From: Leptolyngbya subtilissima AS-A7
GTDB taxonomy: Bacteria; Cyanobacteriota; Cyanobacteriia; Phormidesmidales; Phormidesmidaceae
DNA: 64,000 bases
Direction of reading: 5' to 3'
NCBI RefSeq assembly: GCF_039962255.1
Contig: NZ_JAMPKY010000003.1
Location: 310,001 to 374,000, forward strand
The stretch's first letter is position 1. Each line of letters starts with the position of its first letter. Of the stretch, positions 1 to 64,000 are shown piece after piece. The position numbers were made by a program, and so were the translations under genes. The notes under the pieces are model-generated. The model ran no database searches. It had not been told where the DNA came from and saw nothing but the letters and a program-made list of their open reading frames with translations.

Positions 1-1244
1 TCGGGGTATTGTTTCCATCGGCCGCCGACCAAAAGCCCCGGGCCGCGTAGGGCACCGTTTTGCTCACGAGATAGAAACTTGATGCTCTGAAATTCTAGAA
101 GCCCAATCGCATCGAACTGCTGACCGCCTGATGAGCTATCGACCAGTCTGACCATTAGCTTTGACCCGTCTTGATAGTTGCGCCAGCGATCGCCCGGAAT
201 GAAAATTCGACCCTGTAGGGCCTCGGACTGGGCGATGGTCATCACTTCGCCCGATTGATGGTGGTAGGTTACGTACTCTTTGATAGGCTTGAGAGTTTTC
301 TCAGCAAAATAATTGAGTTGCACTAAAATTTGGCGAATATCCTCTGGAATATCTACTCGGGTGGCAGGACTTTGGGGGTAGGGAAAAATATTGATCAACC
401 ACTGCTCAACGGTCTTGACAAAGCCGCTGATCTCCGGCTCAAAAGTGTTTTCGTAAAAATCGTTGAGAAACTGCTGAGGACTCTCGTTAGTTTTGACTGG
501 CAGCGGACTGGTCTGATGCACGCGATAGGAATCTAGCAGCACCTGCATGTATCGCAGCTGCAACATTAAAATAGACGCAAACCCACGCTCCATTTCTTTA
601 TAGATTTCAAGACGTTTGTCGGTTTGCCCAAGAGTCGAAGATTCTGAGTGAAAAATAGCCGCGCTTTTCCAAGCGTCAAATAAGTTGGCATTGTCAAAGT
701 CTTTGGAAGGCATTAGCGTAGTATAAATTCTAGTAATGCTCTCTTGGTAATTTGCTTCCTCCTCGAGAATAAGCTCCGCAAAATGGTTAGCCATATCCTC
801 TGCTTGCTCATGCTCTGGATTGTTACCTGAAGCTATGAACGACTTTTTAATCTTAGACAGTGTTTGTTTAAATACGTTATCTTCGTGGGCGATCGAGCTG
901 TATAGACTCTGCTCAGCTTTTGCAAATATCTCAGAGCGCAGATAGTCGGTCTTCTTTTCGAGGGAAATGCTTAAGCTCTTGAGTTGCTTTTCTAGAGCGT
1001 CAATACGTTGATGAGCGGCGTTCACCTGGTTTGCCAAAACAGTGACTCGATCGTCTTTAGGAAAGTTGCCGGTAAATGCGATCGTAAAGATTAAATCTTT
1101 CCACTCCTCATAGGTTTTATCTTGCAAGCGCATTCTTTTTTGGGCTTCCTTAGCTAAAGCACCTGTGACTTCTTTTTTGGCAGTGTCAAGCATGACTCCT
1201 GCTAGCGCTTCCGTAATTTCTGCGGCAATGGCTCCGTAAAGCAT
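1..1244 (-). CDS. Unrecognised protein with central coiled coil, 3' end beyond window
   Basis: The minus strand reads open from an ATG at 1244-1242 to base 1 without a stop, giving 414 codons; the C-terminus lies outside the window. The start is preceded by a good ribosome site (AGGAG, about 7 bases upstream). The product begins MLYGAIAAEITEALAGVM. It has a lysine-rich helical N-terminus and a probable coiled coil near residues 70-115 (QRIDALEKQLKSLSISLEKK). A long helical, acidic middle follows, and from about residue 340 a stretch that looks beta-rich. I see no signal peptide, clear membrane helix or catalytic motif, and I do not recognise a family. The codons are visibly more A/T-rich than those of the neighbours, which suggests acquired DNA. 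A helical domain followed by a beta domain occurs in some pore-forming proteins, but nothing here proves that. Confidence 0.75.
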   Translation of the reverse strand, partial: MLYGAIAAEITEALAGVMLDTAKKEVTGALAKEAQKRMRLQDKTYEEWKDLIFTIAFTGNFPKDDRVTVLANQVNAAHQRIDALEKQLKSLSISLEKKTDYLRSEIFAKAEQSLYSSIAHEDNVFKQTLSKIKKSFIASGNNPEHEQAEDMANHFAELILEEEANYQESITRIYTTLMPSKDFDNANLFDAWKSAAIFHSESSTLGQTDKRLEIYKEMERGFASILMLQLRYMQVLLDSYRVHQTSPLPVKTNESPQQFLNDFYENTFEPEISGFVKTVEQWLINIFPYPQSPATRVDIPEDIRQILVQLNYFAEKTLKPIKEYVTYHHQSGEVMTIAQSEALQGRIFIPGDRWRNYQDGSKLMVRLVDSSSGGQQFDAIGLLEFQSIKFLSREQNGALRGPGLLVGGRWKQYP

Positions 1245-1624
1245 TGGTCGTCTCCTAGATATGGGGCTAGTCCAGCGGCAGTTTTTTGTTAGAAACAAAT
1301 GCTTTTTTACGGCATTTGTTGCGCAGGCTGCTGTGTTAAAGAGTGCTTCAAAGAGGCTCCGTAGAATTACAGACAGCAATTGGTGATCTCGATCAGTGGC
1401 TCTGGTGCGCTGACTGATAAAAACAGTGAAAACTGGTCGTTTTGAGATTAAGGGACACGCTAGCAGCACCCAACAAAACCTGCCTAATTTTGGTTGCCGG
1501 CCGTCTTACTCAACCTACGTCTCCCGTGCCTATGGCTGGCAATTGAGACAAACTGCGGCTTCTGAGCCAGGGCAATTCACGCCGCATCAAGCCTGCGGCA
1601 TTCCAGTACGGGAACCGATTCGAA
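1245..1624. other. Intergenic region with inverted repeat upstream of the left-edge gene
   Basis: This 380-base gap separates the start of the unknown gene from the 3' end of the GH63 gene. A perfect 9-base inverted repeat (AACAAATGC / GCATTTGTT, 1294-1302 and 1312-1320) with a T-rich 9-base loop lies about 50 bases upstream of the unknown gene's start. It could be an operator or a small hairpin in its leader. The rest (1330-1620) contains no gene I can support; the plus-strand frame at 1426-1812 mostly mirrors GH63. Confidence 0.4.
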
Positions 1625-4369
1625 TCAGGTATCCCTTTGGCAATCGCGGGTATATTCGGCCTGCTGCTGAATTAGTTTGGCGACTAACCCTGTCCAGCCG
1701 GTTTGGTGGCTGGCCCCTAGCCCGACCCCATTGTCGCCGTGGAAGTATTCGTAAAACAGCACGTAGTCGCGCCAGTGAGGATCATGCTGAAAAGGGCTGC
1801 TACTGCCGTTGACGGGGCGATCGCCTCCTGACCTAGGCTCAAAAATGGCGATTAGCCGCTGGGATAGCTCACTGGCGACCTCCCATAGGTTCATCCACTG
1901 CCCAGAACCGGTGGGGCATTCAACTTTGTAGTCGTCGCCCAGGTAGTGGTGAAACTTTTGCAGCGACTCAATGAGCAAATAGTTGACCGGAAACCAGATC
2001 GGTCCCCGCCAGTTGGAGTTGCCGCCAAATAGCCCGCTGCTCGACTCGGCGGGTTCGTAATCCACCCGATATTCTTGCCCGTCGGCGTGGAACCGATAGG
2101 GGTGCTCGGCGTGGTATTTCGACAGGGCGCGAATGCCGTAGGGGCTGAGGAATTCGGACTCATCTAACAGTTTTTCGAGCAGGCGGCGGAGACGATCGCG
2201 CGGTTCGACCTGGCCCAGGGTGGCATAGCATAGAGCCAGCATGCGCCGCGCCTCCTGCCCCTTCGTTTCCATACAGGCGACATTGCGCTTGAGGTTGGGG
2301 CGATTTTGAATGAACCACTCCAGCCTTTCGGCGAAGTCGGGCAGTTTCTCCAAGGTTTCGGGCTCCAGAGTCATGACTGCGCAGAGGGGAATTAGCCCGA
2401 CCAGCGAGCGAATTTTCATCTGAATGCGATGGTCGCAAGCTGGCCCTGAGGGGCCATCGCCGTCGGGCAGGTGCAGTACGTCGTAGAAAAAACCATCCTC
2501 CTCGTTCCACAGGCGGGTTTGGTCGTCGCCGATGTGGTTCATGGCGTCGGCGATGTAGATAAAGTGCTCGAAGAATTTGGTGGCCATGTCTTCGTAGACC
2601 GGGTTCTCCAAAGCCAGTTCTAGCGCCATCTCCAGCATATTGAGGCAGTACATCGCCATCCAGCTGGTGCCGTCCGACTGCTCTAGGGTGCCGCCCGTGG
2701 GCAGCGGGGCGCTGCGGTCAAACACGCCGATGTTGTCGAGGCCCAAAAAGCCGCCTTCAAACACGTTTTTGCCCTCGGCGTCTTTGCGGTTGACCCACCA
2801 GGTAAAGTTGAGCAGCAATTTCTGAAAGACGCGCTCTAGAAAGGGGCGATGGTCAACACCTGGCCCAGTCATTTTTTGGGCAATCTTGTAGACCCGCCAG
2901 GTGGCCCAGGCGTGGACGGGTGGGTTGACATCGCCAAAGGCCCACTCGTAAGCGGGCAGCTGGCCGTTGGGGTGCATATACCACTCCCGCGTTAGCAGGT
3001 CGAGCTGCTGTTTGGCAAACTCGGGGTCAACCATGGCTAGGGGAATGCAGTGGAAGGCCAAATCCCAGGCGGCAAACCAGGGGTACTCCCACTTGTCAGG
3101 CATGGAGATGATTTCGGCGGTGTCGATGTGCTGCCACTGGCGGTTGCGGCTGCGGCCCTGCGGCGGCTCTGGCATGGTGGTGTCGCCCTTAAGCCATTGT
3201 TCCACCGAGTAGCGGTAGACCTGCTTGCTCCAGAGGAGGCCTGCGATCGCCTGCCGCTGAATCTGCCGCTGCTCGTCGCTCAGCTCAAAGGGAGTGAGGG
3301 CGCGGTAGAAATCGTCTGCCTCCTGTCGCCGAGTTTGGAGCATCGTCTCAAAGTCGGTACCGAAGGGATGTTCCACAGTGGACTGATGGGTCAGCCGCAG
3401 TCGAACTGTCCGCCGCTCCCCTGGATTCAGGGAAAGGCGATAGTGGGGCGAGACTTTGGTGCCCACCTGAGCGGAATTGACCGCATCTTTTTGCCCGTGA
3501 ATTACCGTGTTGTGAATGCTGTCTTTGACGTAGGGGGAGGCATTGTCGCCCCCAAATACTGCCGCATAATTAGTCTCGTTCTCGGTGAAATAGAGGGGTA
3601 GGTTTCCACCATTAGTCGGTTCCCCCTCGCAGTGGAGCCAGTAGTTCCCCAACGTGGGGTGGGATGCTTCAATCACAACATCCCCTGTAGGGGCAGGCCG
3701 TTTGCCCCTACAGAACTTGGGCTTCTTTACGTCTTCACCCCAGGCCCAGGTATTACGAAACCACAGCGTTGGTAGCAGGTGGATTTTAGCTGGCTCAGGA
3801 CCGCGATTGACGATTTCAATGGCAATTAGAATGTCTTCGGGGTCGGCCTTGGCGTATTCCACGAATACATCAAAATAGCGATTCTCGTTGAAAACACCTG
3901 TATCTAGCAGCTCGTACTCGGGCTGGTCGTACCCGCGCCGCTGGTTTTCGGTTACTAAGTCAGCGTAGGGGTACTCGGCCTGGGGATATTTGTAGAGAAA
4001 CTTTAGATAGCTGTGGGTGGGAGTGCTATCGAGGTAAAAGTAGTATTCCTTCACGTCTTCGCCGTGGTTGCCCTGGTCGCCAGTCAATCCAAACAAGCGC
4101 TCTTTGAGCACAGGATCGTTCCCATTCCACAGGGCCAGAGCAAAGCAGAGCAGCTGCTGGTCATCACAAATGCCACCCAAGCCGTCCTCGCCCCAGCGGT
4201 AGGCCCGCGAGTGCGACTGCTGGTGAGAGAAATAATTCCACGCTGCACCCGTAGCACTGTAGTCTTCGCGCACGGTGCCCCACTGGCGATCGCTCAGGTA
4301 TGGCCCCCATTTTTGCCACGGCGTTTGCGATGTGTGGGTCGCTTTGAGGCGCTGGTGCTCTGGGTTCAT
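1625..4369 (-). CDS. Glycoside hydrolase family 63 (glucosidase-like) protein
   Basis: This 914-residue protein resembles the bacterial/cyanobacterial GH63 group, relatives of eukaryotic processing glucosidase I and of bacterial enzymes acting on small alpha-glucosides. The N-terminal half (about 1-340) looks like the beta-sandwich domain. The C-terminal half has the helical (alpha/alpha)6-barrel pattern, with conserved-looking blocks [20 protein letters not shown] (about 435-455), [15 protein letters not shown] and [14 protein letters not shown]. There is no signal peptide, so it is probably cytosolic. A likely role is hydrolysis of a glucoside or compatible-solute sugar; the substrate cannot be told from sequence. 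It is transcribed in the same direction as xseA-xseB, about 137 bases downstream. A palindromic repeat sits in frame near residues 219-228. No strong ribosome site is seen at the start. Confidence 0.88.
3685..3713. repeat. Palindromic repeat inside the GH63 reading frame
   Basis: An 11-base perfect inverted repeat (CTGTAGGGGCA / TGCCCCTACAG) with a 7-base loop lies inside the GH63 coding sequence and is read in frame as roughly [11 protein letters not shown]. Its arms match those of the palindrome at 31311-31339, so the two are copies of one small repeat family. Insertion in frame suggests the protein tolerates a surface loop here. Confidence 0.65.
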
Positions 4370-4433
4370 GGGGCTAGAGGAGAGTCTGGTCTTCTCTAGG
4401 ATGAGCCTTAATTTTAGAAATAACCGGAGGCTG

Positions 4434-4460
4434 CCCTAGAAACTTAGTCATTTTCTAGGG
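4434..4460. repeat. Hairpin between xseB and GH63 gene
   Basis: A 9-base inverted repeat (CCCTAGAAA / TTTCTAGGG, 9-base loop) sits between the xseB stop and the GH63 start. No T-run follows on the minus strand, so it is not a classical terminator. It could be an RNA-stability element or a weak attenuator between the genes. Confidence 0.4.
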
Positions 4461-4506
4461 AGTGAGTCTAAAGCTTGCCTGGCCGAGCCCAGAGGTCGGG
4501 TTGGGT

Positions 4507-4719
4507 TCAGTGGTCGGCTAGGGTCTCAATTAGCAGATCCACCTGCTGCTGTTTTTCGTTCAGGTAGGTTTCGCACTGCTGGAGGGCCTGTACGGCCTGC
4601 TCAAACTGACTCAGCACCGCCGCTAAGGGCAGGCTGCCCGATTCGAGGTCGGCGATGATTGCTTCTACATTGGCGACGGTGGTTTCGTAGCTCCAGGCGT
4701 CGGCGGCTTTCTTGGGCAT
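4507..4719 (-). CDS. xseB: Exodeoxyribonuclease VII small subunit
   Basis: The 70-residue product has the length and pattern of XseB: SYETTVANVEAIIADLESG, LPLAAVLSQFEQAVQALQQC and then a helix ending near LIETLADH. It forms the two-helix subunit that binds XseA in exonuclease VII, which degrades single-stranded DNA from both ends in repair and recombination. It lies 49 bases downstream of xseA on the same strand, so the two are probably co-transcribed. The spacer is pyrimidine-rich on the coding strand, one of several such tracts in the window. Confidence 0.93.
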   Translation of the reverse strand: MPKKAADAWSYETTVANVEAIIADLESGSLPLAAVLSQFEQAVQALQQCETYLNEKQQQVDLLIETLADH

Positions 4720-4768
4720 AGGGGTGAAGGGTGGGTTAGAGGGCGAGGGAGATGAGGAAGATAGAATG

Positions 4769-6010
4769 TTAGGGGTTGGAGGGATGGACTTGGGTGACTT
4801 GGACGGTGAGGTGGCCCTGGGCGAGCTGGATTTGGAGGGTTTGGCCGGGGATGGTGGATTGGGCCTGGGTGACGAGCTGGTTAGCTTCGTCGCGCACTAG
4901 GGCATAGCCTCGCCTAACGACGGTGTCGGGGTCAAGGGTCATGAGGTGGCTCCGCAGGGCGGCGGTGCGATCGCTCGCCTGCCGCATTTCCACCTGTACT
5001 CCCTGCACTAGGCGGCGCTTGAGCTGCTTGAGGTGAACGATCTGCTGCTGCACCCGTTGGTCGAGGCGGGTGTGCAGTAATCGCTTGCCCAGGCGGTGCA
5101 CATCGGTTTGGGCATCGAGCAAATGCTCAGTAGTCAGGGTTTTGAGCAGGGCTACGCGCTGGCGGTGAGCGTCGATCAGATCGGCTAGGGCTGGGACGGC
5201 GGCGATCGCAGCAGCAGTCGGCGTATGGGCACACAGATCCGCCGCCAGATCCGCCAGCGATTCGTCGCGCTGATGGCCGATGCCTGTCACGACCGGGATC
5301 GGGCAGTTGGCGATCGCCCGCACCACCCGCTCGTCGTCGAAACACTCCAGATCTTCGCTGGCCCCGCCGCCGCGAGCCAAAATCAGCACCTCGGCGCGAC
5401 CATCGGCGGCGACTCGCTCCATGGCGGCAACGATAGAGGCAGGGGCGGTGTCACCCTGCACCGTGGCGGGCGAAAAGAGAATGTGTAGGCCGGGGTGGTG
5501 GTGGCGCAGCGATCGCTGAATGTCTCCCCAAGCCGCCGCTTGGGGAGACGACACCACGGCTATGGTCTGGGGCAGGGCAGGCAGTGGGCGCTTAAACTCG
5601 GGGTCAAACAAACCCTCAGCAGCGAGCCGCTGGCGCAGCTGGCGGTAGCGCAGAGCCTTGAGGCCGTCGCCGCTGGGCAGCACCTGCCACACCGTTAGCT
5701 GATAGCTGCTGCGCTGGGGGTAGACCTTTACCGTGCCTAGGGCGATCACTTGTTCACCGACGGCAGGTAAGGTCGTGAGCCGCGCCTGCTGGCTGCGCCA
5801 GGCTACAGCATTGATGGCAGCTCCAGTGTCGGGGTCAGTGAGGGTAAAAAACAGCCCCTTGGCGTGGTTATTAGCGCTCGACACTTCCCCCACGACCCAG
5901 ACCTGGCGCAGGGTGGGGTCGTCTTCTAAAACGGCCTTAATGTAGTCGACCAAACCGCCGACGCTCAAGGCTGCTGGGGCCGTAGCCAGATTAAACTCAG
6001 GGTTAGTCAT
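4769..6010 (-). CDS. xseA: Exodeoxyribonuclease VII large subunit
   Basis: The 413-residue product is a normal-length XseA. An N-terminal OB fold (about 12-110, with LRQVWVVGEVSSANNHAKG) binds single-stranded DNA. The catalytic domain has the family blocks IAVVSSPQAAAWGDI, LARGGGASEDLECFDDE and VTGIGHQRDESLADLAADL, and a long coiled coil follows before the short C-terminal beta tail. The ATG at 6010 fits the family's N-terminus. xseB follows 49 bases downstream, so both subunits come from one transcript. Acts in the cytoplasm on single-stranded DNA during repair. Confidence 0.95.
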   Translation of the reverse strand: MTNPEFNLATAPAALSVGGLVDYIKAVLEDDPTLRQVWVVGEVSSANNHAKGLFFTLTDPDTGAAINAVAWRSQQARLTTLPAVGEQVIALGTVKVYPQRSSYQLTVWQVLPSGDGLKALRYRQLRQRLAAEGLFDPEFKRPLPALPQTIAVVSSPQAAAWGDIQRSLRHHHPGLHILFSPATVQGDTAPASIVAAMERVAADGRAEVLILARGGGASEDLECFDDERVVRAIANCPIPVVTGIGHQRDESLADLAADLCAHTPTAAAIAAVPALADLIDAHRQRVALLKTLTTEHLLDAQTDVHRLGKRLLHTRLDQRVQQQIVHLKQLKRRLVQGVQVEMRQASDRTAALRSHLMTLDPDTVVRRGYALVRDEANQLVTQAQSTIPGQTLQIQLAQGHLTVQVTQVHPSNP

Positions 6011-6130
6011 GAAGTCTCGTTTTCAGCCAAACTCCAGTGTGGGCCAGATGGTTGTGAACATCAACCGGCTAGGTGCGCTGGTGTTGGCGGCTAGTACTTA
6101 AATAAGCCAATTGTGACAAGCTCGAGTACC

Positions 6131-6172
6131 TAGGGTCTAGGGTTCACGACCGGACTTAAACCCTAGACCCTA
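6131..6172. repeat. 14-bp inverted repeat between diguanylate cyclase and xseA
   Basis: TAGGGTCTAGGGTT is followed after 14 bases by its exact complement AACCCTAGACCCTA. It lies downstream of the diguanylate cyclase and upstream of xseA, both on the minus strand. There is no T-run, so it looks more like a dispersed palindromic element than a rho-independent terminator. The C/T-rich sequence following it (6173-6200) resembles other pyrimidine-rich tracts in the window. Confidence 0.5.
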
Positions 6173-6217
6173 TACCCCGACTCCCCACTTACCCGTTACC
6201 GCTAGCTTGACGGATCA

Positions 6218-8062
6218 CTAGGTAAAGCTGTCGCCGACCACATACCGGTTGCGGCCCTGGGCTTTGGCCTCGTAGAGGGCCAGGTCGGCGCGATGGATTA
6301 GCTCCCTGGGAGAGTGCTCTTTGACGGCAGGGCAGTGGCACACGAGGCCAAAGCTCAGGGTTAAGTTTGAGCTCACCTCTGAATAATCATGGGGCAGCGG
6401 GCACTGGGCGATCGCCGCCTGAACTTTTTCAACGATCTCAATGCTGCCATCGAGGGTGGTATCGGGCAGCAGCAGCACAAATTCTTCGCCGCCGTAGCGG
6501 GCGACCAGATCCCCCGGCCGCTTGACCACGTTGCTCAGCATCTGGGCCACCCGGCGCAGGCAGTCGTCGCCTGCCAGGTGACCATAGTTGTCGTTGTAGG
6601 GCTTGAAGTAGTCAATGTCGCAGAGAATTAGCGACAAATGTTTTTGCTGGCGGCGGGCCCGCTGCCACTCTAGATCGAGGGCCTGGTCAAAACTGCGGCG
6701 GTTGGCAATTTCGGTGAGACCATCGACGGTAGCCAGTCGGTTGAGCTCGGCATTGACCAGCTTGAGTTTTTGATTAAGGTCAGCCTGGGTGACTTCGGCT
6801 CGCTTGCGCTCGGTAATATCGCGCACAATCACCAGCACCTCGTTTTGGCTAATGGGCACCACCCGCGACTCTTCGTGGCGCAGTTCGCCGTTGATCTCAA
6901 TAGTGTGTTCGTAGCGCTGCCGGGTGCCCGTAGATAGGGCAATCCGTATGTAGTGCATGCGCTGGTCGGCCAGCTCCTTAGGAAAGCTGACGTAAAGCGA
7001 CTGTCCGCGCTCGGGGACAATGGGGCCGTAGAGGATAATCTCGCCGCCCGAAATCAGGTCGAGAATATTGCCGTTTTCGTCGATGCGCATCATCAGGTCG
7101 GGGATGGCTTCGAGAAGGGCCTGCTGAGTGGCCTGGTGGTCTTTGAGCGCAAATTCTGCCCGTTTGCGATCGCTGATATCTAGCGTAGTGCCGTCAATGC
7201 GGAGGGGGTTGCCCACATCATCGCGCACTAGGCGGGCCTGCCCACGCACCCAACACAGGGTGCCATCGGCGCGAAAGATCCGATACTCCCGGTCGATTTT
7301 GCCTTGGTAGCCCAAGGCCTCAATGTCGGCCAAAAGCAGCGGGTAATCGTCGGGGTGAATGCAGTTAAACCAGAGGTCGGCATCCGCTAAAAAAGCCTCT
7401 GGGGGGTGGCCGTAAAGGGCAGTAGCGGCAGCATTGACGTAGATGGTCTCCAGCGTTAAAGGGTCAACTGACCACACCACGCACTCTAGCGAGTTGAGAA
7501 TGCTATCGATGCGCTGCTGCTGCGATCGCAGCTCGGCCTGGGTAATCTCTATTTTTTCAGAGCTGCTAATTACCCACTGCTCTAGCTGCCGAGACAGGGC
7601 ATCGCGCTCGGCTTCAAACCGCTTGCGATCGCTAATATTCCGCAAAATCGACAGATGACGATTGGGCTGAACGTGAGCCGTCGCTGCAAACTCCACCGTT
7701 TTGACAGTGCCGTTGTCGAGCTGCAGCTGCTGTTCCCCCCGCATCTGCCCCGCCGCCAAAAAATCCTGCCAGACCGTCTCAAAATCCGTATCCAAGGACA
7801 AAAAATCGGCCACTCGTCGCCCGATTAAGTCTGCCTGGGGCAGCTCTAGCAGTGCGCAGGCCGCTGGGTTAGCCGCCACATAATACCCGGCGTCATTGAC
7901 AATGAGCATGGCATCAAGGGCGGCCTCAAAGATGCTCCAGGGCAGGGCTGCATCTAACGGCAGATTAGCCCCGGCTCCGTTCGCGCTAGCAATATCCCCG
8001 CCAAGATCTGACGGGGATGCTTCCAACTCAGCGGGGGGCTCGGACTCTGCAGGCAAAGGCAT
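6218..8062 (-). CDS. Three-PAS diguanylate cyclase (GGDEF)
   Basis: A 614-residue soluble signalling protein making cyclic di-GMP from two GTP. Three PAS domains lie at about 45-150, 190-310 and 315-420. Each is followed by a DISDRKR- or DITERKR-type linker, and a coiled coil lies near 155-190. The GGDEF domain is at about 440-610. Its active-site loop is GGEEF (524-528), a catalytically competent form, and RPGD five residues before it matches the RxxD inhibitory site for product feedback. No EAL domain, membrane helix or haem/flavin-binding residues are obvious, so the sensed signal is unknown. It stands alone; a likely output is control of motility or exopolysaccharide. Confidence 0.93.
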   Translation of the reverse strand: MPLPAESEPPAELEASPSDLGGDIASANGAGANLPLDAALPWSIFEAALDAMLIVNDAGYYVAANPAACALLELPQADLIGRRVADFLSLDTDFETVWQDFLAAGQMRGEQQLQLDNGTVKTVEFAATAHVQPNRHLSILRNISDRKRFEAERDALSRQLEQWVISSSEKIEITQAELRSQQQRIDSILNSLECVVWSVDPLTLETIYVNAAATALYGHPPEAFLADADLWFNCIHPDDYPLLLADIEALGYQGKIDREYRIFRADGTLCWVRGQARLVRDDVGNPLRIDGTTLDISDRKRAEFALKDHQATQQALLEAIPDLMMRIDENGNILDLISGGEIILYGPIVPERGQSLYVSFPKELADQRMHYIRIALSTGTRQRYEHTIEINGELRHEESRVVPISQNEVLVIVRDITERKRAEVTQADLNQKLKLVNAELNRLATVDGLTEIANRRSFDQALDLEWQRARRQQKHLSLILCDIDYFKPYNDNYGHLAGDDCLRRVAQMLSNVVKRPGDLVARYGGEEFVLLLPDTTLDGSIEIVEKVQAAIAQCPLPHDYSEVSSNLTLSFGLVCHCPAVKEHSPRELIHRADLALYEAKAQGRNRYVVGDSFT

Positions 8063-8446
8063 GACGTGGCTAGTAACTTCATCTTAAGAATTTCTGACCT
8101 TGCCAGAGTGAGCCGGCAACACCCGTCGAACCAGCGTCAAATTAAAGGAGCGTCTTTGTTAGCATGCCCCAATCTTCGAAGATGCTTGAATCTTGTTACG
8201 CTCAAATCTCTGATTAAGTAGCTAGTTTTCCTAACTTTTCTCCACGCAGTCTAAACCGGGTGCTGCTGATTGAGGGATAGCAGCAGATGGCAGCCGCCAT
8301 CACACCACCCCTCAATCAATCTGTTTACTATGGAAACAGGTGCTTTAGGGGACCGTTACCGTAGAGCGCCAAGGCCTTTTCCCTGTTCAGGCCGCTGACT
8401 GGCCCGGGGGCCTGCAATTGTTTGCTGCCACTACTGCATTGGTACG
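8063..8446. other. Intergenic region with nested hairpin
   Basis: This 384-base divergent gap should hold promoters for the diguanylate cyclase (minus) and the CPBP protease (plus). It has a nested inverted repeat: outer arms TGATTGAGGG / CCCTCAATCA (8267-8276, 8309-8318) enclose an inner stem GATGGC-AGCC-GCCATC (8286-8301). No T-run follows, so it may be a leader RNA structure. No gene is supported here. Confidence 0.4.
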
Positions 8447-9007
8447 TTGCAACACCTTCGCCTTAGCGCTTATATTGCCCTCCGACTCACCCTGCACCGG
8501 TTGCGGCAGGCCGCGACTACCTGGCCCCCGGCCCAGGACTGGGTGCTAGCGGCTGGGCTAACTGTGGCGCTGGGGCTAGTAACTATTCCCTTAGGGTTGC
8601 ACAGCCATTTTTTGGCCCCCACCCTGGCCGACATTACCTGGGGCGACGGACTGCGGCTAGCGGCGCGCGTGCTGCTGGTGCCTGCCCTGCTCGAAGAGGG
8701 GTTTTGGCGGGTGCTGCTGCTGCCCCACCCGACGGAGATCATGAGCGATCGCCGGCGCTGGCGGCTGGGTCTGCCCATGCTGGGTCTGTTTGTCGTCATG
8801 CATCCCCTCAATGCTATGGCGCTCTACCCCGTGGCTTTTACCACCTTTAGCAACCCAGTGTTTTTGTTGTCGGCCGCTCTGCTGGGCTTGATCTGCACCA
8901 TTGTTTACTGGAAGTCGGGTTCCTGGTGGGTGGTGGCGGCCATGCACTGGCTGGTGGTGATGGTGTGGCTGGTGTTTTTGGGCGGTTACAGCGCCTTGAG
9001 CCTCTAG
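8447..9007 (+). CDS. CPBP-family intramembrane protease
   Basis: The 186-residue product is a short member of the CPBP (CAAX protease and bacteriocin-processing, Abi) family of glutamate-type intramembrane proteases. It shows several hydrophobic helices and the family motifs LLEEGFWRVLLL (EExxxR, near 83), FVVMHPLNAM and a C-terminal AAMHWLVVMVW. The first two motifs give the presumed catalytic Glu and His. The likely start is TTG at 8447, because no ATG fits the frame nearby; this is less certain than the body of the gene. Substrate unknown. It lies 135 bases upstream of the double-AAA gene on the same strand. Confidence 0.8.
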   Translation: MQHLRLSAYIALRLTLHRLRQAATTWPPAQDWVLAAGLTVALGLVTIPLGLHSHFLAPTLADITWGDGLRLAARVLLVPALLEEGFWRVLLLPHPTEIMSDRRRWRLGLPMLGLFVVMHPLNAMALYPVAFTTFSNPVFLLSAALLGLICTIVYWKSGSWWVVAAMHWLVVMVWLVFLGGYSALSL

Positions 9008-9142
9008 AGCGGCGTTGTTTCTCAATTTTTATAACGACTGGGGCAGGGCAAAGGGGTTTGGCCGACCGGGAGTGAACCCTAGGCCTGGGGAACGCTAAGT
9101 GGTGCCCATTCCCTCGCTGTCAGCCCCAAACCGTGATGAGTA

Positions 9143-11038
9143 ATGCCCATGAATGACTTCTTCAAAGGCTTTGAACAACTGCTCGAACTGGCTAAAACTC
9201 TAGAAGAAAAAGCCGAAAGCGGCGAGCTTAAAACCAACGTGCAGATCAACGCTCGGGGCATGGGCAGCATTCCCCGCCAGGGCAACATCCCTAACATCGG
9301 CGTCAGCCGCATGAACCGCACCCCTGGAGATAGCGCCCCTATCCCCGATCCCGCCGTCGAAGAAGTCATCATCACCCCACCCCCCGCTGGCGACAACTCC
9401 CCATCCTCCTCACCTTCCCCATCCTCCCCACCCCCCTCATCTCCCCATCACCCCACCATGGGCGATGTCGGTGGCCTCTCTGCCACCCTGCAAGAGCTGC
9501 GCGAACTGGTGGAAATTCCCCTCAAGCGCCCCGACGTGCTGGCCAAGCTGGGTCTAGAGCCCACGCGTGGTGTGCTGTTGGTTGGCCCTCCCGGCACGGG
9601 CAAAACCCTCACCGCCCGCTCCCTAGCCGAAGACCTGGGCGTCAACTACATTGCGATCGTCGGCCCCGAGGTGATGGGCAAATACTACGGCGAGGCCGAG
9701 CAGCGCCTGCGGACCATTTTTGAGAAGGCCAAGAAAGCTGCCCCCTGCCTGGTGTTTATCGACGAAATCGACAGCTTGGCCCCCGATCGCAGCAAGGTCG
9801 AAGGCGAGGTCGAAAAGCGCTTGGTCGCCACCCTGCTGGGTCTGATGGATGGCTTTGCCCAAACCAAGGGCGTGATCGTGCTGGCCGCCACCAACCGACC
9901 CGATCACATTGACCCTGCCCTGCGCCGCCCCGGTCGCTTCGATCGCGAGGTGCAGTTTCGCGTGCCCGATCGCGCGGGTCGCCTCGAAATCCTTCAGATT
10001 CAAACCCGCGACATGCCGCTACAGGGCGTGGATTTGGATGCGATCGCCGATCTGGCGGTCGGCATGGTGGGGGCCGACCTCAAGGCCCTCTGCCAAAAAG
10101 CCGCCTACTTTGCCCTGCGTCGTCAGGTGCCTGATCTGGCTGGCCCTGTACCCGACACCATGACCCTGGTGCACGCCGACTTTCTTCAGGCAATTAAAGA
10201 AATCAAGCCCTCGGTGCTGCGATCGGTGGAGGTGGAGTCGCCTGCGATCGCCTGGGAAGACATCGGCGGCTTAGAGTCTATTAAACAAACCCTGCAAGAA
10301 TCGGTGGAAGGGGCTTTGCTCTACCCCGAACTCTACGCCCAAACGGGGGCCAAAGCGCCCCGAGGACTGCTGCTGTGGGGGCCTCCCGGCACGGGCAAAA
10401 CCCTGCTGGCCAAAGCTGTGGCTGCCCAGGCTCGGGCCAACTTTATCGCTGTCAACGGTCCCGAGCTGCTGAGCCGCTGGGTCGGTGCGGCTGAACAAGC
10501 GGTGCGAGAGCTGTTTGCCAAGGCCCGTCAGGCCGCGCCCTGTGTCGTATTCATTGATGAGATCGACACCCTGGTGCCCGCTCGGGGCCAGTACCAAGGC
10601 GACTCGGGCGTGAGCGATCGCGTCGTCGGTCAACTGCTGACTGAGTTAGATGGTCTCCAGGGCTGCACCAATGTGCTGCTAATTGGGGCGACTAACCGCC
10701 CCAGTGCCCTCGACCCCGCGATTCTGCGCGCTGGCCGCATCGATCTCCAGCTCGAGATCAGCCTGCCCGATGCGGCGGGCCGGCTGGCGATTTTGCAGGT
10801 GCACAACAGCGATCGCCCTCTCGACGCCGTCGATCTTAACGACTGGTCTACCCGCACCGACGGCTGGAACGGTGCCGACCTGGCCCTACTCAGCAACCAA
10901 GCGGCCCTCGAAGCCGTGCGTGAATACCGCGCCCAGGGCATGGCTGACCCCAGCCAAATTCGCATTGCGGCCCACCACTGGGAGCAGGCCCACCAGGCGA
11001 TTCTTAGCCAGCGCAGCTCGGTGGCGAATCGGGGATAA
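9143..11038 (+). CDS. Double-AAA (CDC48-like) ATPase
   Basis: The 631-residue protein has a short helical N-terminus (1-35). A Pro/Ser/His-rich linker (about 78-105) follows, then two AAA modules. Module one has GPPGTGKT, Walker B LVFIDEID and the SRH block RRPGRFDRE. Module two has [16 protein letters not shown], an arginine finger region LRAGRID and sensor GATNRP. Both sites look able to hydrolyse ATP. The arrangement is like CDC48/p97 or VAT, but the N-terminal substrate-binding domain is missing and replaced by a small helix plus linker. A role as an unfoldase is inferred. The ATG at 9143 is followed by a second ATG two codons later; neither has a strong ribosome site. Confidence 0.88.
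   Translation: MPMNDFFKGFEQLLELAKTLEEKAESGELKTNVQINARGMGSIPRQGNIPNIGVSRMNRTPGDSAPIPDPAVEEVIITPPPAGDNSPSSSPSPSSPPPSSPHHPTMGDVGGLSATLQELRELVEIPLKRPDVLAKLGLEPTRGVLLVGPPGTGKTLTARSLAEDLGVNYIAIVGPEVMGKYYGEAEQRLRTIFEKAKKAAPCLVFIDEIDSLAPDRSKVEGEVEKRLVATLLGLMDGFAQTKGVIVLAATNRPDHIDPALRRPGRFDREVQFRVPDRAGRLEILQIQTRDMPLQGVDLDAIADLAVGMVGADLKALCQKAAYFALRRQVPDLAGPVPDTMTLVHADFLQAIKEIKPSVLRSVEVESPAIAWEDIGGLESIKQTLQESVEGALLYPELYAQTGAKAPRGLLLWGPPGTGKTLLAKAVAAQARANFIAVNGPELLSRWVGAAEQAVRELFAKARQAAPCVVFIDEIDTLVPARGQYQGDSGVSDRVVGQLLTELDGLQGCTNVLLIGATNRPSALDPAILRAGRIDLQLEISLPDAAGRLAILQVHNSDRPLDAVDLNDWSTRTDGWNGADLALLSNQAALEAVREYRAQGMADPSQIRIAAHHWEQAHQAILSQRSSVANRG
9374..9462 (+). repeat. Pyrimidine-rich tract coding a Pro/Ser linker
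   Basis: About 90 bases made almost entirely of C and T with scattered A (CCCCATCC, CTCACC, CCCCACCC units) lie inside the ATPase gene. They are read as a PSSSPSPSSPPPSSPHHP-type linker between the N-terminal helix and the first AAA module. Similar tracts occur between other genes in the window, so this looks like a mobile or slippage-grown element that has become coding. Confidence 0.55.
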
Positions 11039-11110
11039 ATCTGTAAAGCGTAAAAGGGTTTCTGTTATAGCTAAACGTTGTTAAGAAAGCAGTAGGGATG
11101 CAGACGGCGG

Positions 11111-12457
11111 TCAGGCCAACGACTTTGGTACAGCCCAGAGTAGGGTGAGGGCGCGGGCGGCCATCAACCCTACCAGGGCCAGCCACAGCAGATGAGCACT
11201 ACCCAAAGATTGGGCCAGCAGGGCTAGGGGTAAAAAGCCAACCCCGGCAGCTAGCACTGTAGCGTTGCGCAGCACTGGGCCAGCGGTAAGACCGAGAAAG
11301 TAGCCGTCAAGCATGTAGGCGATCGCGCCCAATCCCAAAATAGGAATTAACCATCCCACGTAGGTTTCTACGATCGCAATCACCGATTGGTGGCCCGTCA
11401 GCAGACCAAACAGCGGCGCTGGAAACAGCACAAAAGACAACGCGAAGGATAACCCTAACGCGATGCTGGTGAGCCCTCCCAGGGTTAACAGACGGCGCAG
11501 GTGGGTGCGATCGCCGCTGCCGTAATATCGTCCCGCAAAGCTTTCCGTAGCAAAGGCGATGCCGTCGATAAAGTAGGCCGAGAGCGTCACCACTTGCAGC
11601 AGCAGCGTATTCGCCGCCAGGGTTTCTCTTCCCAGGGCTGAGCTGAAATTAGTAAACAGCGCAAAGCTCAGCACCAGAGCAAAGGTGCGCACCAAAATGT
11701 CGCGGTTCAGCAGAAACAGCCCTTTAATTGCCTGCAGATTCCACCCCTGGGGCACTACTGCCCAGAGCTTTTGGAAGCCGCCTTCTCTAGCCAGCAGGCT
11801 CAGCCCTACTGCCAAGGTCACGTATTGGCTGAGGGCGGTGCCCAACCCCGCCCCGGTGCTCGCCCAGCCCAGCCCATTGATAAAAATAGTGTTGAATACC
11901 ACGTTGCTGCCGTTGCCCACCAGCGATAGCGCAATCACCCGGCGGCTTTTTTCACGGCCCAAAAACCAGCCCATTAGCACCAGATTCATCAGCACTGCTG
12001 GGGCATCCCAAATGCGGGCGTTGTAGAAAGCCATGCCCGCTGCTCTGACATCGGGTTCAGCGCTGAGCAGAGCAAAGCCAAGGTCGCGAATCGGCACCTG
12101 AAGCAGCAAAATTGCCACCCCAAAACTCAAGGCAATCAGCCCATTGCGCAGCAGAATCAGCCACAGTTCGTCTCTGTCGTCCCGACCTCGGGCCTGGGCC
12201 GTGGTGCCTGTGGTGCCCATGCGCAAAAAGCCGAAACTCCAGTACACCACGTTGAAAATTACCGTGGCCAGGGCCACCCCACCCAAGTGACTAATATCGT
12301 CTAAATGGCCAAGAAAGGCCGTATCCACCAGGCCTGCTAGGGGCACCATCAGGTTCGAGATGATGTTAGCTGCTGCCAGCTTCAGAAAGCTGGGCAGAAA
12401 GGCTGAGGAGTTGGCCGCGCCAGCAAGGCTCGAAGATGGTGTTGTGTTTCGGCCCAT
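11111..12457 (-). CDS. MATE-family (DinF-like) efflux transporter
   Basis: A 448-residue inner-membrane protein with about twelve hydrophobic helices in two related halves, as in multidrug and toxin extrusion (MATE) carriers. The N-terminal block LAAANIISNLMVPLAGLVDT, then AFLGHL, is typical of the DinF branch. Such proteins export organic cations or metabolites in exchange for H+ or Na+; the substrate here is unknown. It converges with the AAA gene, leaving a 72-base gap without an obvious terminator, and lies 29 bases downstream of the PIN toxin gene on the same strand. Confidence 0.92.
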   Translation of the reverse strand: MGRNTTPSSSLAGAANSSAFLPSFLKLAAANIISNLMVPLAGLVDTAFLGHLDDISHLGGVALATVIFNVVYWSFGFLRMGTTGTTAQARGRDDRDELWLILLRNGLIALSFGVAILLLQVPIRDLGFALLSAEPDVRAAGMAFYNARIWDAPAVLMNLVLMGWFLGREKSRRVIALSLVGNGSNVVFNTIFINGLGWASTGAGLGTALSQYVTLAVGLSLLAREGGFQKLWAVVPQGWNLQAIKGLFLLNRDILVRTFALVLSFALFTNFSSALGRETLAANTLLLQVVTLSAYFIDGIAFATESFAGRYYGSGDRTHLRRLLTLGGLTSIALGLSFALSFVLFPAPLFGLLTGHQSVIAIVETYVGWLIPILGLGAIAYMLDGYFLGLTAGPVLRNATVLAAGVGFLPLALLAQSLGSAHLLWLALVGLMAARALTLLWAVPKSLA

Positions 12458-12486
12458 GTTGAGGCTAAGGGAAGGCTTGGTAAATG

Positions 12487-12912
12487 TTACGGAGAGAGGA
12501 TCGCCAAGAACTGCTCAGCATTGACGATGGGTATTTCAAACGGGGAGGCTAGGTTGAGCAGATCGCGATCGCCCGTAACCAAATAATCTGCCTGACCTAC
12601 TAATGCCAACTGCAAAAACGGCATATCAAACGGATCTCGACAGTCTGGAACTGCTGGTGGTTCCGGTGGCATTGATATGACGCTGCAATAGGGCAGGTAG
12701 TCCGCCAGTAGTTCTTCCTGCTCCGCCTTGGTGAGCCTAAATTTTGGATAGGCTAGCACTCGGATCAACTCTGTAACTGTGGCCCGAGAAACTAGCGGCG
12801 TAAAGTCTTTGCCCTGCCAAGTCTGGCGCAGGGTAGCTAAGATCCCTTGCTTAAATACTAGGGCTGAAATTAGCACATTTGTATCCAGTACGACCCTGAG
12901 TTCGAGAGTCAT
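12487..12912 (-). CDS. PIN-domain toxin of a type II toxin-antitoxin pair
   Basis: The 141-residue PIN-fold protein is a probable RNA endonuclease. It has the expected acidic residues: VVLDTNVLISAL at the start, TVTELIRV, then DCRDPFDMPFLQLAL and DYLVTGDRDLLNL. The frame can be read from an upstream codon at 12942, but the start is placed at the ATG 12912-12910. That ATG overlaps the antitoxin's TGA by one base (TGATG), a common translational-coupling arrangement, and the fold begins right after it. Targets are unknown. Acts in the cytoplasm and is held inactive by the upstream partner. Confidence 0.88.
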   Translation of the reverse strand: MTLELRVVLDTNVLISALVFKQGILATLRQTWQGKDFTPLVSRATVTELIRVLAYPKFRLTKAEQEELLADYLPYCSVISMPPEPPAVPDCRDPFDMPFLQLALVGQADYLVTGDRDLLNLASPFEIPIVNAEQFLAILSP

Positions 12913-13145
12913 CACTGAGGCGTAGAACTGCCGCGAGACCAAGCTATAGCATCAGCAATATCCTGCTCTGTAATGTTCAGTTCAGCTAGCTTTTCTCTAA
13001 CAGCATCAGACCGTTGAACTTTGACGGGAGTAAGAATGATCTGCCCATTTTCGAGGGTTATTTCAAAGTACTCAACTGGGCCAAGTGCCTCAGTTACGCT
13101 CGGCGGCAGGGTAATTTTATTCTGATCGGTAAGTTTAGTCAGCAC
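12912..13145 (-). CDS. AbrB/MazE-like antitoxin
   Basis: A 77-residue protein with an N-terminal swapped-hairpin-like DNA-binding segment: LTKLTDQNKITLPPSVTEAL, then GPVEYFEITLENGQIILTPVK. An acidic helical tail (about 48-77) would bind the PIN toxin. It comes first in the pair and its stop overlaps the toxin start. Antitoxins of this type repress their own promoter. A perfect 6-base inverted repeat (13177-13194) lies 32 bases upstream and is a plausible operator. Some divergence from the textbook AbrB pattern makes the subfamily uncertain. Confidence 0.85.
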   Translation of the reverse strand: MLTKLTDQNKITLPPSVTEALGPVEYFEITLENGQIILTPVKVQRSDAVREKLAELNITEQDIADAIAWSRGSSTPQ

Positions 13146-13176
13146 GTTATAGGTACCCAGGGGTTTGTGCTTTTTA

Positions 13177-13194
13177 CCTTACTTTAACGTAAGG
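13177..13194. promoter_or_regulatory. Candidate operator of the toxin-antitoxin pair
   Basis: CCTTAC-TTTAAC-GTAAGG is a perfect inverted repeat centred about 40 bases upstream of the antitoxin start, inside its promoter region. Position and symmetry suit autoregulation by the AbrB-like protein; this is inference. Confidence 0.4.
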
Positions 13195-13349
13195 CACAGT
13201 ACTTTAAAGAGTAATCGCAAGAGCGTAAGCTTTGCTACATGGCATGATTCACGCCACCAAATCTATTTGATGACAGAGTTCCTATCACCCCGTAGTCACT
13301 CCACAGTAAGTATTTCAGCAAGTAGATAACGTTATCTAAGCTTCGATAC

Positions 13350-14069
13350 TCATCGCACCGCGAGCGACTGAGCCAGATCCTCGGGGCTGAGGTGGTCGTT
13401 GAGAATCTTGCCGTCTTTGAACCAGACGATCCGCTGGCTAGCCCGGGCCACATCGGGTTCGTGGGTAACCATGACAACGGTAATGCCTGCGGCGTGGAGG
13501 TCGGCAAAAAGGCCCAGCACGTCATCAGTGGTGTGAGTATCCAATGCGCCTGTAGGTTCGTCGGCCAGTAAGAGTAGCGGGTCGTTGACGATCGCCCGCG
13601 CGATTGCCACCCGTTGCTGCTGCCCCCCCGACAGCTGAGTGGGCTTGTTGTTGATGCGATCGCCCAGCCCCACCCGCACCAATGCTTCTGTTGCCCGCTG
13701 GCGGCGGACCTCGCTGCGCACCCCGGCGTAGATCATCGGCAGCTCCACATTCTCCCGCGCGGTGAGCTGGGGCAGCAGGTGAAACTGCTGGAAGACAAAG
13801 CCGATTTTTTGATTGCGAATGAGGGCCAGGGCGTCGTCTTCTAAAGTGGCCACGTTCTGGCTGTCGAAGAAATATTCTCCGGCGGTAGGGCGATCGAGGC
13901 AGCCGACCATATTCATGGCGGTAGATTTGCCGGAGCCAGACGGCCCCATAATGGCGCAGTACTCACCGGGGTAAATCGATAAATCTACGTTCCACAGCGC
14001 CCGCACCTCGGTATTGCCCGAGCCATAAACCTTTTGCAGCTGGCGAAACTCGATCAGTGGAGTGGGCAT
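13350..14069 (-). CDS. ABC transporter ATP-binding protein (MacB/LolD type)
   Basis: The product is the ATPase subunit of an ABC system. It has Walker [11 protein letters not shown]-loop [11 protein letters not shown], signature [14 protein letters not shown], Walker [14 protein letters not shown] and switch His VMVTHEPD. The sequence fits the MacB/LolD/DevA group working on lipoproteins, glycolipids or peptides. No permease or membrane-fusion gene is next to it, so its partner is elsewhere. The frame could begin 18 codons earlier at 14123, but that extension is low-complexity sequence read from a C/T-rich tract, and the fold starts at [16 protein letters not shown], so 14069 is preferred. 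The length of 239 residues is usual. Confidence 0.9.
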
Positions 14070-14151
14070 AGGCGGGAAGAGGAGGCGATGGGGCGGTGAG
14101 GAGCATGGGATTGATTGAGTCAATCCCCTTAACTTAAGTCTCCCGCCCAGG

Positions 14152-15930
14152 CTAGCGCAGGCCAGACTGAACCCGCCACAGGCTGGCGTAGATGCCGTTC
14201 ATTTCTAGCAGTTCTTCGTGGCGGCCCCGTTCGACGATTTCGCCGTGGGCCATGACGTAGATGCAGTGGCAGTGGCGAATGGTGGAGAGCCGGTGAGCGA
14301 TCGCCAGAGTCGTGCGCCCTTGAGTAATCATCGCCAGCGATCGCTGGATTGCCGCCTCGGTCTCGTTATCTACCGCCGAAGTCGCCTCATCGAGCACCAA
14401 AATCGGCGGGTCTTTGAGAATGGCGCGGGCGATCGCCAGCCGCTGCCGCTGACCCCCCGATAACTTCTGCCCTCGCTCGCCCACGATGGTGTCATAGCCC
14501 TGGGGCATCTGCACAATAAACTCGTGGGCCTCTGCCAGCTTGGCGGCGTGGAGAATTTGCTCTAGGGTGGCATCGAAGGTGCCGTAGGCGATGTTCTCTG
14601 CCACGGTACCCGAGAACAAAAACACGTCCTGGCTGACCAAGCCAATGCAGCGGCGCAGATCCTGGGGCAGCAGGTCTTGAATCTCCTGCCCGTCAACCAA
14701 AATGCGGCCCTGCTGGGGCTGATAAAAGCGCAGCAGCAGCTTCACCAAAGTGCTCTTGCCTGAGCCAGTGGCCCCTACTACCCCAATGCTCTGACCGGCA
14801 GGGATATGAAGGGAAAGATTCTTGAGCACCGGCTGGCGGTTGGCGTAGGCAAAGCTGACATTCTCGTAGCGCACCTCGCCGCGCACCTGCTCCACCGGCA
14901 GCGGGTTGCGGCCGGGGATTAGCTCAATCGGTTCATCCAGCAAGCCCAGCACCCGGCGCACCGAAGCCATCGCCCGCTGGTACTCATCCATAATTTCGCT
15001 GAGCTGGGTAAAGGGCCACAGCAGCCGCTGAATGATGAACACCATAAAGCCGTAGGTGCCCGCCGATAGGGTGCCGTCGGCCACCGCCAGACCGCCCAAA
15101 AACAGCATCAGGGTAAAGCCTACCAAAATGAAAATCCGAATCAGCGGAATAAAGGCGGCGCTGAGGGCGATCGCCCGGCGGTTGCTGTAGCGGTAGGCAT
15201 CGCTGTCTAGGGTGACGCGATCGCGCTCATACCCCTCCGCCGTAAAGCTTTTAATCGTGGCAATCCCCGACAGGTTGTTGGCCAACCGCCCGCTGATTAG
15301 CCCCGCCTTGTCGCGCACCTCGGCGTAGCGGGGAGCCAGCCGCTTTTGAAAGGCGATCGACCCCCACAGCACAAAGGGAATCGGCAGCATCGCCATCCAC
15401 GACACCCCCGGTGCCAGAATTAAGAACGTCGCCCCTACCCACAGCACTGTGGTAAAAAAACGCAGCAGGTTGTGCGCCCCGGTATTGAGAAACCGCTCCA
15501 GCTGGTTGATGTCGTCATTTAAAATCGACAGCAAACCGCCCGTGCTGCGGTCTTCAAAATAGTTAAGATCCTGACTTTGCAGATGGCTATAGGTGTCGAT
15601 CCGCAGGTCGTGCTGCAAATTTTGGGCCAGGTTGCGCCACAGCCACGCATAAATATACTCACTCAGCGACTCCAGGGTCCAGATCAAGAACGTCAGCGCC
15701 GACAACACCCCTAGCTGCCCCGGAATACTGGTGATCCCCACCCGGGCAATGAGCGAGCTTTCGTTATTGGTCACCACATCGATGGCGATACCGATTAGGT
15801 AGGGCGGGGCCAGGTCGAAGATGGTGTTGAGAACAGAGTTGGCGATCGCACCCCAAATCTGCGGCCGATAGTTCTGCCCATAACGCAACAGCCTTTGTAT
15901 GGGATGCCGTGCCGATTGGATACTGGCCAT
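14152..15930 (-). CDS. ABC exporter, fused permease and ATPase (MsbA-like)
   Basis: A half-transporter of about 592 residues. The N-terminal half has six membrane helices of the type I exporter fold, with the SLSEYIYAWLWRNLAQNLQHD block typical of lipid and peptide exporters. The C-terminal ATPase has GATGSGKST, Q-loop GLVSQDVFLFSGTVAENI, signature KLSGGQRQRLAIARA, Walker B ILVLDEATSAVD and AIAHRLST. It would work as a homodimer in the plasma membrane; the cargo is not evident. The ATG at 15930 is chosen over an upstream TTG (15945). It lies 82 bases upstream of the soluble ABC ATPase gene on the same strand, but the two need not form one transporter. Confidence 0.92.
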   Translation of the reverse strand: MASIQSARHPIQRLLRYGQNYRPQIWGAIANSVLNTIFDLAPPYLIGIAIDVVTNNESSLIARVGITSIPGQLGVLSALTFLIWTLESLSEYIYAWLWRNLAQNLQHDLRIDTYSHLQSQDLNYFEDRSTGGLLSILNDDINQLERFLNTGAHNLLRFFTTVLWVGATFLILAPGVSWMAMLPIPFVLWGSIAFQKRLAPRYAEVRDKAGLISGRLANNLSGIATIKSFTAEGYERDRVTLDSDAYRYSNRRAIALSAAFIPLIRIFILVGFTLMLFLGGLAVADGTLSAGTYGFMVFIIQRLLWPFTQLSEIMDEYQRAMASVRRVLGLLDEPIELIPGRNPLPVEQVRGEVRYENVSFAYANRQPVLKNLSLHIPAGQSIGVVGATGSGKSTLVKLLLRFYQPQQGRILVDGQEIQDLLPQDLRRCIGLVSQDVFLFSGTVAENIAYGTFDATLEQILHAAKLAEAHEFIVQMPQGYDTIVGERGQKLSGGQRQRLAIARAILKDPPILVLDEATSAVDNETEAAIQRSLAMITQGRTTLAIAHRLSTIRHCHCIYVMAHGEIVERGRHEELLEMNGIYASLWRVQSGLR

Positions 15931-16276
15931 AAAACAGAAAAACAAAGAACAAAGAGAGAAATTCGGCGGGCATTGCCCACCCTACGATCCAATGCTCTTC
16001 ACCAGAGCCACCAACTAGTCAATTGGCAAAATAGACGTTTAAACCGATGATCGATCCATCTTTTCCGTGAGGTGAAGGACGGCGGACGTCCTTCTCGTAG
16101 GCCGGACGCGCGAAGCTGGGGGTCTGGGGCCAGCGAAATGGCCCCAGCAGTAGATCTGGCTTTGTCCCCAGTTGTGCGCCGCCAAGCCTAAGCAACATAT
16201 CCGGTACCCTAAGCGGTGCATTGCGGCCCATCAGATCTCAGATCAAAGTCGGGCTGGGGAAGGCCGTGAATGCACC
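15931..16276. other. Intergenic region with two hairpins
   Basis: The gap between hom (3' side) and the ABC exporter (5' side) has no gene I can support. It contains the hairpin AAGGACG-5-CGTCCTT (16075-16093). A 9-base stem CTGGGGCCA-6-TGGCCCCAG (16124-16147) is nested in a larger CTGGGG...CCCCAG arrangement ending near 16165. It lies downstream of hom and lacks a T-run, so it may be a dispersed palindrome or an RNA-stability element. Confidence 0.4.
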
Positions 16277-17587
16277 CTACAACACCCGCAGCACACTAGC
16301 CACACTGTGAATCTCCCTATACTCCCGCAGCTCATCCAACGCAGTTTGGAAATTCGACTCCGTCACCTCATGGCTAACGATCACGATCTCTGCCCGCGTC
16401 TCATGCTGACCAATCTGCACAATCGACTCCAGACTCACCTGGTGACGGCCAAAACACAGCCCCAATTTGCCAATCACCCCCGGCTCATCCTCCGCCAGCA
16501 GCCGCACATAAAAACGACTGACAATGTCGGCCATGGGGCTAACCTTGCAGTAGTGCTGATGACTACAGGCCAGCAGCGGGTTAGTGGCTTTAGGCGTTGT
16601 CCCCGCCCGCAGGTTAGCCGCCAGGTTCAGCAGGTCAGACACCACCGCACTGGCCGTCGGTCCTTCCCCCGCCCCTGGCCCAAAAAACATGACCTGACCA
16701 ATCGGGTCGCCCTCAATCAAAATGGCGTTGTAAACATCGTTCACCGACGCCAAGGGATGGCTCACGGGCACCAGAGTAGGATGTACCCGCAACTGGAGCT
16801 GATCCAGGGATTGATCTGAGGTTTCATCAAACTCCCCGTCACGGCGGGCGATCGCCAGCAGCTTGATCACAAACCCCAACCGGTCAGCATAGGCAATATC
16901 GGCGGTGGTCACATGACGAATGCCCTCGCTATAGACCTCTGACAGCTTAATGCGCCCCCCAAAGGCCAGCGACGCCAGAATCGCAATCTTGTCGGCGGCA
17001 TCCAGCCCATCCACATCGGCGCTAGGGTCGGCCTCGGCGTAGCCCAGGCGCTGAGCATCGGCCAAAATCGATTCAAAGTCGCCCCCCTCCCGCTGCATGC
17101 GAGTGAGAATGTAGTTGGTGGTGCCGTTGATAATCCCCGTCACCGCGCGAATGCGGTTGACCCCCAGTGCCTGCTTTAGCGGCTGGATGACGGGAATGCC
17201 CCCCGCCACCGCCGCCTCCAACATCACATAGATTCCCGCCTCATTAGCGGCGGTAAAAATCTCGTCACCGTAGCGGGCAATCACCGCCTTGTTGGCCGTC
17301 ACCACATGCTTACCGTGGGCAATGGCCTTGAGAATCAGCGATCGCGCCGGCTCCAGCCCCCCCATCACCTCCACCACCACATCGATAGTGGGGTCAGCCA
17401 CGATGCTCTCTAGATCAGTGGTGAGGCGATCGCCCTCAATCGCCACCGACCGGGGCTTATCCAAACTGCGCACCCCCACGCGGGCCAGCTCTATCTGCCC
17501 TACAAGAGGATGACGATGGGCCGGATCCAGCAAAATTTTAGCCGTCCCCGACCCCACCGTTCCCAACCCCAGCAAACCGACACGCAT
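16277..17587 (-). CDS. hom: Homoserine dehydrogenase
   Basis: Reduces aspartate semialdehyde to homoserine, feeding threonine, methionine and isoleucine synthesis. The 436-residue protein begins MRVGLLGLGTVGSGTAKIL, a Rossmann fold for NAD(P)H. It has family blocks VTANKAVIA, EAAVAGGIPVI, INGTTNYILTRM and the signature-like YAEADPSADVDGLDAADK. A C-terminal ACT domain (from about RFYVRLLAEDEPGVIGKL) gives amino-acid feedback control. The longest frame begins at 17740, but that 51-residue extension reads through the terminator at 17676-17708, so the ATG at 17587 is used. It follows petH on the same strand but is insulated by that terminator. Confidence 0.95.
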   Translation of the reverse strand: MRVGLLGLGTVGSGTAKILLDPAHRHPLVGQIELARVGVRSLDKPRSVAIEGDRLTTDLESIVADPTIDVVVEVMGGLEPARSLILKAIAHGKHVVTANKAVIARYGDEIFTAANEAGIYVMLEAAVAGGIPVIQPLKQALGVNRIRAVTGIINGTTNYILTRMQREGGDFESILADAQRLGYAEADPSADVDGLDAADKIAILASLAFGGRIKLSEVYSEGIRHVTTADIAYADRLGFVIKLLAIARRDGEFDETSDQSLDQLQLRVHPTLVPVSHPLASVNDVYNAILIEGDPIGQVMFFGPGAGEGPTASAVVSDLLNLAANLRAGTTPKATNPLLACSHQHYCKVSPMADIVSRFYVRLLAEDEPGVIGKLGLCFGRHQVSLESIVQIGQHETRAEIVIVSHEVTESNFQTALDELREYREIHSVASVLRVL

Positions 17588-17675
17588 CACCAATGGTCTG
17601 ACTTCCTTAACTGCGATTGCTAGCCCAATTGTAAAGGGATTGTTGTCCCCCCTGGGCGCCGATGCCAACGGCCAC

Positions 17676-17708
17676 AAAAAAAGGAAGGGTTTAGCCCTTC
17701 CTTTTTTT
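17676..17708 (-). terminator. Rho-independent terminator after petH
   Basis: A 14-base perfect stem (seven A, GGAAGGG / CCCTTCC, seven T) with a five-base loop lies 54 bases past the petH stop. On the minus strand the stem ends in the T-run, so it can stop petH transcripts before hom; the A/T flanks would let it work both ways. Confidence 0.85.
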
Positions 17709-17761
17709 GAAAGGGCGAACCAGCGATCGCCCTCATCCACTATTGACGGAGACCAAAAACC

Positions 17762-19753
<1,992 letters not shown>

Positions 19754-20764
19754 ATGATCAGCAAGCCAGGTAAGGTAGTTCTAATTGGTGTCGCCGGTGA
19801 CTCTGGATGCGGCAAATCGACCTTTCTGCGGCGCTTGAGCGATCTGTTTGGCGCTGAACTCATGACTGTCATCTGCCTGGATGACTACCACAGCCTCGAT
19901 CGCAAGCAGCGCAAAGAAGCCGGGGTGACCGCCCTCGATCCTAAAGCCAACAACTTTGATCTGATGTACGAACAGATCAAAGCCCTGAAAGAAGGCAAGA
20001 GCATTGACAAGCCGATCTACAACCACGAAACCGGTGAGCTCGATCCCCCCGAGCGGGTTGACCCCAACCGTATCATCGTCATTGAAGGTCTGCACCCCCT
20101 CTACGACGAGCGTGTGCGCGACCTGATCGACTTCAGCGTTTACCTCGACATCAGCGACGAAGTCAAAATCGCTTGGAAGATTCAGCGCGACATGGCCGAG
20201 CGTGGTCACACCTACGAAGACGTGCTGGCTTCTATCAACGCTCGTCGCCCCGACTTTGAAGCCTACATCGACATTCAAAAGCAGTATGCCGATGTGGTGA
20301 TTCAGATTCTGCCCACCCAGCTCATCCCCAACGATGAAGAGAAGAAAGTGCTGCGGGTACGCCTCATGCAGCGGGAAGGCATCGAAGGCTTCGACCCCGT
20401 TTACCTCTTCGACGAAGGCTCTACCATCGACTGGATCCCCTGCGGGCGCAAGCTCACCTGCTCCTACCCCGGCATTCGCATGCACTACGGCCCCGATTCT
20501 TACTACGGGCACGAGGTGTCGGTGCTAGAGGTAGACGGCCAGTTCGATCGCCTCGAAGAGCTAATCTACATCGAGAGCCACCTCAGCAACACCTCCACCA
20601 AGTACTACGGCGAGATGACTGAGCTGCTGCTCAAGCACCGCGAGTACCCCGGTTCGACCAACGGCAGTGGCCTGTTCCAGGTGCTGGTGGGTCTGAAGAT
20701 GCGCGCTACCTACGAGCGCCTAATCGCCGCCGATCGCGAAGTGGCCGCTACGGCCCAAGCGTAA
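19754..20764 (+). CDS. prk: Phosphoribulokinase
   Basis: Calvin-cycle enzyme phosphorylating ribulose 5-phosphate to RuBP with ATP. The 336-residue protein has the P-loop GVAGDSGCGKST (residues 12-23) and the class II (plant/cyanobacterial) redox features: Cys19 in the P-loop with Cys41 in ICLDDYH, and a second pair in IPCGRKLTCSYPG. These allow thioredoxin and CP12 control, switching the enzyme off in the dark. The ATG is preceded by AGGGGGAAC at good spacing. Divergent from petH and followed by a strong terminator (20848-20882), so it is probably monocistronic. Confidence 0.97.
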   Translation: MISKPGKVVLIGVAGDSGCGKSTFLRRLSDLFGAELMTVICLDDYHSLDRKQRKEAGVTALDPKANNFDLMYEQIKALKEGKSIDKPIYNHETGELDPPERVDPNRIIVIEGLHPLYDERVRDLIDFSVYLDISDEVKIAWKIQRDMAERGHTYEDVLASINARRPDFEAYIDIQKQYADVVIQILPTQLIPNDEEKKVLRVRLMQREGIEGFDPVYLFDEGSTIDWIPCGRKLTCSYPGIRMHYGPDSYYGHEVSVLEVDGQFDRLEELIYIESHLSNTSTKYYGEMTELLLKHREYPGSTNGSGLFQVLVGLKMRATYERLIAADREVAATAQA

Positions 20765-20847
20765 GCGGTTTTAGGGTAACAGGTATAAGGTATAAGGCTT
20801 ACCCTTGAACCTTAAACCGGTCTAATTGAGTTTATCTGGCTTAATCG

Positions 20848-20882
20848 GGAGAGGATATCGATGAAGATGTCCTCTCCTTTTT
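20848..20882 (+). terminator. Rho-independent terminator after prk
   Basis: GGAGAGGA pairs with TCCTCTCC across a 14-base loop and is followed by five T. It lies 84 bases beyond the prk stop and abuts the next gene. Upstream, 20770-20820 holds a TATAAGG-type repetitive stretch without a gene. Confidence 0.75.
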
Positions 20883-20885
20883 GCT

Positions 20886-21290
20886 ATGGAACTAACTACC
20901 CCAGCGCTGCTCTTTCCCGCGATTTCGCTGCTGCTGCTGGCTTACACCAACCGCTTTTTGGTGCTGGCCCAGCTGATTCGTCAGCTCCACAGCTCTGAGC
21001 GCGACTACTTTCAAAGTCTGGTGCAGCGCCAGATCGCTAACCTGCGCCAGCGGATTGCCTTAATTCGCCTGATGCAGGCTCTAGGGGTATCGAGCTTTAT
21101 TGTCTGCACGCTATCGATGCTAGGGCTATTTGTAGACCAGCAGCAGCTGGCGGAAGTGCTGTTTGGTCTCAGCCTGCTTTTGCTAGTCGCCTCGCTGCTG
21201 ACGTCGCTCTACGAAATTGCCATTAGCACTCGAGCGATCGAGGCTGAACTGGCCGATATCGATGCAAAATCTCGCTATCCCAACGGCTAA
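20886..21290 (+). CDS. DUF2721 membrane protein
   Basis: A 134-residue protein opening with TTPALLFPAISLLLLAYTNR, the hallmark of the DUF2721 family found in cyanobacteria and proteobacteria. It has an N-terminal membrane helix (about 5-25), a charged helical stretch (30-62) and two further membrane helices (about 65-115), then a short acidic tail. Function unknown. It begins four bases after the prk terminator, so it may depend on readthrough or on its own weak promoter. It converges with the secreted glycine-zipper gene. Confidence 0.85.
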   Translation: MELTTPALLFPAISLLLLAYTNRFLVLAQLIRQLHSSERDYFQSLVQRQIANLRQRIALIRLMQALGVSSFIVCTLSMLGLFVDQQQLAEVLFGLSLLLLVASLLTSLYEIAISTRAIEAELADIDAKSRYPNG

Positions 21291-21318
21291 GCCGATTAGG
21301 GCAAAGCAGCTTCGACTG

Positions 21319-21354
21319 TGCTCAACCAGCGAGAACTTACTTTGGTCGTTGAGC
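21319..21354. repeat. Hairpin between convergent genes
   Basis: TGCTCAAC pairs with GTTGAGCA across 20 bases, in the 97-base gap between the convergent DUF2721 and glycine-zipper genes. No T-run follows; it may help end transcription from either side. Confidence 0.35.
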
Positions 21355-21387
21355 AGAGCCCTTCAGCTATTGTCCCATCGGGAGAAG

Positions 21388-21939
21388 TTACTGAGAGGTC
21401 AAGGTGAGGGTTTGGTTGGGCTCAACCACCACCACCCGCTGGGCAGTCGTATTGCCGATAATGGCTCCGGCGGCAGCTCCGCCGATAATGCTGCCCACCG
21501 AAACGCGCCCGCTGAGAATGCCGCCCACGGCAGCACCGCCCGCTGCCCCGATGCCAGCATCGGTAAGAATGGCACCAGTGCTGGTTTCTCTGGGGTCTTT
21601 AATGTCGCGCAGCAGTTCAGAAACGGCGTTGACGGTGTAGACCTGGTTGCCCACTTCGACAGCGGTGGCCACGTAGCGTACGCCGCCCTCGGCGGGCTCA
21701 AACCGGCCGCGCACAAGGGAACCAGCGGGAATGCTGCGCCCGTTGAGGTTGGTAGCGGCTCCCACTCGAAGGGTCTTCTCGACTGTGGCGCCGGTGTTGA
21801 GATAGAGGGTTTCGCTGTTGGGGGTGACGGCCTGAATGGGCGACGACACAAACAGCTGAGCCTGGGCAATGGGAGCTTGCCCCAGGGCCATTACCGGCAT
21901 GACCGCTAACGACAAAGCGGCTAAGTGACTGACTTTCAT
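21388..21939 (-). CDS. Secreted glycine-zipper protein
   Basis: The 183-residue product starts MKVSHLAALSLAVMPVMAL and has a signal peptide ending near AQA (about 27). A beta-rich domain (30-120) resembles stress-related surface proteins. A C-terminal glycine-zipper segment (about 128-165, GIGAAGGAAVGGIL and IIGGAAAGAIIGN) could insert in or bridge membranes. The ATG at 21939 has GGAGG five bases upstream and is preferred over the GTG just before it. Location is probably periplasm or outer membrane; exact role unknown. Confidence 0.75.
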   Translation of the reverse strand: MKVSHLAALSLAVMPVMALGQAPIAQAQLFVSSPIQAVTPNSETLYLNTGATVEKTLRVGAATNLNGRSIPAGSLVRGRFEPAEGGVRYVATAVEVGNQVYTVNAVSELLRDIKDPRETSTGAILTDAGIGAAGGAAVGGILSGRVSVGSIIGGAAAGAIIGNTTAQRVVVVEPNQTLTLTSQ

Positions 21940-22106
21940 CACAACCTCCAGAAAGATGCTTGAAAATGTAGGGATGCCCTCGTAGCGAATCGGGCTTAGG
22001 GGAGAGTGGTAGGGTAGCTGAGGCTTGCGATCGCCCCAATACCTCTAGTCTAGGAGGACGAGCCGCCCGTTGAGATGTTCCTATCGGTTTTGAGCCGCTT
22101 TCACCT

Positions 22107-22295
22107 ATGGAATCTACCGCCGAATATACCTGCGCCTTTTGCGGCGAGACCAGTACCACCTTTATCGATCTCTCGGCTGGGCTCACCCAGTCTTACATTG
22201 AAGACTGCCAGGTATGCTGCCGCCCTAATCAGTTCTACGTCACGGTGGATGATGTCTCGTTAGCAATCGAAATTGCCACTGACTATGTTGAGTAA
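22107..22295 (+). CDS. Small CPXCG-type zinc-ribbon protein
   Basis: A 62-residue protein with two Cys pairs, CAFC (9-12) and CQVC (34-37). Together they form a zinc ribbon of the family called CPXCG motif-containing cysteine-rich proteins. The rest is acidic and ends in IEIATDYVE. Function unknown; such proteins are small, cytosolic and widely conserved. The ATG lies after the sequence CACCT without a strong ribosome site. It stands alone between divergent and convergent neighbours. Confidence 0.82.
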   Translation: MESTAEYTCAFCGETSTTFIDLSAGLTQSYIEDCQVCCRPNQFYVTVDDVSLAIEIATDYVE

Positions 22296-22386
22296 GCGCG
22301 ATCGCCCCCTTTAGGGTGCCTTTGAGTTAGTTAGACAGTCCGTTGCCACCGCTTTTTAAGCTGAAAACCATGACCCTGGCAAGGGC

Positions 22387-23619
22387 CTAGAGGGCCTCGT
22401 TTTTGCTGCCCTGGGTGGTCAGCATCGACTGGCGCGGTCGAGAAATGCCCTTGCTGAGCAACACCGCTTCGATTTGCTGTAGCAGTTCAAAGTCGGCTGC
22501 GGGCAAAGCGGCACTGGCTTCAGAGGCTGGGTCAAGGTGCAAAAAGTCAAACGCCCCTAAAAACTGCTCTGGAGTAGCGGCGATGGGGGCCTCTAGATGA
22601 GCCGGAATGATGCGCTCAAACTGCCAGGTGGCGACGGCTTTTGCCCAGTCTAAAACGGCCTCTGGCCCTCGGTTAAAAATTAAGGTTTTGAGAATTGGAG
22701 CTACCTGAAGCTGCCCATCATTGTGCAGCGCCTCAAAGGATTTGCGCCAGTCAGACCGCCAGCGAAAGGGATAGAGGCCGAAGTAGTGCTGGCGCGATCG
22801 CACCGGGGCCTGCTTTGCTTCTTGCAACATTTCCCCTGTTGGGGCCACATCTAGGGTGCTGGGGCAAAAGTAAAAGGCAAACAGGGCAATTCGTTGCCAA
22901 CCTTTGCGGCGATTCTCAGGAGTATCGACGATCGCATCGGTTGCCTTGTCTCGGGCGTGAAATAGCAGCGGAAACGGGTCGATTTGCACGATCGCCGGCG
23001 GCTCCGCTGGGATGGCCACGATCGCATCAGTCAGCATCAGCGTGCGGCTGGCCCGATGAAAGCAGGCGGTCTCGCCAAACGGCCCTAGCCCTAGATCGAT
23101 TGGGGGCAGCAGGGCGTAGTCAACCTGGTCAGCAAAGGGAGCCTGGGCGCTGTCGGCGGGGAGGATGTGGGTGCGATCGCGCGGTAGCCCTAGCCACGGC
23201 AGGGGCAAATTGAGCGGAAAACTCCACTGGTTCGGCGTTACATACACCTGCGCCTGGGGAAACTGACGGGCAAAGGGACCGACAAACACCTTGTGCTCAA
23301 TGCCCGTCACGGTAGACATGACAATGTATTTCACTGGGCCGTAGCGCTTTTCTAGCTCACGCACTAGAGCTACGCATTCCGGCGTGGGGGCGACTGGGGA
23401 ATACACCAGCAGCCCGGCGGGCTCCAGCCGCACCACCGTCATGCGAATCGGCACGACCACGTAAAAAATGCCCTGGAACTGCTCAAAGGTCCACACCTGG
23501 TCTTTGACCACCTCCACCCGCTGGGTTGGTCGCTGACCGTAGGGGTAGAGGGGCACTAGGGGCCAAAAGGGCCAGGCGCGGGCGCGGCGAGTAGATGAGA
23601 CAGAAGTAACAGCTGACAT
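22387..23619 (-). CDS. DUF4336 domain protein
   Basis: A protein of about 410 residues matching the DUF4336 family of cyanobacteria and plants, which has a metallo-beta-lactamase-like layout. Recognisable blocks are VWTFEQFQGIFYVVVPIRMT, YSPVAPTPECVALVRELE, YIVMSTVTGIEHKVFVGPFA and a terminal FERIIPAHLEAPI. The usual metal-binding HxHxDH motif of active beta-lactamases is absent, so catalysis is doubtful. The start is put at the Met at 23619, because the 11 residues before it look like leader noise. No signal peptide. Function unknown. Confidence 0.82.
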   Translation of the reverse strand: MSAVTSVSSTRRARAWPFWPLVPLYPYGQRPTQRVEVVKDQVWTFEQFQGIFYVVVPIRMTVVRLEPAGLLVYSPVAPTPECVALVRELEKRYGPVKYIVMSTVTGIEHKVFVGPFARQFPQAQVYVTPNQWSFPLNLPLPWLGLPRDRTHILPADSAQAPFADQVDYALLPPIDLGLGPFGETACFHRASRTLMLTDAIVAIPAEPPAIVQIDPFPLLFHARDKATDAIVDTPENRRKGWQRIALFAFYFCPSTLDVAPTGEMLQEAKQAPVRSRQHYFGLYPFRWRSDWRKSFEALHNDGQLQVAPILKTLIFNRGPEAVLDWAKAVATWQFERIIPAHLEAPIAATPEQFLGAFDFLHLDPASEASAALPAADFELLQQIEAVLLSKGISRPRQSMLTTQGSKNEAL

Positions 23620-23819
23620 AGGGGCTCGGCGGCAATCCCTAAAGGGAATCAATCGTAGTCATAGCCTACTAAAAATTGGGGATTCAGGGGAATTGCCGCC
23701 AATTCTCAGGGCGCTATCAGCGTTGCCCAGGAGAGATACGTTAAGTTAAATAAAACAAGGTTCTGACCACGGCATGCTTGGCGATCGCCAGCCCTTACAC
23801 CCCCTACTGTTACCCTGCC

Positions 23820-24335
23820 ATGAAGCGACGCAAGCTACTGGAAGCGGGCACCGCCATTATTGGCGGCAGCTGGCTTTTGAGCAATTTCACCGCTGAAGTT
23901 TTTTCTAATCAACTTGATACTATGGCTACTACCGACGAACAGTTTACCGTCAACAAAACCGAGCAAGAATGGCGTGACCAGCTCACCCCTGAGCAGTTTC
24001 GCGTACTGCGCAAGCACGGCACCGAGCGGGCCGGTTCTAGTCCCCTCGACAAGGTCTATGAGCCCGGTACCTACAACTGCTCGGGTTGCGGCACTCCCCT
24101 CTTTACCTCTGACACCAAGTTCAACAGCGGCACCGGTTGGCCCAGCTTCTATGCACCCATTGAGGGCGCCATTGCTACCACTACCGATCGCTCCTTCTTC
24201 ATGACCCGAGTCGAAGTGCACTGTGCCAACTGCGGTGGTCACCTAGGCCACGTCTTCCCCGATGGGCCTGCCCCCACTAGCCAGCGCTACTGCATGAACG
24301 GGGTCTCCCTGGAGTTCGTGCCCAAGTCGGCCTAG
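23820..24335 (+). CDS. msrB: Peptide-methionine (R)-S-oxide reductase with export signal
   Basis: Repairs oxidised methionine (R form) in proteins. The MsrB domain (about 50-170) has both zinc Cys pairs (CSGC, CANC), the block FNSGTGWPSFYAPI, GHLGHVFPDGP and the catalytic Cys in RYCMNGVSLEF. The ATG at 23820 is preferred over an upstream TTG (23778). From it the protein starts MKRRKLLEAGTAIIGGSWLL, a twin-arginine-like signal, so the enzyme probably acts outside the cytoplasm. A shorter cytosolic form could start at the Met near residue 35. It is divergent from DUF4336. Confidence 0.93.
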   Translation: MKRRKLLEAGTAIIGGSWLLSNFTAEVFSNQLDTMATTDEQFTVNKTEQEWRDQLTPEQFRVLRKHGTERAGSSPLDKVYEPGTYNCSGCGTPLFTSDTKFNSGTGWPSFYAPIEGAIATTTDRSFFMTRVEVHCANCGGHLGHVFPDGPAPTSQRYCMNGVSLEFVPKSA

Positions 24336-24468
24336 ACCTGTTCTAGGCCTGTCTCTGTCCCCGTTGTGGCCTTGGTCGCACCGGGGGATTACTGTTGCAA
24401 ATCCTGTAACGCGGGTGGTTGCTTCTATCGGCTTTTCTAAGATAGAGCAACAGTTACAAGAGCGTGCT

Positions 24469-24909
24469 ATGAAAACACAAATAGGCTCATCACGGTGGTT
24501 TGGGCTAGCTGCTGGCCTCGGTCTACTGGTTGCCGGCGGGGCTGCAATTTCAATAGTTACCCAGGCAGAACCAAGCCTGGCCCAAACTGCTGAAGCATCG
24601 GCTTTGCCACAGGTGTGGCGACCCGCCAGCGAAGCAGATAAAGCGCTGATTTGGCGCTTTGTACTGCAAAGCCCCATGGGGGTAGCCGCACTCAACCAGC
24701 TTGCCATTGAAGGTTTCATCAGCCCCCTTTGCGAAAAGACGTTGTACACCCACGCAACCTACGAGTCGTTCCAAACACTATTGCAGGTGCAGTGCCCCAC
24801 GCCGGGCGGCGTCTCTACGGCCCGAGCCTACGACGAAATGCGCGTTACCTTTAACCGCTTTGAAGACACGATTGACACCTTCTCGGTCGAGCGAATCTAT
24901 ACCGACTGA
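24469..24909 (+). CDS. Secreted protein of unknown function
   Basis: From the ATG at 24469 the 146-residue product has a clear signal peptide: MKTQIGSSRWFGLAAGLGLL, a hydrophobic core to about residue 28, and a likely cut after SLA near 40. The mature part has two Cys (SPLCEK and QVQCPTP), probably a disulfide, and the block VWRPASEADKALIWRFVLQ. I do not recognise a family. The frame opens 35 codons earlier, but that part lacks any export signal at its start, so 24469 is used. It lies 133 bases downstream of msrB. Confidence 0.65.
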   Translation: MKTQIGSSRWFGLAAGLGLLVAGGAAISIVTQAEPSLAQTAEASALPQVWRPASEADKALIWRFVLQSPMGVAALNQLAIEGFISPLCEKTLYTHATYESFQTLLQVQCPTPGGVSTARAYDEMRVTFNRFEDTIDTFSVERIYTD

Positions 24910-25351
24910 CCTTTGAGATCTAGTCACCTGAACGGATAAGTCCGCAGATCGCCTTAAATCAACGCTGTGCACGGTGTGTTGTGCTGTAAGCCTGACACAC
25001 CGGTACGTTCAAGTTGATGCACCAGTGCGTCAGTTTAATGCATCCTTATAAAAATTTAGGCGTTTCTACTGCTTGCTTAGTTGCCGTCAATAATTGCTCT
25101 TTTTGCGGTGAAATATTTCACAGTTTCTTTTTAAGAGATACATCTAATGAAAGAAGCCGATGATAGTTTGGCGTCATACCATCTACTTATGTAATCAAAC
25201 TTTTAGTATTAGTTCTAAAACCTGGTCTTTTGCCAAGTCAAACATTGCCGAAAGATGGATCATGTGAACGCGGCATTAAATCAGGTAAATTCTTCAGCCT
25301 TACGCGTTGTATATCTCAGCTATTGGGTAACACCTTATCGAGCTTAAAGCC
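24910..25351. other. AT-richer intergenic region
   Basis: A 442-base gap, clearly richer in A/T than the genes around it. It holds only short frames, such as 41 codons from 25039 without a ribosome site. It probably carries the promoter of the phosphoribosyltransferase gene; no hairpin or known RNA motif stands out. Confidence 0.4.
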
Positions 25352-26020
25352 ATGCTTTTTAAGAATAGAGTTGATGCTGGGCAACGGCTAGCCAATCTAC
25401 TACAGCCCTATGCCAATCGGCCTGATGTAACTGTCGTCGCGCTACCCCGAGGTGGCGTACCGGTTGCGGCCGAAGTCGCCAATGCCCTTAGTGCTCCCCT
25501 AGACGTGCTGATTGTTCGAAAGCTGGGTATACCGGGGTTTAGGGAGACCGCTATGGGGTCGATCGCCTCGGGCAATTTTTTATATTTCAATCAGGATTTA
25601 ATTCGGCGTTTGGCTATTACGCCTGAGGAAATTGATGTCGTAGTGCAGCATGAACAGGAAGAATTGCGGCGGCGAGAGCAGGTTTATCGCGACGATCTTG
25701 TTTCTCTAGATCTGCGCGATCGCATCGTTATTTTGGTTGACGATGGCCTAGCCACTGGGGCAACCATTCAGGTCGCCATTGAGGCCGTCAAGCAGCAGCG
25801 CCCCAAAAAATTGATTGTGGCCGTCCCAGTAGCTGACCGCGAGGTTTGCGACTCAGTTGGAACTGTCGTCGATCGCATTATCTGTGCCGAGACTCCCCAA
25901 CCGTTTTATGCGGTGGGGCTTTGGTATGAGGAATTCGCTCAAACCTCCGACGACGAGGTGCGAGCGCTTCTGAACCAGGCCAAACACCGTTCCCTAGAGA
26001 CCGTCAGCCACCCTCAATAA
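25352..26020 (+). CDS. Phosphoribosyltransferase-like protein
   Basis: A 222-residue type I phosphoribosyltransferase-fold protein. The PRPP loop is VILVDDGLATGAT (about 126-138) and the N-terminal block is VVALPRGGVPVAAEVA. The hood segment LDVLIVRKLGIPGFRETAMG is typical of the group often found near dienelactone hydrolase or stress genes. The base or other substrate is unknown, and it is not one of the well-known purine or pyrimidine enzymes. No co-transcribed partner is visible. Confidence 0.85.
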   Translation: MLFKNRVDAGQRLANLLQPYANRPDVTVVALPRGGVPVAAEVANALSAPLDVLIVRKLGIPGFRETAMGSIASGNFLYFNQDLIRRLAITPEEIDVVVQHEQEELRRREQVYRDDLVSLDLRDRIVILVDDGLATGATIQVAIEAVKQQRPKKLIVAVPVADREVCDSVGTVVDRIICAETPQPFYAVGLWYEEFAQTSDDEVRALLNQAKHRSLETVSHPQ

Positions 26021-26380
26021 CCCCACCGCTCTCATTAAGCTGCCCTGGCAAACGGCTTATCAGTCTTAAAGCGGCGATGCCTACAGCTAGCGCGTGCTCA
26101 GCGTTCGTCCGTTGCCCCAAATTTATAGAATGTGTTAGCCATTGCGATCGGCTTGGGCGGGCTCAACCGCTGGTGGAAACTCCTATAGCCAGCGCTTGCT
26201 TAGGCGCTTGAGTTAGAAACGTTTCTTTTAGCTCAGTAGAGTTCCACAAAGCTGTCATAATGGCTTGGCCATTATTAAAATAAGTAACGTGAGGCTGGCT
26301 CTCTAAGGCCGATTGTCCGTGCCCTCGGCTGCAAAGTTGAGGGGGTTTTGTGCTTCTAATTTTGCCCTGTCGCGCGTCCT
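26021..26380. other. Intergenic region upstream of mfd
   Basis: 360 bases without a supported gene. It contains an imperfect direct repeat of about 24 bases, CCTACAGCTAGCGCG... (26080-26103) and CCTATAGCCAGCGCT... (26182-26206). It also has an 8-base hairpin ATAATGGC-TTG-GCCATTAT (26257-26275). The mfd promoter must be here. Confidence 0.4.
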
Positions 26381-29300
26381 ATGGCCTTTTCTTCCATTAC
26401 CCGTGCCCTACAACGCTCTCCTTTAGCCAAGGAACTGCTGGCTAAGCTCGACCAGCAGGGCCAGCTGGTGCTCAACGGCGTGGCTCGATTGCCAAAGGGG
26501 CTGGTGTCCTCGGCCTTGGCCCTAGCGCAGCAGCGCCCCCTATTGGTGATCACCGCCACCCTAGAAGAAGCCGGACGCTGGGCCACTCAGATCGAAGCCA
26601 TGGGCTGGGACACGGTGCACTTTTACCCCACCTCCGAAGCATCCCCCTACGACCCCTTTGACCAAGAGTCAGAAATGACTTGGGGACAGCTACAGGTCTT
26701 GGCAGAGCTGCTGGCCTTGCGGGCGGCCGGCGAAGCATCACCCTTGCGCAAGCTGGCGGTGGTTGCGACTGAACGGGCTTTGCAACCCCACCTGCCGCCG
26801 GTTTCTGCTTTGGAACCCTACTGCCTACGGCTAGAGCTGAAGCAGGAAATCAACTTTAAGGCGCTGGGCCAGCGGTTGGCCACCCTCGGCTATGAACGCG
26901 TTACGGTGGTGGAAACCGAGGGCCAGTGGGCGCAGCGGGGCGACATTATCGATGTGTATCCGGTGGCGTCGGAGCTGCCGGTGCGGCTAGAACTATTTGG
27001 CGACGAGCTGGAGCGCCTGCGAGAATTTGACCCAGCCACCCAAAGATCCCTAGACGCCATTGACCACCTGGTGCTCACCCCCACTCAGTATGGCCCGGTG
27101 ATCATTGAGCAGTTGAGGGCGCAGGGCAAGCTGGAGGGACTGCTTTCCGAAGCCGCTCAAGAAGGACTAGAAAGCGGCATTCTCCCCGAAGGTACCCGCC
27201 GCTGGCTGGGGCTAGCCTTTTCCCAACCAGCCTCACTGTTAGACTATCTGCCCGAAAACACACTGATGGCGGTGGACGAGGTTGATCAGTGTCAGGCTCA
27301 CAGCGATCGCTGGCTAGAGCACGTCGAAGACCACTGGCAGGAGGTAAGGAGTCAAGGGGATGGGGGAGATGCGGAGGAGGACTCATCCACCCATCCACCC
27401 ATCCACCCATCCACCCCCTACTCCCTCCCCAAAATCCACCGCCCCTTCCTCGACACCCTCAGCGATGCCGAAATTTTCCCGCGCGTTGATCTATCTGAAA
27501 TCGCCGAGGCCAACAGCGGCTTAAACCTATCGAGTCGGCCGGTGCAAGCGATCCCGCACCAGTTTGGCAAGCTGGCGGAGACGATTCGCAAGGAGTGCGA
27601 TCGTAAGTATTCTGTCTGGTTGGCTTCCGCCCAGCCCTCCCGCTCGGTATCCCTGCTGCAAGAGCATGACTGCCCGGCGCAGTTTATCCCTAACCCAAAG
27701 GATTTCAATGCGATCGACAAGCTGCATACCCAGCATGTCCCTGTGGCGGTCAAGTATTCGGGATTAGCGGAATTAGAAGGCTTTGTGCTGCCTACCTTCC
27801 GCATTGTGGTGGTGACCGATCGCGAATTTTTTGGTCAGCACACTCTGGCTACCGGCGGCTACGTACGCAAGCGCCGCCGCGCCGCCTCTAAACAGGTCGA
27901 TCCCAACAAGATGAAACCGGGGGATTTTGTCGTTCACCGCAGCCACGGTATCGGCAAATTCATCAAGCTCGAAAGCCTGGTGCTCAACAATGAAACCCGC
28001 GACTACCTAGTGATTCAGTATGCCGATGGGCTGCTGCGGGTAGCTGCTGATCAAGTGGGCTCGCTTTCTCGTTACCGAGCTGCCAGCGGCCAGGCTCCGG
28101 TCCTCAACAAAATGACCAGCACCGCCTGGGAGAAAACCAAGGGCCGAGCCAAAAAAGCGATCCAAAAAGTGGCGGTGGACCTGCTCAGGCTCTACGCCCA
28201 GCGGGCCAAGATGGAGGGCTTTTCTTACCCAGCCGACATGCCCTGGCAGCAGGAATTGGAGGATTCTTTTCCCTACCAGGCTACCCCCGACCAGCTCAAG
28301 GCCGTGCAGGATGTTAAGCGCGACATGGAGAGCGATCGCCCTATGGATCGCCTGGTCTGTGGCGATGTGGGCTTTGGCAAAACTGAGGTCGCCCTGCGCG
28401 CCATCTTCAAAGCCGTCACCGCTGGGCAGCAGGTGGCCCTGCTGGCTCCCACCACCATCCTCACCCAGCAGCATTACCACACTCTGAAAGAGCGTTTTGC
28501 CCCTTACCCAATCCAAGTGGGGCTGCTGAACCGCTTCCGCAGTCAGCAGGAGAAAAAAGACATTCTGCAACGGTTAAAGACCGGCGAACTGGACGTGGTA
28601 GTGGGTACCCACCAGTTGCTCGGCAAAGGCGTCGCCTTCAAAAGCCTCGGTCTGCTGGTGGTGGATGAAGAACAGCGCTTCGGCGTTAACCAAAAAGAGC
28701 GGATCAAATCCCTCAAAACCCAGGTGGATGTGCTCACCCTCAGCGCTACCCCCATTCCCCGCACCCTTTACATGGCCTTGTCTGGCGTGCGCGAAATGAG
28801 CCTGATTACCACTCCGCCGCCCTCGCGCCGTCCGATCAAAACCCACCTCTCACCCCACGACCCGGAAGCGATTCGCACTGCGATTCGCCAAGAGCTCGAT
28901 CGCGGCGGCCAAGTGTTCTACGTAGTGCCTCGGGTTGAGGGCATTGAGGAGGTTTCTGCCAAAATTCGCGAGATGGTGCCGGCGGCCAGAATTGCGATCG
29001 CCCACGGCCAAATGGATGAAGGCGAGCTTGAGTCAACCATGCTCACCTTTAGCAACGGTGACGCTGAAGTGCTGCTCTGCACCACGATCATTGAGTCAGG
29101 GTTGGATATCCCCCGAGTCAACACCATTTTGATCGAAGACGCTCACCGCTTCGGCCTCTCCCAGCTCTACCAGCTCAGGGGAAGAGTTGGTAGAGCCGGC
29201 ATCCAGGCCCACGCCTGGCTGTTTTACCCCAAAAAATCCCTCACCGACAAAGCTCGCCAGCGCCTCCGCGCCATTCAAGAATTTACCCAGCTTGGCTCTG

Positions 29301-29923
29301 GCTATCAGCTAGCTATGCGCGACATGGAAATTCGCGGCGTCGGCAACCTGCTGGGGGCCGAGCAGTCGGGCCAGATGGATGCGATCGGCTTTGACCTCTA
29401 TATGGACATGCTGGAAGAAGAGATCGCCGAAATTCGTGGTCAAGACATTCCCAAAGTCGAAGACACTCAGGTCGATCTCAACGTCACCGCCTTTGTGCCT
29501 AACGACTACATCCCCGATCTGGAGCAAAAGATGGGGGCCTACCGCTCTCTAGCTGCGGCCAACAGCAAGGTAGAGCTGATGCAGATTGCGGCAGATTTAA
29601 GCGATCGCTACGGCCCCATTCCCTATGCGACCGAGCAGCTCGTGCGCATGCTGCAACTCAAGCTGGTAGCCAAGCACGCCGGTTTCTCACGCATCAAACC
29701 CGAGGGCAAGCAGCACGTGGTGATGGAAACCCCGATGGAAGAACCAGCCTGGAAGAAGATCAGCGAGAATCTACCCAGCCACCTGAAAACACGCTTTGTC
29801 TACAGCGGTGGCAAAGTCGTGGTGCGCGGGCTAGGCGTGCTCAAACCCGAAAAGCAGCTGGAGAGCCTGACCGAATGGCTGGGGTATTTACAGGGGTCAG
29901 TGCTAGAGCCGTTGGCTAGCTAG
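26381..29923 (+). CDS. mfd: Transcription-repair coupling factor Mfd
   Basis: The 1180-residue DNA translocase removes RNA polymerase stalled at lesions and recruits UvrA. The UvrB-like N-terminal region (about 1-300) has [13 protein letters not shown]. The RNA polymerase-interacting domain has [20 protein letters not shown] (about 507-530). The RecG-like motor has Walker [12 protein letters not shown] (about 660), [10 protein letters not shown] (about 760), [14 protein letters not shown] and RGRVGR. The C-terminal TRCF domain binds UvrA. A low-complexity insert (about 325-350, with [10 protein letters not shown]) is coded by a C-rich microsatellite and probably forms a flexible linker. Length is normal for the family. 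Confidence 0.97.
27384..27417 (+). repeat. CATCCACC microsatellite inside mfd
   Basis: Four tandem copies of an eight-base unit (CATCCACC) lie within mfd and are read in frame as [10 protein letters not shown]. Eight is not a multiple of three, so copy-number changes would usually shift the frame; the gene is intact here. Confidence 0.7.
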
Positions 29924-30178
29924 CACGGAGTTGGAGATCAGGTCAAAGCCATCCAGCAGAAATTAGGGGCGATCGCATAGCCTCAAAATCGCTGACTTTG
30001 TTTATTTCGGCGAGCATTCTGACATTCCGCTCTTGGCTGTGAGCGGCATTTATCCTCCCGTACAACTCTACCTAGGCTAGAGCCAGCAGGCCTTGAGCCT
30101 GCCTAAGCTAAAGAGATTACCAGACCAGTATATGCATCGCTGTTGGGCAATGGCTGGTGTGCTCGGCCCAAAACGCAA

Positions 30179-31267
30179 ATGCCTAAAGCTTCGCCTCAAC
30201 TTATAACTAGTGCCTCTTCAGTCACAATTGTGGAACCAGTTCAGTCAGCTCGGGCTGCTGGGCTGCGCTACATCTGCGACGATCGCCCCGGTTGGGGACG
30301 GCGGCGCAGCGGCAAGGGGTTCGTCTACTTTGACGAGAAAGGCGATCGCATCTCAGACCCCGACCAGCTGAAACGAATTGAGGCCCTAGTTATCCCCCCC
30401 GCTTGGGAAACGGTGTGGATTTGTCCGTCTCCTAAAGGTCATCTGTTAGCCACCGGGCGCGATGCCAAAGGTCGTAAGCAGTACCGCTATCATCCCAATT
30501 GGCGCACCGTTCGCAACCAGACCAAGTTCGACCGACTGATTCCCTTTGCCTATGCTCGCCCTCTCATTCGCGAGGTCACCGATCGCGATCTTCGCCTGCG
30601 AGGTCTACCTCGAGATAAGCTGCTGGCGGTCGTCGTGCGGTTGCTCGATGCCACCGTGATTCGCATCGGCAACGATGAGTACCGAGAGCAAAACCAGTCC
30701 TTTGGGCTGACCACCCTAGAGGAACAGCATGTAGAAGTAGGAACGAGCAAAATTCGCTTTCACTTCGTGGGCAAAAGCGGTGTAGAGCACGAAATTGAAC
30801 TGAGCGATCGCCGTCTGGCTCGAGCGATCAAACTTTGCCAAGATCTCCCTGGTCAACAGCTATTTCAGTATTTGGATGACGAGGGGCAACCCCAAGCGAT
30901 CGATTCCGATGATGTCAATCGTTATCTGCAAACCATTACCGGCGAAGACTTCACCTCCAAAGACTTTCGCACCTGGGCTGGTACTGTCTACACGGCTCGA
31001 ATTCTCAATGAACTAGGAGAGCCTACCTCAAAAACCCAGGCTCAGGCCAACATCCGCGAAGCCATTAAAGGAGCGGCGCAGCACTTGGGCAACCGGGTTG
31101 CCACCTGCCGCAAGTTTTACGTGCACCCCACCGTAACCCAGGCCTACGAAGAGGGCTGGCTGTTAGAAGTCTGGCAAACGGGAGAACGAACCTCTAGCGA
31201 TCTAGATTTAACCGCTGAGGAAAAAGCTTTAGTTGCGGTGCTAAGTCACCCTCAACAACAAAACTAA
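30179..31267 (+). CDS. DNA topoisomerase IB (poxvirus-type)
   Basis: The 362-residue protein relaxes supercoiled DNA by nicking one strand through a 3'-phosphotyrosine. It has an N-terminal domain with YICDDRPGWGRRRSGKGFVY, then the catalytic domain with DATVIRIGNDEYREQNQSFG, FTSKDFRTWAGTVYTA and the active-site Tyr in TCRKFYVHPTV near the C-terminus. It matches the compact viral/bacterial branch. The ATG at 30179 is chosen over a TTG at 30143, since the extra residues add nothing recognisable. It is convergent with glgX; a palindromic terminator lies between them. Confidence 0.93.
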   Translation: MPKASPQLITSASSVTIVEPVQSARAAGLRYICDDRPGWGRRRSGKGFVYFDEKGDRISDPDQLKRIEALVIPPAWETVWICPSPKGHLLATGRDAKGRKQYRYHPNWRTVRNQTKFDRLIPFAYARPLIREVTDRDLRLRGLPRDKLLAVVVRLLDATVIRIGNDEYREQNQSFGLTTLEEQHVEVGTSKIRFHFVGKSGVEHEIELSDRRLARAIKLCQDLPGQQLFQYLDDEGQPQAIDSDDVNRYLQTITGEDFTSKDFRTWAGTVYTARILNELGEPTSKTQAQANIREAIKGAAQHLGNRVATCRKFYVHPTVTQAYEEGWLLEVWQTGERTSSDLDLTAEEKALVAVLSHPQQQN

Positions 31268-31310
31268 TACGAAACCGCCTTGGGAAACCCTGGTTCAAGA
31301 TAGAGATCTC

Positions 31311-31339
31311 GTAGGGGCATTGCACTGCAATGCCCCTAC
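31311..31339. repeat. Palindromic repeat, second copy of the GH63-internal family
   Basis: GTAGGGGCATTGCA followed by its exact complement across one base (14-base arms). The GTAGGGGCA / TGCCCCTAC arms are the same as those of the repeat inside the GH63 gene at 3685-3713. It lies 44 bases beyond the topoisomerase stop. Confidence 0.7.
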
Positions 31340-31370
31340 AAACCGGGTGTAACTGACCAGCTACAGTTAG

Positions 31371-31402
31371 CTTTTTCTCTCCTTAATTAAGGAGAGAAAA
31401 AG
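31371..31402. terminator. Perfect 32-bp palindrome, bidirectional terminator
   Basis: CTTTTTCTCTCCTTAA joined directly to its exact complement TTAAGGAGAGAAAAAG. It lies between the convergent topoisomerase IB and glgX genes. The stem ends in a T-run in either direction (five T or A on each side), so it probably ends transcripts from both genes. Confidence 0.75.
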
Positions 31403-31451
31403 AGGGTCTTTCTAGCGCGTTTTATGAATACTTCCCGTCTTATGAGTGATG

Positions 31452-33581
31452 CTAAATTAACCGCTGCAAAACCATCAGCGATCGCGCCACCACCGGAATA
31501 GTATCATCACCTGTAAAGACACGTTCCTCACTAACAAATCGAGGTTCCGTCGTGTCGATTACTACTGACCATTCATGGGGTTGAAACAGCTCGGCCAGCT
31601 TGAAATCAATGGTCTCGTAATGGGCGTTGAAAAACATTAAAAAGTCATTGTCGCTAACCCGTTCTCCCTGCTTACCAGGGCTGGGGATCTTGTCGCCGTT
31701 GAGGAAAACTGCGACTGATTTGATGTAGCCAATCTCCCACTGTTCTTGGCTCATCTCGGTACCATCAGGGCTGTGCCAGCTAATATCGGTTACCCCAGAG
31801 CCGTGAATGGGCTGGCCCTGAAACCACTTGCGGCGACGAAACACTGGGTGCTGCCGCCGAAAGAAAATTAGCTCTCGGCAAAAATTGATCAGGTCTTCAT
31901 TGCCTTTGGGCAGGTTCCAGTCAAACCAGGAAACCTCATTATCCTGGCAGTAGCCGTTGTTGTTGCCCTGCTGGGTGCGGCCCATTTCGTCGCCCCCCAG
32001 CAGCATGGGCACCCCCTGGGACAGCATCAGGGTGGTTAAAAAGTTGCGCCGCTGCTGCTCGCGCAGCTGCAAGACCCCAGCGTCATCGGTTTGCCCTTCT
32101 ACCCCGCAGTTCCAAGATGAATTGTTGCTTTCTCCGTCCTGACTGTTTTCGCCATTGGCTTCGTTGTGCTTGTCGTTGTAGCTCACCAGGTCGTTGAGCG
32201 TGAAACCGTCGTGGGCGGTGATGAAGTTGATGCTGGCGTTGGGCTGCCGTCCATTCATCTGAAAATAGAGGTCAGGGCTACCGGTGAGGCGGTAGGCAAA
32301 CTCGCCCAGGGTTTCATCTTGGCCGCGCCAAAAGTCGCGCACGGTGTCGCGGTAGATGCCATTCCACTCCGACCAGTTGACCGGAAAGTTGCCTACCTGG
32401 TAACCGCCCATGCCCACATCCCAGGGTTCAGCAATCAGCTTCACCCCAGCCAGCAGCGGGTCTTGATGAATCAGGTCAAAGAAGGCTGACAGGCGATCGA
32501 CGTCGTACAGTTCTCGGGCTAGGGCAGACGCCAGATCAAATCGGAAGCCGTCGATGTGCATTTCGCCGACCCAGTAGCGCAAGCTATCCATAATCAGCTT
32601 GAGCACCTGGGGACTACGCATGTGGAGGGAGTTGCCGCAGCCGGTGAAGTCCATGTAGTAGCGCGGGTCATCTTCCATCAGGCGGTAGTAGCTGACATTG
32701 TCAACTCCCCGTAGCGATAGGGTTGGCCCCATGTGGTTGCCTTCCCCAGTGTGGTTGTAAACCACATCGAGAATCACCTCAATGCCCGCTTGGTGAAGGG
32801 CCTTCACCATCTCCTTAAATTCCTGCACCTGTTCTCCTAAAATGCCGCTGGAGCTGTAGCCGGAGAAGGGTGCAAAAAAGTTGAGTGAGTCGTAGCCCCA
32901 GTAGTTTTTTAGCCCCTTGTCGACCAAGTGACCAGGGCTAGAGAGATAGTGGTGAATCGGCATCAGCTCTACGGCACTGATGCCGAGCCGTTGCAGGTGC
33001 TCAATGGCGACGGGGTGGGCCATGCCCGCGTAGGTGCCCCGCAGCTCTTCCGGAATGTCGGGATGCTGCTTGGTAAAGCCTTTGACATGCACTTCGTAGA
33101 TGATGGTTTCGTGCCAGGGGGTGCGCAGTAGGGCATCGTCTTCCCAGTCAAACGTTTCGTCGATCACGACCGACTTGGGCATGAGGGCGGCGCTGTCGAG
33201 ATCGGAAAAGGAGAGGTCTTCGTCAGGGCTTTCCCAGTCGTAGCCAAAAATCTCAGGCCCGCTGCCCACTTCTCCCGAAATGGCTTTGGCGTAGGGGTCA
33301 ATCAGCAGTTTGTTGGGGTTGAAACGGTGCCCTTCGTGGGGGGCATAGGGGCCATGCACCCGGTAGCCATACTCTTGACCGGGGCCGATGCCGGGTAGGT
33401 AGCCGTGCCAAACAAAGTTGCTGACTTCAGTGAGGGGAACCCGAGTCTCTGTGCCGTCTTTGTCAAAGAGGCAAAGCTCAACGGCGGTTGCATGCTCAGA
33501 AAATAACGCGAAGTTGGTGCCTTTGCGGTCCCAATGGGCACCCAGGGGATAGACGTCACCGGGCCAAACTGCAACATGCAT
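31452..33581 (-). CDS. glgX: Glycogen debranching enzyme (isoamylase type)
   Basis: Hydrolyses alpha-1,6 branches during glycogen breakdown. The 709-residue GH13_11 protein has an N-terminal beta-sandwich (about 10-110, [20 protein letters not shown]) and an (alpha/beta)8 barrel. The barrel carries [10 protein letters not shown], catalytic nucleophile in [11 protein letters not shown], acid/base in [10 protein letters not shown] and the third acid in [15 protein letters not shown]-terminal beta domain follows. Cytoplasmic. The ATG at 33581 gives a standard N-terminus. It stands alone on the minus strand, with a palindromic terminator after it and a hairpin (33645-33663) upstream. Confidence 0.96.
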
Positions 33582-33947
33582 ATGAGTGAAGGGCTTGGGT
33601 ATAGATGGACAAAAGGCGATCGGCTACCCAAGTTTTTCTAAAGTTGTCAGCTCAAAGCTGACAGTCCTAGGAACAAACCTGGGCAACCGTAGTCAGAACA
33701 CTAAGCCGAGGGCAAATCAGGGAATGTCTTAGAACGCAGGTTTCTAAGCAAAACAAAGCGACCCCTCCTCGCTACTATTTGAGAGAGTCAAGGCTGTTTT
33801 GTTTCGGCTTTTTAACTGCGTCCGAAGATTATCAGACCTTAGCAAAATCTTTTCTGCTCAGAATCTATCTAGGGAAAGACCAAAATCTTGGCGATCGCTC
33901 CCCCTCTCTAAACTGCGCCACCACTCTAATCGTTCGCCTAATGCCCG
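33582..33947. other. Intergenic region upstream of glgX
   Basis: 366 bases between glgX and the 3' end of the penicillin-binding protein gene. An 8-base stem TGTCAGCT-CAA-AGCTGACA (33645-33663) lies about 65 bases upstream of glgX and could be in its leader or end the upstream transcript. No gene is supported. Confidence 0.4.
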
Positions 33948-36206
33948 TTATTGCACCACCTGGCGCATGTAGTTGCCCCACACAGCGGCGGCCTGGCCGC
34001 TGCTGCCCTGGGTGGAGGTATTGTCGTCGTTGCCGAGCCAGACGCCCGTGGTGAGGTCTCGGCCGGGCACAAACCCTATAAACCAGAGGTCGCGGTTGTC
34101 GTCGGTAGTGCCGGTTTTGCCCGCTTCCCCTAGGCCTAAAAAGGCGCTGCGGCCAGTGCCACCCTGCACCACGCCCTGCATGAGCCCCGTCAGAGTGCTG
34201 GCAATGCTAGAGTCAATCGCCTGGCGATCGGCATCTCCGGCCTGGCCAAACTCGTAGATGACGCGGCAGGTGTTGATGTCGTTGAGGTCAGTGCAATCGC
34301 TGCTGTCGAGTACCCGTAAAACGCCGTGGGGTCGGTTCCATACGCCGTTGTTGCCCACAGCGGCAAAGGAGCCGGTGATCTCCAGCGGGGTGACTACACT
34401 TTCACCCAGGGTGAGGCCCGGCGAGGCCACCAACTCAGACTCGATGCCCATGCGCTGGGCTACGTTGATGACGTTCCTCAACCCCGCCTCCTGGGCTATG
34501 CGCAGGGCCACGACATTCTCAGAGCGGGCCATACCGGCATACATATCCACCGAGCCTGAGCCCGACCGGCAGCCCGCAAATTGCTGGCCGCTCCAGTTCA
34601 TCGGTTCACAGGAGAACGATCGCCCCGGAGAAATGCCCTGCTCTAGGGCCGCCCCGTAGGCAAACAGCTTAAAGGTTGAGCCCGGCTGGCGCATCGCCTG
34701 GGAGGCCCGATTGAATTGGCTTTCGGCAAAGTCTACGCCACCCACCAGGGCGCGAATGGCTCCGGTACTGGTTTCAAGGGTGACCACAGCCCCCTGGGAA
34801 TAGGCCAAGGCGGCTCCCTGGGTGGCGATATCCTGGCTGAGGGTCTCTTCTGCCGCCGTCTGGAGATCTAGATCGACGCTGGTCTCCACATAAAAGTTGC
34901 CCTCCCGCGCCAGGTTGGTGCCCAGCACATTGTCTAGCTCTTCAAAGACATAGCTGTAGAAGTAGGGAGCGCGAGTGCTTTGGAGCTGGCGGGTGGCATC
35001 GGGGCTAATCTCAATGCGCGATCGCCGCGCCCGCCGCGCCTCTTCCTGGCTGACCATGCCTAGGGCCACCATGCGATCGAGCACAAGATCGCGGTTGGAC
35101 ACGGCAGCGCCGTAGTTTTGTACGGGGTTAAAGGCGTTGGGAGCAGGCAAGATACCCACCAGGGTCGCCGCCTCCGACAGGGTCAATTCGCGGGCGGGCT
35201 TGTCGAAGTAAAACTGAGATGCATCCTCAAAGCCGTAGAGGTTTTCGCCCAGATAAACCCGGTTGAGATAGGTAAGTAGCAGGTAATTTTTGCTGTAGAA
35301 AGTTTCTAGTTTGAGGGCCGTAATCGCCTCGCGAATTTTACGCCCCGCCGAATCCTCAGTGCCTGTGTACTCGCGATAAACGCTGCGGGCCAGCTGTTGG
35401 GTAATCGTGCTGCCCCCTTGGCTAATACGACCACTGCGCAGATTAACCACTACTGCCCGTAAAACGCCAAGGGGGTCTACCCCTAAGTGCCAGTAGTAGC
35501 GAGCATCTTCAGATGCAATAAGAGCCTGGGGTAGGTAAGCCGAAAAGTCGCCTATGCGGCGCATCTCTTGGTGAGACTGAGTCAGCTGCTCCCGTAGCGG
35601 CACGGTAGCCCCGTCTTCTTCACCCAACACCACCACGGGGCCCTGCACCGAGTCGGGCAAAGGCCGCATCGGAATTTTGGGCCACTCTACCCCAACAATC
35701 CAAGCCCCCACAGCTAGCGAGAGGCCGGTAAAGCCGTAAAGGGTGTAGCGGGCGGTCTTAACGTACCAGGGGGGCGGCTCGCTAAACCGCAGCTTAACGG
35801 CATCCTCTAGCTCTGGCGGGCCAAGGGTGTAGATATCGCCGTGGTTCATCACCACCTGGGTGAGCCGCTTTTTGCCCCGGTAAATGCCGTTGGTGGAGTT
35901 GCGGTCCTTCATTACGAAGGGCTGGCTGGGGCGGTTGGTGTCGCGGGTGAGGGTGGCGTGCACCTGGCTGACGATAGGGCTGGGGGCCACAATGTCGCAC
36001 TGGGAGGTGCTGCGCCCCATGATGTAGTGCTCACCTAGCAGGGGGTAGGTGGTGGGCTTGCCGTTAACCGTAACCTCTAGCTCGGCAGCGCGAGCCCCAG
36101 GCTTGACCGCCAGCTTGCCAAAGTCAACCTTGGCTTGCACAGCCTGAAAGGCCTGGGTAACGGTTTTGAGCAGGGTGCGAGGCGGGGATGGGGGTGAGGG
36201 CGACAT
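33948..36206 (-). CDS. Class A penicillin-binding protein with N-terminal FHA domain
   Basis: Builds and cross-links peptidoglycan. The protein has about 752 residues. An N-terminal cytoplasmic FHA domain (about 45-135, YIMGRSTSQCDI, SPIVSQVHATL, DRNSTNGIYRG) could bind phosphothreonine. One membrane helix follows (about 150-175). The glycosyltransferase (GT51) domain has SEDARYYWHLGVDPLGVLRA and GGSTITQQLAR. The transpeptidase domain has SxxK in QPGSTFKL, SxN in ARSENVV and KTGT in EAGKTGTTDD. The ATG at 36206 is used; a TTG seven codons upstream is possible. The MSPSPPSPP start is coded by a C-rich tract. The FHA domain suggests control by a Ser/Thr kinase. Confidence 0.93.
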   Translation of the reverse strand: MSPSPPSPPRTLLKTVTQAFQAVQAKVDFGKLAVKPGARAAELEVTVNGKPTTYPLLGEHYIMGRSTSQCDIVAPSPIVSQVHATLTRDTNRPSQPFVMKDRNSTNGIYRGKKRLTQVVMNHGDIYTLGPPELEDAVKLRFSEPPPWYVKTARYTLYGFTGLSLAVGAWIVGVEWPKIPMRPLPDSVQGPVVVLGEEDGATVPLREQLTQSHQEMRRIGDFSAYLPQALIASEDARYYWHLGVDPLGVLRAVVVNLRSGRISQGGSTITQQLARSVYREYTGTEDSAGRKIREAITALKLETFYSKNYLLLTYLNRVYLGENLYGFEDASQFYFDKPARELTLSEAATLVGILPAPNAFNPVQNYGAAVSNRDLVLDRMVALGMVSQEEARRARRSRIEISPDATRQLQSTRAPYFYSYVFEELDNVLGTNLAREGNFYVETSVDLDLQTAAEETLSQDIATQGAALAYSQGAVVTLETSTGAIRALVGGVDFAESQFNRASQAMRQPGSTFKLFAYGAALEQGISPGRSFSCEPMNWSGQQFAGCRSGSGSVDMYAGMARSENVVALRIAQEAGLRNVINVAQRMGIESELVASPGLTLGESVVTPLEITGSFAAVGNNGVWNRPHGVLRVLDSSDCTDLNDINTCRVIYEFGQAGDADRQAIDSSIASTLTGLMQGVVQGGTGRSAFLGLGEAGKTGTTDDNRDLWFIGFVPGRDLTTGVWLGNDDNTSTQGSSGQAAAVWGNYMRQVVQ

Positions 36207-36227
36207 GGCAAGTGGCAATAAGCCCAA

Positions 36228-36770
36228 CCGAAATACTGCCCTATTGTAGTCATAAGCTTCGCGATCGCGTCAGCTACTCCTTAAGTATCGCTCTGATAAG
36301 TAGACCACTTTTAGCAATCGCCCCTACCTCAGCACCTTCCCAGACGTGCCAGCCAACCATCACGAATTATCCAACTAAGGTTGTGAACCGCTGCACTATG
36401 CCATTAAGCGATTAGTAAGTATTTCATTCTTTCAATCTCTTCTATAGAGCGATCGCAGATAGGAAGAGATTCTGGGTTAAGTCTTGCAGCAATAAATAAC
36501 ATCCTAATTAAGTTTTCATCTAACAACCTAATTAATTGACTATCTAAATAGTCACGATTAACGCAACAACGACGCAGTTTCTATTAAATAGTTCCCTCTT
36601 TTTTATGCAAATATTTTGTGCAAATTAGGGAGAAAACGATCTCAGTCATATGACAGAGGAAGACCTTAAATAAGCCGGATAAGTTGAACTTCGTGTGCAG
36701 TGAATGAATCTGCACATGTTCATTTCAAAAAAAATTAACCAAACATCTCAATTGAGATTAGGAGATTCCG
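36228..36770. other. AT-rich region upstream of small secreted protein
   Basis: 543 bases, much more A/T-rich than the surroundings from about 36470 on. It has repeated TGCAAAT words (near 36605-36640) and a hairpin TGTGCAG-9-CTGCACA (36694-36716) about 55 bases before the next start. Likely a strong promoter and leader for the small secreted protein; no gene is seen. Confidence 0.4.
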
Positions 36771-37100
36771 ATGAAACTGCAATCTAAACTCGTTTATTCT
36801 TTCGCTATTAGCGCTCTTTCTCTAGTGCTTGCTAATGGAGTTCATGCCCAACAACAACAAGATGGACTTGTGAACGTTGGTTTGAGTGACGTTTTGAATG
36901 ACCTTGCTATTGCCCTTGACGTTAATGTGGGTAATATTCCTATCACAGTACAAGCGCCCATCGGTGTTGCTGCCAACGTCTGCGACGTTAACGCCAATGT
37001 TCTAGCCGAGCAGGAACGGGACGGCGGGGCTGAATGCGCCGCAGAAACCACATCGCAAGCGCTAAACCAGATTGTCCAGGACCAACTAGTAGAGCAATAA
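36771..37100 (+). CDS. Small secreted protein, valine/asparagine-rich
   Basis: The 109-residue product has a signal peptide (MKLQSKLVYSFAISALSLVL, cut likely after VHA at 26). The mature chain of about 83 residues is low in charge at first (DVLNDLAIALDVNVGNIPIT, VQAPIGVAANVCDVNANVL), with two Cys (in NVCDV and AECAAE) that could form a disulfide. The pattern recalls small self-assembling surface proteins, but I cannot name a family. A strong ribosome site (AGGAG, 7 bases upstream) and a dedicated terminator point to high, independent expression. The gene is isolated in AT-rich DNA with different codon use, which suggests transfer. Confidence 0.75.
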   Translation: MKLQSKLVYSFAISALSLVLANGVHAQQQQDGLVNVGLSDVLNDLAIALDVNVGNIPITVQAPIGVAANVCDVNANVLAEQERDGGAECAAETTSQALNQIVQDQLVEQ

Positions 37101-37118
37101 TAATCTAGGTTAAACATC

Positions 37119-37160
37119 AGTAAGGCTCCAGAGATTTTTTTCTGGAGCCTTACTATGCTT
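37119..37160 (+). terminator. Rho-independent terminator after small secreted protein
   Basis: A 13-base perfect stem AGTAAGGCTCCAG / CTGGAGCCTTACT encloses a T-rich 10-base loop. ATGC and a six-T run follow, 18 bases beyond the stop. Strong, and consistent with a single-gene transcript. Confidence 0.85.
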
Positions 37161-37651
37161 TTTTACCATCACGAGCAGCAGTGTCAGTCAGAAGCTGATG
37201 ACTCCGAGTAATCCAGCATTTAATTTTCTTTATATTTGAATGTGAAAAAACTATACAACATTGTTTTGTCAGAACTTATGTTACTTTACGTATGACCAAA
37301 AATTGATTTCATGAAGAAATAGAGAAGACGTATTTTTTGATGTGAAAGTTTCCTTGTCTTATAGATTCTAAATATACGATTTGATCAGCGAGCTTAGGGT
37401 AAAGCCTATAAATATCATTACGGCGACTAAGGTATTTAGCGCGACTGCTCTAGCGTCTTCTGTCGAGCTTGTTCAGTTTAAGTAAGTTTGTCGCGGCTAT
37501 GGTGGATCGCAAACTTGTAAGCTACAGCCCTCAACTGCTCATACAGCCCAAAACGCAATTTGAACCGCACTTGGCTTGATGTGCTTAGGAAGCTGCTGTG
37601 AGTTGGCTTGTCACTACAAAATCTCAGAATCGCTTGTTCTTAGGCGCACAC
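37161..37651. other. AT-rich intergenic region
   Basis: About 490 bases between the small secreted protein's terminator and the 3' end of the SpoIIM-like gene. A/T-rich to about 37400, then nearer the genome's usual composition. It contains only very short frames, and I see no repeat or known RNA. Confidence 0.35.
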
Positions 37652-38647
37652 CTATTCCGCTGCGGGTCGCTGGGTGCGACAGTACTGCACTAGGGCAATG
37701 AAGATGACTATTCCCGCAAAGTATTTGAACTCGTTGGGAATCCAGGTTTGGGGGGAGAAAAACCCTTCAATCAACCCCGCAATCACCAGCATGGGGATAA
37801 TGCCATAGAGCAGCTGAGCGGCCTGTAGACCATACAGTTTCAGCGCGTCGATGCGGCGGTAGGGGCCGGGCAGCAGAATGCCTCGGGCCAGCAGCAGCCC
37901 GCCCCCTCCAGCAATAAAAATGGCCGGTAGCTCCAGCGCCCCATGGGGAAATACAAAGGCCCACAAATCGTAGGCCAGGTTGGCCTGGGCCACCAGCACC
38001 CCAACGCAGCCAATCATCAGCCCGTTGAACACCAACACAAACACCGTAAACGCTCCGGGCGGCGTAACCAAAGGCACCTTGGGCATGAACATGGTGACGC
38101 CCCCCACCAGCGCACGCAAGGAAACCCCAATGTTGTTGATCATGATGCCGCTCGAGGCAATGGGCTCAACTCCCATGATCGAAACCGTCCACAACTCCTG
38201 GCTGGTTTTGACCTCTTCAACAAACTCTTGACCCAGCACTAGCGTGAGAAAGGCGGGGTCTTGCCAGGCAAACCACCAGCCCACCAGCCCACCGATCGCA
38301 AACAGTCCCGTAGCCACGGCAATGTAGGCCCAACTTCGCTGCACTACCGCCGGAAAGCCATAGCGGCAGAAGTCCCAAAGCGCTTGCCACTCTTGGCGGC
38401 GGGAGCCCTGATAAATTTGGCTATAGCTGCGACTGGTGAGCCGCTGCAAATCCTTAATGACGGCCTGACCCACACCATGCCCCTTGGCCCGAGCCAAATC
38501 TGCCGAGACTGATCGATAGAGGCTGGCCATCTGCCGCACCTCGACGGCAGAGAGCGACCTAAGCCCGCTTTTCTCGGCCTGGGTGAGCAGGGTTTCGAGC
38601 TGTCGCCAGCTCGCTTCTCGCCGGGCCATCCAACGCTGAATATTCAT
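37652..38647 (-). CDS. SpoIIM-like (stage II sporulation protein M) membrane protein
   Basis: The 331-residue protein has a cytosolic helical N-terminus (MNIQRWMARREASWRQLETL, LSAVEVRQMASLYRSVSADL) and then several membrane helices. The blocks IMINNIGVSLRALVGG and FPHGALELPAIFIAGGGGLL are characteristic of the SpoIIM/DUF95 family of non-sporulating bacteria. In other genomes such genes sit with RDD, DUF58 and MoxR genes; an RDD gene lies close by here. The longest frame starts at 38758, but the Met at 38647 is the family start, and the earlier part overlaps the divergent gene. Exact role unknown. Confidence 0.88.
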   Translation of the reverse strand: MNIQRWMARREASWRQLETLLTQAEKSGLRSLSAVEVRQMASLYRSVSADLARAKGHGVGQAVIKDLQRLTSRSYSQIYQGSRRQEWQALWDFCRYGFPAVVQRSWAYIAVATGLFAIGGLVGWWFAWQDPAFLTLVLGQEFVEEVKTSQELWTVSIMGVEPIASSGIMINNIGVSLRALVGGVTMFMPKVPLVTPPGAFTVFVLVFNGLMIGCVGVLVAQANLAYDLWAFVFPHGALELPAIFIAGGGGLLLARGILLPGPYRRIDALKLYGLQAAQLLYGIIPMLVIAGLIEGFFSPQTWIPNEFKYFAGIVIFIALVQYCRTQRPAAE

Positions 38648-38742
38648 GAAGCAAAGCCAGAAAAACGGGCATTCTACAAAGAAGTGTAGGCTAACCTCGA
38701 AATGAACGCACACCGTTGTAAAACTCCTAGGAGACGGAGCCG

Positions 38743-39729
38743 ATGACCCCATTCGCACAGCAGGGTAGCCATCTCGGCCCCCTCAATCCCGGTGATGTAG
38801 TGAGCGCGGCGCTGCGGCTCTGCAAAGACCGATTCAAAACGTTTTGTCAGTTGGCAGCGCTGGCCACCCTGTGGCTTGTGGGTGGGATCTTTGGCATGGG
38901 TCTGACGATCGCCATTTTGGCCGGCATCGGCTATGGGGCTGGCGGTGAGGCGGGGGCTGTGATTGGCGGCCTAGTAGGATCACTGCTGGGGTTTGCACCA
39001 TTGCTTTACGGCTCTGCTAAGTACTACGCGCTCTCCAGCGTTATCGGCAGGCTGTCGTTTCGAGAGCTGATCAGCCAGCCCGAAACCGCCTTAGATGCTA
39101 GGCGCGCAGTGGCTCCTCGTTTGGGGCAGTTCTTATTTCTGGGCTTCTTGCTGCTGCTGGCCTATATGGCCGCTTACCTGGCGGGGACACTGCTGGCGCT
39201 GATTGCCGGAGGTAGCATCGGATTGTTGACGGCAGGCATTTTATCGGCGCTGATCAATGAATCGGTCGGCGGTGTGATGGGCATTTCCTTGGGGGTGCTG
39301 ATCGGCTTTGGTGTTTTGCTCATAGCGCTGATCTGGATAGCCTCGCGGCTATTTATTTCTGAGGTAGTGCTAGCCATTGAGCCTCAATGCGATGCTGGCG
39401 GCAGCCTGAGCCGCAGTTGGGAACTCACCAAAGATTCAATCGTGCGTATTCAAGTGGTGTTTCTGGCGACGTTTTTAATTCAGCTGCCCATTTTGGCTGT
39501 GACTAACTATATCCCCAGCATTTTGCTGGAGCTGATGCCCGTCAATGACGCAGTCTATGGCATTACCGCTATGCTCAGCCTGGTTCTGAGTATAGCGGGC
39601 AGCTTGGTGGTGCTACCCCTGTGGCAGGCGGTTAAAGGCGTGCTCTACTACGACCTGCGTAGCCGCCGAGAGGGGCTAGATCTCTCCCTGCGCCACGATG
39701 ACGGCTTGGGTTCTAATGAGGGGATGTAG
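38743..39729 (+). CDS. Polytopic membrane protein (DUF975-like fold)
   Basis: A 328-residue integral membrane protein. After a short soluble start containing PLNPGDVVSAALRLCKDRFK it has about six hydrophobic helices with many Gly/Ala runs, and it ends in a charged tail. The conserved motif RLFISEVVLAIEPQCDAGGS then LSRSWELTKDS resembles membrane proteins annotated as DUF975 or glycerophosphodiester phosphodiesterase membrane domain. No catalytic residues are visible. It is divergent from the SpoIIM gene (95-base gap) and 130 bases upstream of the RDD gene, so the three probably form a functional group. Confidence 0.75.
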   Translation: MTPFAQQGSHLGPLNPGDVVSAALRLCKDRFKTFCQLAALATLWLVGGIFGMGLTIAILAGIGYGAGGEAGAVIGGLVGSLLGFAPLLYGSAKYYALSSVIGRLSFRELISQPETALDARRAVAPRLGQFLFLGFLLLLAYMAAYLAGTLLALIAGGSIGLLTAGILSALINESVGGVMGISLGVLIGFGVLLIALIWIASRLFISEVVLAIEPQCDAGGSLSRSWELTKDSIVRIQVVFLATFLIQLPILAVTNYIPSILLELMPVNDAVYGITAMLSLVLSIAGSLVVLPLWQAVKGVLYYDLRSRREGLDLSLRHDDGLGSNEGM

Positions 39730-39859
39730 ACGCGCAGCGGCTTCCCAACGGGTGAGGATGGGGAGTGGATGAATTCAAAATTGAGAATTCAAGACTTTTA
39801 ACTTTGAATTTACTTTCCTCACCTCCCACCCCCTCACCCATCTACCCCTCCACCCCTCC
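39730..39859. repeat. Compound repeat element between membrane genes
   Basis: A purine-rich start (GGGTGAGGATGGGGAG, 39749-39764) is followed by an AT-rich centre with GAATTCAAA and TTTGAATT arms (39770-39813). The element ends in a long C/T-rich tract (39815-39858) running into the next start codon. The purine and pyrimidine ends could pair. This looks like a small dispersed element rather than coding sequence. Confidence 0.5.
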
Positions 39860-40639
39860 ATGCCCCTCTTCAACACCGTCACCATTCGCACCCCCGAGAG
39901 CGTTGAACTGGAGTTCGTGCTGGCGGGAGTGGGCAGTCGGGCCGTGGCACTCACCCTCGACTACCTCTGCTTGGGGGCAGGACTAACGGGGCTAGCCGTG
40001 GTCTACAGCTTTTTGCTGGTGCGGCTGCTGGCAATGGATACGCTGCTGACGATTCCGAGCGAGACCGTGCAGCTATGGATCACCGCGATCGCAGCGGTCC
40101 TCGCCTTTGCCCTTTACGTCGGCTACTTTGCCCTGTTCGAAACCTGGTGGTACGGCCAAACCCCCGGCAAGCGCTATGCCAAAATTCGGGTCATTCGTGA
40201 CGATGGCCAGCCCGAGCGATTGCCCCAGGCTACCCTGCGATCGCTGCTGCGCCCCATCGACGATATTCTCTTTGTCGGCTTCTTTTGCGTGTTGCTGAGC
40301 AAAACTGAGAAGCGAGTAGGCGACTGGCTGGCCGGCACTCTGGTCGTGCAGACCGACCCCGTGAGCAGTGGCGAGATTCAAGTGTCCGAGCGATCGCAGG
40401 CGATCGGCAAAGACCTGCTGGCCCTGATAGATATCACCCGTCTCTCCCCCGACGACTTTGCCACCGTGCGCGAGTTCCTGCAGCGACGACAGGCCATGAG
40501 CTCCAAGGCCAAAATCCTAGTCAGCGACCAGCTAGCCCGCCGCTTTAGAGATCAACTCGGTCTTGAGACTCTGCCAACTGAGATGACTGCCGACACCTTT
40601 TTAGAAGCCCTCTACTCTGCCTACCAACAAGGAAAGTGA
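39860..40639 (+). CDS. RDD-family membrane protein
   Basis: The 259-residue protein has an RDD domain (about 15-160). It begins MPLFNTVTIRTPESVELEFV, with the Arg in GVGSRAVALTLDYL and three membrane helices. Typical RDD blocks are TPGKRYAKIRVI and a reentrant LLRPIDDILFVG; EKRVGDWLAGTLVV follows. The C-terminal 90 residues are soluble and helical. RDD proteins are transport-like or ion-exchange membrane proteins of poorly defined role. Probably co-transcribed with the gene upstream, and functionally linked with SpoIIM. Confidence 0.9.
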   Translation: MPLFNTVTIRTPESVELEFVLAGVGSRAVALTLDYLCLGAGLTGLAVVYSFLLVRLLAMDTLLTIPSETVQLWITAIAAVLAFALYVGYFALFETWWYGQTPGKRYAKIRVIRDDGQPERLPQATLRSLLRPIDDILFVGFFCVLLSKTEKRVGDWLAGTLVVQTDPVSSGEIQVSERSQAIGKDLLALIDITRLSPDDFATVREFLQRRQAMSSKAKILVSDQLARRFRDQLGLETLPTEMTADTFLEALYSAYQQGK

Positions 40640-40674
40640 AGGAGTTAGGCGTAGCGTGTAAGGCTGAGGAATAT

Positions 40675-40735
40675 ACCCCTACTCCCTACCCATCTACCCT
40701 CTACCCTCCCACTCCCCACACCTCTTCCCAATCCT
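40675..40735. repeat. Pyrimidine-rich tract after the RDD gene
   Basis: About 60 bases of C/T-rich sequence (CCCTACTCCC, CTACCCTCTACCC, CACTCCCCAC words). It is similar to the tracts at 39815-39858, 9374-9462 and, on the other strand, 4728-4795. No hairpin. Confidence 0.5.
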
Positions 40736-40827
40736 TAGAAGCACCTTAAAGCTTAAGAAGCCCTGACAAAGTGGCTGTTATCATTCCCGGAAGACAACTT
40801 GTCAGTCATCTACCTCCGGGCTAGGTC

Positions 40828-41511
40828 ATGTTCTTCGACCCCATTTACATCCTGCTGGTTGCTATCCCTACAGCCATCCTCACCTTTTGGGCGCAGAGCA
40901 AGGTCAAAGGTACCTATCGCAAATATTCCCAAGTGCATTCCACCATGGGGATGACGGGAGCCCAAGTGGCTCAAACCATTCTGGTCAAAAAGGGCGTGCG
41001 CGATATCAAGGTTGAGCCTGTGGCTGGTGAACTCACCGATCACTACGATCCCCGCACCAAGGCCGTATGCCTTTCCGAAGGCATCTACGGGTCGGGTTCC
41101 TTAGCAGCGGCGGCGGTGGCGGCCCACGAGTGCGGCCATGTGCTGCAAGACGTGGAGGGCTATAAGTTTATGAACCTGCGGGCTGCCCTCGTGCCGGTGG
41201 TTAACCTAGGCTCTCGCATGGGGCCAATATTGATTATGGCGGGGCTGATTTTTAACATTCTCAATTTGGCCTGGCTAGGGGTAATTTTCTTTGCGACGGT
41301 GCTGTTGTTTCACATCGTTACCCTGCCGGTAGAGTTTGACGCTTCGCGTCGTGCCCTGCGGTTGGTCGATGAGTTGGGCATTCTTCAGGGTGAAGAGAAT
41401 AAAGGGGCGAGAGCCGTGCTCGGTGCCGCCGCTCTGACTTACGTAGCCACGGCGTTTACCGCGTTTCTCAATTTGCTTTACTACATCATTTTGATCAACC
41501 GCCGCCGCTAG
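40828..41511 (+). CDS. Zinc-dependent membrane protease (YugP-like)
   Basis: A 227-residue membrane protein of the neutral zinc metallopeptidase 2 family. It has an N-terminal helix, a soluble segment with VEPVAGELTDHYDPRTKAVC, the zinc motif AAHECGHVLQD (HExxH, about 98-108) and further membrane helices. LPVEFDASRRALRLVDE supplies a third acidic ligand. The protease acts at the membrane; the substrate is unknown. The upstream sequence has CTACCTCCGGGCTAGGTC before the ATG. It is the last of the membrane-protein genes in this part of the window. Confidence 0.9.
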   Translation: MFFDPIYILLVAIPTAILTFWAQSKVKGTYRKYSQVHSTMGMTGAQVAQTILVKKGVRDIKVEPVAGELTDHYDPRTKAVCLSEGIYGSGSLAAAAVAAHECGHVLQDVEGYKFMNLRAALVPVVNLGSRMGPILIMAGLIFNILNLAWLGVIFFATVLLFHIVTLPVEFDASRRALRLVDELGILQGEENKGARAVLGAAALTYVATAFTAFLNLLYYIILINRRR

Positions 41512-42015
41512 ATCCGTGCTGCCATAGCCACTTGAGCTTCCACCACCAAATTTCACGCGGGCATGGTCGAGATCACGGGCAGGGGTAGCTTGAGGTGAGG
41601 GTGGGGCGATAGGAAATCGCACGGTGTTGCTGATTCTGGCTCATGAAGGTACTCTCCTCAGCGGGCCAAAAAGTATTCCATTAATTTTTGATGGCTCCAA
41701 AAGCGATCGCTCGCAACCGATAGAATGTGGCCTAGTCAGCGATCGCGACGATCAAGGGCTATCCTCAATGCGCTCTAAGAGGCGATTCACCGGGGCAAAC
41801 AGCATGGCCTGTGGTGAATCGGCCCAAGCAGATGGTTTATCCTAGACCAAGGCCGCTTCAATGGCAGGGCCATGCAGCAACCAACCTCAGGATGGTGCTG
41901 TAAGTCTGAACCGCAGGCGGTTGAGAGCCTGCTGCTGTCCCGATTTTGGGCAGCGATCGCCCACTGGTGGCCCATCTAGCGGGCTAACCTTACCCTTACC
42001 CAGAATCAGGTGCCC
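41512..42015. other. Intergenic region with possible gene remnant
   Basis: About 500 bases. On the minus strand a good ribosome site (GAGGAG) is followed by an ATG near 41643 that opens only 23 codons. Another frame overlapping it (ending ...VKFGGGSSSGYGS near 41520) has a protein-like pattern, so this might be a frameshifted small gene. The rest (41690-42000) has two HIP1 sites and G/C-rich runs but no gene or RNA I can support. Confidence 0.3.
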
Positions 42016-42936
42016 ATGAAAATTGCAATTACTGGAGCCACGGGTTTCGTCGGCAGCCGTCTGGTAGAACGGCTCCAGGCCGATGGCCACACGGTGGTGG
42101 TGCTCACCCGCAGCATCGACCATGGCCGCCGGGTATTTCCTCAAGCCGCCTTCCCCAAGGTGGAAGTGGTAGCCTATAGCCCTCTGGAGTCAGGAAATTG
42201 GCAAACGAACATACTCTCGGGCTGCGATGGCGTGGTCAACCTGGCTGGGGCCCCAATCTCAGAGCGCTGGAGCGATGAGCACAAGCAGGCGATTTTAGCT
42301 AGTCGCAAGGTGGGCACCGAAAAGCTAGTCGAGGCCCTAGCTAAGGCCGATCCCAAACCCAGCGTGTGGGTAAATGCTTCGGCCATTGGCTACTACGGCA
42401 CCAGCGAAAGCACCACCTTTGACGAAACCAGCACCCCCATCGAAAATGACTTTCTCTCCCAAGTGTGCCAGGCCTGGGAAGGGGCGGCTCAGTCGGTTAA
42501 AGACTACGGCACTCGTCTAGTCATTTTACGCTTTGGCATTGTGCTGGGTATGGGCGGAGCGGTGGCCAAAATGCTCACCCCCTTTCGCATGTTTGCCGGT
42601 GGGCCGATCGGCAGCGGTCGCCAGTGGTTTTCGTGGATTCACCGCGACGATCTGGTGAGTCTGATTGTGAAAGCGCTCAACGATCCCCAAATGGAAGGAA
42701 TTTATAACGCTACCGCCCCCAACCCAGTGCGCATGGCCGAGTTCTGCAAAACCCTGGGTAAAGTTCTCAATCGCCCTTCTTGGCTACCAGTGCCTGACTT
42801 CGTTCTAGAAGCCATTCTGGGCGACGGGGCCCAGGTAGTGCTAGAAGGGCAGCAGGTCTTACCTAAGCGCACCGAGGCCAGCGGATTTACCTACCACTAC
42901 GCCCAGGTTAAAGACGCCCTGGACGAGATTGTTTAA
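42016..42936 (+). CDS. NAD(P)-dependent epimerase of the TIGR01777 family
   Basis: The 306-residue protein begins MKIAITGATGFVGSRLVERL, a Rossmann nucleotide-binding fold of the extended short-chain dehydrogenase class. Family blocks are NLAGAPISERWSDEHKQAIL, INGS-like VNASAIGYYG (active-site region) and GSGRQWFSWIHRDDLVSLIV. The C-terminal segment near WLPVPDFVLEAILGDGAQVV is also typical. Cyanobacterial members have been linked to thylakoid membrane integrity and to cell division; the substrate is not known. The ATG at 42016 is chosen over the GTG at 42010. pdxH follows 35 bases later, probably in the same transcript. Confidence 0.92.
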   Translation: MKIAITGATGFVGSRLVERLQADGHTVVVLTRSIDHGRRVFPQAAFPKVEVVAYSPLESGNWQTNILSGCDGVVNLAGAPISERWSDEHKQAILASRKVGTEKLVEALAKADPKPSVWVNASAIGYYGTSESTTFDETSTPIENDFLSQVCQAWEGAAQSVKDYGTRLVILRFGIVLGMGGAVAKMLTPFRMFAGGPIGSGRQWFSWIHRDDLVSLIVKALNDPQMEGIYNATAPNPVRMAEFCKTLGKVLNRPSWLPVPDFVLEAILGDGAQVVLEGQQVLPKRTEASGFTYHYAQVKDALDEIV

Positions 42937-42971
42937 GTCAGAAATTTAAAGTTCAAAACCCCAACCATTCC

Positions 42972-43607
42972 ATGGATATCGGTGAACTGCGCCGTGACTA
43001 TAGTCAGCGGGGATTAGACCTCCCTGATCTCAACCCCGACCCCTTTGCCCAATTTGAGCTGTGGTTTCAGCAGGCCCGTGAGGCTGAGTTATTAGAGCCC
43101 AATGCGCTGGTGCTGTCTACGGTGTCTCCAGCAGGGGCTCCCTACCAGCGCACCGTACTGCTCAAATATTTCGATCGCGACGGCTTTGTCTTCTTTACCA
43201 ACTACGGCAGCCGCAAGGCGCAGCACATAGCTGAGAATGCCCAGGTTTCAATGCTGTTCCCGTGGTATTCCTTGGAGCGGCAGCTGACGATCGCCGGCCC
43301 CGCCAGCAAAATTTCGGCGGCAGAGTCGCTGCGCTACTTTTCGTCGCGCCCCCGGGGTAGTCAGCTGGGGGCTTGGGTATCGCAGCAGAGCAGCGTGATC
43401 GCCTCACGGCAGATGCTAGAGATGCAGTTTGAGAAGATGAAGGAAAAGTTTCTCAATCAGGAAGTACCCCTACCCGACTTTTGGGGGGGATACCGGGTCA
43501 AGCCCACCAGCTTTGAGTTTTGGCAGGGGCGACCCAGCCGCCTCCACGACCGATTCTTGTATAGCTGGCAGGAGGATGAGTGGGCGATCGCCCGGCTCTC
43601 TCCCTAG
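42972..43607 (+). CDS. pdxH: Pyridoxamine 5'-phosphate oxidase
   Basis: The FMN enzyme makes pyridoxal 5'-phosphate from the pyridoxine or pyridoxamine phosphates. The 211 residues show family blocks PYQRTVLLKYFDRDGFVFFT, NYGSRKAQHIAENAQVSMLF, SLERQLTIAGPASKIS and the C-terminal GYRVKPTSFEFWQGRPSRLH then DRFLY, which binds substrate and FMN. It is a cytosolic homodimer with no signs of truncation. It converges with the Uma2 gene: the two stop codons share the four bases CTAG at 43604-43607. Confidence 0.95.
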   Translation: MDIGELRRDYSQRGLDLPDLNPDPFAQFELWFQQAREAELLEPNALVLSTVSPAGAPYQRTVLLKYFDRDGFVFFTNYGSRKAQHIAENAQVSMLFPWYSLERQLTIAGPASKISAAESLRYFSSRPRGSQLGAWVSQQSSVIASRQMLEMQFEKMKEKFLNQEVPLPDFWGGYRVKPTSFEFWQGRPSRLHDRFLYSWQEDEWAIARLSP

Positions 43608-44107
43608 ACCAACAGGCTAAAATCCACTCGCTCATAGATATCCATCATGGGCAGGCGGGCATCGGTAATCGCCAGCTCTACCACTGAGTCGAGCCCGCTC
43701 TGAGCCGTCATGCCCCAAAGGTGTTCCTCGGCGCGATAAAACTGCTCCACCCGGGCCTCAGTCTGGTGCACAAACAGGTAGGCTTGCAGGTAAGGAATCG
43801 CCCGGCAGTGGCGAAACATGCGGCTGCGCTCGGGCAACGTGGCAGCTTCTGGATCGTAACTCGGGGTCGGCCCTGCTAGGATTTCGAAGATGACGCAGGG
43901 GTTGAGCAATCTATCAGCCTGACCATTGTGGAGCAGAGGTTCGCCAGCCACCACCAGCAGATCGGGGTAAATCCCTTTACCTTGCTCTGGCAGCCAAACT
44001 TGTACTCCGCGGGGCAGCACCTCGTAGAGGCTGTGGCCACAGGTAACATCCATCAGGCGCATAAGATTGCGTAAAATGCGCCCCTGGTTCACTGAACTGT
44101 CACTCAT
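43604..44107 (-). CDS. Uma2-family (DUF820) putative nuclease
   Basis: A 167-residue protein of the very numerous cyanobacterial Uma2 family, which has a PD-(D/E)xK restriction-endonuclease-like fold. Typical motifs are YPDLLVVAGEPLL (the Asp) and NPCVIFEILAG (ExL), followed by LPERSRMFRHCRAIPYLQAY. Many copies per genome are usual and functions are largely unknown. Its ATG lies inside the last codons of tldD (8-base overlap), suggesting translational coupling. Convergent with pdxH, sharing stop-codon bases. Confidence 0.88.
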   Translation of the reverse strand: MSDSSVNQGRILRNLMRLMDVTCGHSLYEVLPRGVQVWLPEQGKGIYPDLLVVAGEPLLHNGQADRLLNPCVIFEILAGPTPSYDPEAATLPERSRMFRHCRAIPYLQAYLFVHQTEARVEQFYRAEEHLWGMTAQSGLDSVVELAITDARLPMMDIYERVDFSLLV

Positions 44108-45515
44108 CCTCGTCTTCAGCCTCGCCCCCTACCACCACATTGCGAATGCGTAAGCTGGGGCCTCCACAGCCTACGGGCAGCCCATTCTGCCCACCCTTGC
44201 CGCAGCCCCCCGACTCATCCCAATAGAAGTCGTCGCCGATCGCTTCAATATCGGCCAGGGTGCGAAACACATTGCCCGATAGGGTAACATCGCGCACGGG
44301 CTCCGCCAGCTTACCGTTGCGAATCATCCAGGCTTCCCCGGCGGTAAAGGTAAACATTTCGCCATTGGTCATGCCCTCCAGCCAGTTGCGGGCATAGACG
44401 CCTTCTTTAATGTCAGCAAACAGGTCATCAACTGGAGTGGTGCCCCGCTCAATCCAGGTGTTGGTCATGCGTACCAGGGGCGAGTAGTGATAGTTGAGGC
44501 AGCGGGCATTGCCCGTGGGCTGCTCACCCAGCTTACCCGCCGTTTCGCGGGAGTGCAGTCGCCCTACCAAAACGCCATTTTCAATTAGCTGAGTAGTGGT
44601 GGCGGGGGTACCCTCGTCGTCGTAAAAATAGCTGCCCCGGTGGCCCTGGGGAGCAGCGCCATCAAAAATTTGCAGGCTGTCGGGGCCAAACCGCCGGCCC
44701 AAACTCATTGACTCCAGCAGATCAGGGTTTTCGTAGGCCATATCGGCTTCTGACAGGTGACCAAAGGCCTCGTGAACAAACAGTCCGGTCAAAATTGGGT
44801 CGATCACCACATCGTAGGCGGCGCCCCGCACAGATGGTAGATCCAGCGCCGCAACTGCCCGTTGGGCGGCTCCCCTGACTTGACCATCCAGATCCTCTAA
44901 ATCTTCGTAAGCCTTACGCGAGCCAGTGGTTTCACGCCCGGTCTGTACAGTGTTGCCGTCGCGGGCGGTGGCGGCAAAGCGCATTTCCATATCTGACCAG
45001 GCCTGATCGATCAGAGTGCCTTCGGAGGTAGCTAGGAGCACCCGTTGAGCTACATCGTTGTAGCGTACAGACGTGGTAGCGATCCGGCTGTCGATGCTCT
45101 GGAGCAGGTCAGCATAGTGATTGCACAGGGCCTTTTTGCGGGCTAGGGAAATTTGGCGTGGGTCGGTGCCGGTAAGAGGCAATTGGCGGGTGATTTGTAC
45201 GGGGTCTACGGGGGCCAGCAGGGTTTCGTCATGGCCGACTAGGCGAGCGGCAGCGATCGCGGCTTCGACGCAGGGGGCCAAGCTCTCTAGATCATTGAAG
45301 CTAGCAAAGCCCCAGCCCCCCCGGTAGCAGGCTCGCACATGTCCTCCGATCGCGATCGCCTCGCTGAGGGTTTCTGCCTGCCCACCCCGCAAAAAAATGT
45401 CGGTGCCCTCCGACTGCTCTAAGCGAATGGCCAAATAGTCTACGCGGGGACCCCAACGATCGCATAACTCCTGCACCCGAGTCTTTGCCTGGTCAATCGC
45501 TTCTACCATATCCAT
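44100..45515 (-). CDS. tldD: TldD-family metalloprotease
   Basis: The zinc protease TldD works with TldE (PmbA) to degrade unfolded peptides and mature some peptides. The zinc motif is HEAFGH (HExxxH) in TGLFVHEAFGHLSEADMAYE. Further blocks are the tight LGRRFGPDSLQIFDGAAP and the C-terminal GCGKGGQNGLPVGCGGPSLR. The start is placed at the Met at 45515 (471 residues). The longer frame from 45575 would run into the promoter of the divergent DUF3611 gene and adds a non-family leader. No tldE gene is in the window. Its last codons overlap the Uma2 start. Confidence 0.92.
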   Translation of the reverse strand: MDMVEAIDQAKTRVQELCDRWGPRVDYLAIRLEQSEGTDIFLRGGQAETLSEAIAIGGHVRACYRGGWGFASFNDLESLAPCVEAAIAAARLVGHDETLLAPVDPVQITRQLPLTGTDPRQISLARKKALCNHYADLLQSIDSRIATTSVRYNDVAQRVLLATSEGTLIDQAWSDMEMRFAATARDGNTVQTGRETTGSRKAYEDLEDLDGQVRGAAQRAVAALDLPSVRGAAYDVVIDPILTGLFVHEAFGHLSEADMAYENPDLLESMSLGRRFGPDSLQIFDGAAPQGHRGSYFYDDEGTPATTTQLIENGVLVGRLHSRETAGKLGEQPTGNARCLNYHYSPLVRMTNTWIERGTTPVDDLFADIKEGVYARNWLEGMTNGEMFTFTAGEAWMIRNGKLAEPVRDVTLSGNVFRTLADIEAIGDDFYWDESGGCGKGGQNGLPVGCGGPSLRIRNVVVGGEAEDEDE

Positions 45516-45579
45516 GCCCCCAAGCCTTTCCCCAAATGTATCATTCAGAAGACCCTGTCCCCAGGCTAGAATCACAGGT

Positions 45580-46928
<1,349 letters not shown>

Positions 46929-47036
46929 TTAGCAAAACGTGCCCATTGTTTTTATCACGAAATGGGGCTATGCGGGAGTAGATACTTGGGCATCAGATAG
47001 ACTAAAAGCTGCAGCTCTCAACGGTGTAGTATTCGG

Positions 47037-47615
47037 TTAGTTAAGACCGACTCTAGGATTATCACATTCGGTGTTGTTGGCAGTTTTGAGACTACCCAGC
47101 AAGTTAGCCACGATTACACACTGCTGGATTGTGCCTGGCCCGCCGCTGATGGTAATGACAAAGGGTAGGCTATTTCTATCAGTAGGTAATCCCTGGTGGT
47201 TAAAGGCAATAGTGTTTACTGTAGTGTCTCTAGTGCCGTTGGGCAGTACCCTGTAAGCTGTCAGCGCAATCTGCCCTGTTTTGTTAGCTTCTCCCCCAAG
47301 CACCTGTTCTTTGCCGTTAAATACCGCGTTGCCAGTACTAAAGTCTAACGAGCCAATTCTAAGGGTGGGATTAGGCGCAGTAGTCACAACCTGTATCTGT
47401 CTAGCCTGCCGCAGCTGTATAGCGTCTTGCTGAGCAGTTTTAACCGCCTGAATAACATCGCTACGTACAGCGATCGCCCTCTGGCGGTTTGAAAAGGCAA
47501 ACCAGCTCGGTGCCGCAATACCAGCTAGCACCCCAGCAATAACAATAACCACCAGCAGCTCAATCAGGGTAAACCCCACTTCAGACTGTTTGGCTAGTGT
47601 GCGCAGGCGTTTCAT
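47037..47615 (-). CDS. hpsD: Hormogonium polysaccharide pseudopilin HpsD
   Basis: A type IV pilin-like protein of 192 residues. Its leader MKRLRTLAKQSEVG precedes FTLIELLVVIVIAGVLAGIA, a classic prepilin-peptidase cleavage site (G before F, E at +5) and N-terminal helix. A GspH-like globular domain with two distal Cys (QQCVIVA, NTECDNP) follows. The Met at 47615 (GGGAG upstream) is preferred over one at 47642. It is the last of four hps genes here. With HpsB and HpsC it probably forms the pseudopilus used for secreting hormogonium polysaccharide. Confidence 0.88.
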   Translation of the reverse strand: MKRLRTLAKQSEVGFTLIELLVVIVIAGVLAGIAAPSWFAFSNRQRAIAVRSDVIQAVKTAQQDAIQLRQARQIQVVTTAPNPTLRIGSLDFSTGNAVFNGKEQVLGGEANKTGQIALTAYRVLPNGTRDTTVNTIAFNHQGLPTDRNSLPFVITISGGPGTIQQCVIVANLLGSLKTANNTECDNPRVGLN

Positions 47616-47673
47616 AGCAGCTCCCAAAGTAAAACAACTCAACTCAAACTAACCTTGAACTGCACCTTACCAA

Positions 47674-48645
47674 CTACAACCCAGGCTGCTTATCGATAAC
47701 ACCCCGAATTAGCACTTCAGACTTTAGAGTAGGCAATCGCCCGGCTTGGGAAAATGATCCAAGAGCCGAACTTTCGGTGGCGGTATTGCCTCGCAAAAAT
47801 ACGATTAGCGTTTGGTTACTGCCAACGGCTAAGCCAGTGTTGTTGTCAATCTCTGTGGTACCTTGCAGTACACACGCATAGAAATTATTAGCATTGGCCG
47901 GAGTTTGCAAATAGCCTGTTGGGCAAAGGCCAGTAGTCGCTTCGTTTGGATCAGTGTTGTCTACAAAGTCGGTAAGCACCGCCAGGTTGCGAGGGGTAGT
48001 TCCTGTTCCTTTGGTCCAGTTTGCAAAAGTATTGGTGCTGCCCGTCGGTTCTGCATAGCCCGGTGTGATAGTTAGGTTGGACAACCCAGTTGCCGTGTAT
48101 TTAGGCAGCTCGTAGCGCACAATTCTAGACTTGCCACCCCAAATGTCGTTGCCAGTGTTTTGCTGTTGGGCATAAATCACAAGGGTGTAATAGCCCTGGC
48201 GAAGTCGTAGAGTATTGCACTCGTTGAGTTTGACCCCTGAAAAGGCTGCAGAACATGCTGTGTTGAAAAAGGTTCGAACGCCAGCATTAGTTGGATCTAG
48301 TGGGTCTAGCCGCCAAAAGGCGAGCACTGGCACTTCGCCACCGTTGGGAAACCCATTGAGTTGGCCAAGTACCGCAGCAGGAGTTGAGTAAATATAGACA
48401 GCCTCACCAGCGTCGCGAGTAATGTAGTCGATCGCGCGACGCATGTCCTGCTGAGTTTGAGTCAGTATTTCTTCACGGCGGTTGATTCTCAGCATCTCAA
48501 CCACTAAATACAGCATGGTGCCAACGATGAGCGACCCAACCACGATCGCAACCAGCAGCTCAATTAGAGTAAAGCCCCGCCGACTAGTTTGTTTAGCTCG
48601 TAGCAGCCAAGCCAGCATAAAATTCATATCGGCTTTGTTAGCCAT
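47674..48645 (-). CDS. hpsC: Hormogonium polysaccharide pseudopilin HpsC
   Basis: A 323-residue PilW/GspJ-like pseudopilin. The leader (1-23) ends in RRG before FTLIELLVAIVVGSLIVGTM. A long globular domain follows with paired Cys (NTACSAAF, KLNECNTL and further C-terminal ones). ATG with GAGGGTG upstream. It is 38 bases downstream of hpsB and 31 bases upstream of the longest hpsD frame, so the genes are probably co-transcribed. The assignment rests on gene order plus size; it is needed for hormogonium motility in Nostoc punctiforme. Confidence 0.86.
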   Translation of the reverse strand: MANKADMNFMLAWLLRAKQTSRRGFTLIELLVAIVVGSLIVGTMLYLVVEMLRINRREEILTQTQQDMRRAIDYITRDAGEAVYIYSTPAAVLGQLNGFPNGGEVPVLAFWRLDPLDPTNAGVRTFFNTACSAAFSGVKLNECNTLRLRQGYYTLVIYAQQQNTGNDIWGGKSRIVRYELPKYTATGLSNLTITPGYAEPTGSTNTFANWTKGTGTTPRNLAVLTDFVDNTDPNEATTGLCPTGYLQTPANANNFYACVLQGTTEIDNNTGLAVGSNQTLIVFLRGNTATESSALGSFSQAGRLPTLKSEVLIRGVIDKQPGL

Positions 48646-48683
48646 AGGGTGTCACCCTCAAGAGATGATTGTAGATCGCACAG

Positions 48684-49370
48684 TTAGTTGCAGCCGGTAG
48701 GTACCGAAGCCGCAGTATCGAGATGCTTAATGTATTGACAGAGAGAACTAGCCCCGTCACCCACAGTGACATTCGTGTAAAGAGCAACTAGAGGGCGTCG
48801 GCCCCGCTGCCCTGCACCATCAACCATGCGTAGAGCAGCGGGGTCTTTAGATAAGTTGCCGCTGCCCGTCAACACAGCTTCGTAGTCGTACACCCGCACG
48901 CCCATGCCAAAGGTAACGGGTACACTGCCGACAAATCGACCTGGGGTACGGTAGGTCTGCACGGCAAACTGGTTGCCGTTGAGGCTAGCTGCACGGGTCT
49001 GAAAGGCCGTAGTGGGGGCAGCCACAGGGGCACCGTAGGTTGGCCCTGCTACCTCGGCCACCCTACTGTCTGGGTTAGCACCGGCGATGGGAGTAGAGGG
49101 CGGCAGGTTGCTGTCATTGGCCTCGGCGCGCTCGACGAGTAGGCGCACCCGATCAATTTCAGACTGGGCTAGCTCTAGGGCCTGCTCTGCCTTTTGGCTC
49201 TGTACCCGAGTGGCTACCGAAATAACCAGGGCAGGAGCAATGGCGCTGCTGACCAAACCCACGACAATAATGGCGACTAGACATTCAATCAGGGTGAGAC
49301 CCTGCTGCCCTTGGGCTGGGGAGCGCCCCCCAGCCCAGTAAAGATGGCGTTTGAGTCGATTGGTAATCAC
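48684..49370 (-). CDS. hpsB: Hormogonium polysaccharide pseudopilin HpsB
   Basis: A 228-residue GspI/PilV-like pseudopilin. The 23-residue leader ends QQG before LTLIECLVAIIVVGLVSSAI, keeping Glu at +5. The globular part ends with two Cys (SSLCQYIKHL and TGCN). It starts with GTG at 49370, preceded by AGGAGG about ten bases upstream. It lies between hpsA and hpsC, as in known hps loci. Processed by prepilin peptidase; acts at the cell envelope. Confidence 0.86.
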   Translation of the reverse strand: MITNRLKRHLYWAGGRSPAQGQQGLTLIECLVAIIVVGLVSSAIAPALVISVATRVQSQKAEQALELAQSEIDRVRLLVERAEANDSNLPPSTPIAGANPDSRVAEVAGPTYGAPVAAPTTAFQTRAASLNGNQFAVQTYRTPGRFVGSVPVTFGMGVRVYDYEAVLTGSGNLSKDPAALRMVDGAGQRGRRPLVALYTNVTVGDGASSLCQYIKHLDTAASVPTGCN

Positions 49371-49413
49371 GGTGTGCGGCCTCCTGGTGTCACAGTGCGG
49401 GTGCAGTTGTTAG

Positions 49414-52400
49414 TTAGGCTTTTGTACAGAAATTAGGCATCAGCCTTGTACCAGCAGCATTTTCTGCGCAGCGCAGGTTAACGATGTACGGGTCGTCGGA
49501 TGGCAGCTCGCGGTAGTACTCGCTGCGGGGGGTGCCAATGCTCACGAAGCGTCGAGCCGCAGGGGCCGGAGGTACGTAGAGCAGAGCCACATCGTAGCCC
49601 CAGCGCCGACTGGGCGGCTTGTAATAACCCAGACGTTCTTCAGTAGGCGGCAGATCGGCGTTAGTTGTCTGCCAGAGATCGTGCTCAAAGGGACCGGTGG
49701 CGTTGGTTGAGAAGTTGAGCTGAATCAACGACCCAGCAATGTGTAGATCCACATTGTCGTTCCAGTCTTCTAGCAGTCGTACAAAGTTGTGGAGACCGCC
49801 GTAGCCCTGCTGGGGGCGCTCAGGTACTAACCCACTGACAAAGGTGGCATTGACGAAGGTGGTAGTAGCCCTTTGCGTATTGCGTCGTCTATCGCCATCG
49901 GTACGGGTGAAGTCTGTCCAAGCACTGTCGCTGTCGTAGAGACTGTAGAAGGGCTGAATTGGAGTACCACCAGTAGCATTACTGCGGTAGTAGGTGCCAT
50001 TGCGGTCAATCCATACTGACGCAACCGGAACACCCGAACCATCCACAGCAGCACTCTCACGCACCCAGCCTGTTTGATCGGCGCTCAGCGTAGGACGGTT
50101 TTGGTTCATGTAAGACGAGTTAGCACCGCCTTCGCTACCTGGCCTAGCTCTAACAAAGCCATCTTCTATGGCACCGTCTCTGAAGGAGCCAGAGAGAATG
50201 GTGATGGCATCGGCCAAAATTTCTACCGGTCTCCAGTGATCTGCGGAGAAGGTTGCAAAAGTATTGGTGTTTAGCTCAGCACTCGTTCGGGCGTTGTAGA
50301 ACGGCAGGCCAAAGGCGTTGGCGGGGGTTTTGTTGTAAAGGGTATCGGTAAATTCCTCAATGATGTTGCCAACGCCACCCGTGGTGCTGTGGGGGTTGAA
50401 GTCTCCTTGAATGTAGACGCTGTTGTCGGTAACAAACGTCATACCTACCCGGCGGGCAAGGCTAGTGCCGCTAAAGTCTGCCGGGGAGCCGCTAAAGGTG
50501 CGGAGCCTAAAACCGTGGGCCCGTCGCTGGGGATCAGCATAGAAGTCTACGGGTTTGAGGCTGATTAACTCATCTGTTAGGGGTGGGTCTTGAAAGACAG
50601 GGGTTGTGCCGGGCTCAACCCGCATGCGGCAGTTCGCCTCAGTTTCGATATTAAAGCGCCTGGGGTTTGAGCCATTGAGGGTTTGGCAGTAGGCTGCCGT
50701 GACGGTGGCCGTGGCGTTTTTGGGTCGGGTGACTTCGTCTTCTCGCACGGCGTCTTCTCTAAAGGCGTAGACGACGCCCTCGCCCCGGTTGTCGGGGTTG
50801 GCCGAGAGCCAGAAGTCACCACCAGGAGTTGTGCGAGTAGTTAGCGCCTCAATGTCAATATCTAATGCTCGAGTATTGAGCTGTTCGCGACCGTTGTAGA
50901 CGCCTTTGTCTAGGAAGGGAACTCGAATGACGGCACCGCCAGGGCCAAGGATTTTGAAGGCTTGGGCCTGATCGCTGATGTTAGCGACTGTGGGTGCCCC
51001 GGTAGCGCTGGCAGCAGGCACGGTCCAGCTGCTAGCGGTAGCCGACTTGGGTATGGCGGCAAGGTTGTCGGTATCAACAACGGGGTCTGTACCGTTGCCT
51101 ACCCGGCGGAAGAGAATTGTAGTAGAGCCAGGGGGGTTGACTGCTCGAACGTAGGGGTTGGTAATGTACTCTTCAGCGGGCTGGGGGAGGATGGAAAAAA
51201 CGGTGCCATCGGGCTGCTGGGTGCGGCCATCGCCGTCGAGGTCGTGCTCGGCTAATGGAAACAGGTAGTACAGCGACGGGTGGCGGACATCCATAACCGC
51301 AGATTGACTACAGGCAATGTAACCGAAGATGCCAACATCGTCTTCGCCACCACCCCCATTGGCCACGGTTTCACCGAAGAAGTTGGGGTTGCACTGCAAT
51401 TTAAATGGAGTGTTGAAGTTGTTCGGCAAAGAAATAGCCTGCGTGTAGCCGGTTATTGGATCCCAAACTACGTTATTTCCCCCAACAGTCATAGGGCCAA
51501 GAGAAGTTTGTGGTAGCCCTTTCCTAAAACCTAGTTCACGATCGCGGATGGTGCTGGTTAAGAAATCAATTCGTTCGGCGAAATTTGCAATGGCAGTGAC
51601 TTCGGCAGGGGTAGCGTTGGTGGCTTCGCTATCAAGAATCGTAATCCAGTCATTGCGGGTGTACTCGGCAAAGTATTCGCCAAAGTCGCACTCTCTTTGA
51701 TAGCCAGCAGCATCGGTAAAGCCAACCTGGCAGGTAGCGTTATTGATGTTTGTGTCCGTCCAGTCTCTGCTTTTTCCCATCAAGGCAAACAGTGCAGACG
51801 CACTAATGCCTCTAATTGTTGGGTCGGCAGCACCGGTGTAGCCCACATAGTTGCTGATTCGCAGCAGCGCGTTGCGCATTTGAGAACCAATGTTCTGGAA
51901 GTTGACGTTGATATTGCTACCGGCTAGGGCGCGAGCTTCTAAGTAGTCGCTCTGGATGTTGTAGGCCAGTAGGCTAATGGTGCAAGCGGCGCTATGCAAA
52001 GTAGCTTTGTCAGCAGGGCTGAGGTTGGCGTAGGTTGTACCCGCATCGAGATATTCGACAAAGACGCGCCGCAGCGGGGAGAAATCGCCCCACATGTTGA
52101 AGTAGGGGGCCGGATGCACTTCAGCACCAACGGCACCAGCTACATCTTGCACGGGCTTAAACGAAGGAGCACCCCCTTTGGGATCGCCCGCAAAGTAGGC
52201 CAGGTTTCTGAGGGCTTTACCCAAGGGCTGTCCAGAGCCAATCTGCGTGGCAAATTCGCCTTCGGTATCAAAGGCCGGGTTGAGCGCAAACTCCCAGCCG
52301 TTGGTGCCGGTACCGTTTAAGAAATCGGCCCGCAGGCGAGTAGTAGAAACTGGGTAGTTATTGAAGGTGCGGCTGTTGAGAATGGTTTGAGCCGTACCGG

Positions 52401-54282
52401 GGTGGGCCGTTGTAGCCATGCAGGCGGCGGGGAAGGTGCCGCTATTGATTTGATAGTGATAGACGACCATACCCTGGACTGCGGCCAGGTTATCGCGCAG
52501 GGCTTTGCGCTGTAAGTATTCATGGCTGCGACCAAATCGGTTGTCGGCAGCGGGTCTAATTTTCGCTGGGTAGAGCGGGTCTGCGCCGTTGTCAGCAGTT
52601 AGGGTCGCACCAACGGGGCTAGAGTTCCAAATGTTGGCGTTGCCCAACTCTAGGCGCTGGCCCACAATCAGACGCATGCCGGTTGAGGTTGCCTGGCGCT
52701 CCCAATATCCATCTAGACCATTGTCTGGGTCGGTGAGGCGACCTAGGCCATTGATGCGATCGCCGATGGTGGCTGAGTTATTGGTGACATCTAGAGTAGT
52801 ATCACGGCTGTCGTAGCGAGGTTTTGGCCCCCAGCGATTGTCGGCCCGGTAGAAGTCGTCTACGAAGGGACGAGCGACCTGATCATTGATGATACGTTTC
52901 TGAACTTGGAAATCACCTCCAGCCCAACCGGGATCACGCTCCCAAACTCCGGGGTTGATATGCTCGGTTACGTCGCGAGTAAACAGAGCCAGGGGGTTCA
53001 TGGCAACGTCAGACGGGCGGACGTTGTTATTTGCACCGCTGGTTCTGACAGAGTCGGTCGTATTGGTGAGGCTGAGGTTAACTCTGGCAGCTACACCAGC
53101 GCCATTCCACACGTGGATAATAGAGTTACCGCCGGTAGTTGTGTCGTCGTTGCGCATGGTGCCTCGAACAGCCTGCCCTTGAAACTCTTGCTCGCCGTTA
53201 ACGACAGTACGTGGGGTTCCTGCACCATCGCCGTTGAGGTCAAGTTCAGAAAGGGAAATTTCGGAGGCCTCTTGGCTATATAAGCAGGAGTTGTGGGAGC
53301 TGACCATGTGGGCTCTGAAACCATCGCCGCTGGTAAAGGTAAAGAAGTTACCATCGGTGTGCATGGCCCCGTTCCAGTTAAATTCTGGACCAGGAGATAC
53401 ATCTAGGTCATAGCGAAACCAGGCCCCCCACTTGTTGGCCCGAGCGGCAGTACGCGACTGCTGAAACTCTAGAGTTTCAAAGGTGCGGTTGGCATCGTTG
53501 AGGTTAGCGACAAAAGCATTGACCTGAAAGTTCTTTTGCAGGGTTGAGTTGTTGCCCTGCTGCACCACCTGCCAACCGCCCTCTGCCAGCGCACCTGCAC
53601 AGGCCGCGCTAGCTTCGGTAGTGGCTAGAGGTCCAGTGCGGGTTACTAGAGCATTGGCTTTGGCCTGGTTTACGGGGCCATCAATGCGGGTGGTAGTAGT
53701 GGCTTTTGGCCCTTGGTCGTCGACCAGAATTGAGTAGACAACTAGTTCGTTGGCGGCAACCGTGCCATCGCCATTGAGGTCGATGTTAAATGACCAGGCG
53801 TTGTCTAACTCACCATCGTCATTGATGTCAACCCGGGTTTCGTCAGGAAGGGTGTAGGGATCGTTGGCACCCGGCAGGCGGGACACGCGGCCTGTGTAGC
53901 CTGCATAGTTGTTGGTGATGAGCATGAGGTCGGCCAGAATGTCGCTGGCAGGCACCCCACTGGGAAACCGGTTATCGGTCTGAAACAAAAACTCAATTTT
54001 GGCCTTGGCCCGGTCGACCGCAGGTGTTGCCGCATTGGAAATGACCTGCTGCTCACGCTGGGAAATGGCCATATCGCTGCGGGTAAAGGAGCGATAGGTA
54101 AGAGCGGTGGCAGTAAGCACCACCATAAGCACTAACAACACTGTGGTAGGCAGCACAAAACCGGACCGGGCCAAACGGGCCGGTCGGTTAGCCAAAAGCA
54201 CAAGTTGTAGCAGCCCGGTAACTAATCGCTTAATTGCTGCCTGAGGAAGCCGCAAAGCCTTTCGCAGTAGATGACGACTCAT
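49414..54282 (-). CDS. hpsA: Hormogonium polysaccharide biosynthesis protein HpsA
   Basis: A very large (1622-residue) secreted or envelope protein, first of hpsA-B-C-D. Near residues 35-68 ARLARSGFVLPTTVLLVLMV begins a pilin-like helix: Gly-Phe junction at 41-42, but Thr rather than Glu at +5, as in PilX/GspK-type minor pilins. The rest is Asn/Thr/Gly-rich. It has at least four D-x-[DN]-x-D-G calcium-loop motifs: DINDDGEL and DLNGDGTV (about 152-175), DLNGDGAG (about 349) and DLDGDGRT (about 1014). HpsA is associated with polysaccharide export and gliding of hormogonia in Nostoc. Followed by hpsB 43 bases later. Confidence 0.92.
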   Translation of the reverse strand: MSRHLLRKALRLPQAAIKRLVTGLLQLVLLANRPARLARSGFVLPTTVLLVLMVVLTATALTYRSFTRSDMAISQREQQVISNAATPAVDRAKAKIEFLFQTDNRFPSGVPASDILADLMLITNNYAGYTGRVSRLPGANDPYTLPDETRVDINDDGELDNAWSFNIDLNGDGTVAANELVVYSILVDDQGPKATTTTRIDGPVNQAKANALVTRTGPLATTEASAACAGALAEGGWQVVQQGNNSTLQKNFQVNAFVANLNDANRTFETLEFQQSRTAARANKWGAWFRYDLDVSPGPEFNWNGAMHTDGNFFTFTSGDGFRAHMVSSHNSCLYSQEASEISLSELDLNGDGAGTPRTVVNGEQEFQGQAVRGTMRNDDTTTGGNSIIHVWNGAGVAARVNLSLTNTTDSVRTSGANNNVRPSDVAMNPLALFTRDVTEHINPGVWERDPGWAGGDFQVQKRIINDQVARPFVDDFYRADNRWGPKPRYDSRDTTLDVTNNSATIGDRINGLGRLTDPDNGLDGYWERQATSTGMRLIVGQRLELGNANIWNSSPVGATLTADNGADPLYPAKIRPAADNRFGRSHEYLQRKALRDNLAAVQGMVVYHYQINSGTFPAACMATTAHPGTAQTILNSRTFNNYPVSTTRLRADFLNGTGTNGWEFALNPAFDTEGEFATQIGSGQPLGKALRNLAYFAGDPKGGAPSFKPVQDVAGAVGAEVHPAPYFNMWGDFSPLRRVFVEYLDAGTTYANLSPADKATLHSAACTISLLAYNIQSDYLEARALAGSNINVNFQNIGSQMRNALLRISNYVGYTGAADPTIRGISASALFALMGKSRDWTDTNINNATCQVGFTDAAGYQRECDFGEYFAEYTRNDWITILDSEATNATPAEVTAIANFAERIDFLTSTIRDRELGFRKGLPQTSLGPMTVGGNNVVWDPITGYTQAISLPNNFNTPFKLQCNPNFFGETVANGGGGEDDVGIFGYIACSQSAVMDVRHPSLYYLFPLAEHDLDGDGRTQQPDGTVFSILPQPAEEYITNPYVRAVNPPGSTTILFRRVGNGTDPVVDTDNLAAIPKSATASSWTVPAASATGAPTVANISDQAQAFKILGPGGAVIRVPFLDKGVYNGREQLNTRALDIDIEALTTRTTPGGDFWLSANPDNRGEGVVYAFREDAVREDEVTRPKNATATVTAAYCQTLNGSNPRRFNIETEANCRMRVEPGTTPVFQDPPLTDELISLKPVDFYADPQRRAHGFRLRTFSGSPADFSGTSLARRVGMTFVTDNSVYIQGDFNPHSTTGGVGNIIEEFTDTLYNKTPANAFGLPFYNARTSAELNTNTFATFSADHWRPVEILADAITILSGSFRDGAIEDGFVRARPGSEGGANSSYMNQNRPTLSADQTGWVRESAAVDGSGVPVASVWIDRNGTYYRSNATGGTPIQPFYSLYDSDSAWTDFTRTDGDRRRNTQRATTTFVNATFVSGLVPERPQQGYGGLHNFVRLLEDWNDNVDLHIAGSLIQLNFSTNATGPFEHDLWQTTNADLPPTEERLGYYKPPSRRWGYDVALLYVPPAPAARRFVSIGTPRSEYYRELPSDDPYIVNLRCAENAAGTRLMPNFCTKA

Positions 54283-55161
54283 GTTTCTAAGACCGATATG
54301 CCGAACAACAAAACTGATAACGCGCGTGGGGTAAGGCTTAGGTTGGAGGCTAAACCTTACAGCAACAAATAAATGAGCCTAAAGCGCGATCAAGTGCCTA
54401 GTTAGGGCCGCTACGCCTAGGATGAAAACGGGGGTGCTCCATTGGCCTTTGGTAATAGCCAGTCAACGTCGAGGGCACTTCTACGGAAGTGACCAACGTT
54501 TACCTACTAAAATACCCAGCTATTGTAGCCAAGCGATCACGGTTGTAAGGTCGCTTGGACGACTACGGCGATCGCCTGTTGTGTCTCTAACTGTTCTCCA
54601 AGTATGCCAGGGACCAATAGGTAAGCCTAGGGATGTGCACCTCAGGCCTCCATCTTAGTGAGAACTTCATATTGTGTACTGAGTATTTTTTCGATACTTA
54701 ATGGGATTTGAGTAACTTTTTGATGCCGGTACTAGCCAAATACGTAGATGGCTAGGGATCTGTACCAGTCATCTCGACTAGGGATGTATGCATAGGCTTC
54801 GAGACCGGTTCTGAGGTTGCTGGGTTCTTGGCTTGGGTGGTTTCTAGTTCCCAAACTTTTGTAGGTAACGGGCCCCCCTTCGCGTGAACCGTATCAACCC
54901 TGGTCAAGGGGGAGGTAGCGCTGATTCTGAGCTGAGCGTTGCGCTGCTTGTCCATGGGGAGTGCGGCAATCATCCAAGAGATGTCGTAAGCACCGTACAG
55001 CCCTCGCTTGGCCCTTCGGTAACTACTGCTAGCTTGGGGCGTTTCCCCCTCTGGAAGGGCGAAGGTTAAGTACTGCAAAATCAAGACAGCGAGCGGTTGA
55101 CGGGGAGCTTCCCCAGCGCCTCGCACCTTTGAATTCGCCCCTATCCTATAGGACTTGCCCC
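54283..55161. other. Long intergenic region between hpsA and ftsH
   Basis: 879 bases carrying the divergent promoters. Three copies of CTAGGGAT occur (54627-54634, 54752-54759, 54778-54785), the last two in near-identical settings. The stretch 54752-55126 reads open on the minus strand for 124 codons (ending ...TSLVEMTGTDP), but that frame has no recognisable domain. It may instead be a structured RNA or a fragment of a mobile element. The 54290-54740 part shows no supported gene. Confidence 0.4.
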
Positions 55162-56931
55162 ATGAAAACGGAAACCCCTTTGCAGTTGGTCTATAGCACC
55201 TTTGTGGAGCAGGTCAACGATGCCCAGGTGCAACGGGTGACGATCGGGCGCGATCGCATTGACTATACCCTCAAGCCTGAATTTGGCCGTCGCCGCTACA
55301 CTACGCAACCAGTCGGGTCTACGGATGAGGTGATCAGCAAGCTCAAAAGTCAGGGGGTGCAAATCACCACTGCTCCTGAACCTTTACCGCCAGCGAGCAT
55401 CGCGGGGTTGATTATTTCGTCAGGTCTGCTGGTTGGAGCCTTGGCCTTGGCCGCAAAATTTAGCAGCGCGGGTGGCGGGGTCGGTACTGCTGTGGGTATG
55501 GGTAAGAGTAAGGTCCGTAGCTATAGCAAGAGCAAGACTGGTGTTACTTTTGCCGATGTGGCTGGGGTAGACGAGGCTAAGCAGGAACTGCAAGAGGTAG
55601 TCGACTTTTTGGCCAACGGTGACAAGTACCGCAAACTGGGAGCAAAAATTCCTAAAGGGGTGCTGCTGGTAGGCCCTCCGGGCACAGGCAAAACTCTGCT
55701 AGCCAAAGCCGTTGCTGGCGAGGCGGGTGTGCCTTTCCTCAGCATGGCGGGCTCGGAGTTTGTGGAAATGTTTGTGGGGGTTGGTGCTTCACGGGTGCGC
55801 GATCTGTTCAACAAGGCCAAGCGCCAAGCGCCCTGCATTGTGTTTATTGACGAGCTGGATGCTGTCGGTAAAACCCGTGGCGGCAACCCTGTGGGCGGCA
55901 ATGACGAGCGTGAGCAAACCCTGAATCAGCTGCTGACCGAAATGGATGGCTTTGACGGCAATGACGGTGTGATTGTAGTTGCTGCCACCAACCGCCCCGA
56001 AACCCTAGACCCAGCCCTGCGCCGCCCAGGCCGTTTTGACCGTCAAGTGTTGGTCGATCGCCCCGACAAGAGCGGCCGGTTGGAGATTTTGCAGGTTCAC
56101 GGTCGGGCTGTCGTCCTTGGTGAAGACGTGAACTTGGCAGAAATTGCGGGTCAAACCGCTGGTTTCGCTGGTGCCGATTTGGCCAATTTAGTTAACGAAG
56201 CGGCGCTGATGGCCGCCCGCCACAACCGTCAAGCGGTGCTAATGACCGATTTTATGGAAGCCATTGAGCGGGTGATTGCCGGGCTAGAGAAGCGGTCTAG
56301 AGTGCTCACTCCAATGGAGCGGCAGACCGTGGCTTACCACGAAGTGGGCCACGCCCTGGTGGGAGCACTGGTACCGGGCGGCAACCGGGTTACTAAAATT
56401 TCGATTGTGCCGCGGGGGCTAGGCGCTCTGGGCTACACCATGCAAATGCCCGAGAATGACCGCTTTTTGATGCTCGAAGACGAATTACGGGGCCAACTCG
56501 CCACTCTGTTGGGGGGACGCGCCGCTGAGGAAATTGTCTTTGGCAAGGTTTCCACTGGCGCTAGCGACGACATTCAAAAAGCAACCGACCTGGCTGAGAA
56601 AGCGGTGACCGAGTACGGCATGAGTGCCAGCCTCGGGCCGGTGGCCTTTGCTAAAGCCTCGGCTCAGTTTTTAGATGGGGGTAGCGACAGGCGGGTGACT
56701 AGCCCCGAAGTGGCTACTGAAATCGATCGCCAGGTGAATTTGCTGCTCAATGGTGCTCGCACGGTGGCGCTGGCGATTCTTCAGCTCAATCGGGGGCTGT
56801 TGGAGTCTGCCACGCAAACGCTGCTTGAAACAGAGGTGCTAGATGGTGAACAGCTCAAGGCAGTTTTAGCTCAGGCTCAGGCTCCTGCGGAGTTAAAAGC
56901 CTGGTTGGCCCAGGGCAATAGCGTAGTGTAG
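55162..56931 (+). CDS. ftsH: FtsH-type membrane ATPase-protease lacking first membrane helix
   Basis: An AAA zinc protease of 589 residues. The extracytoplasmic-domain-like segment starts at residue 1 ([20 protein letters not shown], about 5-75) without a preceding membrane helix. The single helix [20 protein letters not shown] (about 83-105) follows. The AAA core has [19 protein letters not shown] and [10 protein letters not shown]. The zinc motif is HEVGH in [15 protein letters not shown], and a third ligand lies in the [16 protein letters not shown] region. All catalytic residues are present. ATG with AGGA 8 bases upstream. Typical FtsH is 610-650 residues with two helices, so this paralogue probably has altered topology. 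Followed by a terminator. Confidence 0.92.
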
Positions 56932-56966
56932 AAAGTCTCAAGCCCGCTAGGGATGTTTTATCAATG

Positions 56967-56998
56967 GGGGCGGCGCGATGATCGCGCCGCCCCTTTTT
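56967..56998 (+). terminator. Rho-independent terminator between ftsH and bciB
   Basis: A 13-base G/C-rich stem GGGGCGGCGCGAT / ATCGCGCCGCCCC (realistic loop four to five bases) is followed by five T on the plus strand. It ends ftsH and may also slow convergent bciB transcripts. Confidence 0.85.
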
Positions 56999-57007
56999 GC
57001 CTACAAG

Positions 57008-58204
57008 TCAATCGGGCAGCTTGTATTGACTGACAATGCGCTTGGCAAATTCGGGCACGTGGGCGGCCAGTTTTTGCGGATAGTTGCGCTTGACGTAGAG
57101 ATAGTTGCGGGTGAAGTGGGAATCGATCGAAAAGCGGGCGTACTCTAGCCCTTTGGGGCCAATGCGCTCGATCACGACACCCATCAGCTTGGCGGCCCAC
57201 ATGGGCAGGGTAACAGCCTTGTCGTAGGCAGGGATGCTCTGCTGTACGGCGGCCTTGCGATCGCCTACCGACATCACCGGCTGGGTATCGAGCTGGTCCA
57301 TTACGGTGTCGAGCATGGCCTGGCCGCGATCGTTGCGCACCACGATCCACTGCCAGCCAAAGGGGGCACCCATGTAGCCCACGACTAAATCAGCCAAACC
57401 GTTCACATAGTCAAAACAGCTCATGCAGGAGGGGGCAAATACATCCTTGAGCTGGTTGGTCTTGAGGCCAAAGAAGGGCACCGTTTCGGTAGAGCCATCT
57501 TCATGCTTGAAGTGCACCCGAAAATCCTGCATGAATTCGTAGTGGACTACCGTGTTGGGCGATCGGCTAGTGGTTTCGAGAAACTTTTGTAGCCCGGCGC
57601 GGCTGACGTTATCGACACAGGGGGTGCCCAGCACGTAGAGCTGCTCTAGACCCAACTGCTTTTCCACCGCCCGCAATGCTTGAATTTGGCAGCCGACGCC
57701 AATCACCAGCAGGCGCTTCATGCCCGATCGCTCCACCTGTTCTAAGACGGATAGGTTAGGCGATAGGGTGGGCTTATTGACCCGCGCTGCCAAGATTTCT
57801 TCGGGGGTGGTAGCGAGGACTGGCTGGGGCTGGAAGCGATCGCTCTCCGTATTCTGAACGCACACCACCCCTTCTACCAACCCTTTAGTCAGCATTTCAA
57901 TGGCGATGGTGCTCACGATACCGGTCCACTGCGCCCCCTCGATGGGCTGCTGCTTGCGGGCGGCCATCATGTCTTGGTGCACGCCAAAGTAGACATCGTT
58001 TTCAGCATCCAGATCGCGACTGCGCCCGTGGGCCTGCTGCTCTAGGGTCGGAAACTGCTGATTGAGAAAGGCGCAGGCCTCTTTGACATAGTGAATGTAG
58101 TAGGTGTCGCAAAAGCCGCACTCGCTACAGAGTTCTTTGGCGGGGCGGGTGGCCCCTGGGCGGAGGGCTTTGGCTTTGTTGTGGGAAGGCTGGGCCAGGG
58201 TCAT
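57008..58204 (-). CDS. bciB: Divinyl chlorophyllide 8-vinyl-reductase, ferredoxin-dependent
   Basis: Reduces the 8-vinyl group of divinyl (proto)chlorophyllide in chlorophyll synthesis. The 398-residue protein belongs to the F420-reducing hydrogenase beta-subunit-like family. It carries an N-terminal Cys cluster (CSECGFCDTYY, about 26-36), central FAD-related blocks (TKGLVEGVVCVQNTES, LLVIGVGCQIQALRAVE) and a second Cys cluster (FAPSCMSCFDYVNGLADLVV, about 257-276). The sequence matches the BciB group used by most cyanobacteria. Needs [4Fe-4S] clusters and ferredoxin. Convergent with ftsH, separated by a strong terminator. Confidence 0.93.
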   Translation of the reverse strand: MTLAQPSHNKAKALRPGATRPAKELCSECGFCDTYYIHYVKEACAFLNQQFPTLEQQAHGRSRDLDAENDVYFGVHQDMMAARKQQPIEGAQWTGIVSTIAIEMLTKGLVEGVVCVQNTESDRFQPQPVLATTPEEILAARVNKPTLSPNLSVLEQVERSGMKRLLVIGVGCQIQALRAVEKQLGLEQLYVLGTPCVDNVSRAGLQKFLETTSRSPNTVVHYEFMQDFRVHFKHEDGSTETVPFFGLKTNQLKDVFAPSCMSCFDYVNGLADLVVGYMGAPFGWQWIVVRNDRGQAMLDTVMDQLDTQPVMSVGDRKAAVQQSIPAYDKAVTLPMWAAKLMGVVIERIGPKGLEYARFSIDSHFTRNYLYVKRNYPQKLAAHVPEFAKRIVSQYKLPD

Positions 58205-58566
58205 AGCGACGGTGGTGGATTGCTCAGTAACAGCTGTTCTTCACCATACCGCACGGGTTTGGGCCGATTGGCGCGATCGCTCAATTATTACGAAATATAG
58301 CGCCGGTTTTACCACTTAACGGAACATCAAACGCGTTAGTACCGCAGTAAAAAGGGGGGCGAGACTGCGATCGCCCTAAGTTCTCGCTACGGCTTTTGTT
58401 TAGCCTAGGAATTACGCAGCGTCTTTATCCTGCTTCCTTTTGGTTGTGCAGCGTCACTCTGTGCTTTGGCTAGCTGGGCAAAATCCCCCTCTCCGACCGA
58501 TTGCGGGTTAAATGGAAGTAAGCATAAGCATAAGCTATGCCTCCGCTCCCCGGATTTACCGTTGTG
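58205..58566. promoter_or_regulatory. Divergent bciB-kinase promoter region
   Basis: About 360 bases with promoters for both divergent genes. It contains GGGCGA...TCGCCC (58354-58376) and the repeated word GCATAA near 58520. No gene or known RNA is seen. Confidence 0.4.
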
Positions 58567-60633
58567 ATGATCTGCTGCCTCAATCCCCACTGCGCCCAGC
58601 CTAATCACGCTACTCTGGCTGCGGTTTGCCCCACCTGCGGCAGTCCCTTAGAGCATCGTCTCCGGGGCCGCTACCGTCCATTGAAGCTGATTGGCCGGGG
58701 TGGTTTTGGGCGCACCTACTTTGCCCTTGATGCCGATCGCCTCAACACCCGCTGTGTAATTAAGCAATTCGCTCCCCAAACCCAGGGCACAAAGTCATTC
58801 TTAAAGGCCGTACAGCTGTTCGAGCAGGAAGCGGTAAGGCTGCACGAACTCGGGGAGCACCCCCAAATTCCCACGCTGTTGGCCTACTTTGAGCAAAATA
58901 AGTATCTCTACTTGGTGCAGCAGATGATTCAGGGGCGCACCCTGTATCAGGAGATTTCAGCCCAAGCGGCCTACAGCGAGGGCAGCCTACGCCAGCTGCT
59001 AGAAGATCTACTGCCCGTGCTGCACTTCATCCACGAGCACGGCGTCATTCACCGAGACATTACCCCGTCGAATATCATTCGCCGCAAAATTGATCAAAAG
59101 CCCGTGCTGATCGACTTTGGTGTGGCTAAGCAGTTCAGTGAAGCGATTCGCTACGAGCCGGGCACACGCATTGGCACCGAAGGCTATGCCCCTATCGAAC
59201 AGCTACGCAGCGGTCAGGCTTACCCCTCTAGCGACCTCTATAGTCTGGGGGCTACCTGCTTGCATCTGCTGACCGGCCGCAAGCCAGAAGACTTATACAG
59301 CCCCCAGGAGGGCCGCTGGCTGTGGCAAGAGCACCTGCAAAAACAGGGGCGCACCATTCACGCCGGCCTAGCGGAGGTGCTCAACTACATGACCAAGGAT
59401 TTGGTTAGCGAGCGTTACCAAACTGCCCAATCCGTGCTGGATGACCTGCGCCGACTGCCCAAGATCGAGGGGGCGGTGCCGGGCTGGGTTTCAAATCAGT
59501 CTGGCCAAAGCTTATTTACCGGCATCGATCGCCCCCCCCTGAGCAGGCCAGGTCAGTCGGCTGGCTTGGTCATGCCTACCACCTCGCTGCCTTCCATGGC
59601 TGAGCCTCAGGTTCCCCTGGCTGACCCTACCCCGAGTTCCCAGCCTGGGCCAGTTTCTGGCAAACCTGCCTCTGGCTTACCTCGACCTGTAAGCCGACCG
59701 CCTATCAGTAACGGCCCCAGCTCGCAGCCGCCTAGTTCTGGCCTGGGCTGGCAGCTCATTGCTACCTTGAAGGGGCACCAGTCGTGGGTTACTGCCCTTG
59801 CTTTTAGCGCCCAACAGCCCGTGCTTGTCAGCGGCAGCTTAGATGACAGCGTTCGCATTTGGAACTGGCAGACGGGCGACTTGCTCCACACCCTCAAGGG
59901 GCATGTTCGGGGCGTTAACGCTGTGGCTATTGATCGGCGCGGGCAACTACTGGTCAGTTGTGGGGACGATGCGACCATAAAAATTTGGCAGATAGGCGAC
60001 GGATCGCTACGCCATACCCTCAAGGGCCATTTGCGAGATGTGAATGCGATCGCCCTTGGCCACGGTGGTAACTTGATCGCCAGTGCCAGCGAAGACGGCA
60101 CCCTTAAGTTGTGGAACCTGAGCCAGGGCACCCTGATTAAAACTCTGCCAGGCTCGGCGGGCATGCTCAAAACCGTGGCCTTTGCCGTTGCTGACCAGCG
60201 GCTGGTTAGCGGCGGCCTTGACAATACCGTTCGCGTTTGGGATGCGCAAACTGCGACTACCCTCAAAGTTCTCACTGGCCACACCAATACCGTCAATCAA
60301 GTCGCGATTAGCCCAGACGGTCGCCTAATCGCCAGCGCCAGCAAAGACCGCACCGTGCGTCTGTGGGATTTAGCCGCAGGTACCCTATTGCATACGCTCC
60401 AAGGCCATACCCAAGAGGTAAATACGGTGGCTTTTTTCCCCGATGGACAGCGGCTGGTCAGTGGTAGCAGCGACGGAACTCTGCGGTTTTGGCACAGCAA
60501 AGATGGCACGCTCAAAAATACCCTGTCGGCCCATATGAATCCCGTGCATCAGGTAGCGGTGCAGGCGGGTGGCAAACTGTTGGCCAGTGCCAGTACTGAT
60601 AAGACTATTAAGCTGTGGCAGTGGCAGCGGTAG
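58567..60633 (+). CDS. Ser/Thr protein kinase with C-terminal WD40 propeller
   Basis: About 688 residues. The N-terminal zinc-finger-like part MICCLNPHCAQPNH ... CPTCG (1-27) is typical of cyanobacterial kinases of this group. The kinase domain (about 35-290) has IGRGGFGRTY, Lys in CVIKQF, HRDITPSNII (Asp near 162) and DFGVAK (about 183), so it looks active. A Pro/Ser-rich linker (about 310-395) follows, then seven WD40 repeats to the C-terminus (for example TLKGHQSWVTALAFS, LVSGSLDDSVRIWNW), which form one propeller for protein binding. No membrane helix. The Met at 58567 is preferred to one ten codons earlier. Signal and targets are unknown; it converges with the gas-vesicle genes. Confidence 0.9.
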   Translation: MICCLNPHCAQPNHATLAAVCPTCGSPLEHRLRGRYRPLKLIGRGGFGRTYFALDADRLNTRCVIKQFAPQTQGTKSFLKAVQLFEQEAVRLHELGEHPQIPTLLAYFEQNKYLYLVQQMIQGRTLYQEISAQAAYSEGSLRQLLEDLLPVLHFIHEHGVIHRDITPSNIIRRKIDQKPVLIDFGVAKQFSEAIRYEPGTRIGTEGYAPIEQLRSGQAYPSSDLYSLGATCLHLLTGRKPEDLYSPQEGRWLWQEHLQKQGRTIHAGLAEVLNYMTKDLVSERYQTAQSVLDDLRRLPKIEGAVPGWVSNQSGQSLFTGIDRPPLSRPGQSAGLVMPTTSLPSMAEPQVPLADPTPSSQPGPVSGKPASGLPRPVSRPPISNGPSSQPPSSGLGWQLIATLKGHQSWVTALAFSAQQPVLVSGSLDDSVRIWNWQTGDLLHTLKGHVRGVNAVAIDRRGQLLVSCGDDATIKIWQIGDGSLRHTLKGHLRDVNAIALGHGGNLIASASEDGTLKLWNLSQGTLIKTLPGSAGMLKTVAFAVADQRLVSGGLDNTVRVWDAQTATTLKVLTGHTNTVNQVAISPDGRLIASASKDRTVRLWDLAAGTLLHTLQGHTQEVNTVAFFPDGQRLVSGSSDGTLRFWHSKDGTLKNTLSAHMNPVHQVAVQAGGKLLASASTDKTIKLWQWQR

Positions 60634-60661
60634 CAGAGTGGATGGGTAGGGGGTTTAAGTT

Positions 60662-61138
60662 TTAGATGGGTTTGGAGGTTAGTACTAGACGCAGCTTGGC
60701 GTGGATGAGGTTGAGCTGCGCCATGCCTAGGTCAACGTCGCCTTCGACGACGACACCGGTATCGAGGAGGCGATCGAGCAGCTCTAAAATGGTGGGGTTC
60801 TGATTTTTTTGACCGGGGTAGTAGTTGCCTTCTTTGGGCAGCAGGGTGCCGATTTCCCCCAGGTCGATATTGAGGTCGGCCGGGTCTACATCAAAGATTT
60901 CGCACATTGAGACGACCTGCTCTTCTAGCTTGCGCAGGCTGTCGGCGGCTCGTTCGAGGTCATTGTCGTTCAGGTCGCCCGATTCCATGCGGCGAATGAC
61001 CTGAGCTTCCATCAGCTGCCGCACCAGCTCAATGACGGTGAGCAGCAGCGGCGCTAGGCCCGCATCAGTTTTGGCGGGAGGCTGTAGCGCTAACGTGGTC
61101 GACAGGTCTGGCTCGGCATTTTCGGAAGTCATAGCCAC
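60662..61138 (-). CDS. gvpK: Gas vesicle protein K
   Basis: The 158-residue protein has the GvpK pattern: LAPLLLTVIELVRQLMEAQV, IRRMESGDLNDNDLERAADS, MCEIFDVDPADLNIDLGEIG and GVVVEGDVDLGMAQLNLIHA then KLRLVL. GvpK is a conserved accessory protein needed for gas-vesicle assembly, not a main shell protein. It begins GTG, with an ATG two codons later. It lies at the 3' end of the visible gvp genes and 28 bases from the convergent kinase. Genes gvpF, gvpG, gvpV and gvpW, usual in cyanobacteria, are not downstream of it here. Confidence 0.93.
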   Translation of the reverse strand: MAMTSENAEPDLSTTLALQPPAKTDAGLAPLLLTVIELVRQLMEAQVIRRMESGDLNDNDLERAADSLRKLEEQVVSMCEIFDVDPADLNIDLGEIGTLLPKEGNYYPGQKNQNPTILELLDRLLDTGVVVEGDVDLGMAQLNLIHAKLRLVLTSKPI

Positions 61139-61184
61139 AGTCTAGTGCATCCCAGGGCAGGCGATTCTGCCTCTATAGCCCTGG

Positions 61185-61379
61185 CTATGGCCGATTTTGC
61201 CACTGCTGTTGAAGCCACTGGCGACGGGCTTCTTCTGCTTGGGCTCGACTTTGTTGTTGGCCTATGCGGCTTGCATCGACTGGGCGTAGGCGATCGCCCT
61301 GGCTGCGGCTAGGGACCGAGCGAAAGCTAGGAATTGTACGGCTAGTAGCAATTTGCCGCAGGGTGCGAATCGTCAGCAT
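61185..61379 (-). CDS. Small basic protein at the gvpX position
   Basis: The 64-residue product starts MLTIRTLRQIATSRTIPSFR, is rich in Arg, Gln and Ser and ends in AEEARRQWLQQQWQNRP, a likely amphipathic helix. The Met at 61379 is preferred to an earlier one (61454), whose leader overlaps low-similarity sequence near gvpJ. I do not recognise a family. Lying between gvpJ and gvpK, it occupies the place of gvpX in other cyanobacterial gas-vesicle operons, and that is the only reason to link it to vesicles. Confidence 0.55.
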   Translation of the reverse strand: MLTIRTLRQIATSRTIPSFRSVPSRSQGDRLRPVDASRIGQQQSRAQAEEARRQWLQQQWQNRP

Positions 61380-61472
61380 AGTAGTTCTTTGGGGTGTTGG
61401 GTTGCATGGGAAACCCCTGGATTCTTCAAGAACCCAAGGGTTTGTCTGTGGCAAATCGACTGGGTTGCTGGC

Positions 61473-61823
61473 CTAGCTTACGGGTTCGGCAGAGCGTAGG
61501 GCCTTAAGTTCGGCCTCTAAGGTTTCTAAACGAGTTTGGAGCTGTTGATTGGCCTCTAGCAGTTCATTGGTGCGGCTGCTGAGGTAGGGATCGCTCTCCC
61601 ACCAATTAATACCGATTTCGCGAGCTTTATCGACCGAGGAAATGATCAGGCGAATGCGGATGCTCAGCAGTTCTGTAGAACCGACGGAGACTGAGATATC
61701 TCCGGCAATCACAATGCCTTTGTCGAGCACTCGCTCAATGACATCCACCAGGGAAGACCCCTGGGTGGCGGTAGCCATGCTGCGACCGGGTTGGGGGCGG
61801 GTCGTGGGGGTAGAGGTGGTCAC
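61473..61823 (-). CDS. gvpJ: Gas vesicle protein GvpJ (GvpA family)
   Basis: A 116-residue member of the GvpA/J/M shell family: SSLVDVIERVLDKGIVIAGD, VSVGSTELLSIRIRLIISSV and DKAREIGINWWESDPYL are the conserved core. The long C-terminal coiled tail (NELLEANQQLQTRLETLEAE) and the N-terminal TSTPTTRPQPGRSM set it apart from GvpA. It is a minor shell or tip component needed for vesicle nucleation. It starts GTG at 61823, which agrees with the family N-terminus; an ATG at 61778 would drop the leader. gvpN ends 9 bases upstream, so the genes are co-transcribed. Confidence 0.93.
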   Translation of the reverse strand: MTTSTPTTRPQPGRSMATATQGSSLVDVIERVLDKGIVIAGDISVSVGSTELLSIRIRLIISSVDKAREIGINWWESDPYLSSRTNELLEANQQLQTRLETLEAELKALRSAEPVS

Positions 61824-61832
61824 GGATTACCT

Positions 61833-63200
61833 TCAGTTAGAACTCAGCTGGTAGCCTTGGAGCTGCCCGTCAGTTTCCTGTTTTTCTATTAAGCCCTGAT
61901 CGAGCATCGACTTGACGGCATTGACAGCCTGAAAGCGGTTCAAATCTAAGGCTCCCTCAATGTTAACGAGAGATGCGGTGCCGGTCGTGTCGAGATAGTC
62001 AAAAATGCGAGTTTCGATATCATCGTTGGGGCTGACCTGCACCTTGAGCACCTCCTCTGGCAAAGACTCGGCTTCAGCGGGTGCTTCTACTATGGTTTCG
62101 CTTTGAGTCTCAGGGCTCATGGACTCAGCGAGGTCTTCACCTTGAAGGTCTTGGGCCTCAATGACGGGCTTATCATCAATCGCAACATCGTCCCCGGTAG
62201 ACTCAACCAGCGGCTCAAGGGGCTGGAGCGGGGCGTCATCCTCTTCTTCACCATGGAAGCGGGCTGCGGGCTGGGCCTCGGGCTTGAGGGTGAGGTCGTT
62301 AACCAGCGCGGCCTGGGATACCACAAAGCGGTTGAACAAGTTCCACAGGTGGCGAGTGGCGTCTGAGGCGGGCTCTTTGGAGCGGGCCAGCAGAATGTCG
62401 CTGCACACGTCGCGGAAGTCGGCGTTTTCGGCCAGGGGCAAAATGCCGTGGTCGTTGCAGATAGTGGCAATCATGAGACTGGGGCGCAAGCTGGAGACCA
62501 TGTCTGGGGCGACCGACGACTGGAAGGCCTTGACCAACTGCACAATTTGCAGTGCCGCAGAGCTGTCGATGCCAACCTTTTGCACCAAAATTTGCTGCTG
62601 AGCCAGTTCGTCAGGCTCGGGCATGTTGATGGTGATTAGACGGTCCTGGAGCGCATCTTGGGTGCCGTGGACGCCGCAGTATTCTTCGGGGTTAGAGGTG
62701 AGAATGGCGCGGAAGTGAGGGCTGACGCGAATGTACTCGGCCCGGTTGTTGCTGGGGGGCAGCACCAAAAGTTTTTCTTCGAGGGCCGACAGCAGCACGT
62801 TGTTGACCTCGGGGCGGGAGCGGTTGAACTCGTCGTATACCATGGTGAAGCCTTCGCGGCAGGCCAGGGTGAGTCGTGAGTCAGTCCAGTTGTGACGCAG
62901 CTCGTCTTCTACTTTCACAACGCTGTGGATGTAGTTGTCGACCACTTTTTTGCGGGTGTAGCCCGACTGGTTGCCGATCAGGTCTGAGGTTTTGAACTCG
63001 TCATCGCCAAACAGCAGCATAATCGGGCGGGCCAGCAGGTCGGCCAGGTGCAGAGCCAGGGTAGTTTTGCCTGTGCCAGCGGGGCCTTTGAGATGGATGG
63101 AGTACCCCGATTGCAGGTACCGCAGGGCTCTGATGCTGGTGCGCTCTAGGGTGGGGGTGGAGACAAAGTTGCGGGGGCGGGCTTGGAGAACGGTGTTCAC
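61833..63200 (-). CDS. gvpN: Gas vesicle AAA ATPase GvpN with C-terminal winged-helix-like domain
   Basis: A MoxR-like AAA ATPase needed for vesicle enlargement. Residues 1-300 are a normal GvpN: Walker [10 protein letters not shown] (39-47), [20 protein letters not shown], Walker [21 protein letters not shown] (about 119-138), sensor [14 protein letters not shown] and [17 protein letters not shown]. It is 455 residues, roughly 100 more than usual. The extra part is an acidic linker (about 310-392) and a final domain (about 395-455) with [20 protein letters not shown]. The same pattern ends the upstream GvpC-like protein. Starts GTG, overlapping the upstream stop by four bases (GTGA). Confidence 0.92.
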
Positions 63201-64000
63201 AGAACGGCTTCCTCTTGGACGAGATAGGTACGGTCTTGCTTGACGACGAGGTCTTTTTGGATGAGCGATCGCAGCGCGTCTACCGCCTGAAATCGGTTGA
63301 TGCCAAGCTCCGTCTCAATTTCGCTGAGACGGGCACCCTGAGCTAGGTGCAGGTAGTTATAAACCACCTCTTCAAGGGAAGGGGGCTCGGGGGCGGGGGG
63401 CGGTTCCACAGCCACCGCTGCCGGGGCAACTGGGGTCGTGACGGTGGCAACTGGGGCAGAGCGGGTTGCTGCGACAGCGCGAGCAGGGGCGGTCTTGGCC
63501 ACGGCCGTTGGGGCCGGAGCAACCTTGGCCGCAGGAGCTGCCTTAGCTGGTGCTGCTTTGGCGATTACGGGTTTTGGCGCAGCTTTAGAGGCCACCTTTG
63601 CTGGCGCGGGCTCACGAGCAGGTACCGAAGTAACGGCAGGCCGGCTCGCGGGTGAGGGATGGGCTGGAGTCTGAGCTACGGCAGCGCTGCCCCAAACAAC
63701 GTGGGAGAGCTGAGCCCGTTGGGCCTGAAGCTGGTGGCGAAAGTCGGCCAGTTCGGTGAACATGGCGTCTACGGAATCGGTGAGGGCGGCGCGATCGCTT
63801 TGCCGCTGCTCCTGGTTTACTACAGCTGCCTGCTGGCGCACAACGGTCAAGTCTTTGAGGGTGGCCTGTACCTGCACCTGGAGGTCTTCGACGTAGGCGG
63901 TGAGCTGAGGTAGCAGTTCGGCGCGTACCATAGCCTGCTCTTGGCGATAGCCCGCTAGCTCAACAGCCGTTTGGGCCTGAATATTGGCGACCTGTTGCTG
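63197..64000 (-). CDS. GvpC-like gas vesicle protein, 5' end beyond window
   Basis: Reads open from the right edge to the stop at 63197 (267 codons visible); the ATG at 63931 is internal, because the frame continues upstream in the same style. The visible part has about 100 helical residues rich in Gln/Ala with spaced aromatics ([36 protein letters not shown]), like GvpC rod-binding repeats. An Ala/Pro/Lys-rich linker follows. The protein ends in [20 protein letters not shown], a winged-helix-like domain shared with GvpN. Its place just before gvpN is that of gvpC, whose product strengthens the vesicle outside. The C-terminal domain is not part of known GvpC, so the name is tentative. Confidence 0.7.

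Follow-up and report, generated by a model that had tools for sequence, protein, structure and literature searches.

In the cyanobacterium Leptolyngbya subtilissima AS-A7, the gas-vesicle ATPase GvpN and the GvpC protein encoded beside it end in small domains that are by far each other's closest relatives and, judged by alignment and profile searches, share a common ancestor. Both are predicted to be winged helices. We propose that this tail is a protein-docking winged helix duplicated between gvpC and gvpN, and that the GvpN tail binds GvpC tails and so brings the ATPase to the coat, a reading that may well be right and that we hold at about even confidence.

The window, i.e. the whole 64,000-nucleotide stretch of DNA that was analysed, ends within a minus-strand gas-vesicle cluster and cuts it inside gvpC (Table 1). 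The complete gvpC open frame is L002:3197-4417 and encodes 406 amino acids counted from a GTG, its putative start. It shares four bases with gvpN, GTGA, which hold its own stop and the gvpN start. The initial annotation had placed the pair at 61833-63931. Its gvpN end stood, but 63931 is an internal ATG of the gvpC that the window end cuts. GvpN scored 361.6 bits against TIGR02640 (curated cut-off 266.8) and thus belongs to that family. A gvpK/GvpA-like fusion, as found here, is also present in the A. flos-aquae cluster, according to a review (PMC10903477). Between the gvpJ-type gene and gvpK lies an 89-aa frame (61185-61454, minus strand) for which no Pfam or NCBIfam match was obtained at E ≤ 1.

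We named the second protein GvpC because of its body homology and its gene place; among the Pfam or NCBIfam matches of the 406-aa protein at E ≤ 1 there was no gas-vesicle family. The bodies of the tailed GvpC proteins matched Anabaena-type GvpC at 99.3% over 226 columns in hhalign, a value that coiled-coil composition could inflate, and in a search with a profile from 12 Anabaena-type proteins the tailed GvpC proteins were next in rank after the Anabaena type among the best 60 matches. The gene sits between gvpA (named by eye) and gvpN.

Table 1. Features of the gas-vesicle cluster at the end of the window
Feature	Position	Strand	Remarks
gvpK with C-terminal GvpA-like domain (PF00741)	60662..61138	-	same strand and neighbourhood as gvpN
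gvpJ-type gene (GvpA-like)	61473..61823	-	same strand and neighbourhood as gvpN
gvpN, AAA+ ATPase, 455 aa	61833..63200	-	ORF; TIGR02640 match at residues 12-273; AAA+ part, then acidic linker, then winged-helix tail at the C-terminus
GvpN winged-helix tail, 65 aa	61836..62030	-	predicted H-H-H-E-E
GvpN acidic linker, about 114 aa	62031..62375	-	net charge -21; boundaries approximate
gvpC, in-window part	63197..64000	-	open frame goes on to L002:4417; helical GvpC body, Ala/Pro/Lys-rich linker, winged-helix tail
GvpC winged-helix tail, 63 aa	63200..63388	-	predicted H-H-H-E-E
GvpC Ala/Pro/Lys-rich linker, about 98 aa	63389..63688	-	net charge +9; boundaries approximate
GvpA-like gene	L002:4706-4924, past the window edge		adjoins gvpC; named by eye

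Two related tails and their predicted fold

The shared end that the initial annotation had seen in both proteins was confirmed. In a Smith-Waterman alignment, 19 of 48 aligned tail residues were identical and the score was 94, compared with a maximum of 44 in 5000 shuffles, none of which reached 94. A search of its own genome with the GvpN tail, up to E = 10, retrieved nothing besides that tail itself and the GvpC tail (E = 6.4e-6). As a non-circular control we used a profile (A3) of 44 GvpN tails that contained no GvpC tail. In the same genome, A3 matched the GvpC tail with 86.8 bits (3.2e-24) and the GvpN tail with 77.6 bits, while the next other match gave 12.4 bits (E 0.54); this overturns the concern that the similarity might be no better than that of unrelated winged helices. 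Across 18 genomes, A3 yielded 24 matches at ≤ 1.5e-18 (G065:C568 among them was taken by score alone), and the 25th dropped to 1.2e-3 and 20.9 bits. Comparison of the GvpN-tail with the GvpC-tail profile returned 99.9%. The A3 search and the 5000 shuffles together rule out chance resemblance.

AlphaFold2, given 41 aligned GvpC tails and 44 aligned GvpN tails, predicted the same fold for both, with three helices ahead of a two-stranded wing (H-H-H-E-E) and a mean pLDDT of 86 (core about 94) for the GvpC tail and of 88 (core about 95) for the GvpN tail. With the folds in agreement, and a GvpN-tail profile that finds the GvpC tail, the winged-helix-like domain initially described for both proteins holds up. 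Structural matches of the two models reached Z 10.6 and 12.4, and comprised Z-alpha domains, MarR, ROK and IclR regulators, RPA32C, the archaeal Rpa2 winged helix and ESCRT-II; DNA-binding regulators predominate, and Z-alpha domains and such regulators stand at the top. A fold that is common to two models would by itself say nothing on function. At E ≤ 0.1 the Pfam TrmB model (PF01978) hit most tails, 36 of 41 from GvpC and 39 of 44 from GvpN. With 23.9 bits (GvpC) and 14.3 bits (GvpN), however, the window's own two stay below its gathering cut-off of 25.6 bits and thus outside the family, and they differ from TrmB/MarR-type regulators in being parts of gas-vesicle proteins. An invariant Arg marks the start of helix 3 in the GvpC and GvpN tail sets alike, and GvpC tails have a conserved Arg in the wing; we take the GvpC wing (QRDR) to resemble that of MarR-type DNA binders.

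Occurrence across cyanobacteria

The tail pair is widespread in cyanobacteria. A class survey of 388 cyanobacterial genomes with a mixed tail profile (E ≤ 1e-5, up to 15 candidates scored per genome) was positive in 116, with a maximum of two matches per genome. Compared by eye, 115 of these genomes fall among the 178 that have GvpN (E ≤ 1e-40); the match in the 116th, G317, was rejected as a gvp tail, being a MarR-type regulator. We then read 130 gvpN loci, a subset of the 178 made up of 30 from an order search and 100 picked to cover families. Raw counts were 76 loci with both tails, 15 with the GvpC tail only, 12 with the GvpN tail only and 27 with neither (Fisher p 1.6e-8 for co-occurrence in this uncorrected table, relatedness being ignored). 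A renewed search of 17 genomes for the partner tail elsewhere moved L124, L086 and L034 to the first class; a GvpC-like frame and a GvpN piece were read for L124 and L086, respectively, and the gvpC of L034 lies on another contig. The seeming GvpC match of L122 proved to be a decayed GvpN remnant, and this locus was counted as having neither tail. Four cut or broken loci stand outside the classes, one for its broken GvpN frame (L017) and three because the contig begins before gvpC (L023, L026 and L033). In the final count, both tails were found at 79 of the 130 loci, which extends the initially described pair to other gas-vesicle operons; 13 loci had the GvpC tail only, seven the GvpN tail only, and 27 neither.

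The GvpC-only loci are 12 members of family f24 and L150. We rejected the idea that the GvpN tail of this GvpC-only group had merely gone undetected, as the protein ends read consist of acidic linker and lack a winged helix. Three tail-less GvpN proteins of f24 (L067, L069 and L071) have a short end motif in common, ESLIxLLE...EDDL, perhaps a linear motif that replaces the domain. The GvpN-only loci are L115, L119, L120 and L121 of family f32, together with L074, L141 and L143; their seven genomes gave one tail match apiece and no GvpC tail elsewhere. In the Arthrospira family, 28 gvpN loci from 23 of 61 genomes (L238, L243 and L245 coincide by position with members of the 130, and one genome holds both L246 and L254 as copies) were divided into 11 with both tails, eight with the GvpN tail only, nine with neither and none with the GvpC tail only. 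The GvpN-tail profile gave two matches in each of seven named genomes, including Kamptonema, Roseofilum and Arthrospira, and the second Arthrospira match contained an internal stop. Both tails seem to be missing from L118 and L123, which we take to be of the Anabaena flos-aquae type from the likeness of their GvpC to the A. flos-aquae sequence. The idea that the tail occurs in other phyla found no backing: a motif scan with a single peptide pattern matched 148 stretches, and all 55 confirmed loci were cyanobacterial by title. Among the plasmid GvpN matches listed (30 of 85), none extended past residue 294.

Some clusters are built differently. At 11 of 11 loci of families f23 and f5 (L127-L137), an unrelated C-terminal domain of about 60 aa, like VVNDRDTVRDLLAQGANTLKVDPSDILNTLLQM, replaces the GvpC winged helix, and GvpN has no tail; three of the 11 loci are seeds of the profile of this domain, and two copies tested had no Pfam match above cut-off. 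At the four of these loci whose GvpN ends were read (L127, L128, L129 and L134), the protein terminates with the short motif LLDQ(L/I)P. GvpN of genus g7 (G013-G018, G020) leaves profile positions of about 61-95 unmatched and is divergent in the region past Walker A; L159-L161 of this genus have no tails, and the G018 copy carries an in-frame TGA. L228, L229 and L230 are extra gvp clusters in which GvpC is of the Anabaena type and the tail of GvpN is divergent; the same genomes hold a both-tail cluster.

Age, selection and natural losses

The proposal of duplication and transfer of a small domain fared unevenly: duplication between two gas-vesicle genes stands, but it looks old, and a recent transfer inside this genome was not supported. 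A tree was built from 158 of the 179 tails, after removal of identical rows and of 14 loci from the family of the window. The N and C labels required five changes on it as compared with 53 in shuffles, which is compatible with a single origin; the alignment is short (67 columns), 75 of 155 inner branches are open, and 25 N and 9 C tails are intermingled on one weak branch. The tails mostly cluster by protein, not by genome, and therefore the duplication is probably older than the divergence of the families.

Purifying selection acts on both tails. Among pairs from the window's genus with dS 0.05-2 (out of 78), median dN/dS was 0.046 for the GvpC tail (59 pairs), 0.106 for the GvpN tail (44) and 0.028 for the AAA part (78), and some tail residues are invariant across families. 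The GvpC tail is kept under conservation even without a GvpN tail (f24): in five pairs of GvpC-only genomes, dN/dS was about 0.13 and 0.03 in the two that were usable, one having a dS over 2 and two having no dS.

Natural losses affect either tail. In Arthrospira sp. PCC 9108 (L219) and in G404, GvpC stops short of its former tail, a remnant of which is out of frame and interrupted by a stop; the neighbouring GvpN tail is intact. Two Planktothrix-like genomes (G439 and G440) have a 247-aa tail-less GvpC frame and an intact GvpN tail; we infer that they are planktic because a short GvpC is reported for planktic Planktothrix, the account given there being 16-28 kDa in planktic and about 40 kDa in non-planktic strains (PMC5259702). 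The same account describes aerotopes as alike in one benthic and one planktic strain (PMC5259702), and the tail would therefore have no visible effect at that level. In family f32, a tail-less GvpC adjoins gvpN in 11 of 12 loci, and at the twelfth (L124) a tailed GvpC-like frame lies about 6 kb off. Of these 12 loci, five have a GvpN tail, two (L122 and L126) have a decayed one, and the others have none. Loss of the GvpC tail first and of the GvpN tail second is a plausible order for f32; f24 is the opposite case.

Tethers, docking and competing explanations

The long tethers noted in the initial annotation were borne out, with 114 and 98 residues in the window and medians of 91 (GvpN) and 73 (GvpC). 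Almost every GvpN linker is acidic: 87 of 88 have a negative charge, the median being -15. GvpC linkers are Ala/Pro-rich, and 55 of 85 are positive and 22 negative. The suggested opposition of linker charge thus fails as a general rule: among the 70 pairs in which the GvpC linker could be measured, 43 have opposite signs, and therefore the conserved feature is the acidic GvpN tether rather than the charge contrast. The tails themselves have a median net charge of -1 (GvpC) and -2 (GvpN), and of -5 and -7 in the window; 24 of 88 GvpN and 25 of 91 GvpC tails are net positive.

In the docking reading, the duplication that gave gvpC and gvpN the same small winged helix would date from an early stage of cyanobacterial evolution. 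Ala/Pro-rich tethers would hold the GvpC tails off the ribs, and these tails would associate together across the vesicle surface. The paralogous tail of GvpN, on its acidic tether, could take the place of a second GvpC tail at the same face; GvpN would thereby be drawn to the GvpC coat, which it could loosen at the site of new GvpA insertion. The closest function is a haloarchaeal contact. In Halobacterium, GvpN and GvpO are reported to bind a C-terminal fragment of GvpC, with a weak signal for the N-terminal fragment (PMC9372576), and according to a model put forward in a review, the C-termini of GvpC make up a mesh that is broken by GvpN/GvpO binding where insertion takes place (PMC9501494). 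As in the haloarchaeal protein, where GvpN contacts GvpC through a globular C-terminal domain (PMC9372576), the cyanobacterial contact would involve such a domain, and a paralogous docking pair would do the same with one fold. The haloarchaeal domain is described as having a zinc-finger motif (PMC9501494), whereas the window's two tails hold no Cys. Of the collected tails, 20 of 180 have any Cys (first 60 residues taken). Among the haloarchaeal GvpN matches listed, none extends past residue 273 or includes a tail. The winged helices of RPA32C, archaeal Rpa2 and ESCRT-II dock proteins. The GvpC tail fits RPA32C (4ou0) with Z 9.3 and an rmsd of 2.5 over 60 residues, a score that many other winged helices reach; RPA32C and archaeal Rpa2 belong to a different system, and a sequence link between them and the tails was not found.

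Docking between the ATPase and the outer protein, which the initial annotation had raised, is the reading best supported by these data. In its favour count the close kinship, co-occurrence and purifying selection of the tails, their median charge, the acidic GvpN linkers, and the tail-less GvpN of f23 and f5, where GvpC ends in an unrelated domain; the net-positive tails, the want of a general charge contrast between linkers and the MarR-like GvpC wing count against it. A strictly obligate N-C pair is doubtful because of the 13 GvpC-only and seven GvpN-only loci and because, in a mirror-tree analysis, the distances of N and C tails were correlated no more strongly than phylogeny would explain (partial r 0.02, a value reached in 81 of 1000 permutations within families). 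The existence of single-tail lineages suggests that GvpC tails act by themselves too, and self-association would be the simplest account. The tails might even not pair at all, the GvpC tail self-associating as a cross-linker of the coat and the GvpN tail serving separately, in a GvpN oligomer or with some other Gvp protein. Such a separation is favoured by lineages that have one tail or the other alone, by the lack of co-evolution past phylogeny and by the conserved GvpC tail of genomes without a GvpN tail; common ancestry, adjacency and co-occurrence of the tails argue against it, as does the decay of the GvpN tail in L122 and L126, in a family where GvpC is mostly tail-less, and we consider it possible, if doubtful. 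About as tentative is an extension of docking in which GvpC tails would cross-link the coat as a homotypic winged-helix lattice and the GvpN copy would swap in to open a growth seam, with GvpC-tail loss recurrent in planktonic lineages.

Two further explanations dispense with a protein partner. DNA binding by the tails is possible, and would serve to tether vesicles to the nucleoid or to regulate gvp transcription. It would fit the nearest profiles and sequences, which are TrmB/MarR/CodY-type winged helices, the Z-alpha domains and DNA-binding regulators that head the fold lists, and the invariant helix 3 and wing arginines. Against it count the charge of the tails, which is neutral to acidic in most, the scores of the window's two tails below the Pfam gathering cut-off, and the literature view that GvpC coats the vesicle exterior; nucleic-acid binding is therefore unlikely in our estimate. 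The least likely explanation gives the tail no specific partner and takes it for a passive remnant or a solubility tag. Such a tag would suit a tail that is missing, truncated or decayed in most of f32, in Arthrospira and in the two Planktothrix-like genomes, but not the dN/dS of 0.05-0.11 in the window's genus or the residues that are invariant across families.

The domain, its fold and its spread appear to be new; a description was not found in the open-access literature. Known earlier was a match in non-planktic Planktothrix, where one sentence of a 2017 paper gives a 28-residue stretch of GvpC40 as 64% identical to GvpN (PMC5259702). This is the same similarity, and the section in question gives no domain, fold, wider spread or function. 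A review treats the action of GvpN and its contact with the shell as an open question in gas-vesicle assembly (PMC10903477). A paralogous domain on the ATPase and on the coat would offer a concrete, deletable handle on the meeting of GvpN with the shell, through a proposed docking device that is seemingly missing from the Anabaena flos-aquae type used in laboratories, and the tail would be a natural tether for engineering modified vesicles. The tethers can be very long in nature: in the gvpN frames of L018 and L019 (762 and 770 aa), the acidic linker has grown to about 400 residues with a net charge near -100, and in an 880-aa gvpC-like frame (L259, G065:C656) the linker is a long Ala/Glu-rich repeat ahead of the winged-helix tail.
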